Below, one piece after another: positions 1-48,545 of a stretch of DNA of 48,545 bases (position 1 is the stretch's first letter; each line of letters starts with the position of its first letter). Below the pieces are notes generated by a model that searched no databases, was not told the DNA's origin, and saw only the letters and a program-made list of their open reading frames with translations. Both the position numbers and the translations under genes were made by a program. The stretch comes from Actinomycetota bacterium. Lineage in GTDB: Bacteria; Actinomycetota; Actinomycetes; Nanopelagicales; Nanopelagicaceae. Location: NCBI GenBank assembly GCA_009698445.1, contig WLQG01000006.1, positions 1 through 48,545 of the forward strand, in the 5' to 3' direction.

Positions 1-52
1 CGCTGAGCAGAATGAGGCCCGTAAATTGCTCGGTATCGCCTTGACTACTCAT
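1..52 (-). CDS. 5' end of a divergent gene, possibly phosphoserine phosphatase SerB (partial)
   Basis: An open frame begins with ATG at 52 and runs off the left edge, giving 17 codons (MSSQGDTEQFTGLILLS). The hydrophobic strand after a short polar leader resembles the first strand of the ACT domain that opens actinobacterial SerB. In M. tuberculosis serB2 (Rv3042c) neighbours an ABC ATPase (Rv3041c) similar in type to the next gene here, which is the main reason for the suggestion. A competing open frame on the + strand ends at 73 and could instead be the tail of an upstream gene. The fragment is too short to decide, so the identity is inference. Confidence 0.35.
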   Translation of the reverse strand, partial: MSSQGDTEQFTGLILLS

Positions 53-124
53 GATGGACGTAGATTATCTTAAAATCACATCACTTAATCGCCATTAATT
101 CGTGTAAGAAGTGCAACTAACCAC

Positions 125-130
125 TATCTT
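125..130 (+). promoter_or_regulatory. -10 element (TATCTT) of a probable leaderless promoter
   Basis: The hexamer TATCTT lies 8 nt before the ATG at 139, and no Shine-Dalgarno sequence is visible. Transcription would start at or next to the start codon. The spacing is at the long end of the pattern seen elsewhere in this window. Confidence 0.4.
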
Positions 131-138
131 TTTGCTCT

Positions 139-930
139 ATGACTACCTCACCTGTACTAGAGCTTCACGACGTTTCGGTACGTCGCGGTGAGAAGATTAT
201 TCTGGGTCCAATAAACTTCCAAATCTCCTCGGGCGAACGCTGGGTGATTTTGGGTCCTAATGGGGCAGGTAAATCAACGTTGCTACAAATATTGGCCACC
301 AAGATTTTCCCCACTAAAGGAAGCGTTTCTGTCCTAGGCAAGCAAATGGGCCGCGTAGATCTCTTTGAACTGCGGACACGGATAGGAATCTGCGGTGCAC
401 CGATTGCAGAGGATATTCCATTTAATGAAACAGTAAGAGACGTTGTTCTAACTGCGGCATACGCCATTTTGGGTAGATGGAACGAAGATTACGATCTTTG
501 GGATGAATCACGTGCGATTGCTTTACTCACCACATTCGGAGTGCGCGAACTTGCAGATCGCACCTACGGAACTTTGAGCGAAGGTGAAAAGAAGCGCACT
601 CAAATAGCTCGTGCACTAATGGCCGATCCAGAACTTCTATTGCTCGATGAACCGGCAGGTGGTTTAGATGTTGGCGGCAGAGAAGATTTACTACGACGCT
701 TTGCAAACTTCTCGTCCGACCCGACTTCGCCCGCCACAATTTTGGTTACTCACCATATTGAGGAAATTCCACTGGGGACGACACATGCCTTGCTGCTCAA
801 AGACGGGGTAATTGCAGTATCAGGTCCGGTTAGTTCAGTTATTACTTCTGAGCATATTTCGGCAATATTTGACGAGAAAATTTCAGTTACACAAGATGGC
901 GGTCGCTTTTTTGCCCGTTCATATCAATAA
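139..930 (+). CDS. ABC transporter ATP-binding protein
   Basis: A 263-residue cytoplasmic ATPase subunit. Visible motifs are Walker A GPNGAGKST (39-47), the signature LSEGE (146-150), Walker B LLLLDEP (166-172) and the switch histidine region THHIEE (204-209). The protein is a single nucleotide-binding domain with no membrane segments. No permease gene is adjacent, so the substrate cannot be inferred; it may work with a permease encoded elsewhere or have a non-transport role. The same kind of ATPase lies beside serB in mycobacteria (Rv3041c). It is followed 5 bp later by ung in the same direction and is probably cotranscribed with it. Confidence 0.85.
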   Translation: MTTSPVLELHDVSVRRGEKIILGPINFQISSGERWVILGPNGAGKSTLLQILATKIFPTKGSVSVLGKQMGRVDLFELRTRIGICGAPIAEDIPFNETVRDVVLTAAYAILGRWNEDYDLWDESRAIALLTTFGVRELADRTYGTLSEGEKKRTQIARALMADPELLLLDEPAGGLDVGGREDLLRRFANFSSDPTSPATILVTHHIEEIPLGTTHALLLKDGVIAVSGPVSSVITSEHISAIFDEKISVTQDGGRFFARSYQ

Positions 931-935
931 TTACC

Positions 936-1571
936 ATGCCGTTATTTGATCAACTTCACCCAGAGTGGCAAGTACTACTAACAAGCCAGAGAGTTCTTTT
1001 GGATGAGATAGAAAGTAAAATCAATTTAGATAACATCGCACCAGAACAAAATAGAATTTTGGCCGCCTACCATCTTGCACCCTCGAAAATTAAAGTCGTA
1101 ATTTTTGGGCAAGATCCTTACCCCACGGCAGGTAATGCACAAGGCATCGCATTTTCTGTACCATCCACAAGCGCAGTTCCGGCTTCTTTGCGAAACATTT
1201 TCAAAGAAGTGGCTAGTGATTGTGGAAACCCTTTGTCTGAAAATGGGGATCTAACGCGATGGGTAGATCAAGGCGTATTTCTACTCAACAGAATTTTGAC
1301 TACCGAACCTGGAACTTCTCTTGCTCATCAGGGGATAGGTTGGGAAGAATTTACGCAAGCTACTGCGCAGATACTGGGGCAACTAGATGTAGTTGGTATT
1401 TTTTGGGGCAATAAGGCTTTTGAACTTGCGCAATATTTCAAGAAAGAATTAATAGTTAACTCAGCGCACCCAAGTCCATTGTCGGCTTATCGGGGCTTTT
1501 TTGGATCCAAACCCTTTACTCAGGTAAATGCAATTCTCCAGGGACAGGGGAAGTCACACATTGTTTGGTAA
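936..1571 (+). CDS. ung: Uracil-DNA glycosylase, family 1
   Basis: A 211-residue base-excision repair enzyme that removes uracil from DNA. The water-activating loop GQDPYP is at 58-63 (catalytic D60), and the minor-groove/leucine loop HPSPLSAYRGF is at 178-188 (catalytic H178). The length is slightly under the usual 220-230 residues, but both catalytic loops are intact. It starts 5 bp after the ABC ATPase and ends at a strong hairpin facing the convergent NCS2 permease gene. The enzyme is soluble and probably monomeric. Confidence 0.95.
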   Translation: MPLFDQLHPEWQVLLTSQRVLLDEIESKINLDNIAPEQNRILAAYHLAPSKIKVVIFGQDPYPTAGNAQGIAFSVPSTSAVPASLRNIFKEVASDCGNPLSENGDLTRWVDQGVFLLNRILTTEPGTSLAHQGIGWEEFTQATAQILGQLDVVGIFWGNKAFELAQYFKKELIVNSAHPSPLSAYRGFFGSKPFTQVNAILQGQGKSHIVW

Positions 1572-1611
1572 TGACGAAAGCCCTGAAGATTTCTCTCCAG
1601 GGCTTTCGTCA
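1572..1611. terminator. Bidirectional hairpin between ung and the NCS2 permease gene
   Basis: A perfect 14-bp stem (1572-1585 with 1598-1611) around a 12-nt loop sits directly after the ung stop codon. It lies between two convergent stop codons and can fold in either transcript. No long T tract follows on either strand, so it may work as a weakly U-dependent terminator or a 3'-end stabiliser. Confidence 0.75.
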
Positions 1612-1627
1612 TAAACTATTTTCTAAA

Positions 1628-3067
1628 TTAACCTATCCAAGCTGTTATCGGTGAACTCATGAAATAAATCACGAAGAGCACTGCCACCAACCAGAGCAGC
1701 GGATGAACGTCTTTACGGCGTCCTTGCACTGCACGAATAAGTACGTGTGAAACGAAACCAGCACCGATACCTACTGAAATGCTGTAAGTGAATGGCATCA
1801 AGATGATTGTTAGGAAGGCAGGAATTGCAATTCCCAAATCAGTCCAGTCAATATCCTTGACTTGCGTCATCATCAAGAAACCTACGATGACCAGCGCTGG
1901 AGTAGCTGCTTCGTAAGGAATGATTGCAACCAGTGGTGATAAGAATGTTGCTAGCAAGAAGCAAATACCAGTGATAACTGATGCAAAACCTGTGCGAGCA
2001 CCTTCACCTACACCAGATGCAGATTCAATGTAAGAAGTATTTGAAGAAATGCCTGCAGCTCCACCTGCGGCTGCTGCAATCGAGTCAACTAGCAAAATGC
2101 GATCGTTGTTTGGCACATTGCCATCCTTGTCGATCAGACCCGCTTCGTGACCAATGGCCGTAACTGTTCCTACAGTGTCAAAGAAGTCAGAGAGTAGGAG
2201 AGTGAAAACCAAGAGGACAGCAGAGACAAATGAAATCTTGCTAAATGAACCTAGAAGGTTGAATTGACCCAAAAGTGAGAAATCAGGTGTCGAGGCAATT
2301 GAATCTGGAAGAGCAGGAATGTTTAGTCCCCATCCTTTTGGATTGCTCTCTGTTGGAGAGATGAAGCTTGGACCAATCTTGAAGGCGCTCTCAAGGATGA
2401 TTGCAAGAACTGTCGCTCCTACGATTCCAATAAGGATTGCTCCCTTAGTTTTGCGTACCATCAAAGTAACAATGAGAATGAGACCAAAGATGAAGACCAC
2501 AATTGGCCATCCGACAAGGTTTCCACCATCACCGAGTTGCACAGGTACTGGACCTGTTCCAGTGCGGCGCACAAAACCTGCATCAACTAGACCGATCAAT
2601 GCAATGAAAAGACCGATTCCAACTGAGATCGCGTACTTGAGTTGCTGAGGAACAGCCTTGAAGACCGCTGTTCTAAATCCGGTTAGAACTAGAACTGTGA
2701 TGATCAAGCCTTCTAGAACAACAAGTCCCATTGCATCAGCCCATGTCATCTTCGAAGCGATGCCATATGCAACGAATGTATTGAGTCCAAGACCTGTAGC
2801 AATTGCTAATGGGAAATTACCGACAAGTCCCATCAAGATTGTCAAAATACCGGCAACTAATGCAGTTGCAGCGGCAATCAGTGGAAGGTTTTGACCGAAG
2901 GCGGTAAATCCACCTAGGAATTTTTTATCTGCATCGACTGCACCACCGATGATCAATGGGTTCAATGCGATGATGTATGCCATTGTGAAGAATGTGACAA
3001 GTCCGCCACGAACTTCCCGGCCTACAGTGGAGCCTCGTTCTGAGATTTTAAAGAATGAATCCAGCAT
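1628..3067 (-). CDS. NCS2 family (AzgA-type) purine permease
   Basis: A 479-residue polytopic membrane transporter, probably proton-coupled uptake of adenine, guanine or hypoxanthine. The family features are the N-terminal ERGSTVGREVRGGLVTFFTM stretch, the NTSYIESASGVGEGARTG motif in the substrate region and many hydrophobic helices throughout. I chose the ATG at 3067 because an AGAAAGG ribosome-binding site precedes it by about 9 nt and the protein then begins MLDSFF, as is typical. An ATG further upstream at 3121 would add 18 non-conserved residues. Exact substrate is unknown. The 97-nt leader can form two competing hairpins. The gene follows the YczE-like gene on the same strand. Confidence 0.88.
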   Translation of the reverse strand: MLDSFFKISERGSTVGREVRGGLVTFFTMAYIIALNPLIIGGAVDADKKFLGGFTAFGQNLPLIAAATALVAGILTILMGLVGNFPLAIATGLGLNTFVAYGIASKMTWADAMGLVVLEGLIITVLVLTGFRTAVFKAVPQQLKYAISVGIGLFIALIGLVDAGFVRRTGTGPVPVQLGDGGNLVGWPIVVFIFGLILIVTLMVRKTKGAILIGIVGATVLAIILESAFKIGPSFISPTESNPKGWGLNIPALPDSIASTPDFSLLGQFNLLGSFSKISFVSAVLLVFTLLLSDFFDTVGTVTAIGHEAGLIDKDGNVPNNDRILLVDSIAAAAGGAAGISSNTSYIESASGVGEGARTGFASVITGICFLLATFLSPLVAIIPYEAATPALVIVGFLMMTQVKDIDWTDLGIAIPAFLTIILMPFTYSISVGIGAGFVSHVLIRAVQGRRKDVHPLLWLVAVLFVIYFMSSPITAWIG

Positions 3068-3092
3068 GGATGACGCCTTTCTAATTTTGTTA

Positions 3093-3138
3093 ACGGGGGT
3101 GTTTGCGACCCCGTGCATCAAGAAACGGCCAATGCACG
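3093..3138 (-). promoter_or_regulatory. Leader of the NCS2 permease with two mutually exclusive hairpins
   Basis: Helix A pairs 3132-3138 with 3112-3118 (7 bp, 13-nt loop). Helix B pairs 3109-3114 with 3093-3098 (6 bp, GC-rich). They share bases 3112-3114, so both cannot form fully at once. Helix B is closer to the start codon and is followed by an AU-rich stretch in the transcript. I do not recognise a known riboswitch core. Confidence 0.35.
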
Positions 3139-3164
3139 CCGAGGGAATGGTTTTAGATTAGTTG

Positions 3165-3833
3165 TTACTTGCTCGTAAAACGCGACACGACACCAAGGGC
3201 CATGGCAATAGATTGGCCGATCAAGCCTGCAAATAGGAGAGTTCCTAGACCTACGGTGCCTCCTAAGAGCCAGCCTAGGAGGAAAACGGTGCCCTCGATT
3301 GCCATGCGGACGCGTCCTACCCGAATACCGGTCTTGAAGTGCAAACCAGTCATCAAGCCGTCTCTGGGCCCAGGACCCAAGCCACAGGTGATGTAGAGAG
3401 CCGAGGCCAACCCCACCATTGCAATACCTAGGAGTGTGTAGAGGATTCCAAAGAAGTAGTTATTTTGTAACGGGATATATGTAACACCGATTTCTATAGC
3501 TAAGGCGATAATAAGAATGTTAGAAATCGTTCCGAAGCCAGGTTTTTCGCGAAGTGGAATCCACGCCAACAAAACAACTGTGCTGATACCAAGTGTGGAC
3601 CAGCCCATGGTGATATTTAAGTGTCGTGAAATTCCTTGTGCAAGTACAGACCATGGACCATTACCGATATCACTTTGAATTACGAGTGAATCACCAATAC
3701 CAAATATAAAAAGACCGAAGAACAGAATAACTACGCGCTTGAACGATAGATCCCATTTTGACTTTCCGGTCCATGGGGTGATGGGAACGGTTCTATGTGG
3801 GCGAAGAAATTCCATAAAGGCGTTAGACGACAT
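3165..3833 (-). CDS. YczE/YyaS/YitT-type integral membrane protein
   Basis: A 222-residue protein with about five to six hydrophobic segments. It carries the family-typical stretches GIGDSLVIQSDIGNGPWSVL near residue 45 and CGLGPGPRDGLMTGL in the second half. The function of this family is not established; a transporter-like role is often assumed. The ATG at 3833 sits 6 nt after TAGACT, so the mRNA is likely leaderless. The gene is divergent from the DUF554 gene, with a 50-bp shared promoter region, and is followed 97 bp later by the NCS2 permease. Confidence 0.75.
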   Translation of the reverse strand: MSSNAFMEFLRPHRTVPITPWTGKSKWDLSFKRVVILFFGLFIFGIGDSLVIQSDIGNGPWSVLAQGISRHLNITMGWSTLGISTVVLLAWIPLREKPGFGTISNILIIALAIEIGVTYIPLQNNYFFGILYTLLGIAMVGLASALYITCGLGPGPRDGLMTGLHFKTGIRVGRVRMAIEGTVFLLGWLLGGTVGLGTLLFAGLIGQSIAMALGVVSRFTSK

Positions 3834-3839
3834 CGGGGG

Positions 3840-3845
3840 AGTCTA
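3840..3845 (-). promoter_or_regulatory. -10 element (TAGACT) for the YczE-like gene
   Basis: TAGACT on the - strand is separated by exactly 6 nt (CCCCCG) from the ATG at 3833. This places the transcription start at or beside the start codon. Confidence 0.55.
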
Positions 3846-3871
3846 ACGCAGGCGACACCTTAGATACAGGC

Positions 3872-3877
3872 TATTGT
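3872..3877 (+). promoter_or_regulatory. -10 element (TATTGT) for the DUF554 gene
   Basis: TATTGT lies exactly 6 nt (TTAACA) before the ATG at 3884, with no ribosome-binding site between them. It faces away from the YczE promoter 26 bp to the left. Confidence 0.55.
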
Positions 3878-3883
3878 TTAACA

Positions 3884-4618
3884 ATGTTTCCAGGAATTGG
3901 CACAGTAATTAACATTATTGCGATCATTGCCGGCGCCAGCCTTGGAATCTTGATTGGACACCGACTTAGCGCAAAAGTTCGCACTCTTTTAACCGATGTG
4001 TTGGGACTTGCAACTCTATTGGGCGCAGCTTCGGCACTCATACCAATGTGGTCACAGCGCTACATCACTTCATTGCCTCAAGGGTGGACTTTGCTAGTAG
4101 TTCTCGGCTCACTCTTAATCGGTGGTCTCATTGGTTCAGCGTTGCAACTTGAGGATCGCTTAGATCGCTTAGGTGAAAATCTACGTCAACGATTTAGAGC
4201 TTCCAAAGAGAGTCCTTTTGTTGAAGGCTTTGTAACTGCATCACTTCTTTTCGCAATAGGACCGTTAGCAATTTTGGGAAGTATTAGCGATGGCATGTCT
4301 AATGGAATAGATCAGTTAGTTTTAAAGAGTTCGCTTGATTTTTTTGCTGCTATGGCTTTCGCTTCATCCCTTGGTTGGGGAGTAGCAGTAGCTGCACTAC
4401 CTGTTGCGTTGTATCAGGGTTTTTGGACGCTAATAGGTCTTGGGCTTGGCGAAATTCTCCAGGGATATCAAGTCGATGCAATGACCGTTGTTGGCGGAGT
4501 GTTACTTCTTGGTATAGGTATGCGTTTGCTCAATTTTAAGCAGATTGCAGTTGGAAACTTATTACCAGCACTTGCGGTTGCACCGCTATTAGCGATGTTG
4601 GTGCATTCTTTTAACTAG
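3884..4618 (+). CDS. DUF554 (YdfK-like) membrane protein
   Basis: A 244-residue protein with around seven hydrophobic segments. It begins with a GxxxNxxxIxxGxxxG-like helix (MFPGIGTVINIIAIIAGASL) and contains the GSISDGMSNGIDQLVLKSSL region characteristic of DUF554. The molecular function is unknown; it is presumed to be an inner-membrane transporter or channel. Its TAG stop (4616-4618) is interlocked with the stop codon of the convergent alcohol dehydrogenase gene through the tetranucleotide CTAG, leaving no space for a terminator. Confidence 0.8.
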   Translation: MFPGIGTVINIIAIIAGASLGILIGHRLSAKVRTLLTDVLGLATLLGAASALIPMWSQRYITSLPQGWTLLVVLGSLLIGGLIGSALQLEDRLDRLGENLRQRFRASKESPFVEGFVTASLLFAIGPLAILGSISDGMSNGIDQLVLKSSLDFFAAMAFASSLGWGVAVAALPVALYQGFWTLIGLGLGEILQGYQVDAMTVVGGVLLLGIGMRLLNFKQIAVGNLLPALAVAPLLAMLVHSFN

Positions 4619-5655
4619 AAAGTAGAAGCATCAATTACGAAGCGATACTTCACATCGCTGGCAATTGTTCGCTCATATGCTTCGTCAGCATACGATGCAT
4701 CAATAACTTCTACATTACTGAGAATTGAGTGCTCGCCGCAGAAATCAAGCATTTCTTGCATCTCTGGAATTCCACCAATCATTGAACCTGCCATACGTCG
4801 ACGACCATTTAGCAATGAGCCAGCGTTAACTTCGTATGGCTTACCTGGAAGTCCAATGACAACAAGGGTGGCATCTAATTTAAGTAGTTCGAGATACTCA
4901 TTGATATCTAGAAAAGCGCTAACGGTATTGAGAATTAAATCAAAGGTTTTAGTCAGTGGCTTCAAAGCACCTGGAACACTTGTGTCAACAAAATGTGTAG
5001 CACCCATACCTAATGCATCAGCCTTCTTTGAAGCTGAATGTGAAAGAACAGTGACCTCCGCTCCCATCGCTGCGGCAAACTTAACGCCCATGTGTCCAAG
5101 GCCCCCAAGGCCCATGACTGCAACTTTTGAACCTTTAGTGACATTCCATTTACGAAGTGGAGAGTACAAAGTTATGCCGGCGCATAGAAGTGGAGCTACG
5201 CCATCAAGAGCTAAGTTTGCCGGAATGTGGACTGCGTAATCCTCGTTGATAACGAAAATGTTTGAGTAACCACCAAAAGCGATTGTCTTTCCATCTCGCT
5301 CGAAAGTGTTGTAAGTGCCGGTCATTCCTTCTTGGCAGTATTGCTGTAGACCTGCAAGGCAACTGGCACATGTTCGGCATGAGTCAATAAATACGCCAAC
5401 ACCAATTCGATCGCCAACTTTGAATTTTGTGACAGAAGAACCAACAGATGAAACTATTCCAGCGATTTCGTGACCAGGAACCATCGGAAATAAAGCTGGT
5501 CCCCACTCTTCGCGAGCCTGATGAATATCGGAGTGGCAAATACCCGCGTAGGAGATATCTAGAGCGACGTCATGTGCACCCAGGTCTCGGCGTTCAAATT
5601 CAAAGGGTGTTAGTGCAGCTTTTGCGCTCAGTGCAGCCAATCCACGTGCTTTCAT
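4615..5655 (-). CDS. Zinc-dependent NADP-type alcohol dehydrogenase (CAD/YahK-like)
   Basis: A 346-residue medium-chain dehydrogenase, probably oxidising or reducing alcohols and aldehydes in the cytoplasm. The catalytic zinc ligands are C40, H62/E63 and C158. The structural zinc cysteines are C93, C96, C99 and C107. The dinucleotide motif GLGGLG is at 182-187, and the later SHSASKK is typical of NADP(H)-preferring cinnamyl-alcohol-type enzymes. Start chosen at 5655 because AAGGAG, inside the end of the thymidine kinase gene, precedes it. It is thus coupled to tdk upstream. The physiological substrate cannot be read from sequence. Confidence 0.88.
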   Translation of the reverse strand: MKARGLAALSAKAALTPFEFERRDLGAHDVALDISYAGICHSDIHQAREEWGPALFPMVPGHEIAGIVSSVGSSVTKFKVGDRIGVGVFIDSCRTCASCLAGLQQYCQEGMTGTYNTFERDGKTIAFGGYSNIFVINEDYAVHIPANLALDGVAPLLCAGITLYSPLRKWNVTKGSKVAVMGLGGLGHMGVKFAAAMGAEVTVLSHSASKKADALGMGATHFVDTSVPGALKPLTKTFDLILNTVSAFLDINEYLELLKLDATLVVIGLPGKPYEVNAGSLLNGRRRMAGSMIGGIPEMQEMLDFCGEHSILSNVEVIDASYADEAYERTIASDVKYRFVIDASTF

Positions 5656-5659
5656 TTCA

Positions 5660-6304
5660 TTACTCCTTAAAAGGTAGAGGTTGTGATGATACGTGACCAG
5701 CGCGAGATGCGCGCGCTGTAACTTGGCGCATATGGTGGCGACGGCACAAAACTTCGTAGCCTATTTCATTTCCAGCAGAAACATCTCCTACAACCACCTG
5801 CTCTCCTTCGACCACCATAACTCCGCCAATCGTTCGAGCATTATGTGTAGCTCGTGAGCCACACCAGCACAAAGCTTCGACTTGTAATGTATTAACGCGA
5901 TCGGCTAACTCAACAAGTCGGGCAGAGCCAGGAAACAAGGTGGTGCGGAAATCGCTCAGAATTCCAAAGGCGTAGACATCGATTCCGAGCCCATCGACGA
6001 TTCTAGCCAACTGTTCAATTTGTTCACGTTCATAAAATTGGGCTTCATCGCAAATTATGTAATCAATACGATCACCTGAAGACAATGCATCGACAACATA
6101 TTTGTGTAAATCAATCGAGGGAACAACTTCGATCGCTGGACTAGATAAACCTAAACGCGAGGAAATAATTCCTTTGCCCGCACGATCTTTATTGGTAAAA
6201 ATTAGACCTGTGCGACCACGGCTTTGATGATTGTGGGCGGTTTGCAACGCGAGTGTGGATTTTCCACTATCCATCGTTCCGCAGTAATAGATCAGTTCAG
6301 CCAT
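5660..6304 (-). CDS. tdk: Thymidine kinase, type II
   Basis: A 214-residue salvage enzyme that phosphorylates thymidine with ATP. It shows the P-loop GTMDSGKS (9-16), the DEAQFY Walker B region, and cysteine pairs of the zinc-binding lasso domain (CWCG and later CRRHH). I chose ATG 6304 rather than 6313 because MAELIYYCGTMDSGKST fits the normal N-terminus. The stop lies 4 bp before the start of the alcohol dehydrogenase gene, and its last codons supply that gene's ribosome-binding site. Together with apt and the NCS2 permease it points to nucleobase and nucleoside scavenging. Confidence 0.92.
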   Translation of the reverse strand: MAELIYYCGTMDSGKSTLALQTAHNHQSRGRTGLIFTNKDRAGKGIISSRLGLSSPAIEVVPSIDLHKYVVDALSSGDRIDYIICDEAQFYEREQIEQLARIVDGLGIDVYAFGILSDFRTTLFPGSARLVELADRVNTLQVEALCWCGSRATHNARTIGGVMVVEGEQVVVGDVSAGNEIGYEVLCRRHHMRQVTARASRAGHVSSQPLPFKE

Positions 6305-6325
6305 GGCACGCATCCTGCCATAGAG

Positions 6326-8176
6326 TCAGGAAAACAACCCCTTCGCTGTCAAAGCTGCTTCAATTTTTGCATATAGGTCCATGGAAGTAGCAACACTGAT
6401 ATGGGAAGCGTCACGATAGGCCACTATTCCGTTGACGATTGCTGGGCAGTATGTAGTACATAGCCACGGTGTTGGGTCGATGAGTTGGAAACCTGGAAGT
6501 ACCTTGACCGGTGTTTTTTGTGTTGAGTCGCACGCATGAGAGTTCCTAGAAGCAAGACAACTCGGAATATCTCGCAGGGGATGTGGGGTATCACTAATAT
6601 AAATAATTCTTGAACTACTTCCATTCAATTCTCTTAAAAGTTTGACCTGCCCCGCTTTCCACCATTTATTGCGATCGGGATAGCCAGATGGTGGAGTGAA
6701 ATATTGAAAACTACTTGTTATGACAGCTACAGGATGTATTTTTTGAATTCGGGCGATTGAATTCTGGCGCCATTTCGCACAGTGCACCATTTTGAACGCG
6801 CCTTGATCTGGACGTAAAACTTCTACTGCGGGACATGCTGATTTTGTTAACGATACAAGTTTTAGGCCGTGCTGCAGTGCCAATTTCTCTAGAACAGGAA
6901 ACCATTGCGCCGCATGAGAATCTCCGTAGAGAACAATTGTTTGAGAAGATTTCGTATCACCATAGGTGCAATATCCGGATTTAGTTTCTCCATAATTTAC
7001 ATGGCAACCATCTCCATAAACTGCAGGCTTTTCCATGACCTTAACTAAGTCAAAGGTGTAACTTTTATCTCCACGAGTAGAAATCATTGAAGAAGCCGAA
7101 GATGCAATTGCGATTCCGGCAAGTAGTGAAGCGACAGTTGTGAAAACGGCGCCTGTGTAAACAACCTTAATTGACAATTTTTTGTGGCGAATCGGTTCTT
7201 CAATGTACTTGCTCGTAAAATGGGCCAAAATGATCGTTAATAGAATGCAGAGTCCACGTTCATACAATCTGAGTGGTCGACCTAATGCCGTGCTTGGCAA
7301 AACCAGTGCAGGCCAGTGCCACAAATACAAAGGATATGAAATGCCTCCTAGCCACTGACTTACCCGAGAATTTGATAAGTGGTTGAAAATAGGCGGCCAA
7401 TACGAAATGGTTGCTATGAGTATCGCTGTTGCCAATACTGGTAACAAAGCATTTTTACCCGGGAATGCAGTGTTCTCATCAAAATTGAGTGAAGAGAATG
7501 CGATACCGATAAATGCTATCCACGGTAAAACGCGAATTCTTATTCGTTGTTGTGGAATGAAAAGCAGCAAAGCTCCGAAACCTAATTCCCAGGCGCGAGT
7601 AGGTAATGAATAGAACGCCCAGATGGGTGCTGCTTGAGTCAAATACATGGAGAAAAGTAATGACAGGAAAGTGGTGATTGAAATACCAAGCAGAACTATT
7701 TTCTTACCATACTTGGCCAGTACAAGAATGAAAACAGGCCAAATTAGGTAGAACTGTTCTTCTACGGCCAATGACCAGTAGTGAATGAATGGTGAAGGAG
7801 TTGCATTTAAGTTCTGATAATCGTTTTGCCACCAAGCAAATAGATAGTTAGAGATATAGGTAGCCGCAGCGAAAAGATCTCTTCCTAAAGAATCTCGATT
7901 AATTGCAGGCAATAACAACCAACCCAAAATTGCAGTAATGAATAGAACAAAAACAGATGTCGGCAACAGCCGTTTGATTCGTCGCTGATAGAAGCTCTTT
8001 AGGTCCAGCCGTCCTGTCTTTTCAATCTCTCGTAAAATAAGGCCGGTAATGAGATAACCTGAAATTACATAGAAAATATCGACGCCGATAAATCCACCAG
8101 GTACCAAACGGGCATGAAAGAAGGTGACCAGAATTGCCGCGAGGGCACGGAGTCCTTGAATTTGTGGAATTCGCAC
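6326..8176 (-). CDS. OafA/YrhL-type membrane acyltransferase with C-terminal SGNH domain
   Basis: A 616-residue protein. The first ~340 residues form an acyltransferase-3 membrane domain with about ten helices and the catalytic histidine H21 in the FFHARLVPGGFIGVDIFYVI region. After a linker, residues ~385-616 form an SGNH domain with GDSH (418-421, nucleophile S420) and the D589/H592 pair in DASH. Such proteins O-acylate cell-surface glycans, passing the acyl group from the membrane domain to the external SGNH domain. It starts with GTG 3 nt after the apt stop, so it is coupled to apt. No glycan-synthesis genes are nearby, so the acceptor is unknown. Confidence 0.88.
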   Translation of the reverse strand: MRIPQIQGLRALAAILVTFFHARLVPGGFIGVDIFYVISGYLITGLILREIEKTGRLDLKSFYQRRIKRLLPTSVFVLFITAILGWLLLPAINRDSLGRDLFAAATYISNYLFAWWQNDYQNLNATPSPFIHYWSLAVEEQFYLIWPVFILVLAKYGKKIVLLGISITTFLSLLFSMYLTQAAPIWAFYSLPTRAWELGFGALLLFIPQQRIRIRVLPWIAFIGIAFSSLNFDENTAFPGKNALLPVLATAILIATISYWPPIFNHLSNSRVSQWLGGISYPLYLWHWPALVLPSTALGRPLRLYERGLCILLTIILAHFTSKYIEEPIRHKKLSIKVVYTGAVFTTVASLLAGIAIASSASSMISTRGDKSYTFDLVKVMEKPAVYGDGCHVNYGETKSGYCTYGDTKSSQTIVLYGDSHAAQWFPVLEKLALQHGLKLVSLTKSACPAVEVLRPDQGAFKMVHCAKWRQNSIARIQKIHPVAVITSSFQYFTPPSGYPDRNKWWKAGQVKLLRELNGSSSRIIYISDTPHPLRDIPSCLASRNSHACDSTQKTPVKVLPGFQLIDPTPWLCTTYCPAIVNGIVAYRDASHISVATSMDLYAKIEAALTAKGLFS

Positions 8177-8179
8177 GAA

Positions 8180-8707
8180 TCAATAAACTATCAACGACGT
8201 AACACGAATGTGTGGAAATTTGTCAAGAAGACGTTGACGACCATTCAATGCTTGGATTTCTAGAAGAGTGATTACGTGATCAACTTTTCCTCCTGCGCGC
8301 GTGATAAGTTCAATCGCGGCCTCGACAGTTCCACCGGTTGCTAAAACATCATCGATGAGAAGCACGTCCGAATGTGAACCAATTGCGTCGACGTGGATCT
8401 CCAAAATGTCGGATCCGTATTCCAGGCCGTAGTTTTGAGAGAAAACTTGATAGGGGAGTTTGCCTGCTTTGCGGATTGGTATGAAACCATTTCCAGTGCT
8501 GCTCGCTATAGCTGCGGCGAAGATAAATCCGCGGGCTTCTATACCTGCGATTAGTTGTTGCTTATTTACATAAGTTGCCAGGTGTTGATTGACGGCATTA
8601 AATGCTGCACCATCGGCCAACAACGGAGTTATGTCTTGAAATAAAATACCTGGCTTCGGATAGTCCGGAATAGGGCGAATGAGTGCAAGGGCCTCACCAA
8701 TGTCCAT
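8180..8707 (-). CDS. apt: Adenine phosphoribosyltransferase
   Basis: A 175-residue purine salvage enzyme that converts adenine and PRPP to AMP. The PRPP-binding motif VLLIDDVLATGGT is at 115-127, and the N-terminal IPDYPKPGILFQDITPLL stretch is typical of Apt. The ATG at 8707 is 6 nt after TAGGAT, consistent with a leaderless message. The gene lies just downstream of a tRNA-Leu on the same strand and is followed at once by the acyltransferase gene. In many actinobacteria apt is beside relA/secDF; that context is absent here. Confidence 0.94.
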   Translation of the reverse strand: MDIGEALALIRPIPDYPKPGILFQDITPLLADGAAFNAVNQHLATYVNKQQLIAGIEARGFIFAAAIASSTGNGFIPIRKAGKLPYQVFSQNYGLEYGSDILEIHVDAIGSHSDVLLIDDVLATGGTVEAAIELITRAGGKVDHVITLLEIQALNGRQRLLDKFPHIRVTSLIVY

Positions 8708-8713
8708 ATGGCC

Positions 8714-8719
8714 ATCCTA
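8714..8719 (-). promoter_or_regulatory. -10 element (TAGGAT) for apt
   Basis: TAGGAT on the - strand is followed by 6 nt (GGCCAT) and the apt ATG. It lies only 7 nt beyond the 3' end of the tRNA-Leu gene, so apt has its own promoter just after the tRNA. Confidence 0.55.
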
Positions 8720-8726
8720 ACTAATG

Positions 8727-8810
8727 TGTCCGAGAGGGGACTTGAACCCCTAATCCCTTACGGGAACTAACACCTCAAGCTAGCGCGTCTGCCAATTCCG
8801 CCACCCGGAC
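8727..8810 (-). tRNA. tRNA-Leu (anticodon GAG)
   Basis: The - strand begins GTCCGGG, which pairs with CTCGGAC at the 3' end to make the acceptor stem, followed by discriminator A. The D-arm region contains GGCAGACGC, the anticodon loop is CTTGAGG (anticodon GAG), a class-II long variable arm (TTCCCGTAAGGGA) is present and the T-loop is GGTTCAAGTCC. Length is 84 nt without an encoded CCA end, as usual in actinobacteria. A plausible -10 (TATCCT) lies about 15 nt upstream. Confidence 0.96.
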
Positions 8811-8853
8811 TAAGTGCTGGGAAAGGATAGCAATTGGGTGAGAGAATGGCGAA

Positions 8854-10167
8854 ATGACTACAACATCACGCAGTGAAATCGAGAATGACGTAATCCGTAT
8901 TTGCCAAGAGTTAATCCGCATCCCTTCAGTGAATTACGGTGATGGTAAAGGCGATGAAAAGGATGTTGCGCAACACGTTATGAAGTTGCTGACTGAAGTT
9001 GGTATTGAGTCGAAAATGTATGAATCTGCGCCCGGTCGATGCAATGTTGTTGCGCGAATAAAAGGCAGTGATTCTTCTCGTCCAGGATTGGTACTCCATG
9101 GCCACTTAGATGTCGTTCCAGCGAATGCAGATGACTGGTCTTGCGATCCTTTTTCAGGAGAAATTCGTGACGAGATGATTTGGGGTCGCGGCGCGGTCGA
9201 CATGAAAAACATGGATGCCATGATGTTGGCAACTGTTCGCGATTGGGCGCGTACTGGTTATGTGCCAACCCGTGACATTGTGTTGGTCTTTTTTGCCGAC
9301 GAAGAAGCTGGAAGTATTTTTGGTTCGCATTGGATGGTAGAAAAACATCCTGAAGTTTTCGCCGGCTGCACAGAAGCTGTTTCAGAAGTTGGTGGTTTTT
9401 CAGTAACAGTGGCCGGGGGTAAACGTCTTTACCTCATTGAAACCGCCGAAAAGGGAATTCATTGGATGAAATTAACGGCACATGGTCGTGCTGGTCATGG
9501 TTCTGTAACCAATAACGAAAATGCATTAACACGTTTAAGTGAAGCAATAGCAAAAATCGGTAACCACCAGTGGCCACAACGCTATAGCAGTACTGTGAAA
9601 GCTTTCTTTAAAAAGGTGGCTGCAGAAACCGGCAAGGAGTACAACGAAAAGGATCTCACTCCCTTACTCAGTGAATTAGGTTTTGCAGCGCGTATGGTGG
9701 GGGCAACATTGCAGAACACCGCTAACCCCACAATGCTTGAAGCAGGGTATAAAGCAAATGTGATTCCTGGATCAGCATCAGCGGTTGTAGATGGTCGCTT
9801 TATTCCAGGTTTCGAAAATGAACTCAACGAAACAATCAGGTCGCTCATCGGTCCAGATATAGCGATTGAAACAATTACCACGGATAAGGCTTTAGAAGTT
9901 CCGTTCGAAGGCGATCTAGTTGATGCAATGTGTTCAGCAATTTTGGCTGAAGATCCTGAAGGAATTCCAGTCCCATACGTTATGAGTGGCGGAACTGACA
10001 ACAAAGCTTTGGCTGAGTTGGGAATTATTGGTTATGGATTTTCACCATTGAAATTAGCGGCAGATTTCGATTTCATGGCGCTCTTTCATGGAGTGGACGA
10101 GCGAGTACCTCTTGAAGGTTTAACTTTCGGAGTTCGAGTTCTTAAAGACTTCTTAGAACACGCCTAA
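8854..10167 (+). CDS. M20 family metallopeptidase/deacylase
   Basis: A 437-residue di-zinc hydrolase of the ArgE/DapE/ACY1/CPG2 group. Metal ligands and catalytic residues are visible as HGHLDVVPA (H84, D86), GRGAVDMK (D117) and DEEAGS (catalytic E150, ligand E151), with a late SGGTDNKALAELG region close to the C-terminal ligand. A dimerisation lid lies between the two halves of the catalytic domain. The substrate could be a dipeptide or an acylated amino acid; sequence alone does not decide. It is an isolated gene, convergent with the aldo/keto reductase, whose stop codon interlocks with its TAA. Confidence 0.88.
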   Translation: MTTTSRSEIENDVIRICQELIRIPSVNYGDGKGDEKDVAQHVMKLLTEVGIESKMYESAPGRCNVVARIKGSDSSRPGLVLHGHLDVVPANADDWSCDPFSGEIRDEMIWGRGAVDMKNMDAMMLATVRDWARTGYVPTRDIVLVFFADEEAGSIFGSHWMVEKHPEVFAGCTEAVSEVGGFSVTVAGGKRLYLIETAEKGIHWMKLTAHGRAGHGSVTNNENALTRLSEAIAKIGNHQWPQRYSSTVKAFFKKVAAETGKEYNEKDLTPLLSELGFAARMVGATLQNTANPTMLEAGYKANVIPGSASAVVDGRFIPGFENELNETIRSLIGPDIAIETITTDKALEVPFEGDLVDAMCSAILAEDPEGIPVPYVMSGGTDNKALAELGIIGYGFSPLKLAADFDFMALFHGVDERVPLEGLTFGVRVLKDFLEHA

Positions 10168-11108
10168 AGACTTACGTCATTGAGGGCGCTTCTAACAATC
10201 TCTGGCAAGTTGATTTCTTCAGCTTGAAGAACGCCGCGCAGTTGCGCCCCGGTGCGCGCCCCAATAATTGTGCTTGTTACGCCAGGTGCATCTCTTACCC
10301 ATGACAATGCAACTTCAAGTGGTGAGTAACCCAAACCACTGGCTGCAACACAGACGGCTTCGACAATACGACTACTACGCGCATCAAGATATGGCGCAAT
10401 ATCTTTAGCAAAATGTGGAGCAGCACCACGTGAATCACTTGGAACACCATTGCGATATTTTCCAGTGAGTACTCCGCGCGCTAAAGGAGCCCATGCTAGA
10501 AAACCAACACCGCACGCTTGGGCGCTGTCTAAGATTTCCAATTCAGCATCTCGGTTGAGCAGTGAATATTCACTTTGAATTGTTGTTAAAGGCGCCTTTG
10601 CAGAATTCGTACTCTGTTTAGTGGCAGACATTGCTAGCTGCCATCCATTGAAATTCGAAACACCAACGTATCGTGCACGTCCAGAACTGTAGGCGTAATC
10701 GAGTGCCGACAATGTGTCATCAATAGGTGTACTTGGATCCCACATATGGATTTGCCAGATATCTACGAAATCTGTACCTAATCTGGCTAATGAACGATCT
10801 AGCTCTGCAATCAGCGCATGACGAGAATTATCAACGCTGCGCATACCGTCGGGGAAGGTGATACCCGCCTTAGTGGCGATAACAACTTCATCTCTCGCGA
10901 ATAACGTTCCGATAAGTCCGCCAATAACGCGTTCACTATCGCCATCACCATATGTTGCAGCGGTATCTATAAAGTTTCCACCAATATCAATGAAGGCACG
11001 ACATTGATCTGCGGCCTCATGCTCATCGGTATCTCGACCCCATGTCATCGTGCCAAGGCCAAGGCGTGAGAGTGTTAGTCCACTGTTTCCAGCTCTGCGC
11101 ATCTGCAT
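10164..11108 (-). CDS. Aldo/keto reductase
   Basis: A 314-residue NADPH-dependent oxidoreductase with a TIM-barrel fold. The catalytic tetrad is present as D48 (NFIDTA), Y53, K80 (ATKAG) and H121 (WQIH). The C-terminal IIGARTGAQL stretch is the cofactor phosphate-binding region. Start ATG 11108 is supported by a TAGGGT -10 hexamer exactly 6 nt before it. The gene is divergent from the phosphomutase-like gene, with which it shares a 51-bp promoter region. Substrate unknown. Confidence 0.88.
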   Translation of the reverse strand: MQMRRAGNSGLTLSRLGLGTMTWGRDTDEHEAADQCRAFIDIGGNFIDTAATYGDGDSERVIGGLIGTLFARDEVVIATKAGITFPDGMRSVDNSRHALIAELDRSLARLGTDFVDIWQIHMWDPSTPIDDTLSALDYAYSSGRARYVGVSNFNGWQLAMSATKQSTNSAKAPLTTIQSEYSLLNRDAELEILDSAQACGVGFLAWAPLARGVLTGKYRNGVPSDSRGAAPHFAKDIAPYLDARSSRIVEAVCVAASGLGYSPLEVALSWVRDAPGVTSTIIGARTGAQLRGVLQAEEINLPEIVRSALNDVSL

Positions 11109-11114
11109 GGTGAG

Positions 11115-11120
11115 ACCCTA
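11115..11120 (-). promoter_or_regulatory. -10 element (TAGGGT) for the aldo/keto reductase
   Basis: TAGGGT then CTCACC then ATG on the - strand gives the 6-nt spacing of a leaderless promoter. The identical hexamer is used before scpA and the diacylglycerol kinase gene. Confidence 0.6.
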
Positions 11121-11146
11121 GCAAGTCATGTGGGCAAAACCTGCGA

Positions 11147-11152
11147 TAGCCT
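11147..11152 (+). promoter_or_regulatory. -10 element (TAGCCT) for the phosphomutase-DUF3090-SCO1664 operon
   Basis: TAGCCT is followed by 7 nt and the ATG at 11160. This supports starting the protein at MHLVLIRHAH rather than at a GTG 30 nt upstream. Confidence 0.5.
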
Positions 11153-11159
11153 TTGTGTC

Positions 11160-11831
11160 ATGCATTTAGTTTTGATTCGACATGCCCATTCACAAGCCAA
11201 CGCTAAAGGCATTCTCTCTGGCCGCTTGCCTAATGTGAAGCTTTCGGAAAAGGGCGTCGAACAATCTCTTCAACTTGCTAAGCGTCTGGGAACTTTTCCT
11301 GTTAAGCAACTGCGGGTAAGTCCCATGGGACGATGCCAGGAAACAATTGCGCCTTGGCTAAAAATGGCGAACTTGTCTTCAAAAAATTCTTTTATAATCG
11401 ATGAAAATCTTAATGAAGTGGACTATGGAAGTTGGAGCGGCAAAAAACTAGCTGCACTATCCACCCACAAATTATGGAAAACTGTGCAAAATAACCCCAG
11501 CGCAATGTATTTTCCTTCAGGCGAAGGCTTGGCGCACATGCAACAACGCGCTATGTCCAGTGTGCACGACTCAGTTTCTTCAAAAGGCAAAGGTGCCGCG
11601 GTACTTGTTAGTCACGGTGACGTAATTAAGGCAATCGTCGCCAGTGCACTTGGCATGCATCTTGATGATTTTCAACGTATTGTCATTGATCCAGCGTCGG
11701 TTACGATCTTGGATTATTCATCGAACAAAGCTCGCATATTGATGCTCAATGATACTCGTACTGAACTAAGTGAGATTTTGAAAGCTCCGAATCGTCGAAA
11801 GAATTTGCTGGGCGGTGGATCAGGTAAATGA
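11160..11831 (+). CDS. MSMEG_4193-type histidine phosphatase/phosphomutase-like protein
   Basis: A 223-residue member of the phosphoglycerate-mutase-like histidine phosphatase superfamily. It opens MHLVLIRHAH, with the catalytic histidine H8 in the RHA version of the usual RHG motif. The second conserved histidine lies in AVLVSHGDVIKAI. Members beside mshC in actinobacteria (Rv2135c, MSMEG_4193) have no agreed substrate. Its stop overlaps the DUF3090 start by 4 nt (ATGA), so the two are translationally coupled. It heads a three-gene unit followed by mshC. Confidence 0.85.
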   Translation: MHLVLIRHAHSQANAKGILSGRLPNVKLSEKGVEQSLQLAKRLGTFPVKQLRVSPMGRCQETIAPWLKMANLSSKNSFIIDENLNEVDYGSWSGKKLAALSTHKLWKTVQNNPSAMYFPSGEGLAHMQQRAMSSVHDSVSSKGKGAAVLVSHGDVIKAIVASALGMHLDDFQRIVIDPASVTILDYSSNKARILMLNDTRTELSEILKAPNRRKNLLGGGSGK

Positions 11832-12337
11832 CATATGAATTTAGTGACGTCGATAGATTCATATGTGGCACGGTAGGTGAACCAGGTGAACGTGAGTTCT
11901 ATTTACAAATACGCGCTGCAAATCGTCTTCTCAGCGCAACGCTTGAAAAATCGCAAGCAGCGACGTTAGCTCAAAGGCTAGAGATTTTGTTGCGGCAAAT
12001 AGTTAAAGAGGACATCGCGACAGTTATAGAACGTAGCGTCCGCGATGATGCACCATTGGAGCAACCTATAGATGCAGATTTCACGGTTGGTGCCATATCG
12101 ATCGCCTTTGATGAATCCACAAAGAAAGTCTGTCTAGAACTCTTTGCAATAAAAGAAATAGAACTGGAAGAAGATGAAGCTGAGATTACGATGTATCTAG
12201 CCCTCAGTCAGGCCAAAGCATTTGTAACTAGGACTCTGGCTGTTGTAAATGCTGGTCGACTTCCTTGTCCATTCTGCGCAATCCCAATCGATCCGCGTGG
12301 ACATCTGTGTCCAAGGGCAAATGGCTACAGACGCTAA
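11828..12337 (+). CDS. DUF3090 protein with C-terminal cysteine cluster
   Basis: A 169-residue soluble protein of unknown function found almost only in actinobacteria. The N-terminus has the family pattern DRFICGTVGEPGEREFYLQI. The last 23 residues hold CPFC...GHLCPRANGYRR, whose three cysteines and histidine look like a small zinc site. The gene overlaps the upstream phosphomutase-like gene by 4 nt and the downstream kinase-like gene by 17 nt. The fixed order mutase-DUF3090-SCO1664 in other actinobacteria suggests the three products work together. Confidence 0.85.
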   Translation: MTYEFSDVDRFICGTVGEPGEREFYLQIRAANRLLSATLEKSQAATLAQRLEILLRQIVKEDIATVIERSVRDDAPLEQPIDADFTVGAISIAFDESTKKVCLELFAIKEIELEEDEAEITMYLALSQAKAFVTRTLAVVNAGRLPCPFCAIPIDPRGHLCPRANGYRR

Positions 12338-13025
12338 TAAATCCATACTCATGTATGGAGATTTAACCGTTACGGGTCGACTAGTTGATGCGTCAAATGC
12401 AACTTTGTATGCAACCGTGGAGTTCGAATCTAAAAAATTGACCTGCATCTACAAACCAGTTGCGGGGGAGCGTCCTTTGTGGGACTTCCCAGATGGAACT
12501 CTTGCCGATCGCGAATACGCGGCATATTTAGTAAGTGATTTTTTGGGCTTAGACATCGTTCCACTAACTATCTTGCGCGATGGTCCCTATGGTCCTGGAA
12601 TGGTTCAAGAATGGATTGAGATCGATGAGTCGATAGATTTAGCGGAATATTTTTCACTAGATGTTCCTAACTTAAGATCGATGGCATTTTTTGACGCCAT
12701 CATCAATAATACGGATCGAAAAATTGGCCATCTTTTACCAACAGTTGATGGATTGCTCTATGGATGTGACCACGGTGTGACATTCCACGAGGAAGATAAA
12801 TTGCGCACGGTGTTGTGGCAGTGGGCCGGCGATGATTTGAACGAGGCTGAACAAACCTCTTTATCCCTTTTGCACAGTTCTATTGGTCAATCGTTGGACT
12901 TATCTTCCTACATTACTGCGATAGAAATAGACGCACTTAGTGCACGGATTGAAGAGCTTTTGAAAACCAAAAAGATGCCAGTTCCAAATCCAGATTGGCC
13001 AGCAGTCCCATGGCCAGCGTTCTAG
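12321..13025 (+). CDS. SCO1664 family kinase-like protein
   Basis: A 234-residue protein with features of the PI3/PI4-kinase or HipA-like fold. K45 in CIYKP could bind ATP phosphate, NNTDR (129-133) resembles a catalytic loop and GCDHG (148-152) a metal-binding motif. The family is uncharacterised, so whether it phosphorylates a protein, lipid or small molecule is unknown. I chose ATG 12321, which overlaps the DUF3090 gene by 17 nt; ATG 12351 is a shorter option. It lies 24 bp before mshC, which appears to have its own promoter. Confidence 0.82.
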   Translation: MATDANKSILMYGDLTVTGRLVDASNATLYATVEFESKKLTCIYKPVAGERPLWDFPDGTLADREYAAYLVSDFLGLDIVPLTILRDGPYGPGMVQEWIEIDESIDLAEYFSLDVPNLRSMAFFDAIINNTDRKIGHLLPTVDGLLYGCDHGVTFHEEDKLRTVLWQWAGDDLNEAEQTSLSLLHSSIGQSLDLSSYITAIEIDALSARIEELLKTKKMPVPNPDWPAVPWPAF

Positions 13026-13037
13026 AGTGTTTATAAC

Positions 13038-13043
13038 TATTAT
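13038..13043 (+). promoter_or_regulatory. -10 element (TATTAT) for mshC
   Basis: TATTAT is followed by CTACCT and the ATG at 13050, exactly 6 nt. It fits within the 24-bp gap after the kinase-like gene and suggests a leaderless mshC transcript in addition to any read-through. Confidence 0.55.
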
Positions 13044-13049
13044 CTACCT

Positions 13050-14291
13050 ATGAAATCATGGCCAGATGTAGTAATTCCTGTCTTGGATTTAGACGGGCAC
13101 ATGCCAACGCTTTCTCTTACTAACTCCAAAACAAGTCGCAAGGAAGAAGTTGTCTCAAGAGACACGTACCGAATGTACGTATGTGGAATCACGCCCTACG
13201 ACGCAACGCATCTTGGTCATGCCGCAACGTATTTAACTTTTGATTTAATTAATCGCTATCTGCGCGCAACTGGCAGCAGCGTGAAATATGTTCAGAACAT
13301 TACCGATATTGATGACCCATTACTTGAACGGGCGACGCGCGATAATGTTGACTGGCAAAGTTTGGCCACATCTCAGATTGATCTTTTTAGAGCAGACATG
13401 GTTAATCTGCGGGTAATTCCGCCGAATCACTACATAGGGGCAGTCGAAGCCATTGATCTAGTAACTGAGTCCATTTCTTCCCTTGATGAATCTGGAACGA
13501 TATATCCAATTGGAGATGATTTATATTTCAAAAACTATTCATCCCCGGAATTTGGAAAACTCTCACACTTAAGTAAAGACGAAATGGCCGCGATATTTTC
13601 AGAGCGAGGCGGTAATCCGACATTGCAAGGAAAGGTTGACCCACTCGATTGCTTAGTATGGATGGCTCAGCGCCCTAACGAACCTGGCTGGCCTTCAGTG
13701 CATGGAACTGGAAGGCCTGGTTGGCATATTGAATGCACGGCAATTGCGCTCAAGTATTTAGAACCAGATGATACACAAGAGACAAGTATCGATATCCAAG
13801 GTGGCGGCAGTGATTTAATTTTTCCTCACCATGAAATGTGTGCATCACAAGGTCGAGTTCTTACGGGTAAAGAGTTGGCTGCAACGTATGTGCACAGTGC
13901 CATGATCGGCTTAGATGGTGAAAAGATGAGTAAGAGCAAGGGCAATTTGGTGTTTGTATCGAAATTGATCAATGAAGGTGTTGATCCGATGGTTATTCGC
14001 TTCGCGTTAATTTCACAGCACTATCGTACCGACCGCATGTGGAGCGATGAGGTTCTCACTGACGCAATCAAACGTGTTGCAAGAATTCGTCAAGCCTTTT
14101 CTTTGCAAAATGTCGGACAAACACAGAATGTAATTTCTACCGTTATAACTGCTTTGAGCCAAGATTTAGATACGCCGGCTGCCATTGCGGCGCTGGAGGA
14201 TTGGGCAGAGCTTTCAATTCAAGGGGCCAACGGTGGGGATTCGAAAGCATTGGCAACCACATTGGATGCGTTGCTGGGATTAGATTTTTAG
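13050..14291 (+). CDS. mshC: Cysteine-1-D-myo-inosityl 2-amino-2-deoxy-alpha-D-glucopyranoside ligase
   Basis: A 413-residue mycothiol-synthesis enzyme that ligates cysteine to GlcN-inositol using ATP. It is derived from cysteinyl-tRNA synthetase: zinc cysteine C45 in YVCGITPYDATHLGHA, HIGH-like HLGH at 54-57, further ligands C229 (HIECTA) and the HHEMC region near 260-264, and KMSKS at 292-296. The length (about 410) and the MshC-type PYDATHLGHA wording separate it from true CysRS, which has a longer tRNA-binding tail. Its presence marks the host as an actinobacterium using mycothiol. The TAG stop interlocks with the convergent PAC2 gene. Confidence 0.94.
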   Translation: MKSWPDVVIPVLDLDGHMPTLSLTNSKTSRKEEVVSRDTYRMYVCGITPYDATHLGHAATYLTFDLINRYLRATGSSVKYVQNITDIDDPLLERATRDNVDWQSLATSQIDLFRADMVNLRVIPPNHYIGAVEAIDLVTESISSLDESGTIYPIGDDLYFKNYSSPEFGKLSHLSKDEMAAIFSERGGNPTLQGKVDPLDCLVWMAQRPNEPGWPSVHGTGRPGWHIECTAIALKYLEPDDTQETSIDIQGGGSDLIFPHHEMCASQGRVLTGKELAATYVHSAMIGLDGEKMSKSKGNLVFVSKLINEGVDPMVIRFALISQHYRTDRMWSDEVLTDAIKRVARIRQAFSLQNVGQTQNVISTVITALSQDLDTPAAIAALEDWAELSIQGANGGDSKALATTLDALLGLDF

Positions 14292-15151
14292 TCTTTTGTG
14301 CGACGCCTTAAATATCGCTCAAATTCCTTTGCAATTGAATCTCCAGAAACATCGGGTAAATCGGCGGCATCTTTTGAATCTTCTAACGCTTTTACATACT
14401 CGGCAACATCACTGTCTTCCTTAGCCATTTCACTCACATCTTTTTCCCATTCCTCTGCAGCCTCGGGTAAATCTGCCGAAGGAATAGCTATTTCTAAGAA
14501 ATCTTCTAATGCATTCACCAATGAAAGCGTAGCTTTAGGTGATGGAGAACTAGATGCATAGTGAGGAATTGCGGCCCAGAGTGATATCGCATCTATTCCA
14601 CGTCGTAAACATCCGTCAACAATAATTCCTAGAATTCCTGTAGGGCCTTCATAGCGCGACACTTCAACACCAAGACGCGAGGCTAACTCTGGATGCGCTC
14701 CGGTACCACTAACAGCAATAGGCCTCGTGTGAGGAACATCGGCCATGAGCGAACCAAGGGTGATAACCAATTCAACTTCTAGGTCATCGGCTAAATCCAG
14801 AAGTTCGCGAGTAAAACTTTTCCAACGCATCGAAGGTTCAGCACCTTTAACGATAATGAGATCTCGTTCAAAAGATGGTAAAGCTAATCCAAATATCTCT
14901 GTGGTAGGCCACGTTACATTTCGAATCTGAGATTCATCAATAAAAATTTGAGGTCGATTCACTTGGAAATCGTAGAATTCTTCAGATTCAATATCTGCAA
15001 TAAGTTCAGGAACAACATCATTGGGTTCATTTTGCCAAGCCGCTAGCAGATGTTCGATTGCACCAGTTGCTGCTTCTCCCGCATCATTCCATCCAGAAAA
15101 GGCCACGACCATAATTGGATTTCTTAACGCTGGGATGTGATGTATCTCCAT
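14288..15151 (-). CDS. PAC2 family protein
   Basis: A 287-residue protein of the PAC2 (proteasome assembly chaperone-like) family. The N-terminal region has the family pattern NPIMVVAFSGWNDAGEAA. In the middle there are GTGAHPELASRLGVEVSRYE and GILGIIVDGC stretches typical of actinobacterial PAC2 proteins (compare Rv2125). The C-terminus is acidic and ends in RYLRRRTKD. The function in bacteria is not known. I chose ATG 15151 over 15199 because the protein then starts MEIHHIPALRNP and TAAGGT lies 8 nt upstream. Confidence 0.83.
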   Translation of the reverse strand: MEIHHIPALRNPIMVVAFSGWNDAGEAATGAIEHLLAAWQNEPNDVVPELIADIESEEFYDFQVNRPQIFIDESQIRNVTWPTTEIFGLALPSFERDLIIVKGAEPSMRWKSFTRELLDLADDLEVELVITLGSLMADVPHTRPIAVSGTGAHPELASRLGVEVSRYEGPTGILGIIVDGCLRRGIDAISLWAAIPHYASSSPSPKATLSLVNALEDFLEIAIPSADLPEAAEEWEKDVSEMAKEDSDVAEYVKALEDSKDAADLPDVSGDSIAKEFERYLRRRTKD

Positions 15152-15159
15152 AGGGTTAA

Positions 15160-15165
15160 ACCTTA
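15160..15165 (-). promoter_or_regulatory. -10 element (TAAGGT) for the PAC2 gene
   Basis: TAAGGT on the - strand lies 8 nt before the ATG at 15151. No ribosome-binding site is visible between them. The spacing is longer than the 6 nt seen at most other starts here. Confidence 0.35.
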
Positions 15166-15213
15166 GGCTAATCTTGTACAAATCTGCCATGCCACACATT
15201 TAGGGAGAAGTGC

Positions 15214-15885
15214 TTGAATAGCTTTTTTGACGCAGTATTCTTCGATATGGACGGGCTCATGGTTGATTCCGAGCCTCAATGGTTGCTTTCTGAAACGAAT
15301 TTAACCGCCCAGTACGGGTATGCATGGACGCCTGCGGACCAGGTCGCTTGCCTTGGAGGACCACTCACTCGCGTAGGTGAATATATGTATGAGAAATGTA
15401 AACGAGCACAGAGCCCTGAATATTTCACTAAGAGAATCATCGAGATTCAATCGCAACGGATGCAAGAACATACGCCATTGATGCCAGGGGCGTTAGAACT
15501 CGTTATAAATCTACAAGAAAATGGGGTGAAAACTGGGTTAGTTTCGGCCAGTCCACGAATCATTGTGGATGCGGTCTTGGATCAGATCGGCCGTAATCTA
15601 TTTCCATTTTCAATTACAAGCGATGATGTTGTGCACACAAAGCCCAATCCTGATGCCTATATCAAAGCGGCATCCATAAGCGATAGCGATATCTCAAACT
15701 GCTTGATATTTGAAGATTCCCTAACAGGTGTGCAGGCGGCAATCAGTAGCGGCGCATGGCTTATCGCGGTTCCGCATCTAGTTGTGGTCGAAGAATCGGC
15801 GCGAGTTCGTTCTATTACATCACTTGAACAACTAAATTTTTTTAAGCTCACCGAGCTAAAAAAGGATTTCAGTTCAGCGATTTAA
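15214..15885 (+). CDS. HAD superfamily phosphatase (beta-phosphoglucomutase-like)
   Basis: A 223-residue cytoplasmic phosphohydrolase or phosphomutase. Motif I is FFDMDGLMVDSE (nucleophile D11, acid D13), motif II lies in TGLVSASPR, and motif III/IV in KPNPDAYIKA and IFEDSLTGVQAA. The helical cap between motifs I and II places it in the subclass I group with sugar-phosphate substrates. Start is TTG at 15214, with AGGGAG 8 nt upstream. The TAA stop interlocks with that of the convergent RecB-like gene. Confidence 0.85.
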   Translation: MNSFFDAVFFDMDGLMVDSEPQWLLSETNLTAQYGYAWTPADQVACLGGPLTRVGEYMYEKCKRAQSPEYFTKRIIEIQSQRMQEHTPLMPGALELVINLQENGVKTGLVSASPRIIVDAVLDQIGRNLFPFSITSDDVVHTKPNPDAYIKAASISDSDISNCLIFEDSLTGVQAAISSGAWLIAVPHLVVVEESARVRSITSLEQLNFFKLTELKKDFSSAI

Positions 15886-16655
15886 CTATTGTGCGCTGGG
15901 CAAATGCTTTTGAAAAAGCACCAATCGCATAACCTGCTGGGTTTAGATGGCCAGTAATCTTTTTCAACCGAAGCTTCAATGTCTTTGGCTATACGACGTA
16001 GGATTTTCTCTGTTGATTCTAGATCACTGACAGTAGGTGTGCTTTTAACTGTTTTTGCGTCTCCTAGATAGATCAATTGTAAGAGGCGGGGCACCACAGC
16101 GTGAGTCTTGAAATATAACAAGGCATAGACCCGAAGTTGAAAGAGCGCTTTCTCTTCCCATCCGGGCTTAGGTGCTTTTCCTGTTTTATAGTCAACGATT
16201 CGCACCTCACCAGTGGGTGCGACGTCGAGTCGATCTACATAACCGTGCAGATAAATTTCGGGGGATAGGTCGTTCTCCAGATGGATCTCCCGGTGTGTTG
16301 GCTCAAAACCTGTCGGATCTTCCAAAGTGAAGTATGTCTGCAACAGTGAACTCGCACGATCGAGCCATTCTTTTTCATTGGTAACCATTTCCATTAACTC
16401 TGGCTTGGCTTCCATCTGAGCACGCCAACGTGAAGGCAATAGGTCTATTGCAGTTTGCGGTGTTCGTTGTGCCGCTGGATTTTCAAAAAGATCATGCAAG
16501 ATTGTATGAACGAGAGTTCCGCGTTCTGCATCTAATGATGGAGGATGTGGCAGTTGGTCGATGACACGATATTTATAGAGTTGAGGGCAGTTTTCAAATT
16601 CGCTGACACGACTGGGAGATAGGCGTAGCGGTTGGTTACTCACGTACGGCAACAT
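15882..16655 (-). CDS. RecB/AddB-type PD-(D/E)XK nuclease with Fe-S cysteines
   Basis: A 257-residue single-domain nuclease. The catalytic core is visible as GYVDRLDV followed by VRIVDYKTGKAP (PD-(D/E)XK). C23 near the N-terminus and C243, C246 and C252 in the terminal CDWCFFKSICPAH match the iron-sulphur staple of AddB/Cas4-like nucleases. A homologue next to the TrmI gene is standard in actinobacteria (Rv2119). Substrate and pathway are undetermined, though DNA-end processing is likely. Start at ATG 16655 is preferred to a TTG at 16706, which would run into the trmI gene. Confidence 0.85.
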   Translation of the reverse strand: MLPYVSNQPLRLSPSRVSEFENCPQLYKYRVIDQLPHPPSLDAERGTLVHTILHDLFENPAAQRTPQTAIDLLPSRWRAQMEAKPELMEMVTNEKEWLDRASSLLQTYFTLEDPTGFEPTHREIHLENDLSPEIYLHGYVDRLDVAPTGEVRIVDYKTGKAPKPGWEEKALFQLRVYALLYFKTHAVVPRLLQLIYLGDAKTVKSTPTVSDLESTEKILRRIAKDIEASVEKDYWPSKPSRLCDWCFFKSICPAHNS

Positions 16656-16682
16656 ACCCGCACTTACCGTCAAAATTTGACC

Positions 16683-16688
16683 TAAGAT
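16683..16688 (+). promoter_or_regulatory. -10 element (TAAGAT) for the trmI-pafBC operon
   Basis: TAAGAT is followed by GCTCCC and the GTG at 16695, the 6-nt leaderless arrangement. It would drive trmI, pafB and pafC together. Confidence 0.55.
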
Positions 16689-16694
16689 GCTCCC

Positions 16695-17546
16695 GTGTCG
16701 AATCAAGGAATCTTCGCTGCGGGCGACCGCGTTCAGTTAACTGACCCAAAGGGCAAGTTATACAGTTTCACGATAGTTGTCGGCAAAGAGTGGCACACAC
16801 ACAAGGGCTGGATCACACATGATGATTTGATTGGAATGCCCGAAGGTTCAGTTGTGAGCACTACCGCTGGATTGAAATTTACGGCTTTCAAGCCTCTGCT
16901 CGCCGATTATGTTTTAACAATGCCACGTGGGGCAACGATTGTTTACCCCAAAGATGCAGCAATGATTGTTGGATTAGCTGATATTTATCCTGGTGCCCGC
17001 ACCTTGGAAGCTGGTGTTGGAAGCGGAGCGTTAACGATTTCGCTTTTGCGAGCTGTGGGTGAAAAGGGTTCAGTTCATTCTGTCGAACGTCGTGCTGACT
17101 TTGCCGATAATGCCCGGTCAAATGTCGAAGCATATTTTGAAGGTTCTCTGACCAATTGGAAATTAACAGTGGGAGATCTTCAGGATCAAGATTTTGATAG
17201 TGAGTTCGATCGCGTTATTTTGGACATGCTTGCACCTTGGGAGTGCGTAGATATTGCTGCACGAGCCTTGCGTCCAGGTGGAGTATTTATGGCTTACGTT
17301 GCAACGACAACGCAGTTATCGGCGACGGCAGAAGCTATTAAGGAAGATGGTCGATTTACAGAACCAGAGAGCAGTGAAACGTTGGTGCGCGGCTGGCATC
17401 ACGAGGGATTGGCAGTCCGCCCACAACAAAGAATGATCGGCCACACCGGATTTTTGATTCAAACCCGTCGAATGGCACCTGGAGTTGAAGTGTTAGCCCG
17501 CAGACGCAGACCTTCTAAGGGCTCATACGGTGTCGCGGAAGAGTGA
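16695..17546 (+). CDS. trmI: tRNA (adenine-58-N1)-methyltransferase
   Basis: A 283-residue SAM-dependent enzyme that makes m1A58 in tRNA T-loops, active as a tetramer in homologues (Rv2118c). SAM motif I is LEAGVGSGALT at 104-114, and VERRADFADNAR follows. The DMLAPWE stretch near residue 180 is the motif IV region. The N-terminal ~75 residues form the small beta domain of the family. Start is GTG, supported by the -10 element 6 nt upstream. Its 3' end overlaps pafB by 17 nt. In proteasome-bearing actinobacteria the mpa-dop-pup-prcBA-pafA genes lie between these two genes; here they are missing. Confidence 0.93.
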   Translation: MSNQGIFAAGDRVQLTDPKGKLYSFTIVVGKEWHTHKGWITHDDLIGMPEGSVVSTTAGLKFTAFKPLLADYVLTMPRGATIVYPKDAAMIVGLADIYPGARTLEAGVGSGALTISLLRAVGEKGSVHSVERRADFADNARSNVEAYFEGSLTNWKLTVGDLQDQDFDSEFDRVILDMLAPWECVDIAARALRPGGVFMAYVATTTQLSATAEAIKEDGRFTEPESSETLVRGWHHEGLAVRPQQRMIGHTGFLIQTRRMAPGVEVLARRRRPSKGSYGVAEE

Positions 17547-18471
17547 GCGGCTGGTCAATTTGACCATTGCCCTTCTGGCGACAAAACGATTCTTAACAAA
17601 GAGTGAAATTTTTCAAAGTATCGAAGGCTATGAAGGCAGCGAAGATTCGGTAGAACGAATGTTTGAGCGAGATAAAGATGATCTGCGTTCTTTAGGTATC
17701 GATATTGAAGTTGGTGGATTGGATCCGCTATTTAACGATGAAGCCGGGTATCGAATAAAACCCGAAAACTATTCTTTGGATTTAGGGCCAGTCACTGGTG
17801 AAGATATTGCTTTGTTATCACTCGCGGCTCAAGCGTGGAAAGGGCAAGCCTTAAATGACGTTGCACATTCTGTGCTTTTAAAATTGCAGTCGATGGGCAT
17901 TGATTCGGATATCGATTCAGTTCCGCATTTGGCTCCGCGCATGGCCAGGGCTAGTGATGAACTGGCAACTGTTTTGGAAGCAATCACAACGCGCAATAGA
18001 ATCGCATTCACTTATTTGTCACCTGATTTGGCGCATGAGAGTAGGGAAATTTCTCCATATGCACTGGCATCTCGTGCAGGGCACTGGTATTTCGGTGGCT
18101 TAGACAGCGCCAAAAATTCACTGCGAACTTTCCGCTTGGATAGAGTTGTTGGTGAAATTCAAAACATCGGCAAGCCGGACAATTTCGAAATACCGCCTAA
18201 TTTTGATCTATTCGCATCAATGAACGAATCATCGCAAACACATGTGGCTGTTCTGGATATTCGTAAAGATAAAGCTTTTGCGCTTCGGAAAATGTCAACT
18301 AATAGTTCAGATAAAGGGGAGTGGGATCGCATAACGCTCAACTACTCTGATGCAAGCTCATTCCTCGATTCAATCCTTTGGCACCTAGACGATGTCGTTG
18401 TCATTGAACCTCCTGATCTGCAGAAACAAGTAATAGCATCACTTACATTGTTGGTAAAAAACCATGGCTAA
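17530..18471 (+). CDS. pafB: PafB, WYL-domain transcriptional regulator
   Basis: A 313-residue DNA-binding protein that pairs with PafC to activate the LexA/RecA-independent DNA-damage response of actinobacteria. A winged helix occupies about the first 65 residues (ATKRFLTKSEIF and ERMFERDKDDLRSLG), and a WYL domain lies around 140-220 (HWYFGGLDSAKNSLRTFRLD). Start is GTG inside the end of trmI; the PafC start overlaps its stop by 8 nt. Homologous pairs sense single-stranded DNA during damage. Its retention without neighbouring proteasome genes fits its separate role in DNA repair. Confidence 0.9.
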   Translation: MSRKSERLVNLTIALLATKRFLTKSEIFQSIEGYEGSEDSVERMFERDKDDLRSLGIDIEVGGLDPLFNDEAGYRIKPENYSLDLGPVTGEDIALLSLAAQAWKGQALNDVAHSVLLKLQSMGIDSDIDSVPHLAPRMARASDELATVLEAITTRNRIAFTYLSPDLAHESREISPYALASRAGHWYFGGLDSAKNSLRTFRLDRVVGEIQNIGKPDNFEIPPNFDLFASMNESSQTHVAVLDIRKDKAFALRKMSTNSSDKGEWDRITLNYSDASSFLDSILWHLDDVVVIEPPDLQKQVIASLTLLVKNHG

Positions 18472-19384
18472 AGCAAAACCTGCGCCAATAGTTCACACGG
18501 AACGGCTTTTAGCCTTGGTGCCTTTCATCACTGCTCATCAGGGCATTTCGCTTAAGGATTTAGCTGCAGCTTTTAATGTGACTACCAAGGTGATGAATGA
18601 TGATCTCACCACTTTATGGATGTGTGGTTTGCCTGGCTACACCGCGTTGGAATTAATGGATCTCTCATTCGACTCTGGCTACGTAACAATTCGTAACGCG
18701 CCCACCCTAAGAGCACCAAGAAATTTGGGAATGGAAGAGATAGTTGCCTTACTCCTAGGTCTATCTCTACTCAAAGACTCAATAGGCGAGAATATGGATT
18801 TTGTTGATCGCATCAATGCATTAGCTATCCGATTAAGCGAGAAAGCTGGGATACCTGCAAATTTTGACGTTAGCAACCCTGTGTCTAGTCTGATTCGCGG
18901 TCAAATAATTGAAGCTATATCAAAGCAGCAGCCACTTTCTATTGCTTATCACTCTTTGTATAACGATGAATTCTCTCATCGCGAAATAAAGCCGTTAGAG
19001 TTGCGAATTGATAAAGGAGTTGAATACCTTTTTGCTTATTGCTACAAGGCTTCTAGTTTTAGAGTATTCCGGATCGATCGGATACAGAGTTTGGAAATTC
19101 TTGAGAAAAATCCGGGCCAGCAATCAGACGTTAATGATGTTGCATCTCATGGGTTTATTTCATCAATCATTTTCTCTTCTAAATTGCGCTTGATGAAGGA
19201 GCGATTTGGCCTAGAAGACGCACAGATAAACGAGAATATTTCGATTCATTCATTTTCCAAGCAATGGATTATTCGCAGTATTTTTGCCAGCTCGGGAAGC
19301 GCGGTTTTGGAGGCACCTTCTGAAATTGCGGCTGAAATAGCCCAAAAGGCAGAGTTGATGCTCAATCGTTATCTCGCCCTTTGA
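18464..19384 (+). CDS. pafC: PafC, WYL-domain transcriptional regulator
   Basis: A 306-residue partner of PafB. The N-terminal helix-turn-helix is in ISLKDLAAAFNVTTKVMNDD (about 26-45), and the WYL region is near EYLFAYCYKASSFRVFRIDR (about 188-207). It overlaps pafB by 8 nt, so the two subunits are made together, as expected for a heterodimer; in some actinobacteria they are fused. A 72-bp gap follows before tatA. I see no missing domain. Confidence 0.9.
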   Translation: MAKAKPAPIVHTERLLALVPFITAHQGISLKDLAAAFNVTTKVMNDDLTTLWMCGLPGYTALELMDLSFDSGYVTIRNAPTLRAPRNLGMEEIVALLLGLSLLKDSIGENMDFVDRINALAIRLSEKAGIPANFDVSNPVSSLIRGQIIEAISKQQPLSIAYHSLYNDEFSHREIKPLELRIDKGVEYLFAYCYKASSFRVFRIDRIQSLEILEKNPGQQSDVNDVASHGFISSIIFSSKLRLMKERFGLEDAQINENISIHSFSKQWIIRSIFASSGSAVLEAPSEIAAEIAQKAELMLNRYLAL

Positions 19385-19456
19385 ACTGCCTAGCCATTCT
19401 TGCAGTCCCTGGGGTAGCCTTGCCACTTAGGTATTTCTAGCCACAAGGAGTTTGCA

Positions 19457-19642
19457 ATGTTTTTACGTGAACCTAGCCATATTTTGATTCTACTAATTGT
19501 TGTGCTTGTTCTCTTTGGCGCTAAGCGTCTGCCTGATTCAGCTCGTTCTCTTGGTCGCTCGATGCGTATTTTCAAGAGCGAAATGAAGGAAATGACCGCA
19601 GAAGAAAAAAAGGCTGAGGGCGAAACCCCTACAGATAAGTAA
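19457..19642 (+). CDS. tatA: Sec-independent protein translocase subunit TatA
   Basis: A 61-residue protein with one N-terminal membrane helix ([19 protein letters not shown]) ending at the conserved FG hinge, then an amphipathic helix and a charged tail. It forms the pore-like component of the twin-arginine export system. AAGGAG lies 7 nt before the ATG. It is 6 bp upstream of tatC and in the usual actinobacterial place after pafC. No tatB is next to it. Confidence 0.95.
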
Positions 19643-19648
19643 GAACTG

Positions 19649-20464
19649 ATGGCGTCTATTAAAGACGCACGGATGCCTTTGCTAGATCATTTACGAGAAT
19701 TTCGTAAGAGAGTAGTTCGCGCATCCGTCGCGATTCTCTTTGCATCTGGCTTCGGTTGGTATTTCTACAACCCAATCATTACGAAATTGGCGCTGCCTGT
19801 ATGTGATTTAGCGGCGGCACAAAAAAATGGAGCTACACATTGTGGATCCCTATATATCAATGGAGTGCTAGGACCGCTCAATCTTCAGATCAAGGTTGCT
19901 CTCCTTACTGGCGTCATAGTTTCTGCCCCGTTTTGGCTCTATCAACTGTGGGCCTTCATCGCACCTGGGTTACACCGTAAGGAAAAGCGAAACTCAATTC
20001 TTTTCTTTGTCTCAGCCACGCCCTTTTTTGTGGCAGGTGCGACTCTGGGCTACCTCATATTGCCAGTTGCCATCAAGGTTCTTTTTGGTTTCACGCCTAA
20101 CTCATTATCGAACCTAGTCAAGTTCGATGACTACCTTGATTTTGTTATGCGCATCATTCTGCTTTTTGGTTTAGCTTTCGAACTTCCAATATTCCTGATC
20201 ACTTTCAATTTGATTGGCTTTCTGCGCGGGCAAACGATTCTTAAACCGTGGCGGATTTGGGTTTTCTGCATCGTTCTATTCACGGCAGCCTTCACTCCTA
20301 CAGGTGACCCTTTGACGATGTCGCTTCTCGCGGTGCCTTTGATAGTTCTCTACTTCATGGCTGGAGGCATTGCCCTGCTAGTTGATAAGCGCCGAGATAA
20401 ACGGGCAGATAAAATTGCAACAGGGCCGACTTCAATTGATGCCCCAGCGCCTATAAACGAATAG
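19649..20464 (+). CDS. tatC: Sec-independent protein translocase subunit TatC
   Basis: A 271-residue polytopic protein with six predicted helices that binds twin-arginine signal peptides. The N-terminal MPLLDHLREFRKRV contains the conserved LxELRxR-like recognition segment. The periplasmic loop PFWLYQLWAFIAPGLHRKEK and the FGLAFELPIFL helix are diagnostic. It starts 6 bp after tatA. The charged tail is rich in R/K/D, as common in actinobacteria. Confidence 0.95.
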   Translation: MASIKDARMPLLDHLREFRKRVVRASVAILFASGFGWYFYNPIITKLALPVCDLAAAQKNGATHCGSLYINGVLGPLNLQIKVALLTGVIVSAPFWLYQLWAFIAPGLHRKEKRNSILFFVSATPFFVAGATLGYLILPVAIKVLFGFTPNSLSNLVKFDDYLDFVMRIILLFGLAFELPIFLITFNLIGFLRGQTILKPWRIWVFCIVLFTAAFTPTGDPLTMSLLAVPLIVLYFMAGGIALLVDKRRDKRADKIATGPTSIDAPAPINE

Positions 20465-20469
20465 TTGGA

Positions 20470-20475
20470 TAGGGT
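20470..20475 (+). promoter_or_regulatory. -10 element (TAGGGT) for the diacylglycerol kinase gene
   Basis: In the 17-bp gap after tatC, TAGGGT is followed by CGGCGC and the ATG at 20482. A complete leaderless promoter signal appears to fit between two tightly packed genes. Confidence 0.55.
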
Positions 20476-20481
20476 CGGCGC

Positions 20482-21351
20482 ATGTGGGCCCTAGTCATCA
20501 ATCCAGTCTCAGGCCAGGGTAACGGGGCTCGATTAGGCACCTACGTCGCGGGATACCTTAATTCACGTGCAATTTCCTACGAGATTATCATTGGACGCAA
20601 TTCAATAGACCAAGGTGATTTATTGCAAAGATTTCTCGATAGACATCCCGATTGCACTGGAGTAATTGCAGTCGGTGGCGATGGTTTACTGCATTTGGTT
20701 TTGCAGAAAACTGTTCCTGCTCAAATTCCACTAGCCGTGATTCCTGCGGGGACGGGTAATGATTTTGTTCGAACATTAGGTTGGTCTCTCACGCATATCG
20801 ATCAATTACTGGAGAAAGTTTTAACAACTTCGCCACGCAGTATTGATTTAGGTCTTGTGGATGGCGAATGGTTCGGTGCTATTTTATCGACAGGATTTGA
20901 TTCCGTCGTTAACGAACGAGCTAATGCAATGAGTTGGCCCAAGGGCCCGATGAAATATAACGTAGCCATTGCCATTGAGCTACCAAGTTTTAAACCGCGT
21001 CACTACGAAATTACATTAGATGATCGGACAATTTCTACCGAAGCTATGCTCATTGCCGTCTCTAATGGCCGCTCATACGGGGGAGGGATGCTGGTTTGCC
21101 CGCACGCTGATATTTCGGATGGGTTTTTCGATGTAATGGTCTTGCATCCTATTTCGAAATTGGAATTCATAAAGGTGTTTCCAAAGGTTTTCAAAGGCAC
21201 ACACATCTCCCATCCGGCAGTAGAAATAGTACGCAGTAAAAAAGTATCGATAACGTCAGATGCAGTTGCTTATGCCGATGGTGAACGAATTGGACAACTT
21301 CCGATCTCTGCAGAATGCATTTCTGGTGCTCTATCAACGTGGATGCCATGA
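20482..21351 (+). CDS. Diacylglycerol/lipid kinase (DagK/YegS family)
   Basis: A 289-residue lipid kinase. The nucleotide-binding GGDGLLHLVL motif and the PAGTGNDFVRTLG motif are both present; a C-terminal beta-sandwich follows with the late TSDAVAYADGER stretch. The likely reaction is ATP-dependent phosphorylation of diacylglycerol (compare mycobacterial Rv2252), but sphingosine-like or other lipid substrates cannot be excluded. Its stop overlaps the HelY start by 4 nt (ATGA). Its place between tat and helY differs from mycobacteria. Confidence 0.88.
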   Translation: MWALVINPVSGQGNGARLGTYVAGYLNSRAISYEIIIGRNSIDQGDLLQRFLDRHPDCTGVIAVGGDGLLHLVLQKTVPAQIPLAVIPAGTGNDFVRTLGWSLTHIDQLLEKVLTTSPRSIDLGLVDGEWFGAILSTGFDSVVNERANAMSWPKGPMKYNVAIAIELPSFKPRHYEITLDDRTISTEAMLIAVSNGRSYGGGMLVCPHADISDGFFDVMVLHPISKLEFIKVFPKVFKGTHISHPAVEIVRSKKVSITSDAVAYADGERIGQLPISAECISGALSTWMP

Positions 21352-23723
21352 CAACACCGGCCGAAAGATTTGCCGCAGCTAAGGTTCGTACACAGTACAA
21401 GGAGACAACTGCTTTCATACAAAGTTTTGACTTTGAATTTGATCCCTTTCAGGTGGCGGCCTGCCACGCGGTTGAAGATGGCAGTGGAGTTCTTGTGGCA
21501 GCACCAACCGGAGCGGGCAAAACAGTTGTGGGCGAATTTGCTGCTCACCTGGCCCTAAAACTAGGTAAGAAATGTTTCTACACCACACCAATTAAGGCGC
21601 TTTCTAATCAAAAGTATTCCGAGTTTGTGACGATGTTCGGCGAAGATCGCGTTGGTCTGTTAACCGGTGATACAAGTATTAACGGTGAAGCCGATGTCTT
21701 AGTTATGACTACCGAGGTACTTCGAAACATGTTGTACGCGGGCTCAAACACCCTGACTAACCTGGGTTATGTAGTAATGGACGAAGTTCACTATCTGGCC
21801 GATAAGTTCCGCGGGGCAGTTTGGGAAGAAGTTCTTATCCACTTAATGGAGAGCGTTCAGGTTATTTCGCTCTCGGCAACTGTCTCAAATGCCGAAGAAT
21901 TTGGCGAATGGTTAGGCGAAGTGCGCGGGAACACACAAGTTATCGTCAGCGAGATTAGGCCCATCCCGCTTTATCAACATGTTTTGATTGGCAACAAGCT
22001 GTTAGATCTTTTTGAAAAGCCAGGGCAAATAAATCCTGAGATTTTGCGGCGTGAACGAGAGGCGGTTCGAAAAGCATCATTTAGCAGAAATCGACGCGGC
22101 AGTTTCAGTGAACGAGAGGATCGTTTAACTCGGGCAGATATTGTAGAAAAGCTTGCGGGACAAAATTTACTTCCTGCTATTACTTTTATTTTTTCACGAA
22201 TTGGCTGTGACGCAGCAGTTAAGCAATGTTTGCATGCAGGTCTTCGATTGACTTCTACTGAAGAGCGGACCGAGATTCGCGCTACTGCGCTTAAATACAC
22301 CCAAAATATTGCCGAGGAAGATCTTGAGGTATTAGGTTTTCAAGACTGGTTAACTGCCCTGGAGCGCGGAATAGCTGCACATCATGCTGGATTACTTCCT
22401 AGCTTTAAATCTGCCGTAGAAGAACTGTTTCAAAAAGGATTAATCAAAGCAGTCTTTGCAACTGAGACCCTTGCTCTCGGCATCAATATGCCAGCACGCA
22501 CTGTTGTGTTAGAAAAACTTATTAAATATAACGGGGAGTCGCATGTTCCGATTACCCCGGGGGAGTACACACAGTTAACTGGGCGCGCAGGCAGACGTGG
22601 TATCGATATTGAAGGTAACGCAGTTATTCAATGGTCACCGACCGTTGATTCTGCATCGGCTGCAGGCTTGGCGTCGACTCGTACCTATCCATTACGTTCA
22701 TCATTTGCACCGACCTATAACATGTCTATAAACCTCATCGCCCGTTTTGGTCGAGAGCGAGCACGACGTTCCCTTGAATCATCATTTGCCCAGTTTCAAG
22801 CAGATCGCGCGGTTGTCGGACTCTCTCGCCAGATTGCCAAGAATGAAAGTGCAATAGAAGAACTAGTTTCGCAGGCCGTATGTCACCTAGGCGATTTTCT
22901 TGAGTACGCGAGAATTCGTCGCGAAATAAAGGAAGTAGAAACACTTTTATCAAAACGCGATAGCAAAAAGAGCTTTGATAATCGTCAACGTGCACGTTTA
23001 GAAGGCGACTTAGCAGACTTGAGAAAAGGGTTGAGAAATCACAGCTGCCATGCATGTGCCCAACGTGAAGATCATGCACGCTTTACTGAAAAGGCTGGGC
23101 GATTAAATCGTGAGAACGAAGGCTTGCGAACTAGGGTTGAAAGTCGAACACACGTAATTGCCAAAACGTTTGATCAGATTTGTCAGGTGCTGACTCATCT
23201 GGGCTATATCGAAGGGGAGAAGCCCACAACCCAAGGCAAGATTCTTACTAAGATTTATGCAGAATCTGACCTTCTATTAACTGAGTCGATACGACGTGGA
23301 ATATTGGATGATCTCAACGCCCCAGAACTCCTTTCAGTTGTGTCAACGATGATCTTTGAATCACGTAACGCTGACAATGTGGCGCCTAAAATGCCTAGTC
23401 CTCGTGTTTCAAGCGCACTGGCCGATGTCATTTCTATCTGGACTGAGTTAGAGGAGTTAGAAACAGAATACGGGGTCAAAACTCAACGCCAACCCGATGC
23501 AGGTTTTTGCTGGGTTTCATACCGCTGGGCCAATGGGAATTCATTACAAAATGTTCTTAAGGGAACTGACATGTCCGTTGGTGATTTTGTACGATCGACT
23601 AAACAACTCACTGACTTACTTAATCAAATCGCTTCGGCAAGTGAGAAGCTACGCCCGGTATGCAAAGATGCTGCTAAGCGCATTGACAGGGGAGTAGTTG
23701 CATTTCTCATGGGAGATCTATGA
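21348..23723 (+). CDS. helY: Ski2/Mtr4-like DEVH-box helicase HelY
   Basis: A 791-residue ATP-dependent helicase. Walker A APTGAGKT is at 52-59, DEVH at 145-148, SATVSNAEEF forms motif III and QLTGRAGRRGID motif VI. A cysteine-containing HSCHACAQRE stretch lies in the C-terminal half. Homologues follow tatC in mycobacteria (Rv2092c). The role is probably RNA unwinding or surveillance, inferred from the Ski2 family. I chose ATG 21348, which overlaps the previous stop by 4 nt; a further-upstream ATG would lie inside the kinase gene. It overlaps the exonuclease gene by 4 nt. Confidence 0.9.
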   Translation: MTTPAERFAAAKVRTQYKETTAFIQSFDFEFDPFQVAACHAVEDGSGVLVAAPTGAGKTVVGEFAAHLALKLGKKCFYTTPIKALSNQKYSEFVTMFGEDRVGLLTGDTSINGEADVLVMTTEVLRNMLYAGSNTLTNLGYVVMDEVHYLADKFRGAVWEEVLIHLMESVQVISLSATVSNAEEFGEWLGEVRGNTQVIVSEIRPIPLYQHVLIGNKLLDLFEKPGQINPEILRREREAVRKASFSRNRRGSFSEREDRLTRADIVEKLAGQNLLPAITFIFSRIGCDAAVKQCLHAGLRLTSTEERTEIRATALKYTQNIAEEDLEVLGFQDWLTALERGIAAHHAGLLPSFKSAVEELFQKGLIKAVFATETLALGINMPARTVVLEKLIKYNGESHVPITPGEYTQLTGRAGRRGIDIEGNAVIQWSPTVDSASAAGLASTRTYPLRSSFAPTYNMSINLIARFGRERARRSLESSFAQFQADRAVVGLSRQIAKNESAIEELVSQAVCHLGDFLEYARIRREIKEVETLLSKRDSKKSFDNRQRARLEGDLADLRKGLRNHSCHACAQREDHARFTEKAGRLNRENEGLRTRVESRTHVIAKTFDQICQVLTHLGYIEGEKPTTQGKILTKIYAESDLLLTESIRRGILDDLNAPELLSVVSTMIFESRNADNVAPKMPSPRVSSALADVISIWTELEELETEYGVKTQRQPDAGFCWVSYRWANGNSLQNVLKGTDMSVGDFVRSTKQLTDLLNQIASASEKLRPVCKDAAKRIDRGVVAFLMGDL

Positions 23724-24622
23724 CATTAATGCTTTTAGATAGCGCATCACTTTGGTATCGCGCTTACTACGGGATGCCCGACACATTAACCGCGCCAGAT
23801 GGAACGCCAGTTAACGCGATTCGCGGCTACGTTGACATGACTGCACGATTGTTATCTGTCTATAAACCTAATCGATTAGTGGCATGTTTAGATGGAGACT
23901 GGCGTCCAAGTTGGAGAGTAGATCTATTTCCCGATTACAAAGCAAATCGGTTGGAAGAAGAGGGCGATGAAGAAGAAGAGCCGGAGACTCTCACGCCGCA
24001 AATTCCGATTCTTCTGGACCTGCTTGATCTCTTTAGAATTCCAGTAGTAGGTGTAGATGATTACGAAGCCGATGATGTTATGGCCACATATGCCGAAATA
24101 GAAAATGGCCCGATTCGTATCGTTACTGGTGATCGAGATCTTTTCCAGATGGTCGATGATAAGCGTGATATCAAAGTTGTTTACTTGGCTAAAGGTATTT
24201 CACAGCATGATTTGGTTGGTAGTAAGTATGTTGCAGACAAGTATGGGATCCCGGGAGATCGTTACGCACTCTTTGCTATGTTTAGAGGCGATCCATCCGA
24301 TGGTTTACCTGGCGTGCGTGGAATTGGCGAAAAAGGTGCAGCAGTAATTGCAAATGCTTTTGCTAATGTTGATGAAGCCTTAGCTGGAGCACATGCGGCG
24401 CACGAATCACTTCCACCAGCCCTTGCAAAGAAAATTATTGCAGGTACAGATTACTTAAAGATTGCTCCAACAGTTGTCCAGGTAGCTAGAAATGCACCAT
24501 TGCCACAGGTTGATCTTGCAATGCCTAAAGCACCAACTGATTTATCAGCGATTTATCAATTCAAGGAGCGCTATGGATTAGGTGCCAGCGTTGATCGTTT
24601 GATCAGTGCTCTAGGTTGGTAA
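23720..24622 (+). CDS. Standalone 5'-3' exonuclease (PolI 5'-nuclease domain-like)
   Basis: A 300-residue metal-dependent flap-type nuclease. Conserved acidic residues occur in LLDSAS (D7), LDGDWRPSW, VDDYEADDVM and TGDRDLFQM. A helix-three-turn-helix is seen in GLPGVRGIGEKGAAVIANAF. An acidic insert (EEEGDEEEEPE) lies near residue 80. It lacks polymerase domains, as in Rv2090, and is probably involved in RNA primer or flap removal. It is coupled by 4-nt overlap to helY and by 7 nt to lnt. Confidence 0.88.
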   Translation: MTLMLLDSASLWYRAYYGMPDTLTAPDGTPVNAIRGYVDMTARLLSVYKPNRLVACLDGDWRPSWRVDLFPDYKANRLEEEGDEEEEPETLTPQIPILLDLLDLFRIPVVGVDDYEADDVMATYAEIENGPIRIVTGDRDLFQMVDDKRDIKVVYLAKGISQHDLVGSKYVADKYGIPGDRYALFAMFRGDPSDGLPGVRGIGEKGAAVIANAFANVDEALAGAHAAHESLPPALAKKIIAGTDYLKIAPTVVQVARNAPLPQVDLAMPKAPTDLSAIYQFKERYGLGASVDRLISALGW

Positions 24623-25989
24623 ATCTTCTTCTCTCGGCGTTAAGTGGTGCATTTCTCAGCGCCGCCTTTGAGCCCGTAAATGAATGGTGGCTAGCGCCGT
24701 TGGCATTAGCGCTGCACATGTATGCCCTGAACAAATCTGGCAAGAAAGCGCTTTCAGTAACTATATTTGCTTTAACCTTCAACCTACTTCTTTTGCATTG
24801 GTCCAGTATTTATGTTGGCGCTCTTCCTTGGGTGATCCTTTCTTTAGGGTTATCGCTGTTTTACTTGCCACTTATTCTGGTCAAAAGATGGGGGATAGCT
24901 TCATACCCGTTGATTTTTATCGTTTTAGAAGAAGTTCGAAATAGATTTCCATTCAATGGCTTTGGCTGGGCTAGATTGGCATATTCGCAATCTGATGCCC
25001 CGTATGCATTATTGGCTCGTTACGGGGGAGCCGTTGGATTATCGGCAATAACCTTACTTATCGCCCTTGTTCTCCTTCAGATTTCACGCCATCGATACCA
25101 AATTTTAGTTTTATTACCGCTCACTTTTCTTTTTATCCCAGTAAATGTTCCAAGTACGGGAAATACTCAAGTCTTACTGATACAAGGAAACGTACCAACC
25201 CTTGGTTTAGACTTTAATTCGCGAGCTACACAAGTATTTAAAAATCACGTAGAAGAGAGTAAAAAGGCTTTAGTTCAGCATCCACATGTTGATTTTGTAT
25301 TATGGCCAGAGAATGCAGTTGACGTTGATCCATTTACGAACGTGCAAGTGAAGAATGTTCTCGATACTTTTACAAAACCACTAATAGTTGGTGCAATAGT
25401 CCAGAAAAATGCGCAGGTTTTGAATACATCAATATTATGGACAAAAGATGTGCAAATTGTCTACACAAAGCAACACTTAACCCCGTTCGGTGAATACATT
25501 CCTTGGCGCCCATTAGCTAGAAAAATATCGCCTTTTGTCGACGATGTATCAGATTTTACTCCTGGCAATGTTTCCAAAGTATTCACGGTTGGCGCAGCAC
25601 GAATAGCTCCAATAATTTGTTTTGAATTACTTGATGATCAGATAGTTGAGACCGCTGCGAGAAATTCAAATATCTTGGCAGTACAAACTAATAGTGCAAC
25701 ATTTGGAAAATCGGCCGAATCGGCGCAACAGTTAGCGATTACCCGAATTCGAGCTATTGAACATTCAAGAAATGTGCTTTCTGTGTCGACAACTGGTTAT
25801 TCAGCAGTTATTGATTATCGAGGAAAAATTGAGCAAGTAACGAAAATGGCAGTCGCTACTAACATCTATGCCAAAGTTGACTTAATAAGTCAGCCTTCGC
25901 CATGGGATCGGTATGGAAATTGGGCCTTAGTAGCAACGTTGTTGTGGCTCTTTCTTATAGCCCGTAGAGCGTATGGATACCGCCGATAA
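24616..25989 (+). CDS. lnt: Apolipoprotein N-acyltransferase
   Basis: A 457-residue membrane enzyme that adds the third acyl chain to lipoproteins. About six N-terminal helices precede a nitrilase-like domain whose triad is visible as E232 (LWPEN), K285 (YTKQHLTPFGEYIPW) and C335 (APIICFEL). A final helix closes the protein near the C-terminus (ALVATLLWLFLIA). The likely start is TTG at 24616, inside the end of the exonuclease gene. In mycobacteria Lnt is fused or adjacent to a dolichol-phosphate mannose synthase; no such gene is seen here. Confidence 0.9.
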   Translation: MVNLLLSALSGAFLSAAFEPVNEWWLAPLALALHMYALNKSGKKALSVTIFALTFNLLLLHWSSIYVGALPWVILSLGLSLFYLPLILVKRWGIASYPLIFIVLEEVRNRFPFNGFGWARLAYSQSDAPYALLARYGGAVGLSAITLLIALVLLQISRHRYQILVLLPLTFLFIPVNVPSTGNTQVLLIQGNVPTLGLDFNSRATQVFKNHVEESKKALVQHPHVDFVLWPENAVDVDPFTNVQVKNVLDTFTKPLIVGAIVQKNAQVLNTSILWTKDVQIVYTKQHLTPFGEYIPWRPLARKISPFVDDVSDFTPGNVSKVFTVGAARIAPIICFELLDDQIVETAARNSNILAVQTNSATFGKSAESAQQLAITRIRAIEHSRNVLSVSTTGYSAVIDYRGKIEQVTKMAVATNIYAKVDLISQPSPWDRYGNWALVATLLWLFLIARRAYGYRR

Positions 25990-26005
25990 GTTACATTATG
26001 TAAAG

Positions 26006-28867
26006 TTAAGCAAATTCAGAGATGGGCGGACAGGAACAAATCAGATTCCTATCCCCGTAGGCCCCGTCTATTCGTCCAACCGTTGGCCAGTATTTGCCTT
26101 GCATTCCGATTATTTCACCGCGTACAAGGCCTTGGCGCGCCGATGGAAGGCCACCAACTTCTCGCGAATATGAATGATTCCATTCGGCTGATAACACCGA
26201 TTCAATGGTGTGTGGTGCATGACGCAAGGCCGAATCCTCAATGGAAATCTTCCCGTCCGTGATCTCCATGATTTCGCTATGAATAGCCGTCATAGCTGCA
26301 ATAAAACGATCGATTTCGGCGATGTCTTCACTCTCGGTTGGTTCAATCATGAGTGTTCCAGAAACCGGAAAACTCATAGTTGGTGCATGGAAGCCATAGT
26401 CCATTAAACGTTTTGCAATATCGTCGACAGTTACTCCGCTGTGCTTTGTGATGTCTCGAAGATCCAAAATACATTCATGCGCTACACGACCATTTTCTCC
26501 AGTATATAAAACCGGAAACATCGGATTTAACTTTGCTGCCATGTAATTGGCAGACAAAATCGCTACAGATGTAGCAAGAGTTAACCCCTCCCCGCCCATC
26601 ATGCGAATGTAGGCCCATGAAATTGGCAAGATACTTGCAGATCCAAATGGCGCTGCACTGATTGGTCCTGGTCCTGTTGCAGGGCCAGCTGAAGCATCGA
26701 GTGGATGGTTAGGTAAAAATGGAGCAAGGTGTGCGCGCGAAATAACTGGACCAACACCTGGTCCCCCGCCACCGTGTGGGATACAGAAAGTTTTATGCAA
26801 ATTGAGATGGGAAACATCAGCCCCAAATTTTCCAGGCTGTGCCAATCCAACCAATGCATTTAAATTCGCGCCATCAACATAAACCTGACCACCTGCATCG
26901 TGAACTAGTCCGCATAAATCAGTTATGGCAGACTCAAAAACTCCATGAGTAGAAGGATATGTCACCATCATGGCCGCCAAAGACTGTCCATGTGTTTCTA
27001 TTTTTGATTTCAAATCTTCAATACTTACATTGCCATGCTCATCACATTCAATAACGACAACTTGCATACCAGCCATGACCGCGCTAGCCGCATTTGTACC
27101 GTGAGCCGATGATGGAATAAGACAAATGGTACGGCCTTGGTCTCCACGTGAATCGTGATAGTTACGAATAGCCAACAACCCAGCGAATTCACCTTGGCTA
27201 CCAGCGTTAGGTTGCAAGGAAACCGCGTCATATCCCGTAATTTTAATTAACCATTCACTGAGTTGCGCGATTAATTCGCGCGATCCCGCGCTCTGTTGCG
27301 CAGGTGCAAATGGATGCAGTGATGAGAACTCTGGCCAGGTTACGGCTTCCATTTCTGTTGTGGCATTGAGCTTCATGGTGCATGAACCCAAAGGAATCAT
27401 GGTGCGATCTAAGGCTAAATCACGATCAGAAAGCGTGCGCAAGTAACGAAGCATCGAAGTTTCAGAACGCATCGTGTTGAAAATGGGATGAGACAGATAA
27501 GTTGATTTGCGGTTCGCAAACCCAGGAATTGAATCTCCAGATTTGCCTGCTACCCCACCACCAAAGATTTCAATCAAATCTTTTAGCATCTTTGCATCTG
27601 TTGTTTCATCCAATGAAACTCCGACATGCCTAGCATCAATAACTTTCAGGTTAATCTTCTTCGTGTCTGCCATCTTATGAATTGCAGAGGCATCCTTAAC
27701 CGCAACAACTAATGTATCGAAATAAGCAGTATGAACTACGGTATGGCCGGCAGCAGTTACTGAAGATGCTAAGTCTTGCGTTTGGCGACTAATGCGCGTT
27801 GCAATTGTTTTTAACCCGGCTGGCCCGTGCCACATTGCATAAAAAGCACTCATTACGGCGAGGAGAACTTGTGCTGTACAAATATTGCTGGTCGCTTTAT
27901 CGCGACGAATATGTTGTTCACGCGTTTGCAGAGCCAAGCGAAAAGCAGGATTGCCATGTGAATCCAAGCTTTGTCCGATTAAACGACCAGGCAAAGATCG
28001 TTCAAGACCCTCACGTACGGACATGAAACCAGCATGTGGTCCACCAAAACCCATTGGCACACCGAAACGTTGCGCAGAACCGAGCGCAATATCAGCCCCC
28101 CACTCCCCTGGCGCCTTAATCAATGTCAATGCAAGTAAATCGGTTGCCGCAATTAATAAGCCTTGCTTGGCATGAATCCATGTAGCTAATTCACTGTAAT
28201 CAATAATCTCACCGCGAGTATTTGGATACTGAACTAGAGCTGCAAAAACTTCAGCCTCATCTGCTACTTTAGAAAGGTCCATCACTTTAACTGTGATCCT
28301 TTGAGGCTTCGCACGTGTTTGAACTACCGCAATTGTCTGAGGATGAACATTGATATCAATCAAAAATACTGCATCATCACTGCCCTTATAAACCCGACGG
28401 GCCAGCGTCATAGCCTCAGCTGCTGCAGTTGCCTCGTCTAGCATCGAAGCATTTGCGGTTGCTAGCGCAGTTAAATCACATACTGCGGTCTGAAATGCAA
28501 AGAGTGCTTCTAATCTTCCTTGCGAAATTTCGGGTTGATACGGGGTGTAGGCGGTGTACCACGCTGGATTTTCTAAAACGTTTCGAAGAATTACTGGTGG
28601 AGTAATCGTTCCGTAATATCCAGTACCAATTGCATTGCGATAAACATGATTTTTGTCCGCGAGTGCACGCAACTCTGCAATGACATCAACTTCATTGAGG
28701 GCGTACGGTAATGCTTGGCTTAGTCTTTGCGTCATAGCAATATTTTGCGGAACAACATCGGCGATGAACTTTTCCATCGATGAGTACCCAAGCTCCATCA
28801 ACATTGTTTGCGCTTGATCTTCTGACGGACCAATGTGTCGACGTGAAAACGCGTCGTAATCAACCAT
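26006..28867 (-). CDS. gcvP: Glycine dehydrogenase (decarboxylating), P-protein
   Basis: A 953-residue PLP enzyme that decarboxylates glycine and passes the aminomethyl group to the lipoyl arm of GcvH. The PLP lysine is K692 in HLNLHKTF, followed by the glycine-rich [12 protein letters not shown]. The N-terminal SRRHIG and the central [10 protein letters not shown] regions are standard. Both halves are in one chain, as in actinobacteria. I prefer ATG 28867 to GTG 28876. It ends a co-directional cluster that includes gcvH; gcvT is not in the window. A 16-bp gap separates it from lnt. Confidence 0.95.
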
Positions 28868-28931
28868 CACAAACACCCCTACCCATAGCTACTGACCGTC
28901 AATGGCCCGCATGAGTGAAGAATATGTCTTT

Positions 28932-29432
28932 TTAAGCGCCTTTGCTCTTACGTCGAAGCGAAAGTTCATCGTTAGATTCGACACCCACTGTGTGGCCACT
29001 TACTTCACCTTGCAGCAAAGAGAGTGAACCCTCTACTTCATGCCAGACTTTCCCGACCGCGATTCCAAATACTCCCTGACCGCCTGCGAGTAAATCGATA
29101 ATTTCATCGGCGCTAGAACACTCATAAATTGAAGCTCCATCACTCATGAGCGTCATCCGTTCGAGATCGGTTACTCCCCTACTGCGCAGATGATCTACTG
29201 CAGTACGAATATTTTGAAGTGATACACCGGCATCCAGTAAACGCTTAACAATCTTTAAAACAAGAATGTCTCTAAAGCCATACAGACGCTGCGTTCCTGA
29301 ACCACTTGCGGTTCTAATACTTGGTTCAACCAAACCTGTCCGTGCCCAATAATCTAACTGGCGATACGTAATACCAGCGGCCGAGCAGGCTGTAGCGCCG
29401 CGGTAGCCAATCTCTAATTCCTGGGAAGTCAC
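28932..29432 (-). CDS. MerR family transcriptional regulator upstream of gcvP
   Basis: A 166-residue regulator with an N-terminal winged helix (about 12-80): AAGITYRQLDYWARTGLVEP and GFRDILVLKIVKRLLDAGV. The C-terminal half has no recognisable ligand domain. It is the equivalent of Rv1830 in the conserved gcvH-garA-ftsR-bfn-merR-gcvP order. Its target is not known; control of gcvP or of its own gene is an inference from position. Start is GTG at 29432; a near-palindrome GAAACTCGTTTC lies just upstream on the opposite strand, possibly an operator. Confidence 0.85.
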   Translation of the reverse strand: MTSQELEIGYRGATACSAAGITYRQLDYWARTGLVEPSIRTASGSGTQRLYGFRDILVLKIVKRLLDAGVSLQNIRTAVDHLRSRGVTDLERMTLMSDGASIYECSSADEIIDLLAGGQGVFGIAVGKVWHEVEGSLSLLQGEVSGHTVGVESNDELSLRRKSKGA

Positions 29433-29494
29433 GGGGAAACTCGTTTCTCTTGGGGAGTGGCCTAAATCTAGAGTAGCCAGGGGTCTGCTTCAAT

Positions 29495-29507
29495 GACCGA
29501 CACGGTC
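29495..29507 (-). promoter_or_regulatory. Short hairpin between the bifunctional nuclease and merR genes
   Basis: GACCG and CGGTC form a perfect 5-bp stem over a 3-nt loop in the 101-bp gap 29433-29533. No U tract follows. The rest of the gap holds candidate -10 hexamers (TACTCT, TAGATT) for merR, so the gap may serve both as 3' end and promoter. Confidence 0.3.
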
Positions 29508-29533
29508 GAAACCTCTACTTGAGATTGAGGGTT

Positions 29534-30028
29534 TCAGCCCGCGAAGTCCTCAGGGTTGATCTGTTCTAAGAACTCTCGGAAGCGCTCTACCTCTTGGTTC
29601 TCTTCCCCCGGCGCCGTTTCAGCAGGTATTTCAATGCCTATCTCATCTAGCAGCTCTGAACTAGCCAAGATATTTGCCGCACTTCGTATCGCCAAGGAGA
29701 TTGCATCTGAAGGTCTGGCAGAGATCGTTCGTGTCGCACCTGCACCATCTCGAATGATCAGGTTGGCATAAAAGACGCCCTGATCAATATGGGTCACATG
29801 TACCGCAGTCAAAGTGGCATCCAAATCTTCAATGATGGTGATGGCTAGATCATGAGTCAAAGGTCGCGGTGGCTGTACACCCTGTTGGGCGAATGCGATA
29901 GCTGTTGCTTCCACTGCCCCAACCCAAATCGGCAAAAAGCGAGAACCATCAATCTCTTTGAGCAAAACAATTGGCTGGTTGGAAGGCATCTCGACTCGAA
30001 CGCCGATCACTTCCATGGAAATCAACAT
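29534..30028 (-). CDS. Bifunctional nuclease (DUF151) family protein
   Basis: A 164-residue protein of the BFN/DUF151 family. The core is recognised from the MEVIGVRVEM start, the PIVLLKEIDGSRFLPIWVG strand pair, HDLAITIIEDL and the SARPSDAISLAIR stretch. Homologues cleave RNA and DNA in vitro, but the cellular role in actinobacteria (Rv1829) is unclear. An acidic C-terminal tail follows (PGEENQEVERFREFLEQINP). It starts 3 nt after the ftsR stop, so translation is coupled. Confidence 0.87.
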   Translation of the reverse strand: MLISMEVIGVRVEMPSNQPIVLLKEIDGSRFLPIWVGAVEATAIAFAQQGVQPPRPLTHDLAITIIEDLDATLTAVHVTHIDQGVFYANLIIRDGAGATRTISARPSDAISLAIRSAANILASSELLDEIGIEIPAETAPGEENQEVERFREFLEQINPEDFAG

Positions 30029-30031
30029 GTA

Positions 30032-30757
30032 TTACGAACGAAGGCGATGAAGCCCACCACGAACAAGGGCTGCGTGCAGTCGGATTGAAAGCGATGCGAT
30101 TTCACTTTGAACTTCTTCGGCGCGTGCCTTGGAATCGGCATTCTTTTGACGGGTCAGCGGTGTGATGACTTGTTCAATAAGTCCGATCTCGCGATCTGCT
30201 GCTGATTTAAATGAACGTAAATGTCTGGCCTCAATTCCAAACCCAGCCATTTCCGTGACTGCCTTGGCGATGGCTAATGCATCTCCGTCGTAATGGCGAC
30301 CGCGAACTGCGATAAGACCATAGCCTTCAAGCTCAACAAGTTGATCCTCTTTTAGCCCAGAGTTTTTCAACAATTCATCACGCGATAGACGCATCTCTGA
30401 AATCTCACCAAAGACACTTGGTGCCATTTCGCCATCTATTGTCGCAAGTCCAATATTTGGTCGAGGAGAAGCTACGGAACCAGTGGCAGCTGGGACCAAA
30501 CCACGATCAATTGCATCGAGATTATCCTTAATAACTTTAAGTGGAAGGTACTGATCGCGCTGGGCTAGCAGAACATAACGCAAGCGCTCTAAATCTGAGC
30601 TAGTGAATTTGCGATAACCCGATGGTGTTCGTTGCGGCTCGATTAATCCCTCGGATTCTAAAAAGCGAATCTTTGAGATTGTGATATCTGAAAAATCTGG
30701 ACGTAGTCGGTTGAGAACTTCACCGATACTAAGATACGCGCGAGCAGGAACAGCCAT
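30032..30757 (-). CDS. ftsR: MerR-type regulator FtsR
   Basis: A 241-residue regulator equivalent to Rv1828 and to FtsR of Corynebacterium, which controls ftsZ. The winged helix lies at about 9-80 (YLSIGEVLNRLRPDFSDITI, EGLIEPQRTPSGYRKF). The rest is a helical C-terminal domain with a second cluster DELLKNSGLKEDQLVELEGY. GGGGAG precedes the ATG by 8 nt. The assignment rests on family resemblance plus conserved order between garA and the bifunctional nuclease gene. Confidence 0.85.
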   Translation of the reverse strand: MAVPARAYLSIGEVLNRLRPDFSDITISKIRFLESEGLIEPQRTPSGYRKFTSSDLERLRYVLLAQRDQYLPLKVIKDNLDAIDRGLVPAATGSVASPRPNIGLATIDGEMAPSVFGEISEMRLSRDELLKNSGLKEDQLVELEGYGLIAVRGRHYDGDALAIAKAVTEMAGFGIEARHLRSFKSAADREIGLIEQVITPLTRQKNADSKARAEEVQSEIASLSIRLHAALVRGGLHRLRS

Positions 30758-30773
30758 AGTTGTACTCCCCTAA

Positions 30774-31220
30774 TTATTTTCTGCCAGATACAAAGAGCAG
30801 GTGGAACTTGCCAATTTGAATCCGATCTCCGTTAAGTAAATGTTGTCCAGTTACTGAATTATTGTTGACGTATGTACCATTGAGTGAGCCGCTATCGATT
30901 ATGGAAAATCCTGCTTCAGATTTTTCAATCTTTGCATGTGTGCGAGATACCGTCACGTCATCTAAGAACACATCAGACGATGATGCACGACCAACAGTGA
31001 CGCCTGCACTTGTGATGAGGAACCTGGCTCCTACATTGGAACCGCGATTTACTACCAACATTGCTTTGTCTTTGGATTGTGCTATTTCTTCGATAACGCT
31101 GCGATCTGCTTGAGGCAAAGTGGCTAGAAACTCATCGAGAACTCCAGCTGGGGAATCACTTGCCGCGCCAAGACCTAGGTGCAAAGTGGTGGTGAGTTCG
31201 CTTGGCGCTACATCTGCCAT
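30774..31220 (-). CDS. garA: FHA-domain protein GarA-like
   Basis: A 148-residue forkhead-associated protein. FHA hallmarks are GRAS (77-80), S92/R93, H95 and N114-G115. In mycobacteria and corynebacteria (GarA/OdhI) a kinase phosphorylates a threonine in an N-terminal ETTS motif and the FHA domain then folds on it, releasing inhibition of 2-oxoglutarate dehydrogenase and glutamate enzymes. Here the region near residues 8-13 reads ELTTTL, a variant. I chose ATG 31220, preceded by GGAGGGGAG; an upstream ATG at 31286 would overlap gcvH. A 62-bp gap separates it from gcvH. Confidence 0.88.
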   Translation of the reverse strand: MADVAPSELTTTLHLGLGAASDSPAGVLDEFLATLPQADRSVIEEIAQSKDKAMLVVNRGSNVGARFLITSAGVTVGRASSSDVFLDDVTVSRTHAKIEKSEAGFSIIDSGSLNGTYVNNNSVTGQHLLNGDRIQIGKFHLLFVSGRK

Positions 31221-31282
31221 CACTGATCTCCCCTCCTTCACCGTCAACCTGAGGCTGACACTAAAGGGGTGAGGCGAATTGG

Positions 31283-31657
31283 TCAAGCCGTGATTTGTGC
31301 GTATCCAGCCGCGTCAAGAAGATCCGATGGTTCGGTCGAAGCATCCACTTTCACTAACCACCCAGCTCCATAAGGATCGCTGTTAACCACTTCTGGCGTA
31401 TCTGAGAGTTGCGCGTTTACTTCAGTAACAGTTCCGCTAACGGCTGCGAAAATTTCAGAGACTGACTTTGTAGATTCGATTTCTCCACAAACGCTTCCAG
31501 CCTTTAATACTTCGCCAACTTTTGGAAGTTGTACATAAACAATGTCACCAAGAGCGCCTTGTGCAAAATCAGTAATTCCCATTGTGTAGAGATTTCCGAC
31601 TGCACTTACCCACTCATGCTCTTTTGTATATTTTAAGTTGTCAGGAATTGATGACAC
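31283..31657 (-). CDS. gcvH: Glycine cleavage system H protein
   Basis: A 124-residue lipoyl carrier that shuttles the aminomethyl group between GcvP and GcvT. The lipoylated lysine is K64 in ESTKSVSEI. The family start KYTKEHEWV and the GDIVYVQLPKVG strand are intact. It begins with GTG, with AAGAGGA upstream, and overlaps the end of pgsA by 17 nt. It heads the conserved regulator cluster that ends with gcvP. Confidence 0.95.
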   Translation of the reverse strand: MSSIPDNLKYTKEHEWVSAVGNLYTMGITDFAQGALGDIVYVQLPKVGEVLKAGSVCGEIESTKSVSEIFAAVSGTVTEVNAQLSDTPEVVNSDPYGAGWLVKVDASTEPSDLLDAAGYAQITA

Positions 31658-32213
31658 GTGATCCTCTTATCTGCGAAAAACCTTCGCGCCCGTAACTTAT
31701 ACCTGTAGCAATGTAGAGGGCAATCCCCCAGATGGCAAAGCTCCAGCCTAAAACAAATGCGACCGAGCCCAGAGGGGTATCACTCTTGGCCAATAACAGA
31801 AAAGGAAAGGCGTACATAAGATTAAAAGTTGCCGCTTTGCCCAGATAGGTAACCGTAAACGGAGCATGGCCTTTTGCTTTCATTGCAGCGGCGATAATGC
31901 CTAAAACTACATCACGGCCAATTAGCAGAACGATAATCCACGCTGGTGTTACATCACGGATAAAGAACACAATCAAGATTGCCAAAATATAGAGACGGTC
32001 GATAGCCGGATCTGCTAACTCTCCAAATCTAGATGTTTGATTCCAATCTCGCGCTAATTTGCCATCGAAATAATCAGTAAGTCCCCCGATAGCCAGAACA
32101 ATGACTGCCCAACCATCGGCATGAATGTCTAATGTGAGATAGATAAATAATGGAATACCTAGAAAACGCAAAAACGTTAGAGCATTAGGAATTGAAAGCA
32201 GCGAAGAGTTCAT
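31641..32213 (-). CDS. pgsA: CDP-alcohol phosphatidyltransferase (PgsA-like)
   Basis: A 190-residue membrane enzyme of phospholipid synthesis. The signature D-G-x2-A-R-x8-G-x3-D-x3-D is complete: D50, G51, A54, R55, G64, D68 and D72, with another Asp at 47. About five to six hydrophobic helices surround it. The likely product is phosphatidylglycerophosphate from CDP-diacylglycerol and glycerol-3-phosphate, but an inositol- or cardiolipin-type acceptor cannot be excluded. It starts 2 bp after the cmk-der stop and overlaps gcvH. Confidence 0.85.
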   Translation of the reverse strand: MNSSLLSIPNALTFLRFLGIPLFIYLTLDIHADGWAVIVLAIGGLTDYFDGKLARDWNQTSRFGELADPAIDRLYILAILIVFFIRDVTPAWIIVLLIGRDVVLGIIAAAMKAKGHAPFTVTYLGKAATFNLMYAFPFLLLAKSDTPLGSVAFVLGWSFAIWGIALYIATGISYGREGFSQIRGSRVINS

Positions 32214-32215
32214 GT

Positions 32216-34171
32216 TTATTCGCGTTCTTTTACTCGGATCGCAACTTGTACTGGTGTGCCAGGAAATGAAAACTCTTCACGCAAACGTCGTTCAATAAAG
32301 CGACGGTATGAGGCCTCAATCCAGCCATTAGAAAAGACCACAAATTTAGGTGGAGCGATGCCGGCCTGGGTGGCGTAATAAACCTTTGGCTGCTTACCAC
32401 CGCGAACTGGTGGAGGCGTAGCTCCAATGAGCGCGCCAAGGAATGAGTTCAACTTCGCCGTAGGAACGCGCTTTTCCCAACTATCTAAGGCTGTGCGAAG
32501 TGCAGGTGCTAATCGGTCTCGGTGCCAGCCGGTTTTAGCGGCAACGTTTACTCGCTGTGCCCATTCGACTTGGTCAAGGTGGCGATCAATTTCGCGATCC
32601 AACTGATCTCTACGATCTTCATCTACTAAATCCCATTTGTTCATCACGATAACCATGGCCTTGCCGGCTTCTTCCACCATAGTGATAACGCGTAAATCCT
32701 GTTCAGTGATTGGTTCGGATGCGTCCAGAACAACCACTGCAACTTCACAACGTTCCAGCGCTGTTTGTGTGCGCAATGAAGCGTAGTAATCCGTACCCGA
32801 TGCTTGGTTAGCGCGCTTCTTCAATCCAGCAGTGTCGATAAATCTCCAGATCGATCCACCAAACTCAATGAGTTCATCAACTGGATCGCGAGTTGTTCCT
32901 GCAACATCATCAACTATCGAACGATTTTCACCAGCTAGTGCATTTAGTAAAGAAGATTTACCAACGTTAGGTCGGCCAATCAATGCGACTTTTCGATACC
33001 CATCTTGCGTCTGCGCTCCCCCTACCTCAGGAAGTTCGGCGACAATGTGATCAAGCAAATCTCCGGAACCGCGACCATGTAGTGCGGATACAAAATAAGG
33101 TTCACCTAAACCTAGTGACCACAAACCATGTGCTTCAGATTCTTCACGTTCTCCATCAACTTTGTTACCAATTAAAATGAGAGGCTTTTTAGCTTTGCGA
33201 AGATGTTGAACCAAAATATCGTCTTCATCTAATGCGCCAACTTGTGCATCAACCACAAAAGCTAAAACGTCTGCCTCTTGCATTGCAATCTCAGCTCCTG
33301 CACTTACTTGTACAGATATTCCATCAGGTTTTGCTTCCCAACCACCAGTGTCCATAATGATGAAACGACGGCCTCCCCATTCGCATTCATACTGAATGCG
33401 GTCGCGAGTTACACCCGGTGTATCCTCAACAATTGCTTCACGGCGGCCTAGAAAACGATTTATTAACGTTGACTTGCCAACATTTGGACGTCCAAGAATT
33501 GCGACAATAGGTAGACCTAGTAAAGAACGCTGGCGAAGTAATTCCCAGATACGTTCAACGGTTTCATCAAGATCCAAATTTGTTGAGTCAACCTCAACTG
33601 CATCAAAGGCCATCGCCAGGGGTGAAACTGTGCGATTAGTATCTATAGAATCACGGTTTTCTAGCGATGTTTTAACGTCGACTGACTTATCGTCAATTTC
33701 ACCTTCGCGTCGAAAAGCTCTCGCATCAAGATCAGCTGTTAGAAAAATCTTTAGGGCTGCATCAGGAACAACTACGGTTCCGATATCTCTTCCTTCAACA
33801 ACAATACCGCGTGGGGCTTGAGAAATAACTTTGCGCTGTATCGAAAGAAGTTCTTCGCGAATCGAAGGCATTGCACTAATGCGACTGACATTTTCAGTAA
33901 CGGAAGTTCCGCGGATTGCGTGTGTTATTTGTGTATCGCCTGCGAAAACATCCGGCGCAGTTGGATCAGAAACAAATCGAATCGGAGCACTCTTCAATGC
34001 TTTTAAAATATCGGTAGCCTCAACACAATTATTTTCAAGAGCTACCCATGTGACCGCACGATAAAGCGCACCTGTGTCTAAATAGTTCCAGCCTGCACGT
34101 ATTGCTATTGCTTTGGAAGTACTGGATTTACCTGCGCCACTCGGGCCATCAATTGCTACGACTATGCCCAT
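32216..34171 (-). CDS. Fused cytidylate kinase / GTPase Der
   Basis: A 651-residue bifunctional protein. Residues 1-215 are cytidylate kinase with P-loop GPSGAGKSS (9-17) and LDTGALYR (31-38). Residues ~221-651 are the ribosome-assembly GTPase Der with two G domains: GRPNVGKST (227-235) with NKVD (336-339), and GRPNVGKSS (399-407) with NKWD (511-514), followed by the KH-like domain. The linker is only a few residues. Cmk and Der are separate adjacent genes in mycobacteria (Rv1712, Rv1713); fusions are annotated in some other actinobacteria. TAGGCT lies 6 nt upstream of the ATG. Confidence 0.95.
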
Positions 34172-34177
34172 GTACTG

Positions 34178-34183
34178 AGCCTA
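34178..34183 (-). promoter_or_regulatory. -10 element (TAGGCT) for cmk-der
   Basis: TAGGCT, then CAGTAC, then ATG on the - strand, with exactly 6 nt spacing. It fits in the 15-bp gap after tyrA. Confidence 0.55.
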
Positions 34184-34186
34184 CTT

Positions 34187-35239
34187 CTATTTTCGAACCG
34201 GATGAACGTTCCATCCGATCGCAGATAGATGGTTAGATAATTTCAATGCATCATCATCAGATAATGCAAGTGTTATAAGTGCATTCAACTGCCCTGGTGA
34301 ATGTTCGATTGCTAAATCCTCAACGTTTACAGACATAGCGGCACATTCATTAAATATTGCCGCTAGCTGACCGGGTTTGTCATCAATAACTATTGGCAGA
34401 TATGTGTACTCGCGCGCTATTCCACCGTGCTTTCCAGGAATAAGAGCTTTTCCTTCACGACCTTTCGCAATAATCTGTGCAATTTTCTCTTGATCGCCTA
34501 AAGAATCGATCATTGCTTCAATACCGTTTTGTAGATTTATTAATAGTTTCTTAATTTGACCTGCGTTGGAATGAATAATCTCTTTCCATAAATTCTCATC
34601 TGAGGCAGCAATTCTCGTCGTATCTCTCAATCCCGCTCCAGCTAGATCAAGCCATTCTCGTGGAACCCCGTGCAAAGAACCGGCTACAAGGGAAGCCGCA
34701 ATTTGAGGAAGATGAGAGATCGCCGCAACAGCGGCGTCGTGAGACTGAGCATCGAGTTCTACGGGCGTGGCTCCGAGTTCGATAATCATCTCTCGAACCA
34801 TAGCGACTGCCGCAGGATCGGTTTTGGGCGTAGCAGTGATGATCCAACTCCTTGAACGGAAAAGATCGGCGCGAGCTGACTCGGCTCCCCCGACTTCCCG
34901 CCCTGCCATTGGGTGAGTACCTACAAACTGCTTTACAGGAAGAGATGAAACTTCAACTATTGCTAGAGGTTCAGTCTTAACACTACAAACATCCATAAAC
35001 GTCGACTTTGGGTTTAGTGCATATTGCTCCTCTATGACCTTGGAAAGGGCTTTGAGAGGGGTCGCAAAAATGATGAGATCTGGCTGATCAATTCTCGATC
35101 CTCCAGTTAAATCCGTAGCTAAGGCCTGGCTACGGCCATCGCTATCAACCATCTGAACCTTGAGATTCTTAGCGCTCATAGCTAGGCCGATTGAAGTTCC
35201 AATCAAACCCGCTCCAACAATGCGTACCGAGCTCAGCAT
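34187..35239 (-). CDS. tyrA: Prephenate dehydrogenase
   Basis: A 350-residue tyrosine-pathway enzyme. The NAD motif GAGLIGTSIGLAM is near residue 9, the HPMAGREVGG segment carries catalytic residues, and a C-terminal ACT domain begins around YLPIVIDDKPGQLAAIF, probably for tyrosine feedback. The ATG overlaps the aroH stop by one nucleotide (TAATG), so the two steps chorismate to prephenate to hydroxyphenylpyruvate are made together. Confidence 0.92.
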   Translation of the reverse strand: MLSSVRIVGAGLIGTSIGLAMSAKNLKVQMVDSDGRSQALATDLTGGSRIDQPDLIIFATPLKALSKVIEEQYALNPKSTFMDVCSVKTEPLAIVEVSSLPVKQFVGTHPMAGREVGGAESARADLFRSRSWIITATPKTDPAAVAMVREMIIELGATPVELDAQSHDAAVAAISHLPQIAASLVAGSLHGVPREWLDLAGAGLRDTTRIAASDENLWKEIIHSNAGQIKKLLINLQNGIEAMIDSLGDQEKIAQIIAKGREGKALIPGKHGGIAREYTYLPIVIDDKPGQLAAIFNECAAMSVNVEDLAIEHSPGQLNALITLALSDDDALKLSNHLSAIGWNVHPVRK

Positions 35240-35601
35240 TATTGGGCGATATCTCGGCGCAACGAGATGGCACCGTGCAGGTAAATATGTGCAATTTCCT
35301 CGTGCGTCTTGCTACTTTCAACGTGGAGCATCGCCCGAATAACGCGTGCGGGGGCGCCAGCAACATCGACTTCAACGGCTCCGATTAACGGCACTGAAGC
35401 GAAGCCGATCTCCCGGCAGGCCGCGGCAGGAAAAGCTGCCGTTAAATCTGGGGTCGAAGTGAAAAGAACTGAGATGACGTCCTTAGGGGTCAGAGCGTTG
35501 GCTTCCAGAATTGCCATGATGAGCTCTTTAACGCCGCTTCCTATCGCCTCAGGCGTATTTGCGCTCACTTGTGTGGCTCCGCGGATCGCTCTGATGCTCA
35601 T
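35239..35601 (-). CDS. aroH: Chorismate mutase, AroH class
   Basis: A 120-residue enzyme converting chorismate to prephenate. The sequence is of the monofunctional trimeric AroH class: the start MSIRAIRGATQVSANT (with active-site R7), FTSTPDLTAAFPA in the middle and the later HIYLHGAISLRRDI. It precedes tyrA with a 1-nt overlap. TACCCT lies 6 nt before the ATG, pointing to a leaderless message. Confidence 0.93.
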   Translation of the reverse strand: MSIRAIRGATQVSANTPEAIGSGVKELIMAILEANALTPKDVISVLFTSTPDLTAAFPAAACREIGFASVPLIGAVEVDVAGAPARVIRAMLHVESSKTHEEIAHIYLHGAISLRRDIAQ

Positions 35602-35607
35602 GGGATA

Positions 35608-35613
35608 AGGGTA
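35608..35613 (-). promoter_or_regulatory. -10 element (TACCCT) for aroH-tyrA
   Basis: TACCCT followed by TATCCC and ATG on the - strand gives the exact 6-nt spacing. It bounds the right-hand AT-rich gap. Confidence 0.55.
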
Positions 35614-35665
35614 CCTTTCTCGGTCAGTTTTTTGCTCATTATTGATTAGTTCTAAGCCAGTTAAA

Positions 35666-35862
35666 TTATTTATCGATAAAGCGTTTTTACGACATTTCCT
35701 TCGATCGCGGAGCTGTTTACGGTTTCCCTCACTGATTCCTCGAATATCGATAAATCTATATCTAAGGGCCTCTGTGAGCCTTCTTCATGTCGACAAATAG
35801 GTAATACGAAAACGCAATATCGATTTATCTGCTAATAGATAATCTGCTCAATATCGATTTAT
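35666..35862. repeat. AT-rich spacer with four ATCGAT-cored palindromes
   Basis: The 271-bp space 35602-35872 between rluB and aroH is the longest gene-free stretch. It contains ATCGAT at 35672, 35746, 35819 and 35853, spaced 74, 73 and 34 bp. The first is a 12-bp palindrome TTTATCGATAAA; the last two share a 14-nt direct repeat CAATATCGATTTAT. No open frame or DnaA-box cluster is seen. Regulatory, structural and RNA roles are all possible. Confidence 0.55.
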
Positions 35863-35872
35863 AGTAAAGACG

Positions 35873-36586
35873 TTATAACCCTAAAATGTTACGTAGATTT
35901 GTTAATTCACCCTCATTCAGGTTTCTCCAGCGTCCCTCAGGGGTGTCTCCTAAGGAGATGGGACCGAAGTGAGTTCTGATCAAGCGGAGCACCTGGACAT
36001 CGACGGCCTCCATGAGACGACGAATGATGTGATACCTGCCTTCATGAATCGAAACTTCGAGCCAAGTCGGCGAGAGCTCCTTGTAGGTCAAAACCCTCCC
36101 CATTCCATCTTCTAACTCGATGCCTTTAAGGAGAATTTTGTCTATGCCAGCAGGCAGCTTTCCCTCATGCTCGATGATGTAGGTCTTTTCTAACCCGAAA
36201 GATGGGTGGGTAGCACGAAACGTTAGATCCCCATCATTAGTTAAAAGGATCAAACCTTCGGAATCTTTATCCAATCGCCCCACATGAAAAAGACGCTCTT
36301 TTCGTAGGTCAATGAAGTCACTCAATGAAGGACGACCATCGGGATCATACATGGTAGACAAAACACCCTTTGGTTTATGAAGTACTAAATAACTCTTAGA
36401 CATAGAACGCGTTATTGTCTCACCATCCACCATGACTTGATGCAATTCAGGGTCGAACTTGGAGCCCATTTCCCGAATAGTGATTCCATCGACCGAAACA
36501 CGGCCGGATTCAATGAGTGCATCTGCCCCACGACGGCTTGTTATACCCGCATCGGCAATTATCTTATTAAGGCGCATTTGGCCCAT
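35873..36586 (-). CDS. rluB: rRNA pseudouridine synthase (RsuA/RluB family)
   Basis: A 237-residue enzyme that modifies ribosomal RNA. An N-terminal S4 domain (MRLNKIIADAGITSRRG) is followed by the catalytic domain, with the nucleophile D106 in GRLDKDSEGL and KPKGVLSTM before it. It follows scpB, as in Mycobacterium (Rv1711). A GGGAGGA ribosome-binding site precedes the ATG, but it lies in the 3' arm of a 10-bp hairpin, so its translation may be regulated. Confidence 0.92.
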   Translation of the reverse strand: MGQMRLNKIIADAGITSRRGADALIESGRVSVDGITIREMGSKFDPELHQVMVDGETITRSMSKSYLVLHKPKGVLSTMYDPDGRPSLSDFIDLRKERLFHVGRLDKDSEGLILLTNDGDLTFRATHPSFGLEKTYIIEHEGKLPAGIDKILLKGIELEDGMGRVLTYKELSPTWLEVSIHEGRYHIIRRLMEAVDVQVLRLIRTHFGPISLGDTPEGRWRNLNEGELTNLRNILGL

Positions 36587-36587
36587 G

Positions 36588-36621
36588 GCTATCCTCCCGA
36601 CAGTCAGGTGAGGAGGATAGC
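36588..36621 (-). promoter_or_regulatory. Hairpin hiding the rluB ribosome-binding site
   Basis: GCTATCCTCC (36612-36621 on the - strand) pairs perfectly with GGAGGATAGC (36588-36597), with a 14-nt loop. The GGGAGGA that should recruit ribosomes for rluB is within the second arm, and the ATG follows at once. The hairpin lies entirely in the scpB-rluB gap. Confidence 0.55.
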
Positions 36622-36628
36622 GTGAAGG

Positions 36629-37180
36629 TTAGTCAGTTAGCGAATCAAGGATTTCATCGAGGCCATCCAGGTTGGGCAGATACGGCGCCAACGCTGGGAG
36701 ATCCTCGAGGCTGTTGAGGCCTAAACGCTCCAAAAAGTAGCTGGTGGTCTTGTAGAGGATGGCTCCACTCTCGTGCTCAATGCCTGACTCCTCAACCAGT
36801 CCGCGCGTGACAAGGGTTTTCATAACCGCCTCGACATTGACGCCACGAATGGCTGATACGCGAGCTCGCGAAACGGGTTGGCGGTAAGCGATAACCGATA
36901 GCGTCTCAAGGGCTGCCTGGGTTAGGCGCGATTGCTGGCCATCTAGCACGAACTTCTCAACTGCAGCGTGATAATCAGGGTTGCTGTAGAAACGCCATCC
37001 CCCATTGATCTTGCGAAGTGAGAATCCCCGTTCATCGTAGGTGGTAATCAGATGGGCCAGGGCTATCTCAATCTCTTCGACCGGCTTTTCAAGCACTTGG
37101 GCCAAAATCACTTCCGAGACTGGCTCATCGACGACCATCAAGATCGCTTCAATTGAACGCTCGACTTCTACATTAGACAT
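36629..37180 (-). CDS. scpB: Segregation and condensation protein ScpB
   Basis: A 183-residue winged-helix subunit of the SMC-ScpAB condensin. The typical AALETLSVIAYRQPVSRARV stretch lies in the second half, followed by SGAILYKTTSYFLERLGL. I chose ATG 37180, which overlaps the scpA stop by 8 nt with GAAGGT upstream; an ATG further upstream would lie wholly within scpA. The acidic C-terminus (LDEILDSLTD) is common for ScpB. Confidence 0.92.
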   Translation of the reverse strand: MSNVEVERSIEAILMVVDEPVSEVILAQVLEKPVEEIEIALAHLITTYDERGFSLRKINGGWRFYSNPDYHAAVEKFVLDGQQSRLTQAALETLSVIAYRQPVSRARVSAIRGVNVEAVMKTLVTRGLVEESGIEHESGAILYKTTSYFLERLGLNSLEDLPALAPYLPNLDGLDEILDSLTD

Positions 37181-38045
37181 TCGTACTACCTTCTGTCGGC
37201 TCATCATCATGTACAACTACGGGGATATCAAACTCATCGGTGACTTCGACTTCACCTTCCTGTGAGCCTGTCCAGGAGATTTGCAACTCCCCTAGGGCTA
37301 CAACTTGGTCAAAGCGTAAAACACCTTGTCGATACAGATCGAGTAGAGCTAAGAATCTCGCAACGATCACAAGGGTATTTTCCGCATCCGAGACAAGATT
37401 TCGAAAACTCATAGATTTACTACGTCGCAAAGCCTCAACCACAAGTCGAGACTCTTCGGCAACGCTTACTAGAGGTAAGTGCAAATGCTCCACGCTAACC
37501 AGCGGCACGGTCTTGGGGGTCAACACACGTTCGGCGATTGCGGCAAAGCGCTGTGGTCCTACACCGATGAGAACCTCGGGCAACAATGCGCTCAAGGTCG
37601 GATCTAGCGCGACAACTCGTGGGAAGAACTTATCGGCAGTAATGATGCGCTCGCTAAAGGTCGCCGCAATCTCTTTGAAGGCACGGTATTGAAGTAGGCG
37701 CGCAAAGAGAATGTCGCGGGCTTCTAGAAGGGCAAGATCCTCCTCATCATCAACTTCCCCGCTAGGCAATAATCGCGCCGCCTTAAGATCTAAAAGCGTT
37801 GCAGCGACTACCAGAAACTCTGTGGCCTGATCCAAGCGCCAGCCTTCCCCTGAGGCCTCCAAAGACCTAATAAAGGCTATAAATTCATCGGTTACCAAGC
37901 TCAAAGAGATCTCGGTGATGTCCATCTTGTGCCGAGAAATCAGTTGTAAGAGCAGATCAAAGGGTCCATCGAAATTATCTAGGTGGACGGAAAACGCGCC
38001 TGCTGCGGCATTAACGTCAGCTGATTCTTCTAGCGATAAATCCAT
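37173..38045 (-). CDS. scpA: Segregation and condensation protein ScpA
   Basis: A 290-residue kleisin that bridges SMC heads. The N-terminal FDGPFDLLLQLISRHKMDIT motif is diagnostic. The middle (EFLVVAATLLDLKAARLLP) and the C-terminal winged helix are also present. Start ATG 38045 lies 6 nt after TAGGGT. It is divergent from the ParA-like gene, as in other actinobacteria. The acidic tail ends within the scpB start. Confidence 0.92.
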   Translation of the reverse strand: MDLSLEESADVNAAAGAFSVHLDNFDGPFDLLLQLISRHKMDITEISLSLVTDEFIAFIRSLEASGEGWRLDQATEFLVVAATLLDLKAARLLPSGEVDDEEDLALLEARDILFARLLQYRAFKEIAATFSERIITADKFFPRVVALDPTLSALLPEVLIGVGPQRFAAIAERVLTPKTVPLVSVEHLHLPLVSVAEESRLVVEALRRSKSMSFRNLVSDAENTLVIVARFLALLDLYRQGVLRFDQVVALGELQISWTGSQEGEVEVTDEFDIPVVVHDDEPTEGSTNV

Positions 38046-38051
38046 GGCGTC

Positions 38052-38057
38052 ACCCTA
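38052..38057 (-). promoter_or_regulatory. -10 element (TAGGGT) for scpA-scpB-rluB
   Basis: TAGGGT, then GACGCC, then ATG on the - strand. It is divergent from the parA promoter and shares the 81-bp spacer 38046-38126. Confidence 0.6.
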
Positions 38058-38065
38058 CTTCACAG

Positions 38066-38094
38066 TTGCCCCAGTTCTAGGTAGCGCGTAGGCT
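38066..38094 (+). promoter_or_regulatory. Probable promoter of the parA-like gene
   Basis: TTGCCC at 38066-38071 and TAGGCT at 38089-38094 are separated by 17 bp, a good sigma-A arrangement. The transcript would have a leader of about 26 nt containing AAAAGAGG 8 nt before the TTG start, so this gene is not leaderless. Confidence 0.5.
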
Positions 38095-38126
38095 CGCGCT
38101 CAATTCACCGAAAAGAGGTTTGACGC

Positions 38127-39011
38127 TTGAACGCTAAATCGACAAATCAAGAGGATGTCGCCACTACTGCCACTCTCCTTGGTAAAAAAGTGGCGAGTAT
38201 CCCAACGCCAGCGCCAATTACTGAACATGGCAACGCCAAGGTCGTCGCGATATTCAATCAAAAAGGTGGAGTCGGAAAGACAACCACAACTATTAACTTG
38301 GGTGCTTCTTTAGCTGAACTCGGCCGTCGAGTTTTGTTAGTCGACTTTGACCCACAAGGTGGTTTATCTCTTGGTCTGGGCGTTAATGCGCATTCATTGC
38401 CTCTCGAACAAACTGTTTACTACGCACTTATGACACCTACAGCTAACGTGGATTCGATTGTTTTAAAATCTGCAGTTCCTGGCTTGGATTTCTTACCTGC
38501 TAACCGCGATCTCGGTACAGCAGAAACAACTCTCGGTGCTGAAATTGGTGGACAACAATATTTGAAGCGTGCTCTAGCATCTTTGCGTGATTACTACGAT
38601 GTTATTTTAATCGACTGTCAACCAACAATGGGTCAACTAACTATCAACGCACTCGTTGCCGCTGATGAAGTGATTGTTCCTTTACAGTGTGAATACTTTG
38701 CACTTCATGGATTTATTGAACTCAAAGGCAACTTGGACAAGGTCAAAAACTTCCTTAATCCTAATCTGCGTTTAATCGGTATCTTGGCCACAATGTATGA
38801 CAAGAAGACTTCGCACAATCGCCAAGTTCTAGAACGCATTCTGGAACAGTTTCCTGCTGATGTGTTTGAAACTATTATTGCTAAGACAATCCGATTTCCA
38901 GAAACTACAGTTGTTGGCGAACCAATTACAACGTACGCAACCTCATCAGGTGGCGCAGCTTCGTATCGCCGCTTAGCACGCGAATTAATAGCCCGAGGAG
39001 GCGCACGATGA
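38127..39011 (+). CDS. ParA family ATPase next to scpAB
   Basis: A 294-residue P-loop ATPase. The deviant Walker A KGGVGKTT is at 46-53, Walker A' is in LVDFDPQGG, and Walker B in VILIDCQPTMGQL. The first 35 residues are a non-conserved leader. It is the equivalent of Rv1708/SCO1772, an orphan ParA without parB alongside. The role in chromosome organisation is inferred from its constant place beside scpA. Start is TTG with a good ribosome-binding site. It overlaps the small partner gene by 4 nt. Confidence 0.88.
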   Translation: MNAKSTNQEDVATTATLLGKKVASIPTPAPITEHGNAKVVAIFNQKGGVGKTTTTINLGASLAELGRRVLLVDFDPQGGLSLGLGVNAHSLPLEQTVYYALMTPTANVDSIVLKSAVPGLDFLPANRDLGTAETTLGAEIGGQQYLKRALASLRDYYDVILIDCQPTMGQLTINALVAADEVIVPLQCEYFALHGFIELKGNLDKVKNFLNPNLRLIGILATMYDKKTSHNRQVLERILEQFPADVFETIIAKTIRFPETTVVGEPITTYATSSGGAASYRRLARELIARGGAR

Positions 39012-39418
39012 CCCGCAGAGCAAACCTTCCAGGTGCAGATGAACTATTTCGCTCAACGGCGCCAGCATTAAGTGCAGTTCCTGCTCAAAATGAAGCACCT
39101 GCGCCATTAGTTCCTCCCGCAATCGCAACACCAAAAGCTGCATCAAGTAAAAAAGGTGTGCGCACTATTGCTCGTCGACGCGTAACTACTGTTGATCGTT
39201 CGCCATCAGGACGTGAGCGCCATGATGAAAAAATTACTGTCTACCTATCTCCTGACGAACTTTTTGAATTAGATCAGGCACGTTTGCAGTTGCGTGGCGA
39301 TTTGGGCCTGGCAGTCGATCGTGGTCGTATCGTTCGCGAATCTATAGCCGTGATCATCGCTGATTTAGAAGCTAAAGGCGATCAAAGTATCCTTGCACGC
39401 CGTTTACGCGGTCTATAA
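39008..39418 (+). CDS. Small ribbon-helix-helix-like partner of ParA
   Basis: A 136-residue protein. The first ~70 residues are low-complexity and basic (PAPLVPPAIATPKAASSKKG, VRTIARRRV). The C-terminal half, KITVYLSPDELFELDQARLQ and later VRESIAVIIADLEAKG, resembles a ribbon-helix-helix DNA-binding fold. Translation is coupled to the ParA gene (ATGA overlap). It may bind DNA for ParA in place of ParB; that is inference. The family is conserved in actinobacteria but uncharacterised. Confidence 0.75.
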   Translation: MTRRANLPGADELFRSTAPALSAVPAQNEAPAPLVPPAIATPKAASSKKGVRTIARRRVTTVDRSPSGRERHDEKITVYLSPDELFELDQARLQLRGDLGLAVDRGRIVRESIAVIIADLEAKGDQSILARRLRGL

Positions 39419-39422
39419 AAAC

Positions 39423-40346
39423 TTAACCACGCGCACGTGGGTGCGCTAAGGAGTAAGTTTCGCGCACTTTATCGATCGTAATAAGTGTGTATATCTGGGT
39501 TGTCGTTACCGAGGAATGGCCCAAAAGTTCTTGTACTACGCGAATATCGGCACCTCCATCTAGTAAATGAGTTGCATATGAATGGCGAAATACGTGCGGT
39601 GATACTTTTTCACTTACTCCTGCATCGTTAGCGGCACGAATGACGATATTCCACGCGGATTGTCTGGTGATACGCAATCCTCGCGAATTTAGAAATAGCG
39701 CGGGGTTAACTTTGGAATTCTTAGCCGCTAGCCCCGGTCGAATTCTGACCATGTAGTCATCAATTGCCTTTGATGCAAATTTTCCAAGCGGAACTATTCG
39801 CTCTTTCGAGCCCTTACCTCTTAGTTTGAGTGTTGTTATTTTGCCTTCATCAGTCTGTACTTCGCTCAAATCGGCGAGATTTATTGCGATGATTTCTGAA
39901 ACCCGTGCCCCACTGCTGTAGAGCAGTTCAATCATTGTTTGATCACGAAGGGTGATCGGATTGCCTTCACGGTAAGCCGCTGAAATCATCGCCAATATCT
40001 GCTCGATAGATAGCGCTTTAGGTAATCGTCGATTGGTACGCCGAGGCAACATTTCAAATGTTGGATTAGCGATTCCGAACTCACTGTTGGCATGTTTGAA
40101 AAAACCTCGCAACGTCGAGTCGATACGGCTGATGCTCGCTAAGGAAAGATTCTGTGACTTCAACGAAGTTTCAAACTCCGAAATCTTTTCTGGCGTGATC
40201 TGCGCGATTGCATCTCCGTCAAGAAATAATTCGAACTTTGCCAAGTCTCGACGATAAGCCGCAAGCGTATTAGCAGCCAAACCCCGCTCGATTGTTAAAT
40301 GATTAAGGAAAGAAGTTGCAACTACATCAAAGTTTATGGCTTGCAT
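39423..40346 (-). CDS. xerD: Tyrosine recombinase XerD
   Basis: A 307-residue site-specific recombinase resolving chromosome dimers at dif. All catalytic residues are present: R148 (SSGARVSE), K178 (RGKGSKER), H251, R254 (HVFRHSYATH), H277 and Y286 (LGHSSVTTTQIY). An N-terminal core-binding domain occupies ~1-105. I chose ATG 40346, 9 nt after AAGG; upstream starts would lie deeper in ald. It overlaps the ald end by 20 nt. The 4-bp gap to the ParA operon end is A-only. Confidence 0.92.
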   Translation of the reverse strand: MQAINFDVVATSFLNHLTIERGLAANTLAAYRRDLAKFELFLDGDAIAQITPEKISEFETSLKSQNLSLASISRIDSTLRGFFKHANSEFGIANPTFEMLPRRTNRRLPKALSIEQILAMISAAYREGNPITLRDQTMIELLYSSGARVSEIIAINLADLSEVQTDEGKITTLKLRGKGSKERIVPLGKFASKAIDDYMVRIRPGLAAKNSKVNPALFLNSRGLRITRQSAWNIVIRAANDAGVSEKVSPHVFRHSYATHLLDGGADIRVVQELLGHSSVTTTQIYTLITIDKVRETYSLAHPRARG

Positions 40347-41424
40347 AACCATGTGCCTTAGCAACTTCGGCATAATATATTTTGCCGTCATGAACATTTA
40401 AACCCTTAGCTAAGTTTTCATCTGCACGGCAGGCCCCAGCCCATCCATCTTGAGCTATCGCCAACGCGTACGGCAAAGTGGCATTTGTGAGCGCGTAGGT
40501 GCTGGCAACTGGAACTGCGCCTGGCATGTTTGCTACGCAATAAAAAACCGAGTTGTGAACCTTATACGTTGGTTGCGCATGAGTTGTGGCGTGTGAGTCC
40601 TCGAAACAACCACCCTGATCGATAGCAATATCGACTAAAACAGATCCACTTTTCATTTGTTTAACTAAAGCGTTAGAAACCAACTTTGGAGCTTTAGCCC
40701 CGTGAACCAAAACTGCGCCGATAACTAAATCCGCGGCTTTAACTTCTCGTTCTATCGCGTGTTTAGATGAAGTAAGTGTTTTGATCCGGCCCGCATAAAT
40801 TGTGTCAATATGTTGCAATCGAGTGACAGAACGATCAATGATTGTTACATCAGCACCCATGCCTACAGCGATAACGGCTGCGTTTAATCCTGCAACTCCA
40901 CCACCAATAACTACAACTTTTCCCGGAGCTACACCAGGCACTCCCCCAAGTAATACTCCACGCCCTCCATGAGGTTTTTCTAATGCCGTAGCACCTACTT
41001 GGGTTGCTAGTCGGCCAGCAACTTCACTCATTGGTGCCAACAACGGTAGCTGACCATTTACTTCTACGGTTTCATAGGCAATTGCGGTAATACCACTTGA
41101 AACTAATGCATCAGTGCAGGATTTGGACGCGGCTAAATGCAGATATGTGAAAAGAACTTGATCTTTACGAAGAAGTGAATATTCGCTTTCGATAGGTTCC
41201 TTTACCTTAAGAATCAAGTCAGCTTTAGTCCATACATCATTTGCACTGGCAACAATCGAAGCACCTGCATCAGTAAAATTTTGATCCGTTACAGCTGAAC
41301 CAAGTCCAGCTGTTGTTTCAATTAAAACGCTATGGCCTGCTGCAATAAATTCAGAGACACCTTCGGGGGTAATTGCAACGCGTGATTCGTGGACCTTTAT
41401 TTCTTTAGGAACTCCAACGATCAT
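40327..41424 (-). CDS. ald: Alanine dehydrogenase
   Basis: A 365-residue NAD-dependent enzyme interconverting alanine and pyruvate plus ammonia. The N-terminus [20 protein letters not shown] is diagnostic, the NAD site is [13 protein letters not shown], and [14 protein letters not shown] and [11 protein letters not shown] follow. It starts directly after the pyrG stop (TAAATG) with AAAGG upstream. Nearby xerD and pyrG have the same relation in other actinobacteria (SCO1773 region). Confidence 0.94.
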
Positions 41425-43059
41425 TTAATTACCTTTCGCTGCTACCGCCGCTTTGATTAATCCAACAAAGAGTGGATGGGGTTTGGTAGGGCGAGAACGA
41501 AGCTCAGGGTGAGCTTGCGTACCTACGTAGTAAGGATGTACCTCTTTTGGAAGTTCTACAAACTCGACTAAATCGCGCTCCTTATACATCCCCGAGAAAA
41601 CTAAACCTGATTGAGCTATTTGGTCGCGGTACTGATTATTAACTTCATAACGGTGTCTATGCCGCTCAGAGATCTCAAGGGAACCATAGGTCTGAGCAAC
41701 GACTGACCCTTTGAGTAAATCAGATTTGTACAAGCCAAGGCGCATAGTGCCGCCCATATCGCCATCACCTTCAACAACATGCTTTTGATCCTGCATTGTT
41801 GCTATAACTGGTGTACCAGATTCTGAAAACTCTGCAGAAATTGCATCACTGATACCAGCTAGATTACGCGCGGCTTCAATCACCATGCATTGCAATCCGA
41901 GACACAAACCAAGTGTTGGAATTTTGTTTTCACGCGCGAATTTCAGTGCGCCTACCTTGCCTTCAATTCCACGAATTCCAAAGCCGCCTGGAACGACAAT
42001 TGCATCCAACCCTTGAAGATGTTTTGCCGCACCTTGTGCACTTTCACATTCATCACTGGGTATCCAGACAATTTCAATTTTAGCTTCATTGGCAAAACCG
42101 CCTGCCCGTAGAGCTTCTGACACAGAAAGATAAGCATCTGGTAAATCAATGTACTTTCCAACCAGACCTACGCGGACGTGGTGCTTTGGATGATGGACTT
42201 TCTCAAGTAACGCATCCCATTCGCCCCAGACCACATCGTGGCCGCCTAAATCAAGGCGTTTAACGACATAAGAATCAAGTCCCTCAGAATGCAATACTTT
42301 CGGAATGTCATAAATCGACGGTGCATCCATTGCAGCAACTACAGCTTCAAGGTCAACGTCACACATTAATGAGATCTTCTTCTTTACTCCTGAAGGAATT
42401 TCACGATCAGAACGTAAAACAATCGCATCAGGAGCAATACCAATACTGCGTAAGGCCGCAACTGAGTGTTGTGTTGGTTTGGTCTTTAATTCTCCAGATG
42501 GACCGATGTATGGCACCAGAGAGATGTGCAAATAGAAAACATTGTCACGACCAACTTCTTGGCGAATCTGTCGAATAGCCTCTAGAAATGGTTGAGACTC
42601 AATATCCCCGACTGTTCCACCAACCTCAGTGATGACAACATCGATGTCTGGTGCTGCCATTGCTCGGATGCGTTCTTTAATTTCGTTTGTGATGTGTGGA
42701 ATTACTTGTACGGTTTCACCTAAATATTCACCGCGACGTTCGCGCGCAATAACACGCGAATACACTTGGCCAGTAGTCACATTTGCTGAGCCATGAAGAT
42801 TAGTATCGAGAAATCTTTCGTAATGGCCAATATCCAAATCAGTTTCTGCGCCATCATCTGTTACAAAAACTTCACCATGCTGAAAAGGGTTCATGGTGCC
42901 TGGGTCAACATTGAGGTACGGATCAAGTTTCTGCATCGTCACACGAATGCCACGGGCTACTAATAATCGACCAAGTGAGGAGGCGGTGAGTCCTTTGCCA
43001 AGTGAGGAGGCGACTCCGCCAGTTACGAACAAATGCTTAGTTACATGAGGTTGGCCCAT
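41425..43059 (-). CDS. pyrG: CTP synthase
   Basis: A 544-residue enzyme making CTP from UTP, ATP and glutamine. The synthetase domain starts [19 protein letters not shown]; the glutaminase nucleophile is in LGLCLGLQC, and the last part holds the GATase His/Glu in [10 protein letters not shown] chose ATG 43059 because [11 protein letters not shown] fits the family; ATG 43077 adds six residues. TAGGTT lies 8 nt before 43059. It follows recN by 26 bp and precedes ald. Confidence 0.95.
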
Positions 43060-43067
43060 GGGAGACG

Positions 43068-43073
43068 AACCTA
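43068..43073 (-). promoter_or_regulatory. -10 element (TAGGTT) for pyrG-ald-xerD
   Basis: TAGGTT on the - strand lies 8 nt before the preferred pyrG ATG. It sits inside the alternative longer reading frame, which argues for the shorter start. Confidence 0.4.
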
Positions 43074-43085
43074 TCATTGCTTTGG

Positions 43086-44816
43086 CTATCGCGATGACAA
43101 TGGCAGTGCGAGCAGTTCGGTGGCGTGTTCTCGAGCGCTAAGAGAGCTCTCCATACCAGCCAACATGCGGGCAATCTCTTCGATTCGTTCTTTCTTGCTG
43201 ACTTTCACGACATTGCTTTCGGTGACAGAACCGTCAGAATTTTTAGTTACGACAAAGTGCGAATCCGCCCACGCTGCAACTTGTGGCAGATGTGTAACAA
43301 CAATGACCTGCGCGTGTTGTGAAAGAGCGTGCAGACGTCTTCCAACTTCTATAGCAGCCTTTCCACCAACCCCAGCATCAACTTCATCAAAAACATACGT
43401 ACCAACTGGATGACTTGCTGCAAGTACGACTTCTAAAGCCAACATAACGCGTGACATTTCTCCGCCACTAGCCCCTTTGGCAAGTTGCACTAACGGAGCA
43501 TCTTTGTGGGCTTGGATCAACATCGAAATCTCATCGCAACCAAAAACAGTGAAGTCCGATTCCTTGAGTGCTGCATAATCGGCACTTTCTACAACGCAGT
43601 GAAATGTTGTGTGTGGCATTGAAAGTTGTGCAATCTCTACCGTGGTTTTCTTGCCAAGTATGTTCGCATTCTCACTACGAACTTTGGTCAGTGATTGCGC
43701 GCTAGCAACCAAAGATTTCTTCACCGTGATCAACTCGGTTTCTAACTCTTTTAAACGCTCATCGCCGCCTTCAAGATCGGCTATAGCGCTTTTTGAACCC
43801 TCAAAACGCTCAATCAACGTTGCTAATTCTTCATCTGCGGAAGCAGACCCGCCATATTTCTTAATCACTTCATTAATGTGCGCCTTACGGGAATTGAGGT
43901 AATCAAGGCGAGAAGGATCGGCTTCCAGGTTTGCCATATATGAAGCCAATGAGATTTTGACGTCATCGATTAAGAAAAAGGCTTCGCTCACTCTTTGATA
44001 CAGATCCTCGATAATAGGATCTTTTGTACGCACTGAATCAAGGGACTTTCTTATAATTCCAATGGTGGTGAGTGAGCCAGACTCCTCTTCTTCTAAAACC
44101 GAGGTCGCCGATTGCGCAGCTAGCCGAAGTTCTTCAACACTAGATAAACGGGCAATTTCACTTGTAATCTCGGCGGTTTCACCTCTGACTAAGTTAAGTT
44201 TTTGCATGACTGATGCGAATTCGCGTAAAGCACTTAACTGGGCTTCCCGTGAATCGATACTCTTTTTCATCGCTGAGATTCGGTTCTTCAAGTCGTGATA
44301 ACTGGAAAGGGCTTCTTGGTAGTTGCTTAAGGACTTCTTCAGTGGTGCGCCACCGAAACGATCTAACAAATCACGTTGTTTGGCAGCCTTGGTCATATTC
44401 AAATTCGCCGCTTGGGCATGAACTTCTACAAGATTTTCGCTGGCCGCAAGCAGAGCACTGGCTGGAACGGTAATGGAATTGCACATCGCTTTACTCTTGC
44501 CATCGCTATTTACCGAGCGTGTCAAAATTAATTCGCCATCTTCTATCGACAAACCCGCTTCGTCAAAAACCTCTGACAATTCTGGCGGGACTGAAAAGCG
44601 ACCGCTGGCTACTAGACGTTCACTACCCTTTCGAACTAATGCACTGTCGCTTTTCCCACCGAGAATCAAATTTAACGCTGTAAGAATCATCGTTTTTCCG
44701 GCGCCAGTTTCACCAGTCAAAACGGTCAACCCTTTTGAAATTTCTAAAGTTGAATGTTCAATTACGCCGATAGAGCGAATCGTTATTTCTTCTAGAAAGG
44801 TGCGATCACTCACCAC
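43086..44816 (-). CDS. recN: DNA repair protein RecN
   Basis: A 576-residue SMC-like ATPase for double-strand break repair. Walker A GETGAGKT is at 35-42, a long coiled coil fills the middle, and the signature [18 protein letters not shown] and Walker [14 protein letters not shown] close the ATPase. It begins with GTG inside the end of nadK (11-nt overlap), as in the standard tlyA-nadK-recN order. Confidence 0.94.
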
Positions 44817-45663
44817 GCCATCCCTCTACCGGGAGTTTGAACTTAGCTACCAATCGATCGCTAAAAACGGTGTTCGCTAAATGTGCCAACTTCACCACAT
44901 GATCATCTTTAGTTATGTGCACGCGATCACCAGAACGTAAGCGAGATTTACGTAAAGAATCAGCGGATAAAACCGCCTCTGGAGAATCAACAAGAACGAC
45001 AATTTCAGATTGAGGAGAAATTACCAGAGGACGAGAAAACAGAGCATGAGCCGAGATAGGCAGGACAACTAAGGCATCAACTTCTGGCCACACAACTGGA
45101 CCCCCGGCAGAAAATGCGTACGCCGTTGAACCTGTAGGAGTTGAACAAATTAAACCGTCGCAACCCCATCGTGATATTGGACGCCCATCAATTTCAAGAA
45201 ATAGTTCAACCATAGTTGACTGCTCGCGTTCAACAGTTACTTCATTCAGGGCCCATCCTTGCGAAACAACTGCTCCTTCACGCTTGATTGCATATTGCAA
45301 AACCATTCGCGTATCAATGATGTATGCACGATCAGTAATGGCTGAAACTATCGTCGCTAGTGATGGCTTTTCTACTTCGGCTAGAAAACCAACATGGCCC
45401 AAGTTCACTCCCAGCAATGGAATTTGTTGCTCTCGGGTAGCTTCTGCCGCGCGCAACATTGTTCCATCGCCGCCAAGAACAATTGCTACTTCTAACTGTG
45501 GAAGAGAATCAACATCGCAATTTACGACTTTGTCGATCGAAACATCCGAAATAGTGAATAGCGCAAAACCAGCTTGGAAAAAATCTTTAGCTAGAGCAGT
45601 AGTAGCATCAATAGCTTCTTGTCTAGATGGATTGCACACTAGTAACAAATTGCGAACACTCAT
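44806..45663 (-). CDS. nadK: NAD kinase
   Basis: A 285-residue enzyme phosphorylating NAD to NADP. GGDGTML (64-70) and LNEVTVER (near 139-146) are the key motifs, with SPTGSTAYAFSAGGP following. Its ATG follows the tlyA stop with no gap. It overlaps recN by 11 nt. Confidence 0.95.
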   Translation of the reverse strand: MSVRNLLLVCNPSRQEAIDATTALAKDFFQAGFALFTISDVSIDKVVNCDVDSLPQLEVAIVLGGDGTMLRAAEATREQQIPLLGVNLGHVGFLAEVEKPSLATIVSAITDRAYIIDTRMVLQYAIKREGAVVSQGWALNEVTVEREQSTMVELFLEIDGRPISRWGCDGLICSTPTGSTAYAFSAGGPVVWPEVDALVVLPISAHALFSRPLVISPQSEIVVLVDSPEAVLSADSLRKSRLRSGDRVHITKDDHVVKLAHLANTVFSDRLVAKFKLPVEGWRGE

Positions 45664-46452
45664 TTATTGCGGTCCTATCGCTATTGCTTGATCTAGGGCA
45701 GCATGATCAATTTCAGGTGCACCGCGTCGTAGCCACAAGAAGTATTCGACATTTCCTGCGGGTCCAGGAAGTGGACTTGCGGCTATCCCTAAAGTTCCAA
45801 GGCCAACATCGTAGGCAGATTCAGCAACTTCAATAACTGCGGCTTTGCGCAGCGCAGGATCTCGCACAACGCCGCCTGCGCCAAGTTTTTCTCGTCCAAC
45901 TTCAAACTGAGGTTTAACCATGACAACAAAATCTGCATCAGATTTAGAAACTGCAGCAAGTGCCGGCAACACTAAAGTCAGGGAGATAAAAGATAAATCG
46001 GCAACAACAAGATCGATTGGATCACCGATAACCTCACCAGTTAAATGTCGAATATTGGTTCGATCGTGAATAGTTACGCGTGGATCCTGTCGTAGTTCCC
46101 AGGCCAACTGCCCGTAGCCAACATCTACTGCAACAACGCGATCTGCTCCGCGTCTGAGTAATACATCGGTAAAACCACCAGTCGACGCACCTGCATCGAG
46201 GCAGCGCTTGCCTTCAACAACTACCCCGGCAAAGGTATCGAGTGCCCCAGCTAATTTGTGGCCACCCCTGGAAACAAAATCATCTCTCTTGCCATGCAAC
46301 TTTATAGATGTCTCAGCATCAACCATAGTTGCCGGTTTAGATGCGGGTATTCCATTAACCAATACCGTACGTGCTTCAATCAAATCAGAAGCGTGATCGC
46401 GCGAACGTGCTAATTCGCGTCGCACAAGTTCGGCATCTAATCGAATTTTCAT
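45664..46452 (-). CDS. tlyA: TlyA family rRNA (cytidine-2'-O)-methyltransferase
   Basis: A 262-residue protein with an N-terminal S4 domain (about 1-62) and an FtsJ-like methyltransferase domain. The SAM motif is CLDAGASTGGFTDVLLRRGA. TlyA homologues methylate 16S and 23S rRNA cytidines and influence capreomycin sensitivity in mycobacteria. Order is the conserved small-protein-tlyA-nadK-recN. Confidence 0.93.
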   Translation of the reverse strand: MKIRLDAELVRRELARSRDHASDLIEARTVLVNGIPASKPATMVDAETSIKLHGKRDDFVSRGGHKLAGALDTFAGVVVEGKRCLDAGASTGGFTDVLLRRGADRVVAVDVGYGQLAWELRQDPRVTIHDRTNIRHLTGEVIGDPIDLVVADLSFISLTLVLPALAAVSKSDADFVVMVKPQFEVGREKLGAGGVVRDPALRKAAVIEVAESAYDVGLGTLGIAASPLPGPAGNVEYFLWLRRGAPEIDHAALDQAIAIGPQ

Positions 46453-46461
46453 TGCTAATGC

Positions 46462-46623
46462 TTATAGACCGTCAATGGAGGAAAGTGCAGTAGATAGTTT
46501 CTGATGAAGCTGCTCGTAACGATCACCGTGATCATTTACTTGCATGGCATCGATCTCTATGAGTTCACTTCGAACTTCTTCCACCAAGTTTTCACTTTGT
46601 GAGGGTTCTGAGGCAGTCGACAT
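46462..46623 (-). CDS. Small 53-residue protein upstream of tlyA
   Basis: A short frame beginning ATG 46623 and ending TAA 46462. Its start shares one base with the stop of the coiled-coil gene (TAATG) and it ends 9 nt before tlyA. The product is acidic: MSTASEPSQS at the start, VEEVRSELIEIDAM in the middle and DRYEQLHQKLSTALSSIDGL at the end, likely two helices. Its size and place match the small Rv1693-type protein before tlyA. Function unknown. Confidence 0.75.
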   Translation of the reverse strand: MSTASEPSQSENLVEEVRSELIEIDAMQVNDHGDRYEQLHQKLSTALSSIDGL

Positions 46624-46952
46624 TACTTACTCGCTTTCTTTGATGCAGTTTTTTTACCCGAAGCTTTTTTAACTGTTGCTTTCTTCACCGGAGCTTTTTT
46701 AACTGTTGCTTTTGGTGAAGCGCTCATTCGTAAACGTGCGACTTCTTCTTTCAGCGCTTCAAACTCACCCCGTTTAACAAAACCCATCTTTGAAACTGAG
46801 CGTTCGACCTCATCTTCAATCTTTATCTTTAACGCTTCGCCACCCTCGCGCAACCATTGATTGACAGTGGAGGCGACCTCAGATGCGTTCTTTTCACCGT
46901 CGCTGACTTTATTCAGGTATGTGCGAAGTGTAGAAAATAGATCGTTGGCCAT
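46623..46952 (-). CDS. Coiled-coil protein with lysine-rich tail (UbiK/BMFP-like core)
   Basis: A 109-residue protein. Residues ~1-80 are helical; the stretch MGFVKRGEFEALKEEVARLR resembles the C-terminal coiled coil of UbiK/BMFP family proteins. The last 30 residues repeat PVKKATVKK-like units rich in K, A and T, reminiscent of histone H1-like tails. The encoding DNA contains a 22-nt direct repeat that makes the tail expandable. Function is unknown; DNA or RNA binding is inferred from the tail. Confidence 0.7.
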   Translation of the reverse strand: MANDLFSTLRTYLNKVSDGEKNASEVASTVNQWLREGGEALKIKIEDEVERSVSKMGFVKRGEFEALKEEVARLRMSASPKATVKKAPVKKATVKKASGKKTASKKASK

Positions 46953-46965
46953 ACGCCAAGCCTAT

Positions 46966-47319
46966 CTAAATTCGCGTTATCTCTAGCGCTTCAACCTGCC
47001 AACGGCTTGCAAGGCCACCCGGACTTTGCCAGAAGCGGCGGTGAACAGCGCCTGCAATCTCCACCCACTCGTCGGGCTTTAAACTCATTGCGCTTCGACG
47101 AGATTTTGAACTCCACGCAGCGATATCGAGTGTGTCCACACCCTCTCGTTTTTGGCGAGTGACTATGAGGCGAAACTCAACCACCTTATCCCCCGATGGA
47201 AGTTCCTTTTCTATGGCTTCTGCCGACACCCGGCCCCGCAATAAAAGATCATTGAGAGAGAAATCTTGATCAACTTCATTGGCGTCACTATCTTTTTTAG
47301 CTTTGCTTTTTACTGTCAT
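46966..47319 (-). CDS. Small OB-fold (single-stranded DNA-binding-like) protein
   Basis: A 117-residue protein. After a charged N-terminus, residues ~27-117 follow an OB-fold SSB pattern: GRVSAEAIEKELPSGDKVVE, FRLIVTRQKR, DTLDIAAWSSKSR and WVEIAGAVHRRFW. It lacks the acidic tail of true SSB, so it is probably an SSB-like paralogue. It follows the TPR-like gene and precedes the coiled-coil gene by 13 bp. Confidence 0.7.
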   Translation of the reverse strand: MTVKSKAKKDSDANEVDQDFSLNDLLLRGRVSAEAIEKELPSGDKVVEFRLIVTRQKREGVDTLDIAAWSSKSRRSAMSLKPDEWVEIAGAVHRRFWQSPGGLASRWQVEALEITRI

Positions 47320-47326
47320 GGCCCAA

Positions 47327-47353
47327 CTCGTTTCTATTGTGAATGGAAACGAG
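47327..47353 (-). promoter_or_regulatory. Hairpin before the OB-fold gene
   Basis: CTCGTTTC and GAAACGAG form a perfect 8-bp stem with an 11-nt loop, ending 7 nt before the ATG at 47319. No U tract follows, so translational control or transcript processing is as likely as termination. Confidence 0.4.
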
Positions 47354-47414
47354 ATAATTACCAGGGCAACTGACAGTTACCGAATCTTTTAATCGCAGGG
47401 TGTGTGTAACCGAC

Positions 47415-48305
47415 TTAGAGAGCGCGTTCTGCCGCATCAGTGAAATCGTCGGCGTCGATACGTGCGCATTTTTCAAACCATTCTTTAGCTTCTTGCCTAC
47501 GTCCGGCGGCATCAAGGGCATCGGCGTATGCATAGCGGAGTCGAACGGCCCACTCCTCTTCCTCATTGTTTAATTCCTTGCATGTCAATGTGACAACAGC
47601 TGCTTCAAATTCTCCCAAATCGCGACGCGCACCTGATGCAACAATGCGCATTTCGATCTCTTCGGGTTTAGCTAACTTCTTAACCTCTGCAGAACCAGCC
47701 AAATTCAATGCTTTTAGAGGGTTGCCGAGTCCGCGTTCGCAATCTGCCATCACTGGCCACATTGAAACATCACCAGAGATTCGATGAGATGCGCGTAGTT
47801 CCTTTAACGCAATTTCATAATGACCTGCGCGATATGCGGCATATCCGGCCGATTCACGGACAACAGCGAGGCGACCTGCGTGGTGCGCAGCTGCAACGCC
47901 GTGTTTATGTGCGCGTTGTGGATCATCTTCTGCATACAAATTAACGCACGCTAAATGTCGTGCAACAACTTTCGCATTTTCAGCCGATAAAGATAAAAGT
48001 TCGGCGCGTAAAGATTTATCTAACTCTTCACCGGTAATTTCATCAGGGATATCTGGTTCAAAAATTCGTGGACGCAAACGTGATTGATCGCGATCAACCG
48101 GTGCTGGGCGTGCCCCGCGCGGATCTGAACCATCACGAGTTTGGCGTGGAGCTCCGGCACGATTCGATGAACCACCACGAGCCGGCAAATCCTCACGCCG
48201 GCGTGCATTATTTGGGCCCGAGGGTTTAGAACCGGGACGCGAAGAAGATGTACGTGGATTAGAAGGACGATCAGAAGAGGGACGTGAGTTTCTACGTTCT
48301 TCCAT
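47415..48305 (-). CDS. TPR-like protein with disordered basic N-terminus
   Basis: A 296-residue protein similar in position to Rv1691. The first ~95 residues are rich in R, S, P and G (NSRPSSDRPSNPRTSSSRPG) and probably disordered. The rest is helical with tetratricopeptide-like units such as AAYRAGHYEIALKELRASHR and DALDAAGRRQEAKEWFEKCA. A GGGGGAG ribosome-binding site supports ATG 48305. The function is unknown; protein-protein scaffolding is inferred. A -10-like TAAACT lies in the 100-bp leader. Confidence 0.8.
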   Translation of the reverse strand: MEERRNSRPSSDRPSNPRTSSSRPGSKPSGPNNARRREDLPARGGSSNRAGAPRQTRDGSDPRGARPAPVDRDQSRLRPRIFEPDIPDEITGEELDKSLRAELLSLSAENAKVVARHLACVNLYAEDDPQRAHKHGVAAAHHAGRLAVVRESAGYAAYRAGHYEIALKELRASHRISGDVSMWPVMADCERGLGNPLKALNLAGSAEVKKLAKPEEIEMRIVASGARRDLGEFEAAVVTLTCKELNNEEEEWAVRLRYAYADALDAAGRRQEAKEWFEKCARIDADDFTDAAERAL

Positions 48306-48403
48306 TGTGATCTCCCCCAGTTCATTTATTTTGATGTTCATGTGCTTCGATGTTTACTTACTTACAAGAACTGACTCTGCACAGTTTACTCTGCAAGGGA
48401 AAT

Positions 48404-48437
48404 AAAAAAGGGGCGCTCGTTAAAGCGCCCCTTTTTA
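48404..48437 (-). terminator. Rho-independent terminator of the rRNA operon
   Basis: A 13-bp stem (AAAAAGGGGCGCT with AGCGCCCCTTTTT) with a 6-nt loop is followed on the - strand by TTTTTTATTT. It lies 9 nt beyond the 3' end of the 5S gene. Confidence 0.93.
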
Positions 48438-48445
48438 TAAAAGAA

Positions 48446-48545
48446 GTCCGGCGACGTTCTACTCTCCCACAAGGTCACCCTTGCAGTACCATCGACGCTG
48501 AGAGGCTTAACTTCCGGGTTCGGAATGGGACCGGGTGTTTCCCTC
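48446..48545 (-). rRNA. rrf: 5S ribosomal RNA (5' end cut by window edge)
   Basis: The - strand reads GGTCCCATTCCGAACCCGGA, followed by AAGTTAAGCC and later GAGAGTAGAACGTCGCCGG, all diagnostic 5S sequence. About 100 nt are present; roughly the first 15-20 nt lie beyond the right edge. The rest of the rRNA operon must lie to the right. Exact 3' end is estimated. Confidence 0.95.

Follow-up and report, generated by a model that had tools for sequence, protein, structure and literature searches.

A conserved phosphatase, DUF3090 and kinase-like gene unit beside mshC in an actinobacterial genome, and the phosphorylation cycle it may encode

Described families and published links

The closest described relatives of the locus studied here are the families TIGR03848, TIGR03847 and TIGR03843, whose TIGRFAM notes presumably describe the trio as an actinobacterial system of three genes, one of them for a PI-kinase-like protein. 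All three proteins of our locus score over the curated cut-offs of these families and are ordinary members of them. For the family of the first protein, the Mycobacterium tuberculosis homologue Rv2135c has been reported to be a tetramer with acid phosphatase rather than mutase activity, which is modest on several phosphates and absent on glucose-6-phosphate, and its substrate table has no entry for GlcNAc-Ins-P (PMC3866925). By this published assay of the homologue, the protein that the original prediction had headed as a phosphomutase is probably a phosphatase. The third family is represented by SCO1664, which according to Chandra and Chater is invariably in close linkage with mycothiol genes (PMC4255298), and DUF3090, the second protein, has been termed putative metal-binding (PMC9425974).

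The trio of M. tuberculosis is probably Rv2133c-Rv2135c, the phosphatase Rv2135c being in print and the other two following from gene order; the same gene order, together with the name of the MSMEG_4193 family, leads us to infer that Rv2134c and MSMEG_4192 are the DUF3090 gene. Among mutants whose sensitivity to sub-MIC rifampicin is altered, BCG Rv2134c is tabulated with -1.42 (PMC11329110); in M. smegmatis, MSMEG_4192 is recorded as overrepresented with dibucaine (1.49; PMC10127668) and appears in a ClpC1 interactome table (PMC10433963). In the literature searched, which covered few subscription papers, mentions of the kinase or DUF3090 were limited to table entries and short remarks of this kind; functional work on either protein, and papers on these TIGRFAM numbers, were not found. 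The trio had been put forward as an undescribed system; this holds only in part, as the families are catalogued and the SCO1664-mycothiol linkage is published (PMC4255298). To this record the present analysis, as far as the literature searched shows, adds a predicted whole-length PI4KII/FAM20 fold of the kinase and a model-based, PUR-like reading of DUF3090, a phylum-wide profile that parts the trio from mycothiol yet includes repeated joint absence, a phosphatase-kinase pair that lacks DUF3090, and a paralogue of DUF3090 downstream of hemH.

The locus and its three predicted proteins

The window, that is, the whole stretch of DNA analysed (48,545 nt, contig WLQG01000006.1), comes from an actinobacterial genome of 1.34 Mb that is 84.7% complete. 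Its nearest named relative at the locus is a Candidatus Planktophila MAG, with 67% identity of the kinase. The features of the locus are as follows.

11160..11831, + strand: TIGR03848 histidine phosphatase (MSMEG_4193 family), 223 aa; from the ORF, NCBIfam, Pfam and the conserved catalytic R7, H8, R58, E86 and H152
11178..11186, + strand: phosphatase motif RHA; from an alignment of 136 rows
11828..11831, + strand: 4-nt stop/start overlap of phosphatase and DUF3090; from coordinates
11828..12337, + strand: DUF3090 / TIGR03847, 169 aa, with a predicted PUR-like domain and a C-terminal CxxC...HxC; from the ORF, profiles and model
12266..12310, + strand: putative zinc site C147-x2-C150...H159-x-C161 of DUF3090; from the alignment
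12321..12337, + strand: 17-nt overlap of DUF3090 and kinase, provided the ATG at 12321 is used; from coordinates
12321..13025, + strand: SCO1664 family / TIGR03843, 234 aa, predicted minimal kinase of PI4KII/FAM20 fold; from the ORF, profiles and model
12714..12770, + strand: kinase catalytic core D132-R-K-x2-H137 ... D150-H-G; from the alignment
13050..14291, + strand: mshC, a neighbour judged to lie outside the unit; from the ORF and TIGR03447

The predicted reading frames and overlaps were found in place, although the 17-nt overlap depends on the choice of start, since a later kinase start at 12351 is available and the family profile match begins there. The mshC gene (TIGR03447, E 3.9e-162, over the curated NCBIfam cut-off) starts 24 nt past the kinase stop. 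Promoter-like sites were fewer than in shuffled sequences (3 versus a mean of 7.2) and gave nothing usable, and a tRNA gene at 8727-8810 on the minus strand was the sole Rfam match between positions 8000 and 18000. No gene fusions were seen in 142 regions (the window stretch and 141 loci); some of these regions repeat one genome, so that alignment rows are non-independent.

The window's kinase-like protein matched TIGR03843 with an E-value of 9.8e-88 and 293.7 bits (cut-off 172.4), and no Pfam family at E<=1. In VIA-align comparisons its model (pLDDT 92.2) matched PI4KII beta over 222 of 234 residues (Z 16.6, rmsd 3.8), followed by FAM20 (Z 14.3), CtkA (12.4), HipA (10.9) and then PI3K, Rio and others (8-9), and PI4KII was also the top Foldseek match (E 1.2e-7). 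By profile, the PDB returned FAM20A (E 0.022) and PI4K2B (E 0.23), which are weak matches, yet with the D-R motif in register; PF00454 was matched by 35 of 43 family members at E<=10 (best 1e-5), and the window's own protein did not match it. K45, E65, D132, R133, K134, H137 and D150 were invariant in 140 of 140 rows. The fold of the PI3/PI4-kinase superfamily, in the predicted model, and its catalytic residues are thus present, and the SCO1664-family protein would, as far as the model can be trusted, be a minimal ATP-dependent kinase. Its likeness to PI4KII and FAM20 lies in the near-whole-length fold match of the model, the D-R signature and the weak PF00454 matches of other family members, whereas it differs from them in having only 234 aa and in carrying His in place of the Asn that ends the D-R-x3-N motif of PI4KII.

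The bacterial kinases CtkA and HipA have related folds. The HipA fold match, together with a weak HipA_2 match in 15 of 43 kinase members (best E 0.0038), brings up the alternative that the kinase is the toxin of a toxin-antitoxin unit like that of HipA. Unlike such systems, the locus has no antitoxin-like helix-turn-helix partner (no such family at E<=1 in the window's two partner proteins), and its kinase is a conserved chromosomal gene, near-universal in the class (183/196) and normally one per genome. Plasmid and phage collections yielded three kinase records only, two of them chromosome-like in content or size and one unannotated, which were not accepted as mobile copies. We regard a toxin-antitoxin unit as extremely improbable.

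As for these records, NZ_LR134462.1 (L155) and NZ_LT559118.1 (L157) are labelled plasmid or bacteriophage; both labels look wrong, because the former carries, besides the trio, mshC, dapA and metH and the latter, which carries the kinase, has 11.85 Mb. MT835969.1 (L156) is an unannotated faecal 'bacteriophage' contig with the kinase.

The phosphatase matched TIGR03848 (E 9e-67, 224.5 bits versus a cut-off of 203.85) and PF00300 (E 6.6e-42). The branch-1 catalytic R-H, R, E and H were kept with at most one exception each among the 131-135 rows with letters per position, and the third letter of the RHA-type motif was G in 108, A in 24 and a gap in 4 of 136 rows. PF00300 and all catalytic residues are common to this protein and the branch-1 histidine phosphatases PspA, CobC and PhoE, and its relatives in the PDB are phosphoserine and alpha-ribazole phosphatases; it scores, however, below the cut-offs of those equivalogs and stands in a fixed operon with the kinase. 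In the alignments, key catalytic residues were kept across the families. A VGGG tail, present in 99 of 136 rows, was considered as a docking tail for DUF3090 and rejected, as it follows class and not the presence of DUF3090.

DUF3090 matched TIGR03847 (E 2.3e-51, 174 bits versus a cut-off of 117.25) and PF11290 (E 1e-49). C147 and C150 were conserved in 138 of 138 rows, H159 in 136 of 137 and C161 in 137 of 138, and this CxxC...HxC motif is a putative zinc-binding site. The model has a pLDDT of 85.8, which is low in the tail carrying that site. In VIA-align it matched PUR-alpha by fold alone (Z 9.6, rmsd 3.4, 114 residues), and then two functionally uncharacterised proteins from cyanobacteria (Z 6.9 and 6.6), MRP1/2 (6.2), which binds nucleic acids, and Whirly (6.1). 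PUR-alpha was also the best Foldseek match, with a probability of 0.99 and an E-value of 0.01. PUR and Whirly are nucleic-acid binders, and the fold is PC4-like (PMC7990775).

These matches would fit a nucleic-acid system, in which the PUR-like face of DUF3090 binds ssRNA or ssDNA and the kinase and phosphatase modify the RNA or a bound protein. Against it, the sequence search of 39 members at E<=10 listed 25 families, none of them PUR, with filters that drop most matches above 0.1; no PUR match was obtained in the PDB by profile, and all Foldseek matches had E-values above 0.001. The whole proteins are acidic (pI 4.3-5.2), although many of their bodies are neutral or basic once the acidic insert and tail are left out, and they differ from PUR-alpha, Whirly and MRP also by the extra CxxC...HxC tail. 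Such a system seems quite unlikely to us, and the more specific idea of a reversible phosphorylation of RNA, or of a ribonucleoprotein target, held by a PUR-like zinc protein and worked on by the histidine phosphatase and a minimal kinase of PI4KII fold, highly so; the PUR likeness, seen in a predicted model, is a lead. A PDB search with the single DUF3090 sequence gave nothing at E<=1, and MutS2, the best match of the profile against the PDB (E 0.17), was taken as chance.

A stand-alone DUF3090 paralogue was observed directly downstream of the ferrochelatase gene hemH in five f69 genomes and two Frankia (7 of 7 looked at; L132:5450-5956, L133:1713-2219, L150:4369-4875 and L158-L161). These paralogues form one clade (SH-aLRT 100) and keep the CxxC...HxC residues.

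Co-occurrence and relation to mycothiol genes

A draw of 197 Actinomycetota genomes was searched with the profile of each family. The kinase was found in 82 genomes, DUF3090 in 82 and both in 81, the trio genomes spanning 24 families (G165 left out). G165, the kinase-only genome, has a marginal match (E 9e-4), while the kinase of G163 cannot be seen, since its contig stops 5 nt beyond the DUF3090 match. The phosphatase preceded DUF3090 closely and on the same strand in all 81 genomes with both placed (in the 82nd, G150, DUF3090 lies at the contig start), and DUF3090 preceded the kinase in 78 of 81, the remaining three being two cases split over contigs and one gap of 991 nt. The grouping is not due to chance, and the three genes behave as one unit, not as independent genes, as had been proposed. 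No neighbour family besides the trio was clearly common to many lineages in 33 fetched regions; the widely shared neighbour clusters had no fixed place or direction and partly resembled shadow frames. One different arrangement was seen in G304 (L152:4396-6338), where the kinase lies on the other strand, directly behind and overlapping mshC, convergent with phosphatase-DUF3090.

In a second draw, taken within the window's class (196 genomes), the kinase was present in 183, DUF3090 in 184, both in 182 and neither in 11. Two of the three discordant genomes are explained by contig ends (G208 and G349), and the third, G258, has really lost the kinase and retains phosphatase-DUF3090-mshC. A Chloroflexi-labelled MAG (G199) has DUF3090 and the kinase and, as its best phosphatase match, a weak one of 82.9 bits; transfer or misbinning is likely, because its kinase groups among Frankiales in the tree. 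As G258 and G199 illustrate, phosphatase and kinase can each be missing. In the family of G038 the kinase was found in 114 of 121 genomes, being absent from six of seven g220 genomes and from the one g222 genome. The kinase is usually single-copy. Survival of the trio through genome reduction, as originally proposed, was borne out: kinase and DUF3090 were present in 18 of 18 genomes of the window's family that the class draw contained, of 1.2-2.2 Mb.

Retention in these reduced genomes would also be expected if kinase and phosphatase worked in housekeeping or repair, either in consecutive steps or on different damaged or stray metabolites, with DUF3090 as a structural partner. Rv2135c is a broad and slow acid phosphatase (PMC3866925), as repair enzymes may be. 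The tight retention and movement of the genes in the same order favours a direct functional link instead, and it fits opposing and consecutive steps alike. We consider the repair reading unlikely, if a serious contender.

Phosphatase and kinase were also found directly adjacent without DUF3090, in a second copy in G008 (L131:9392-10766) and in G467 (L145:4574-5868). The kinases of these two loci form one clade (SH-aLRT 96), parted from the class's trio kinases by a branch with a support of 99, and each keeps 43 of 45 conserved positions. Since they form a clade of their own apart from the class kinases, phosphatase and kinase seem to have been transferred together, apparently from a source outside the class. 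In two Frankia no DUF3090 lies between phosphatase and kinase, but one is present elsewhere in the genome; in the C. glutamicum control, the kinase and phosphatase profiles gave matches and the DUF3090 profile gave none. Because the pair also travels without DUF3090, phosphatase and kinase look like the core of the unit. The pairing of the two enzymes in the original prediction is thus backed by pairs that move together; that they oppose each other on a common target is a proposal. Residue W54 of the kinase was rejected as a DUF3090-linked signal: it differs in two kinases from loci that lack DUF3090, yet five rows with DUF3090 deviate there as well.

The original statement that the trio is conserved near mshC in actinobacteria holds for the window's class and not for the rest of the phylum. 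Among 80 named loci, which are mostly from the class, mshC lay within 500 nt after the kinase in 50 and further downstream in 17; 13 had no mshC downstream, six of these being short contigs. In the 197-genome draw, 42 genomes had MshC itself or an MshC-like protein scoring 360 bits or more, and 40 of them carried the trio, versus 42 of the 155 others; the 360-bit line was drawn after seeing the score gap from 368.7 to 344.8, and phylogeny confounds these counts. The 11 genomes of the class draw with neither kinase nor DUF3090 (f81, n=9; f75, n=1; f83, n=1) all had no MshC over the cut-off either, and their best TIGR03848 scores were at most 91.5 bits; where it was sought, MshC was over the cut-off in 21 of 22 class genomes with the whole or part of the trio, the exception being G349.

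These associations, and the retention of phosphatase and DUF3090 beside mshC in G258, fit a mycothiol operon whose phosphatase would be MshA2, acting after MshA and before MshB, and whose kinase would supply the inositol phosphate for MshA. We know of no gene identified for MshA2. Presence only where MshC is, as expected of a mycothiol gene, was not observed, since 42 of 82 trio genomes, in 10 families, show nothing MshC-like at 360 bits or above; f8, f13, f14 and f15 mostly have one CysS-like match. Outside the class, the MshC-like genes compared do not adjoin the trio (in G129, for instance, the trio is on contig C2 and the MshC-like gene on C5), and G039 has an MshC-like match of 368.7 bits and no trio. 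The pathway step itself has been named (PMC2628429, PMC9736012), but Rv2135c is inactive on glucose-6-phosphate and weak on other phosphates (PMC3866925), and the scheme leaves no role for DUF3090. It appears rather unlikely to us.

The trio-mshC association is therefore real but not obligatory: the trio adjoins mshC in Actinomycetia, with joint absence in three families, and is statistically tied to mycothiol within the class, but not across the phylum. The published word 'invariably' for the linkage of SCO1664 to mycothiol genes is unsupported by the phylum data. Because 42 trio genomes lack such a match, mshC is rejected, as a general rule, as a fourth member of the unit.

In G129, G016, G124, G099 and 20 other non-class genomes there is a second CysS-like protein, whose score against MshC (360-446 bits) stays below the cut-off; it is possibly an MshC-like ligase of other actinobacterial classes. 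For the inositol link, PF07994 matched 42 of 197 genomes, but it had no match in the C. glutamicum control or in most of the Actinomycetia drawn, for which reason we think that this profile misses the actinobacterial synthase type. It matched in f17 without the trio and in f15 and f28 with it.

The proposed cycle and its significance

Our preferred reading, to which we give a probability of about 0.5, is that the trio is a self-contained system in which kinase and phosphatase form an antagonistic cycle on a soluble target and DUF3090 is an accessory. The SCO1664-family kinase would phosphorylate this target, perhaps a small polyol, a sugar or a protein, at the expense of ATP, and the histidine phosphatase would remove that phosphate, the kinase product being its presumed natural substrate. 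DUF3090, with its PUR-like domain and conserved CxxC...HxC, may bind the target or tune the pair, and it can be lost while the kinase-phosphatase pair stays. It could equally be the substrate, and the coupling of the trio could reflect consecutive instead of opposing steps. Judging by the distribution, the unit would be older than its linkage to mshC and would have joined the mycothiol genes only in Actinomycetia; an ancient kinase-phosphatase cycle is the best reading.

The unit is highly conserved in Actinomycetia, a class that includes the mycobacteria, with the kinase in 183 of 196 genomes, and it has been retained in genomes of 1.2-2.2 Mb. If the mycothiol alternative were true, the MshA2 step would be identified. 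Taken together, the predicted fold, the well-kept active sites and the phosphatase-kinase pairs lacking DUF3090 lead to a direct question, namely whether the phosphatase erases the mark of the kinase.
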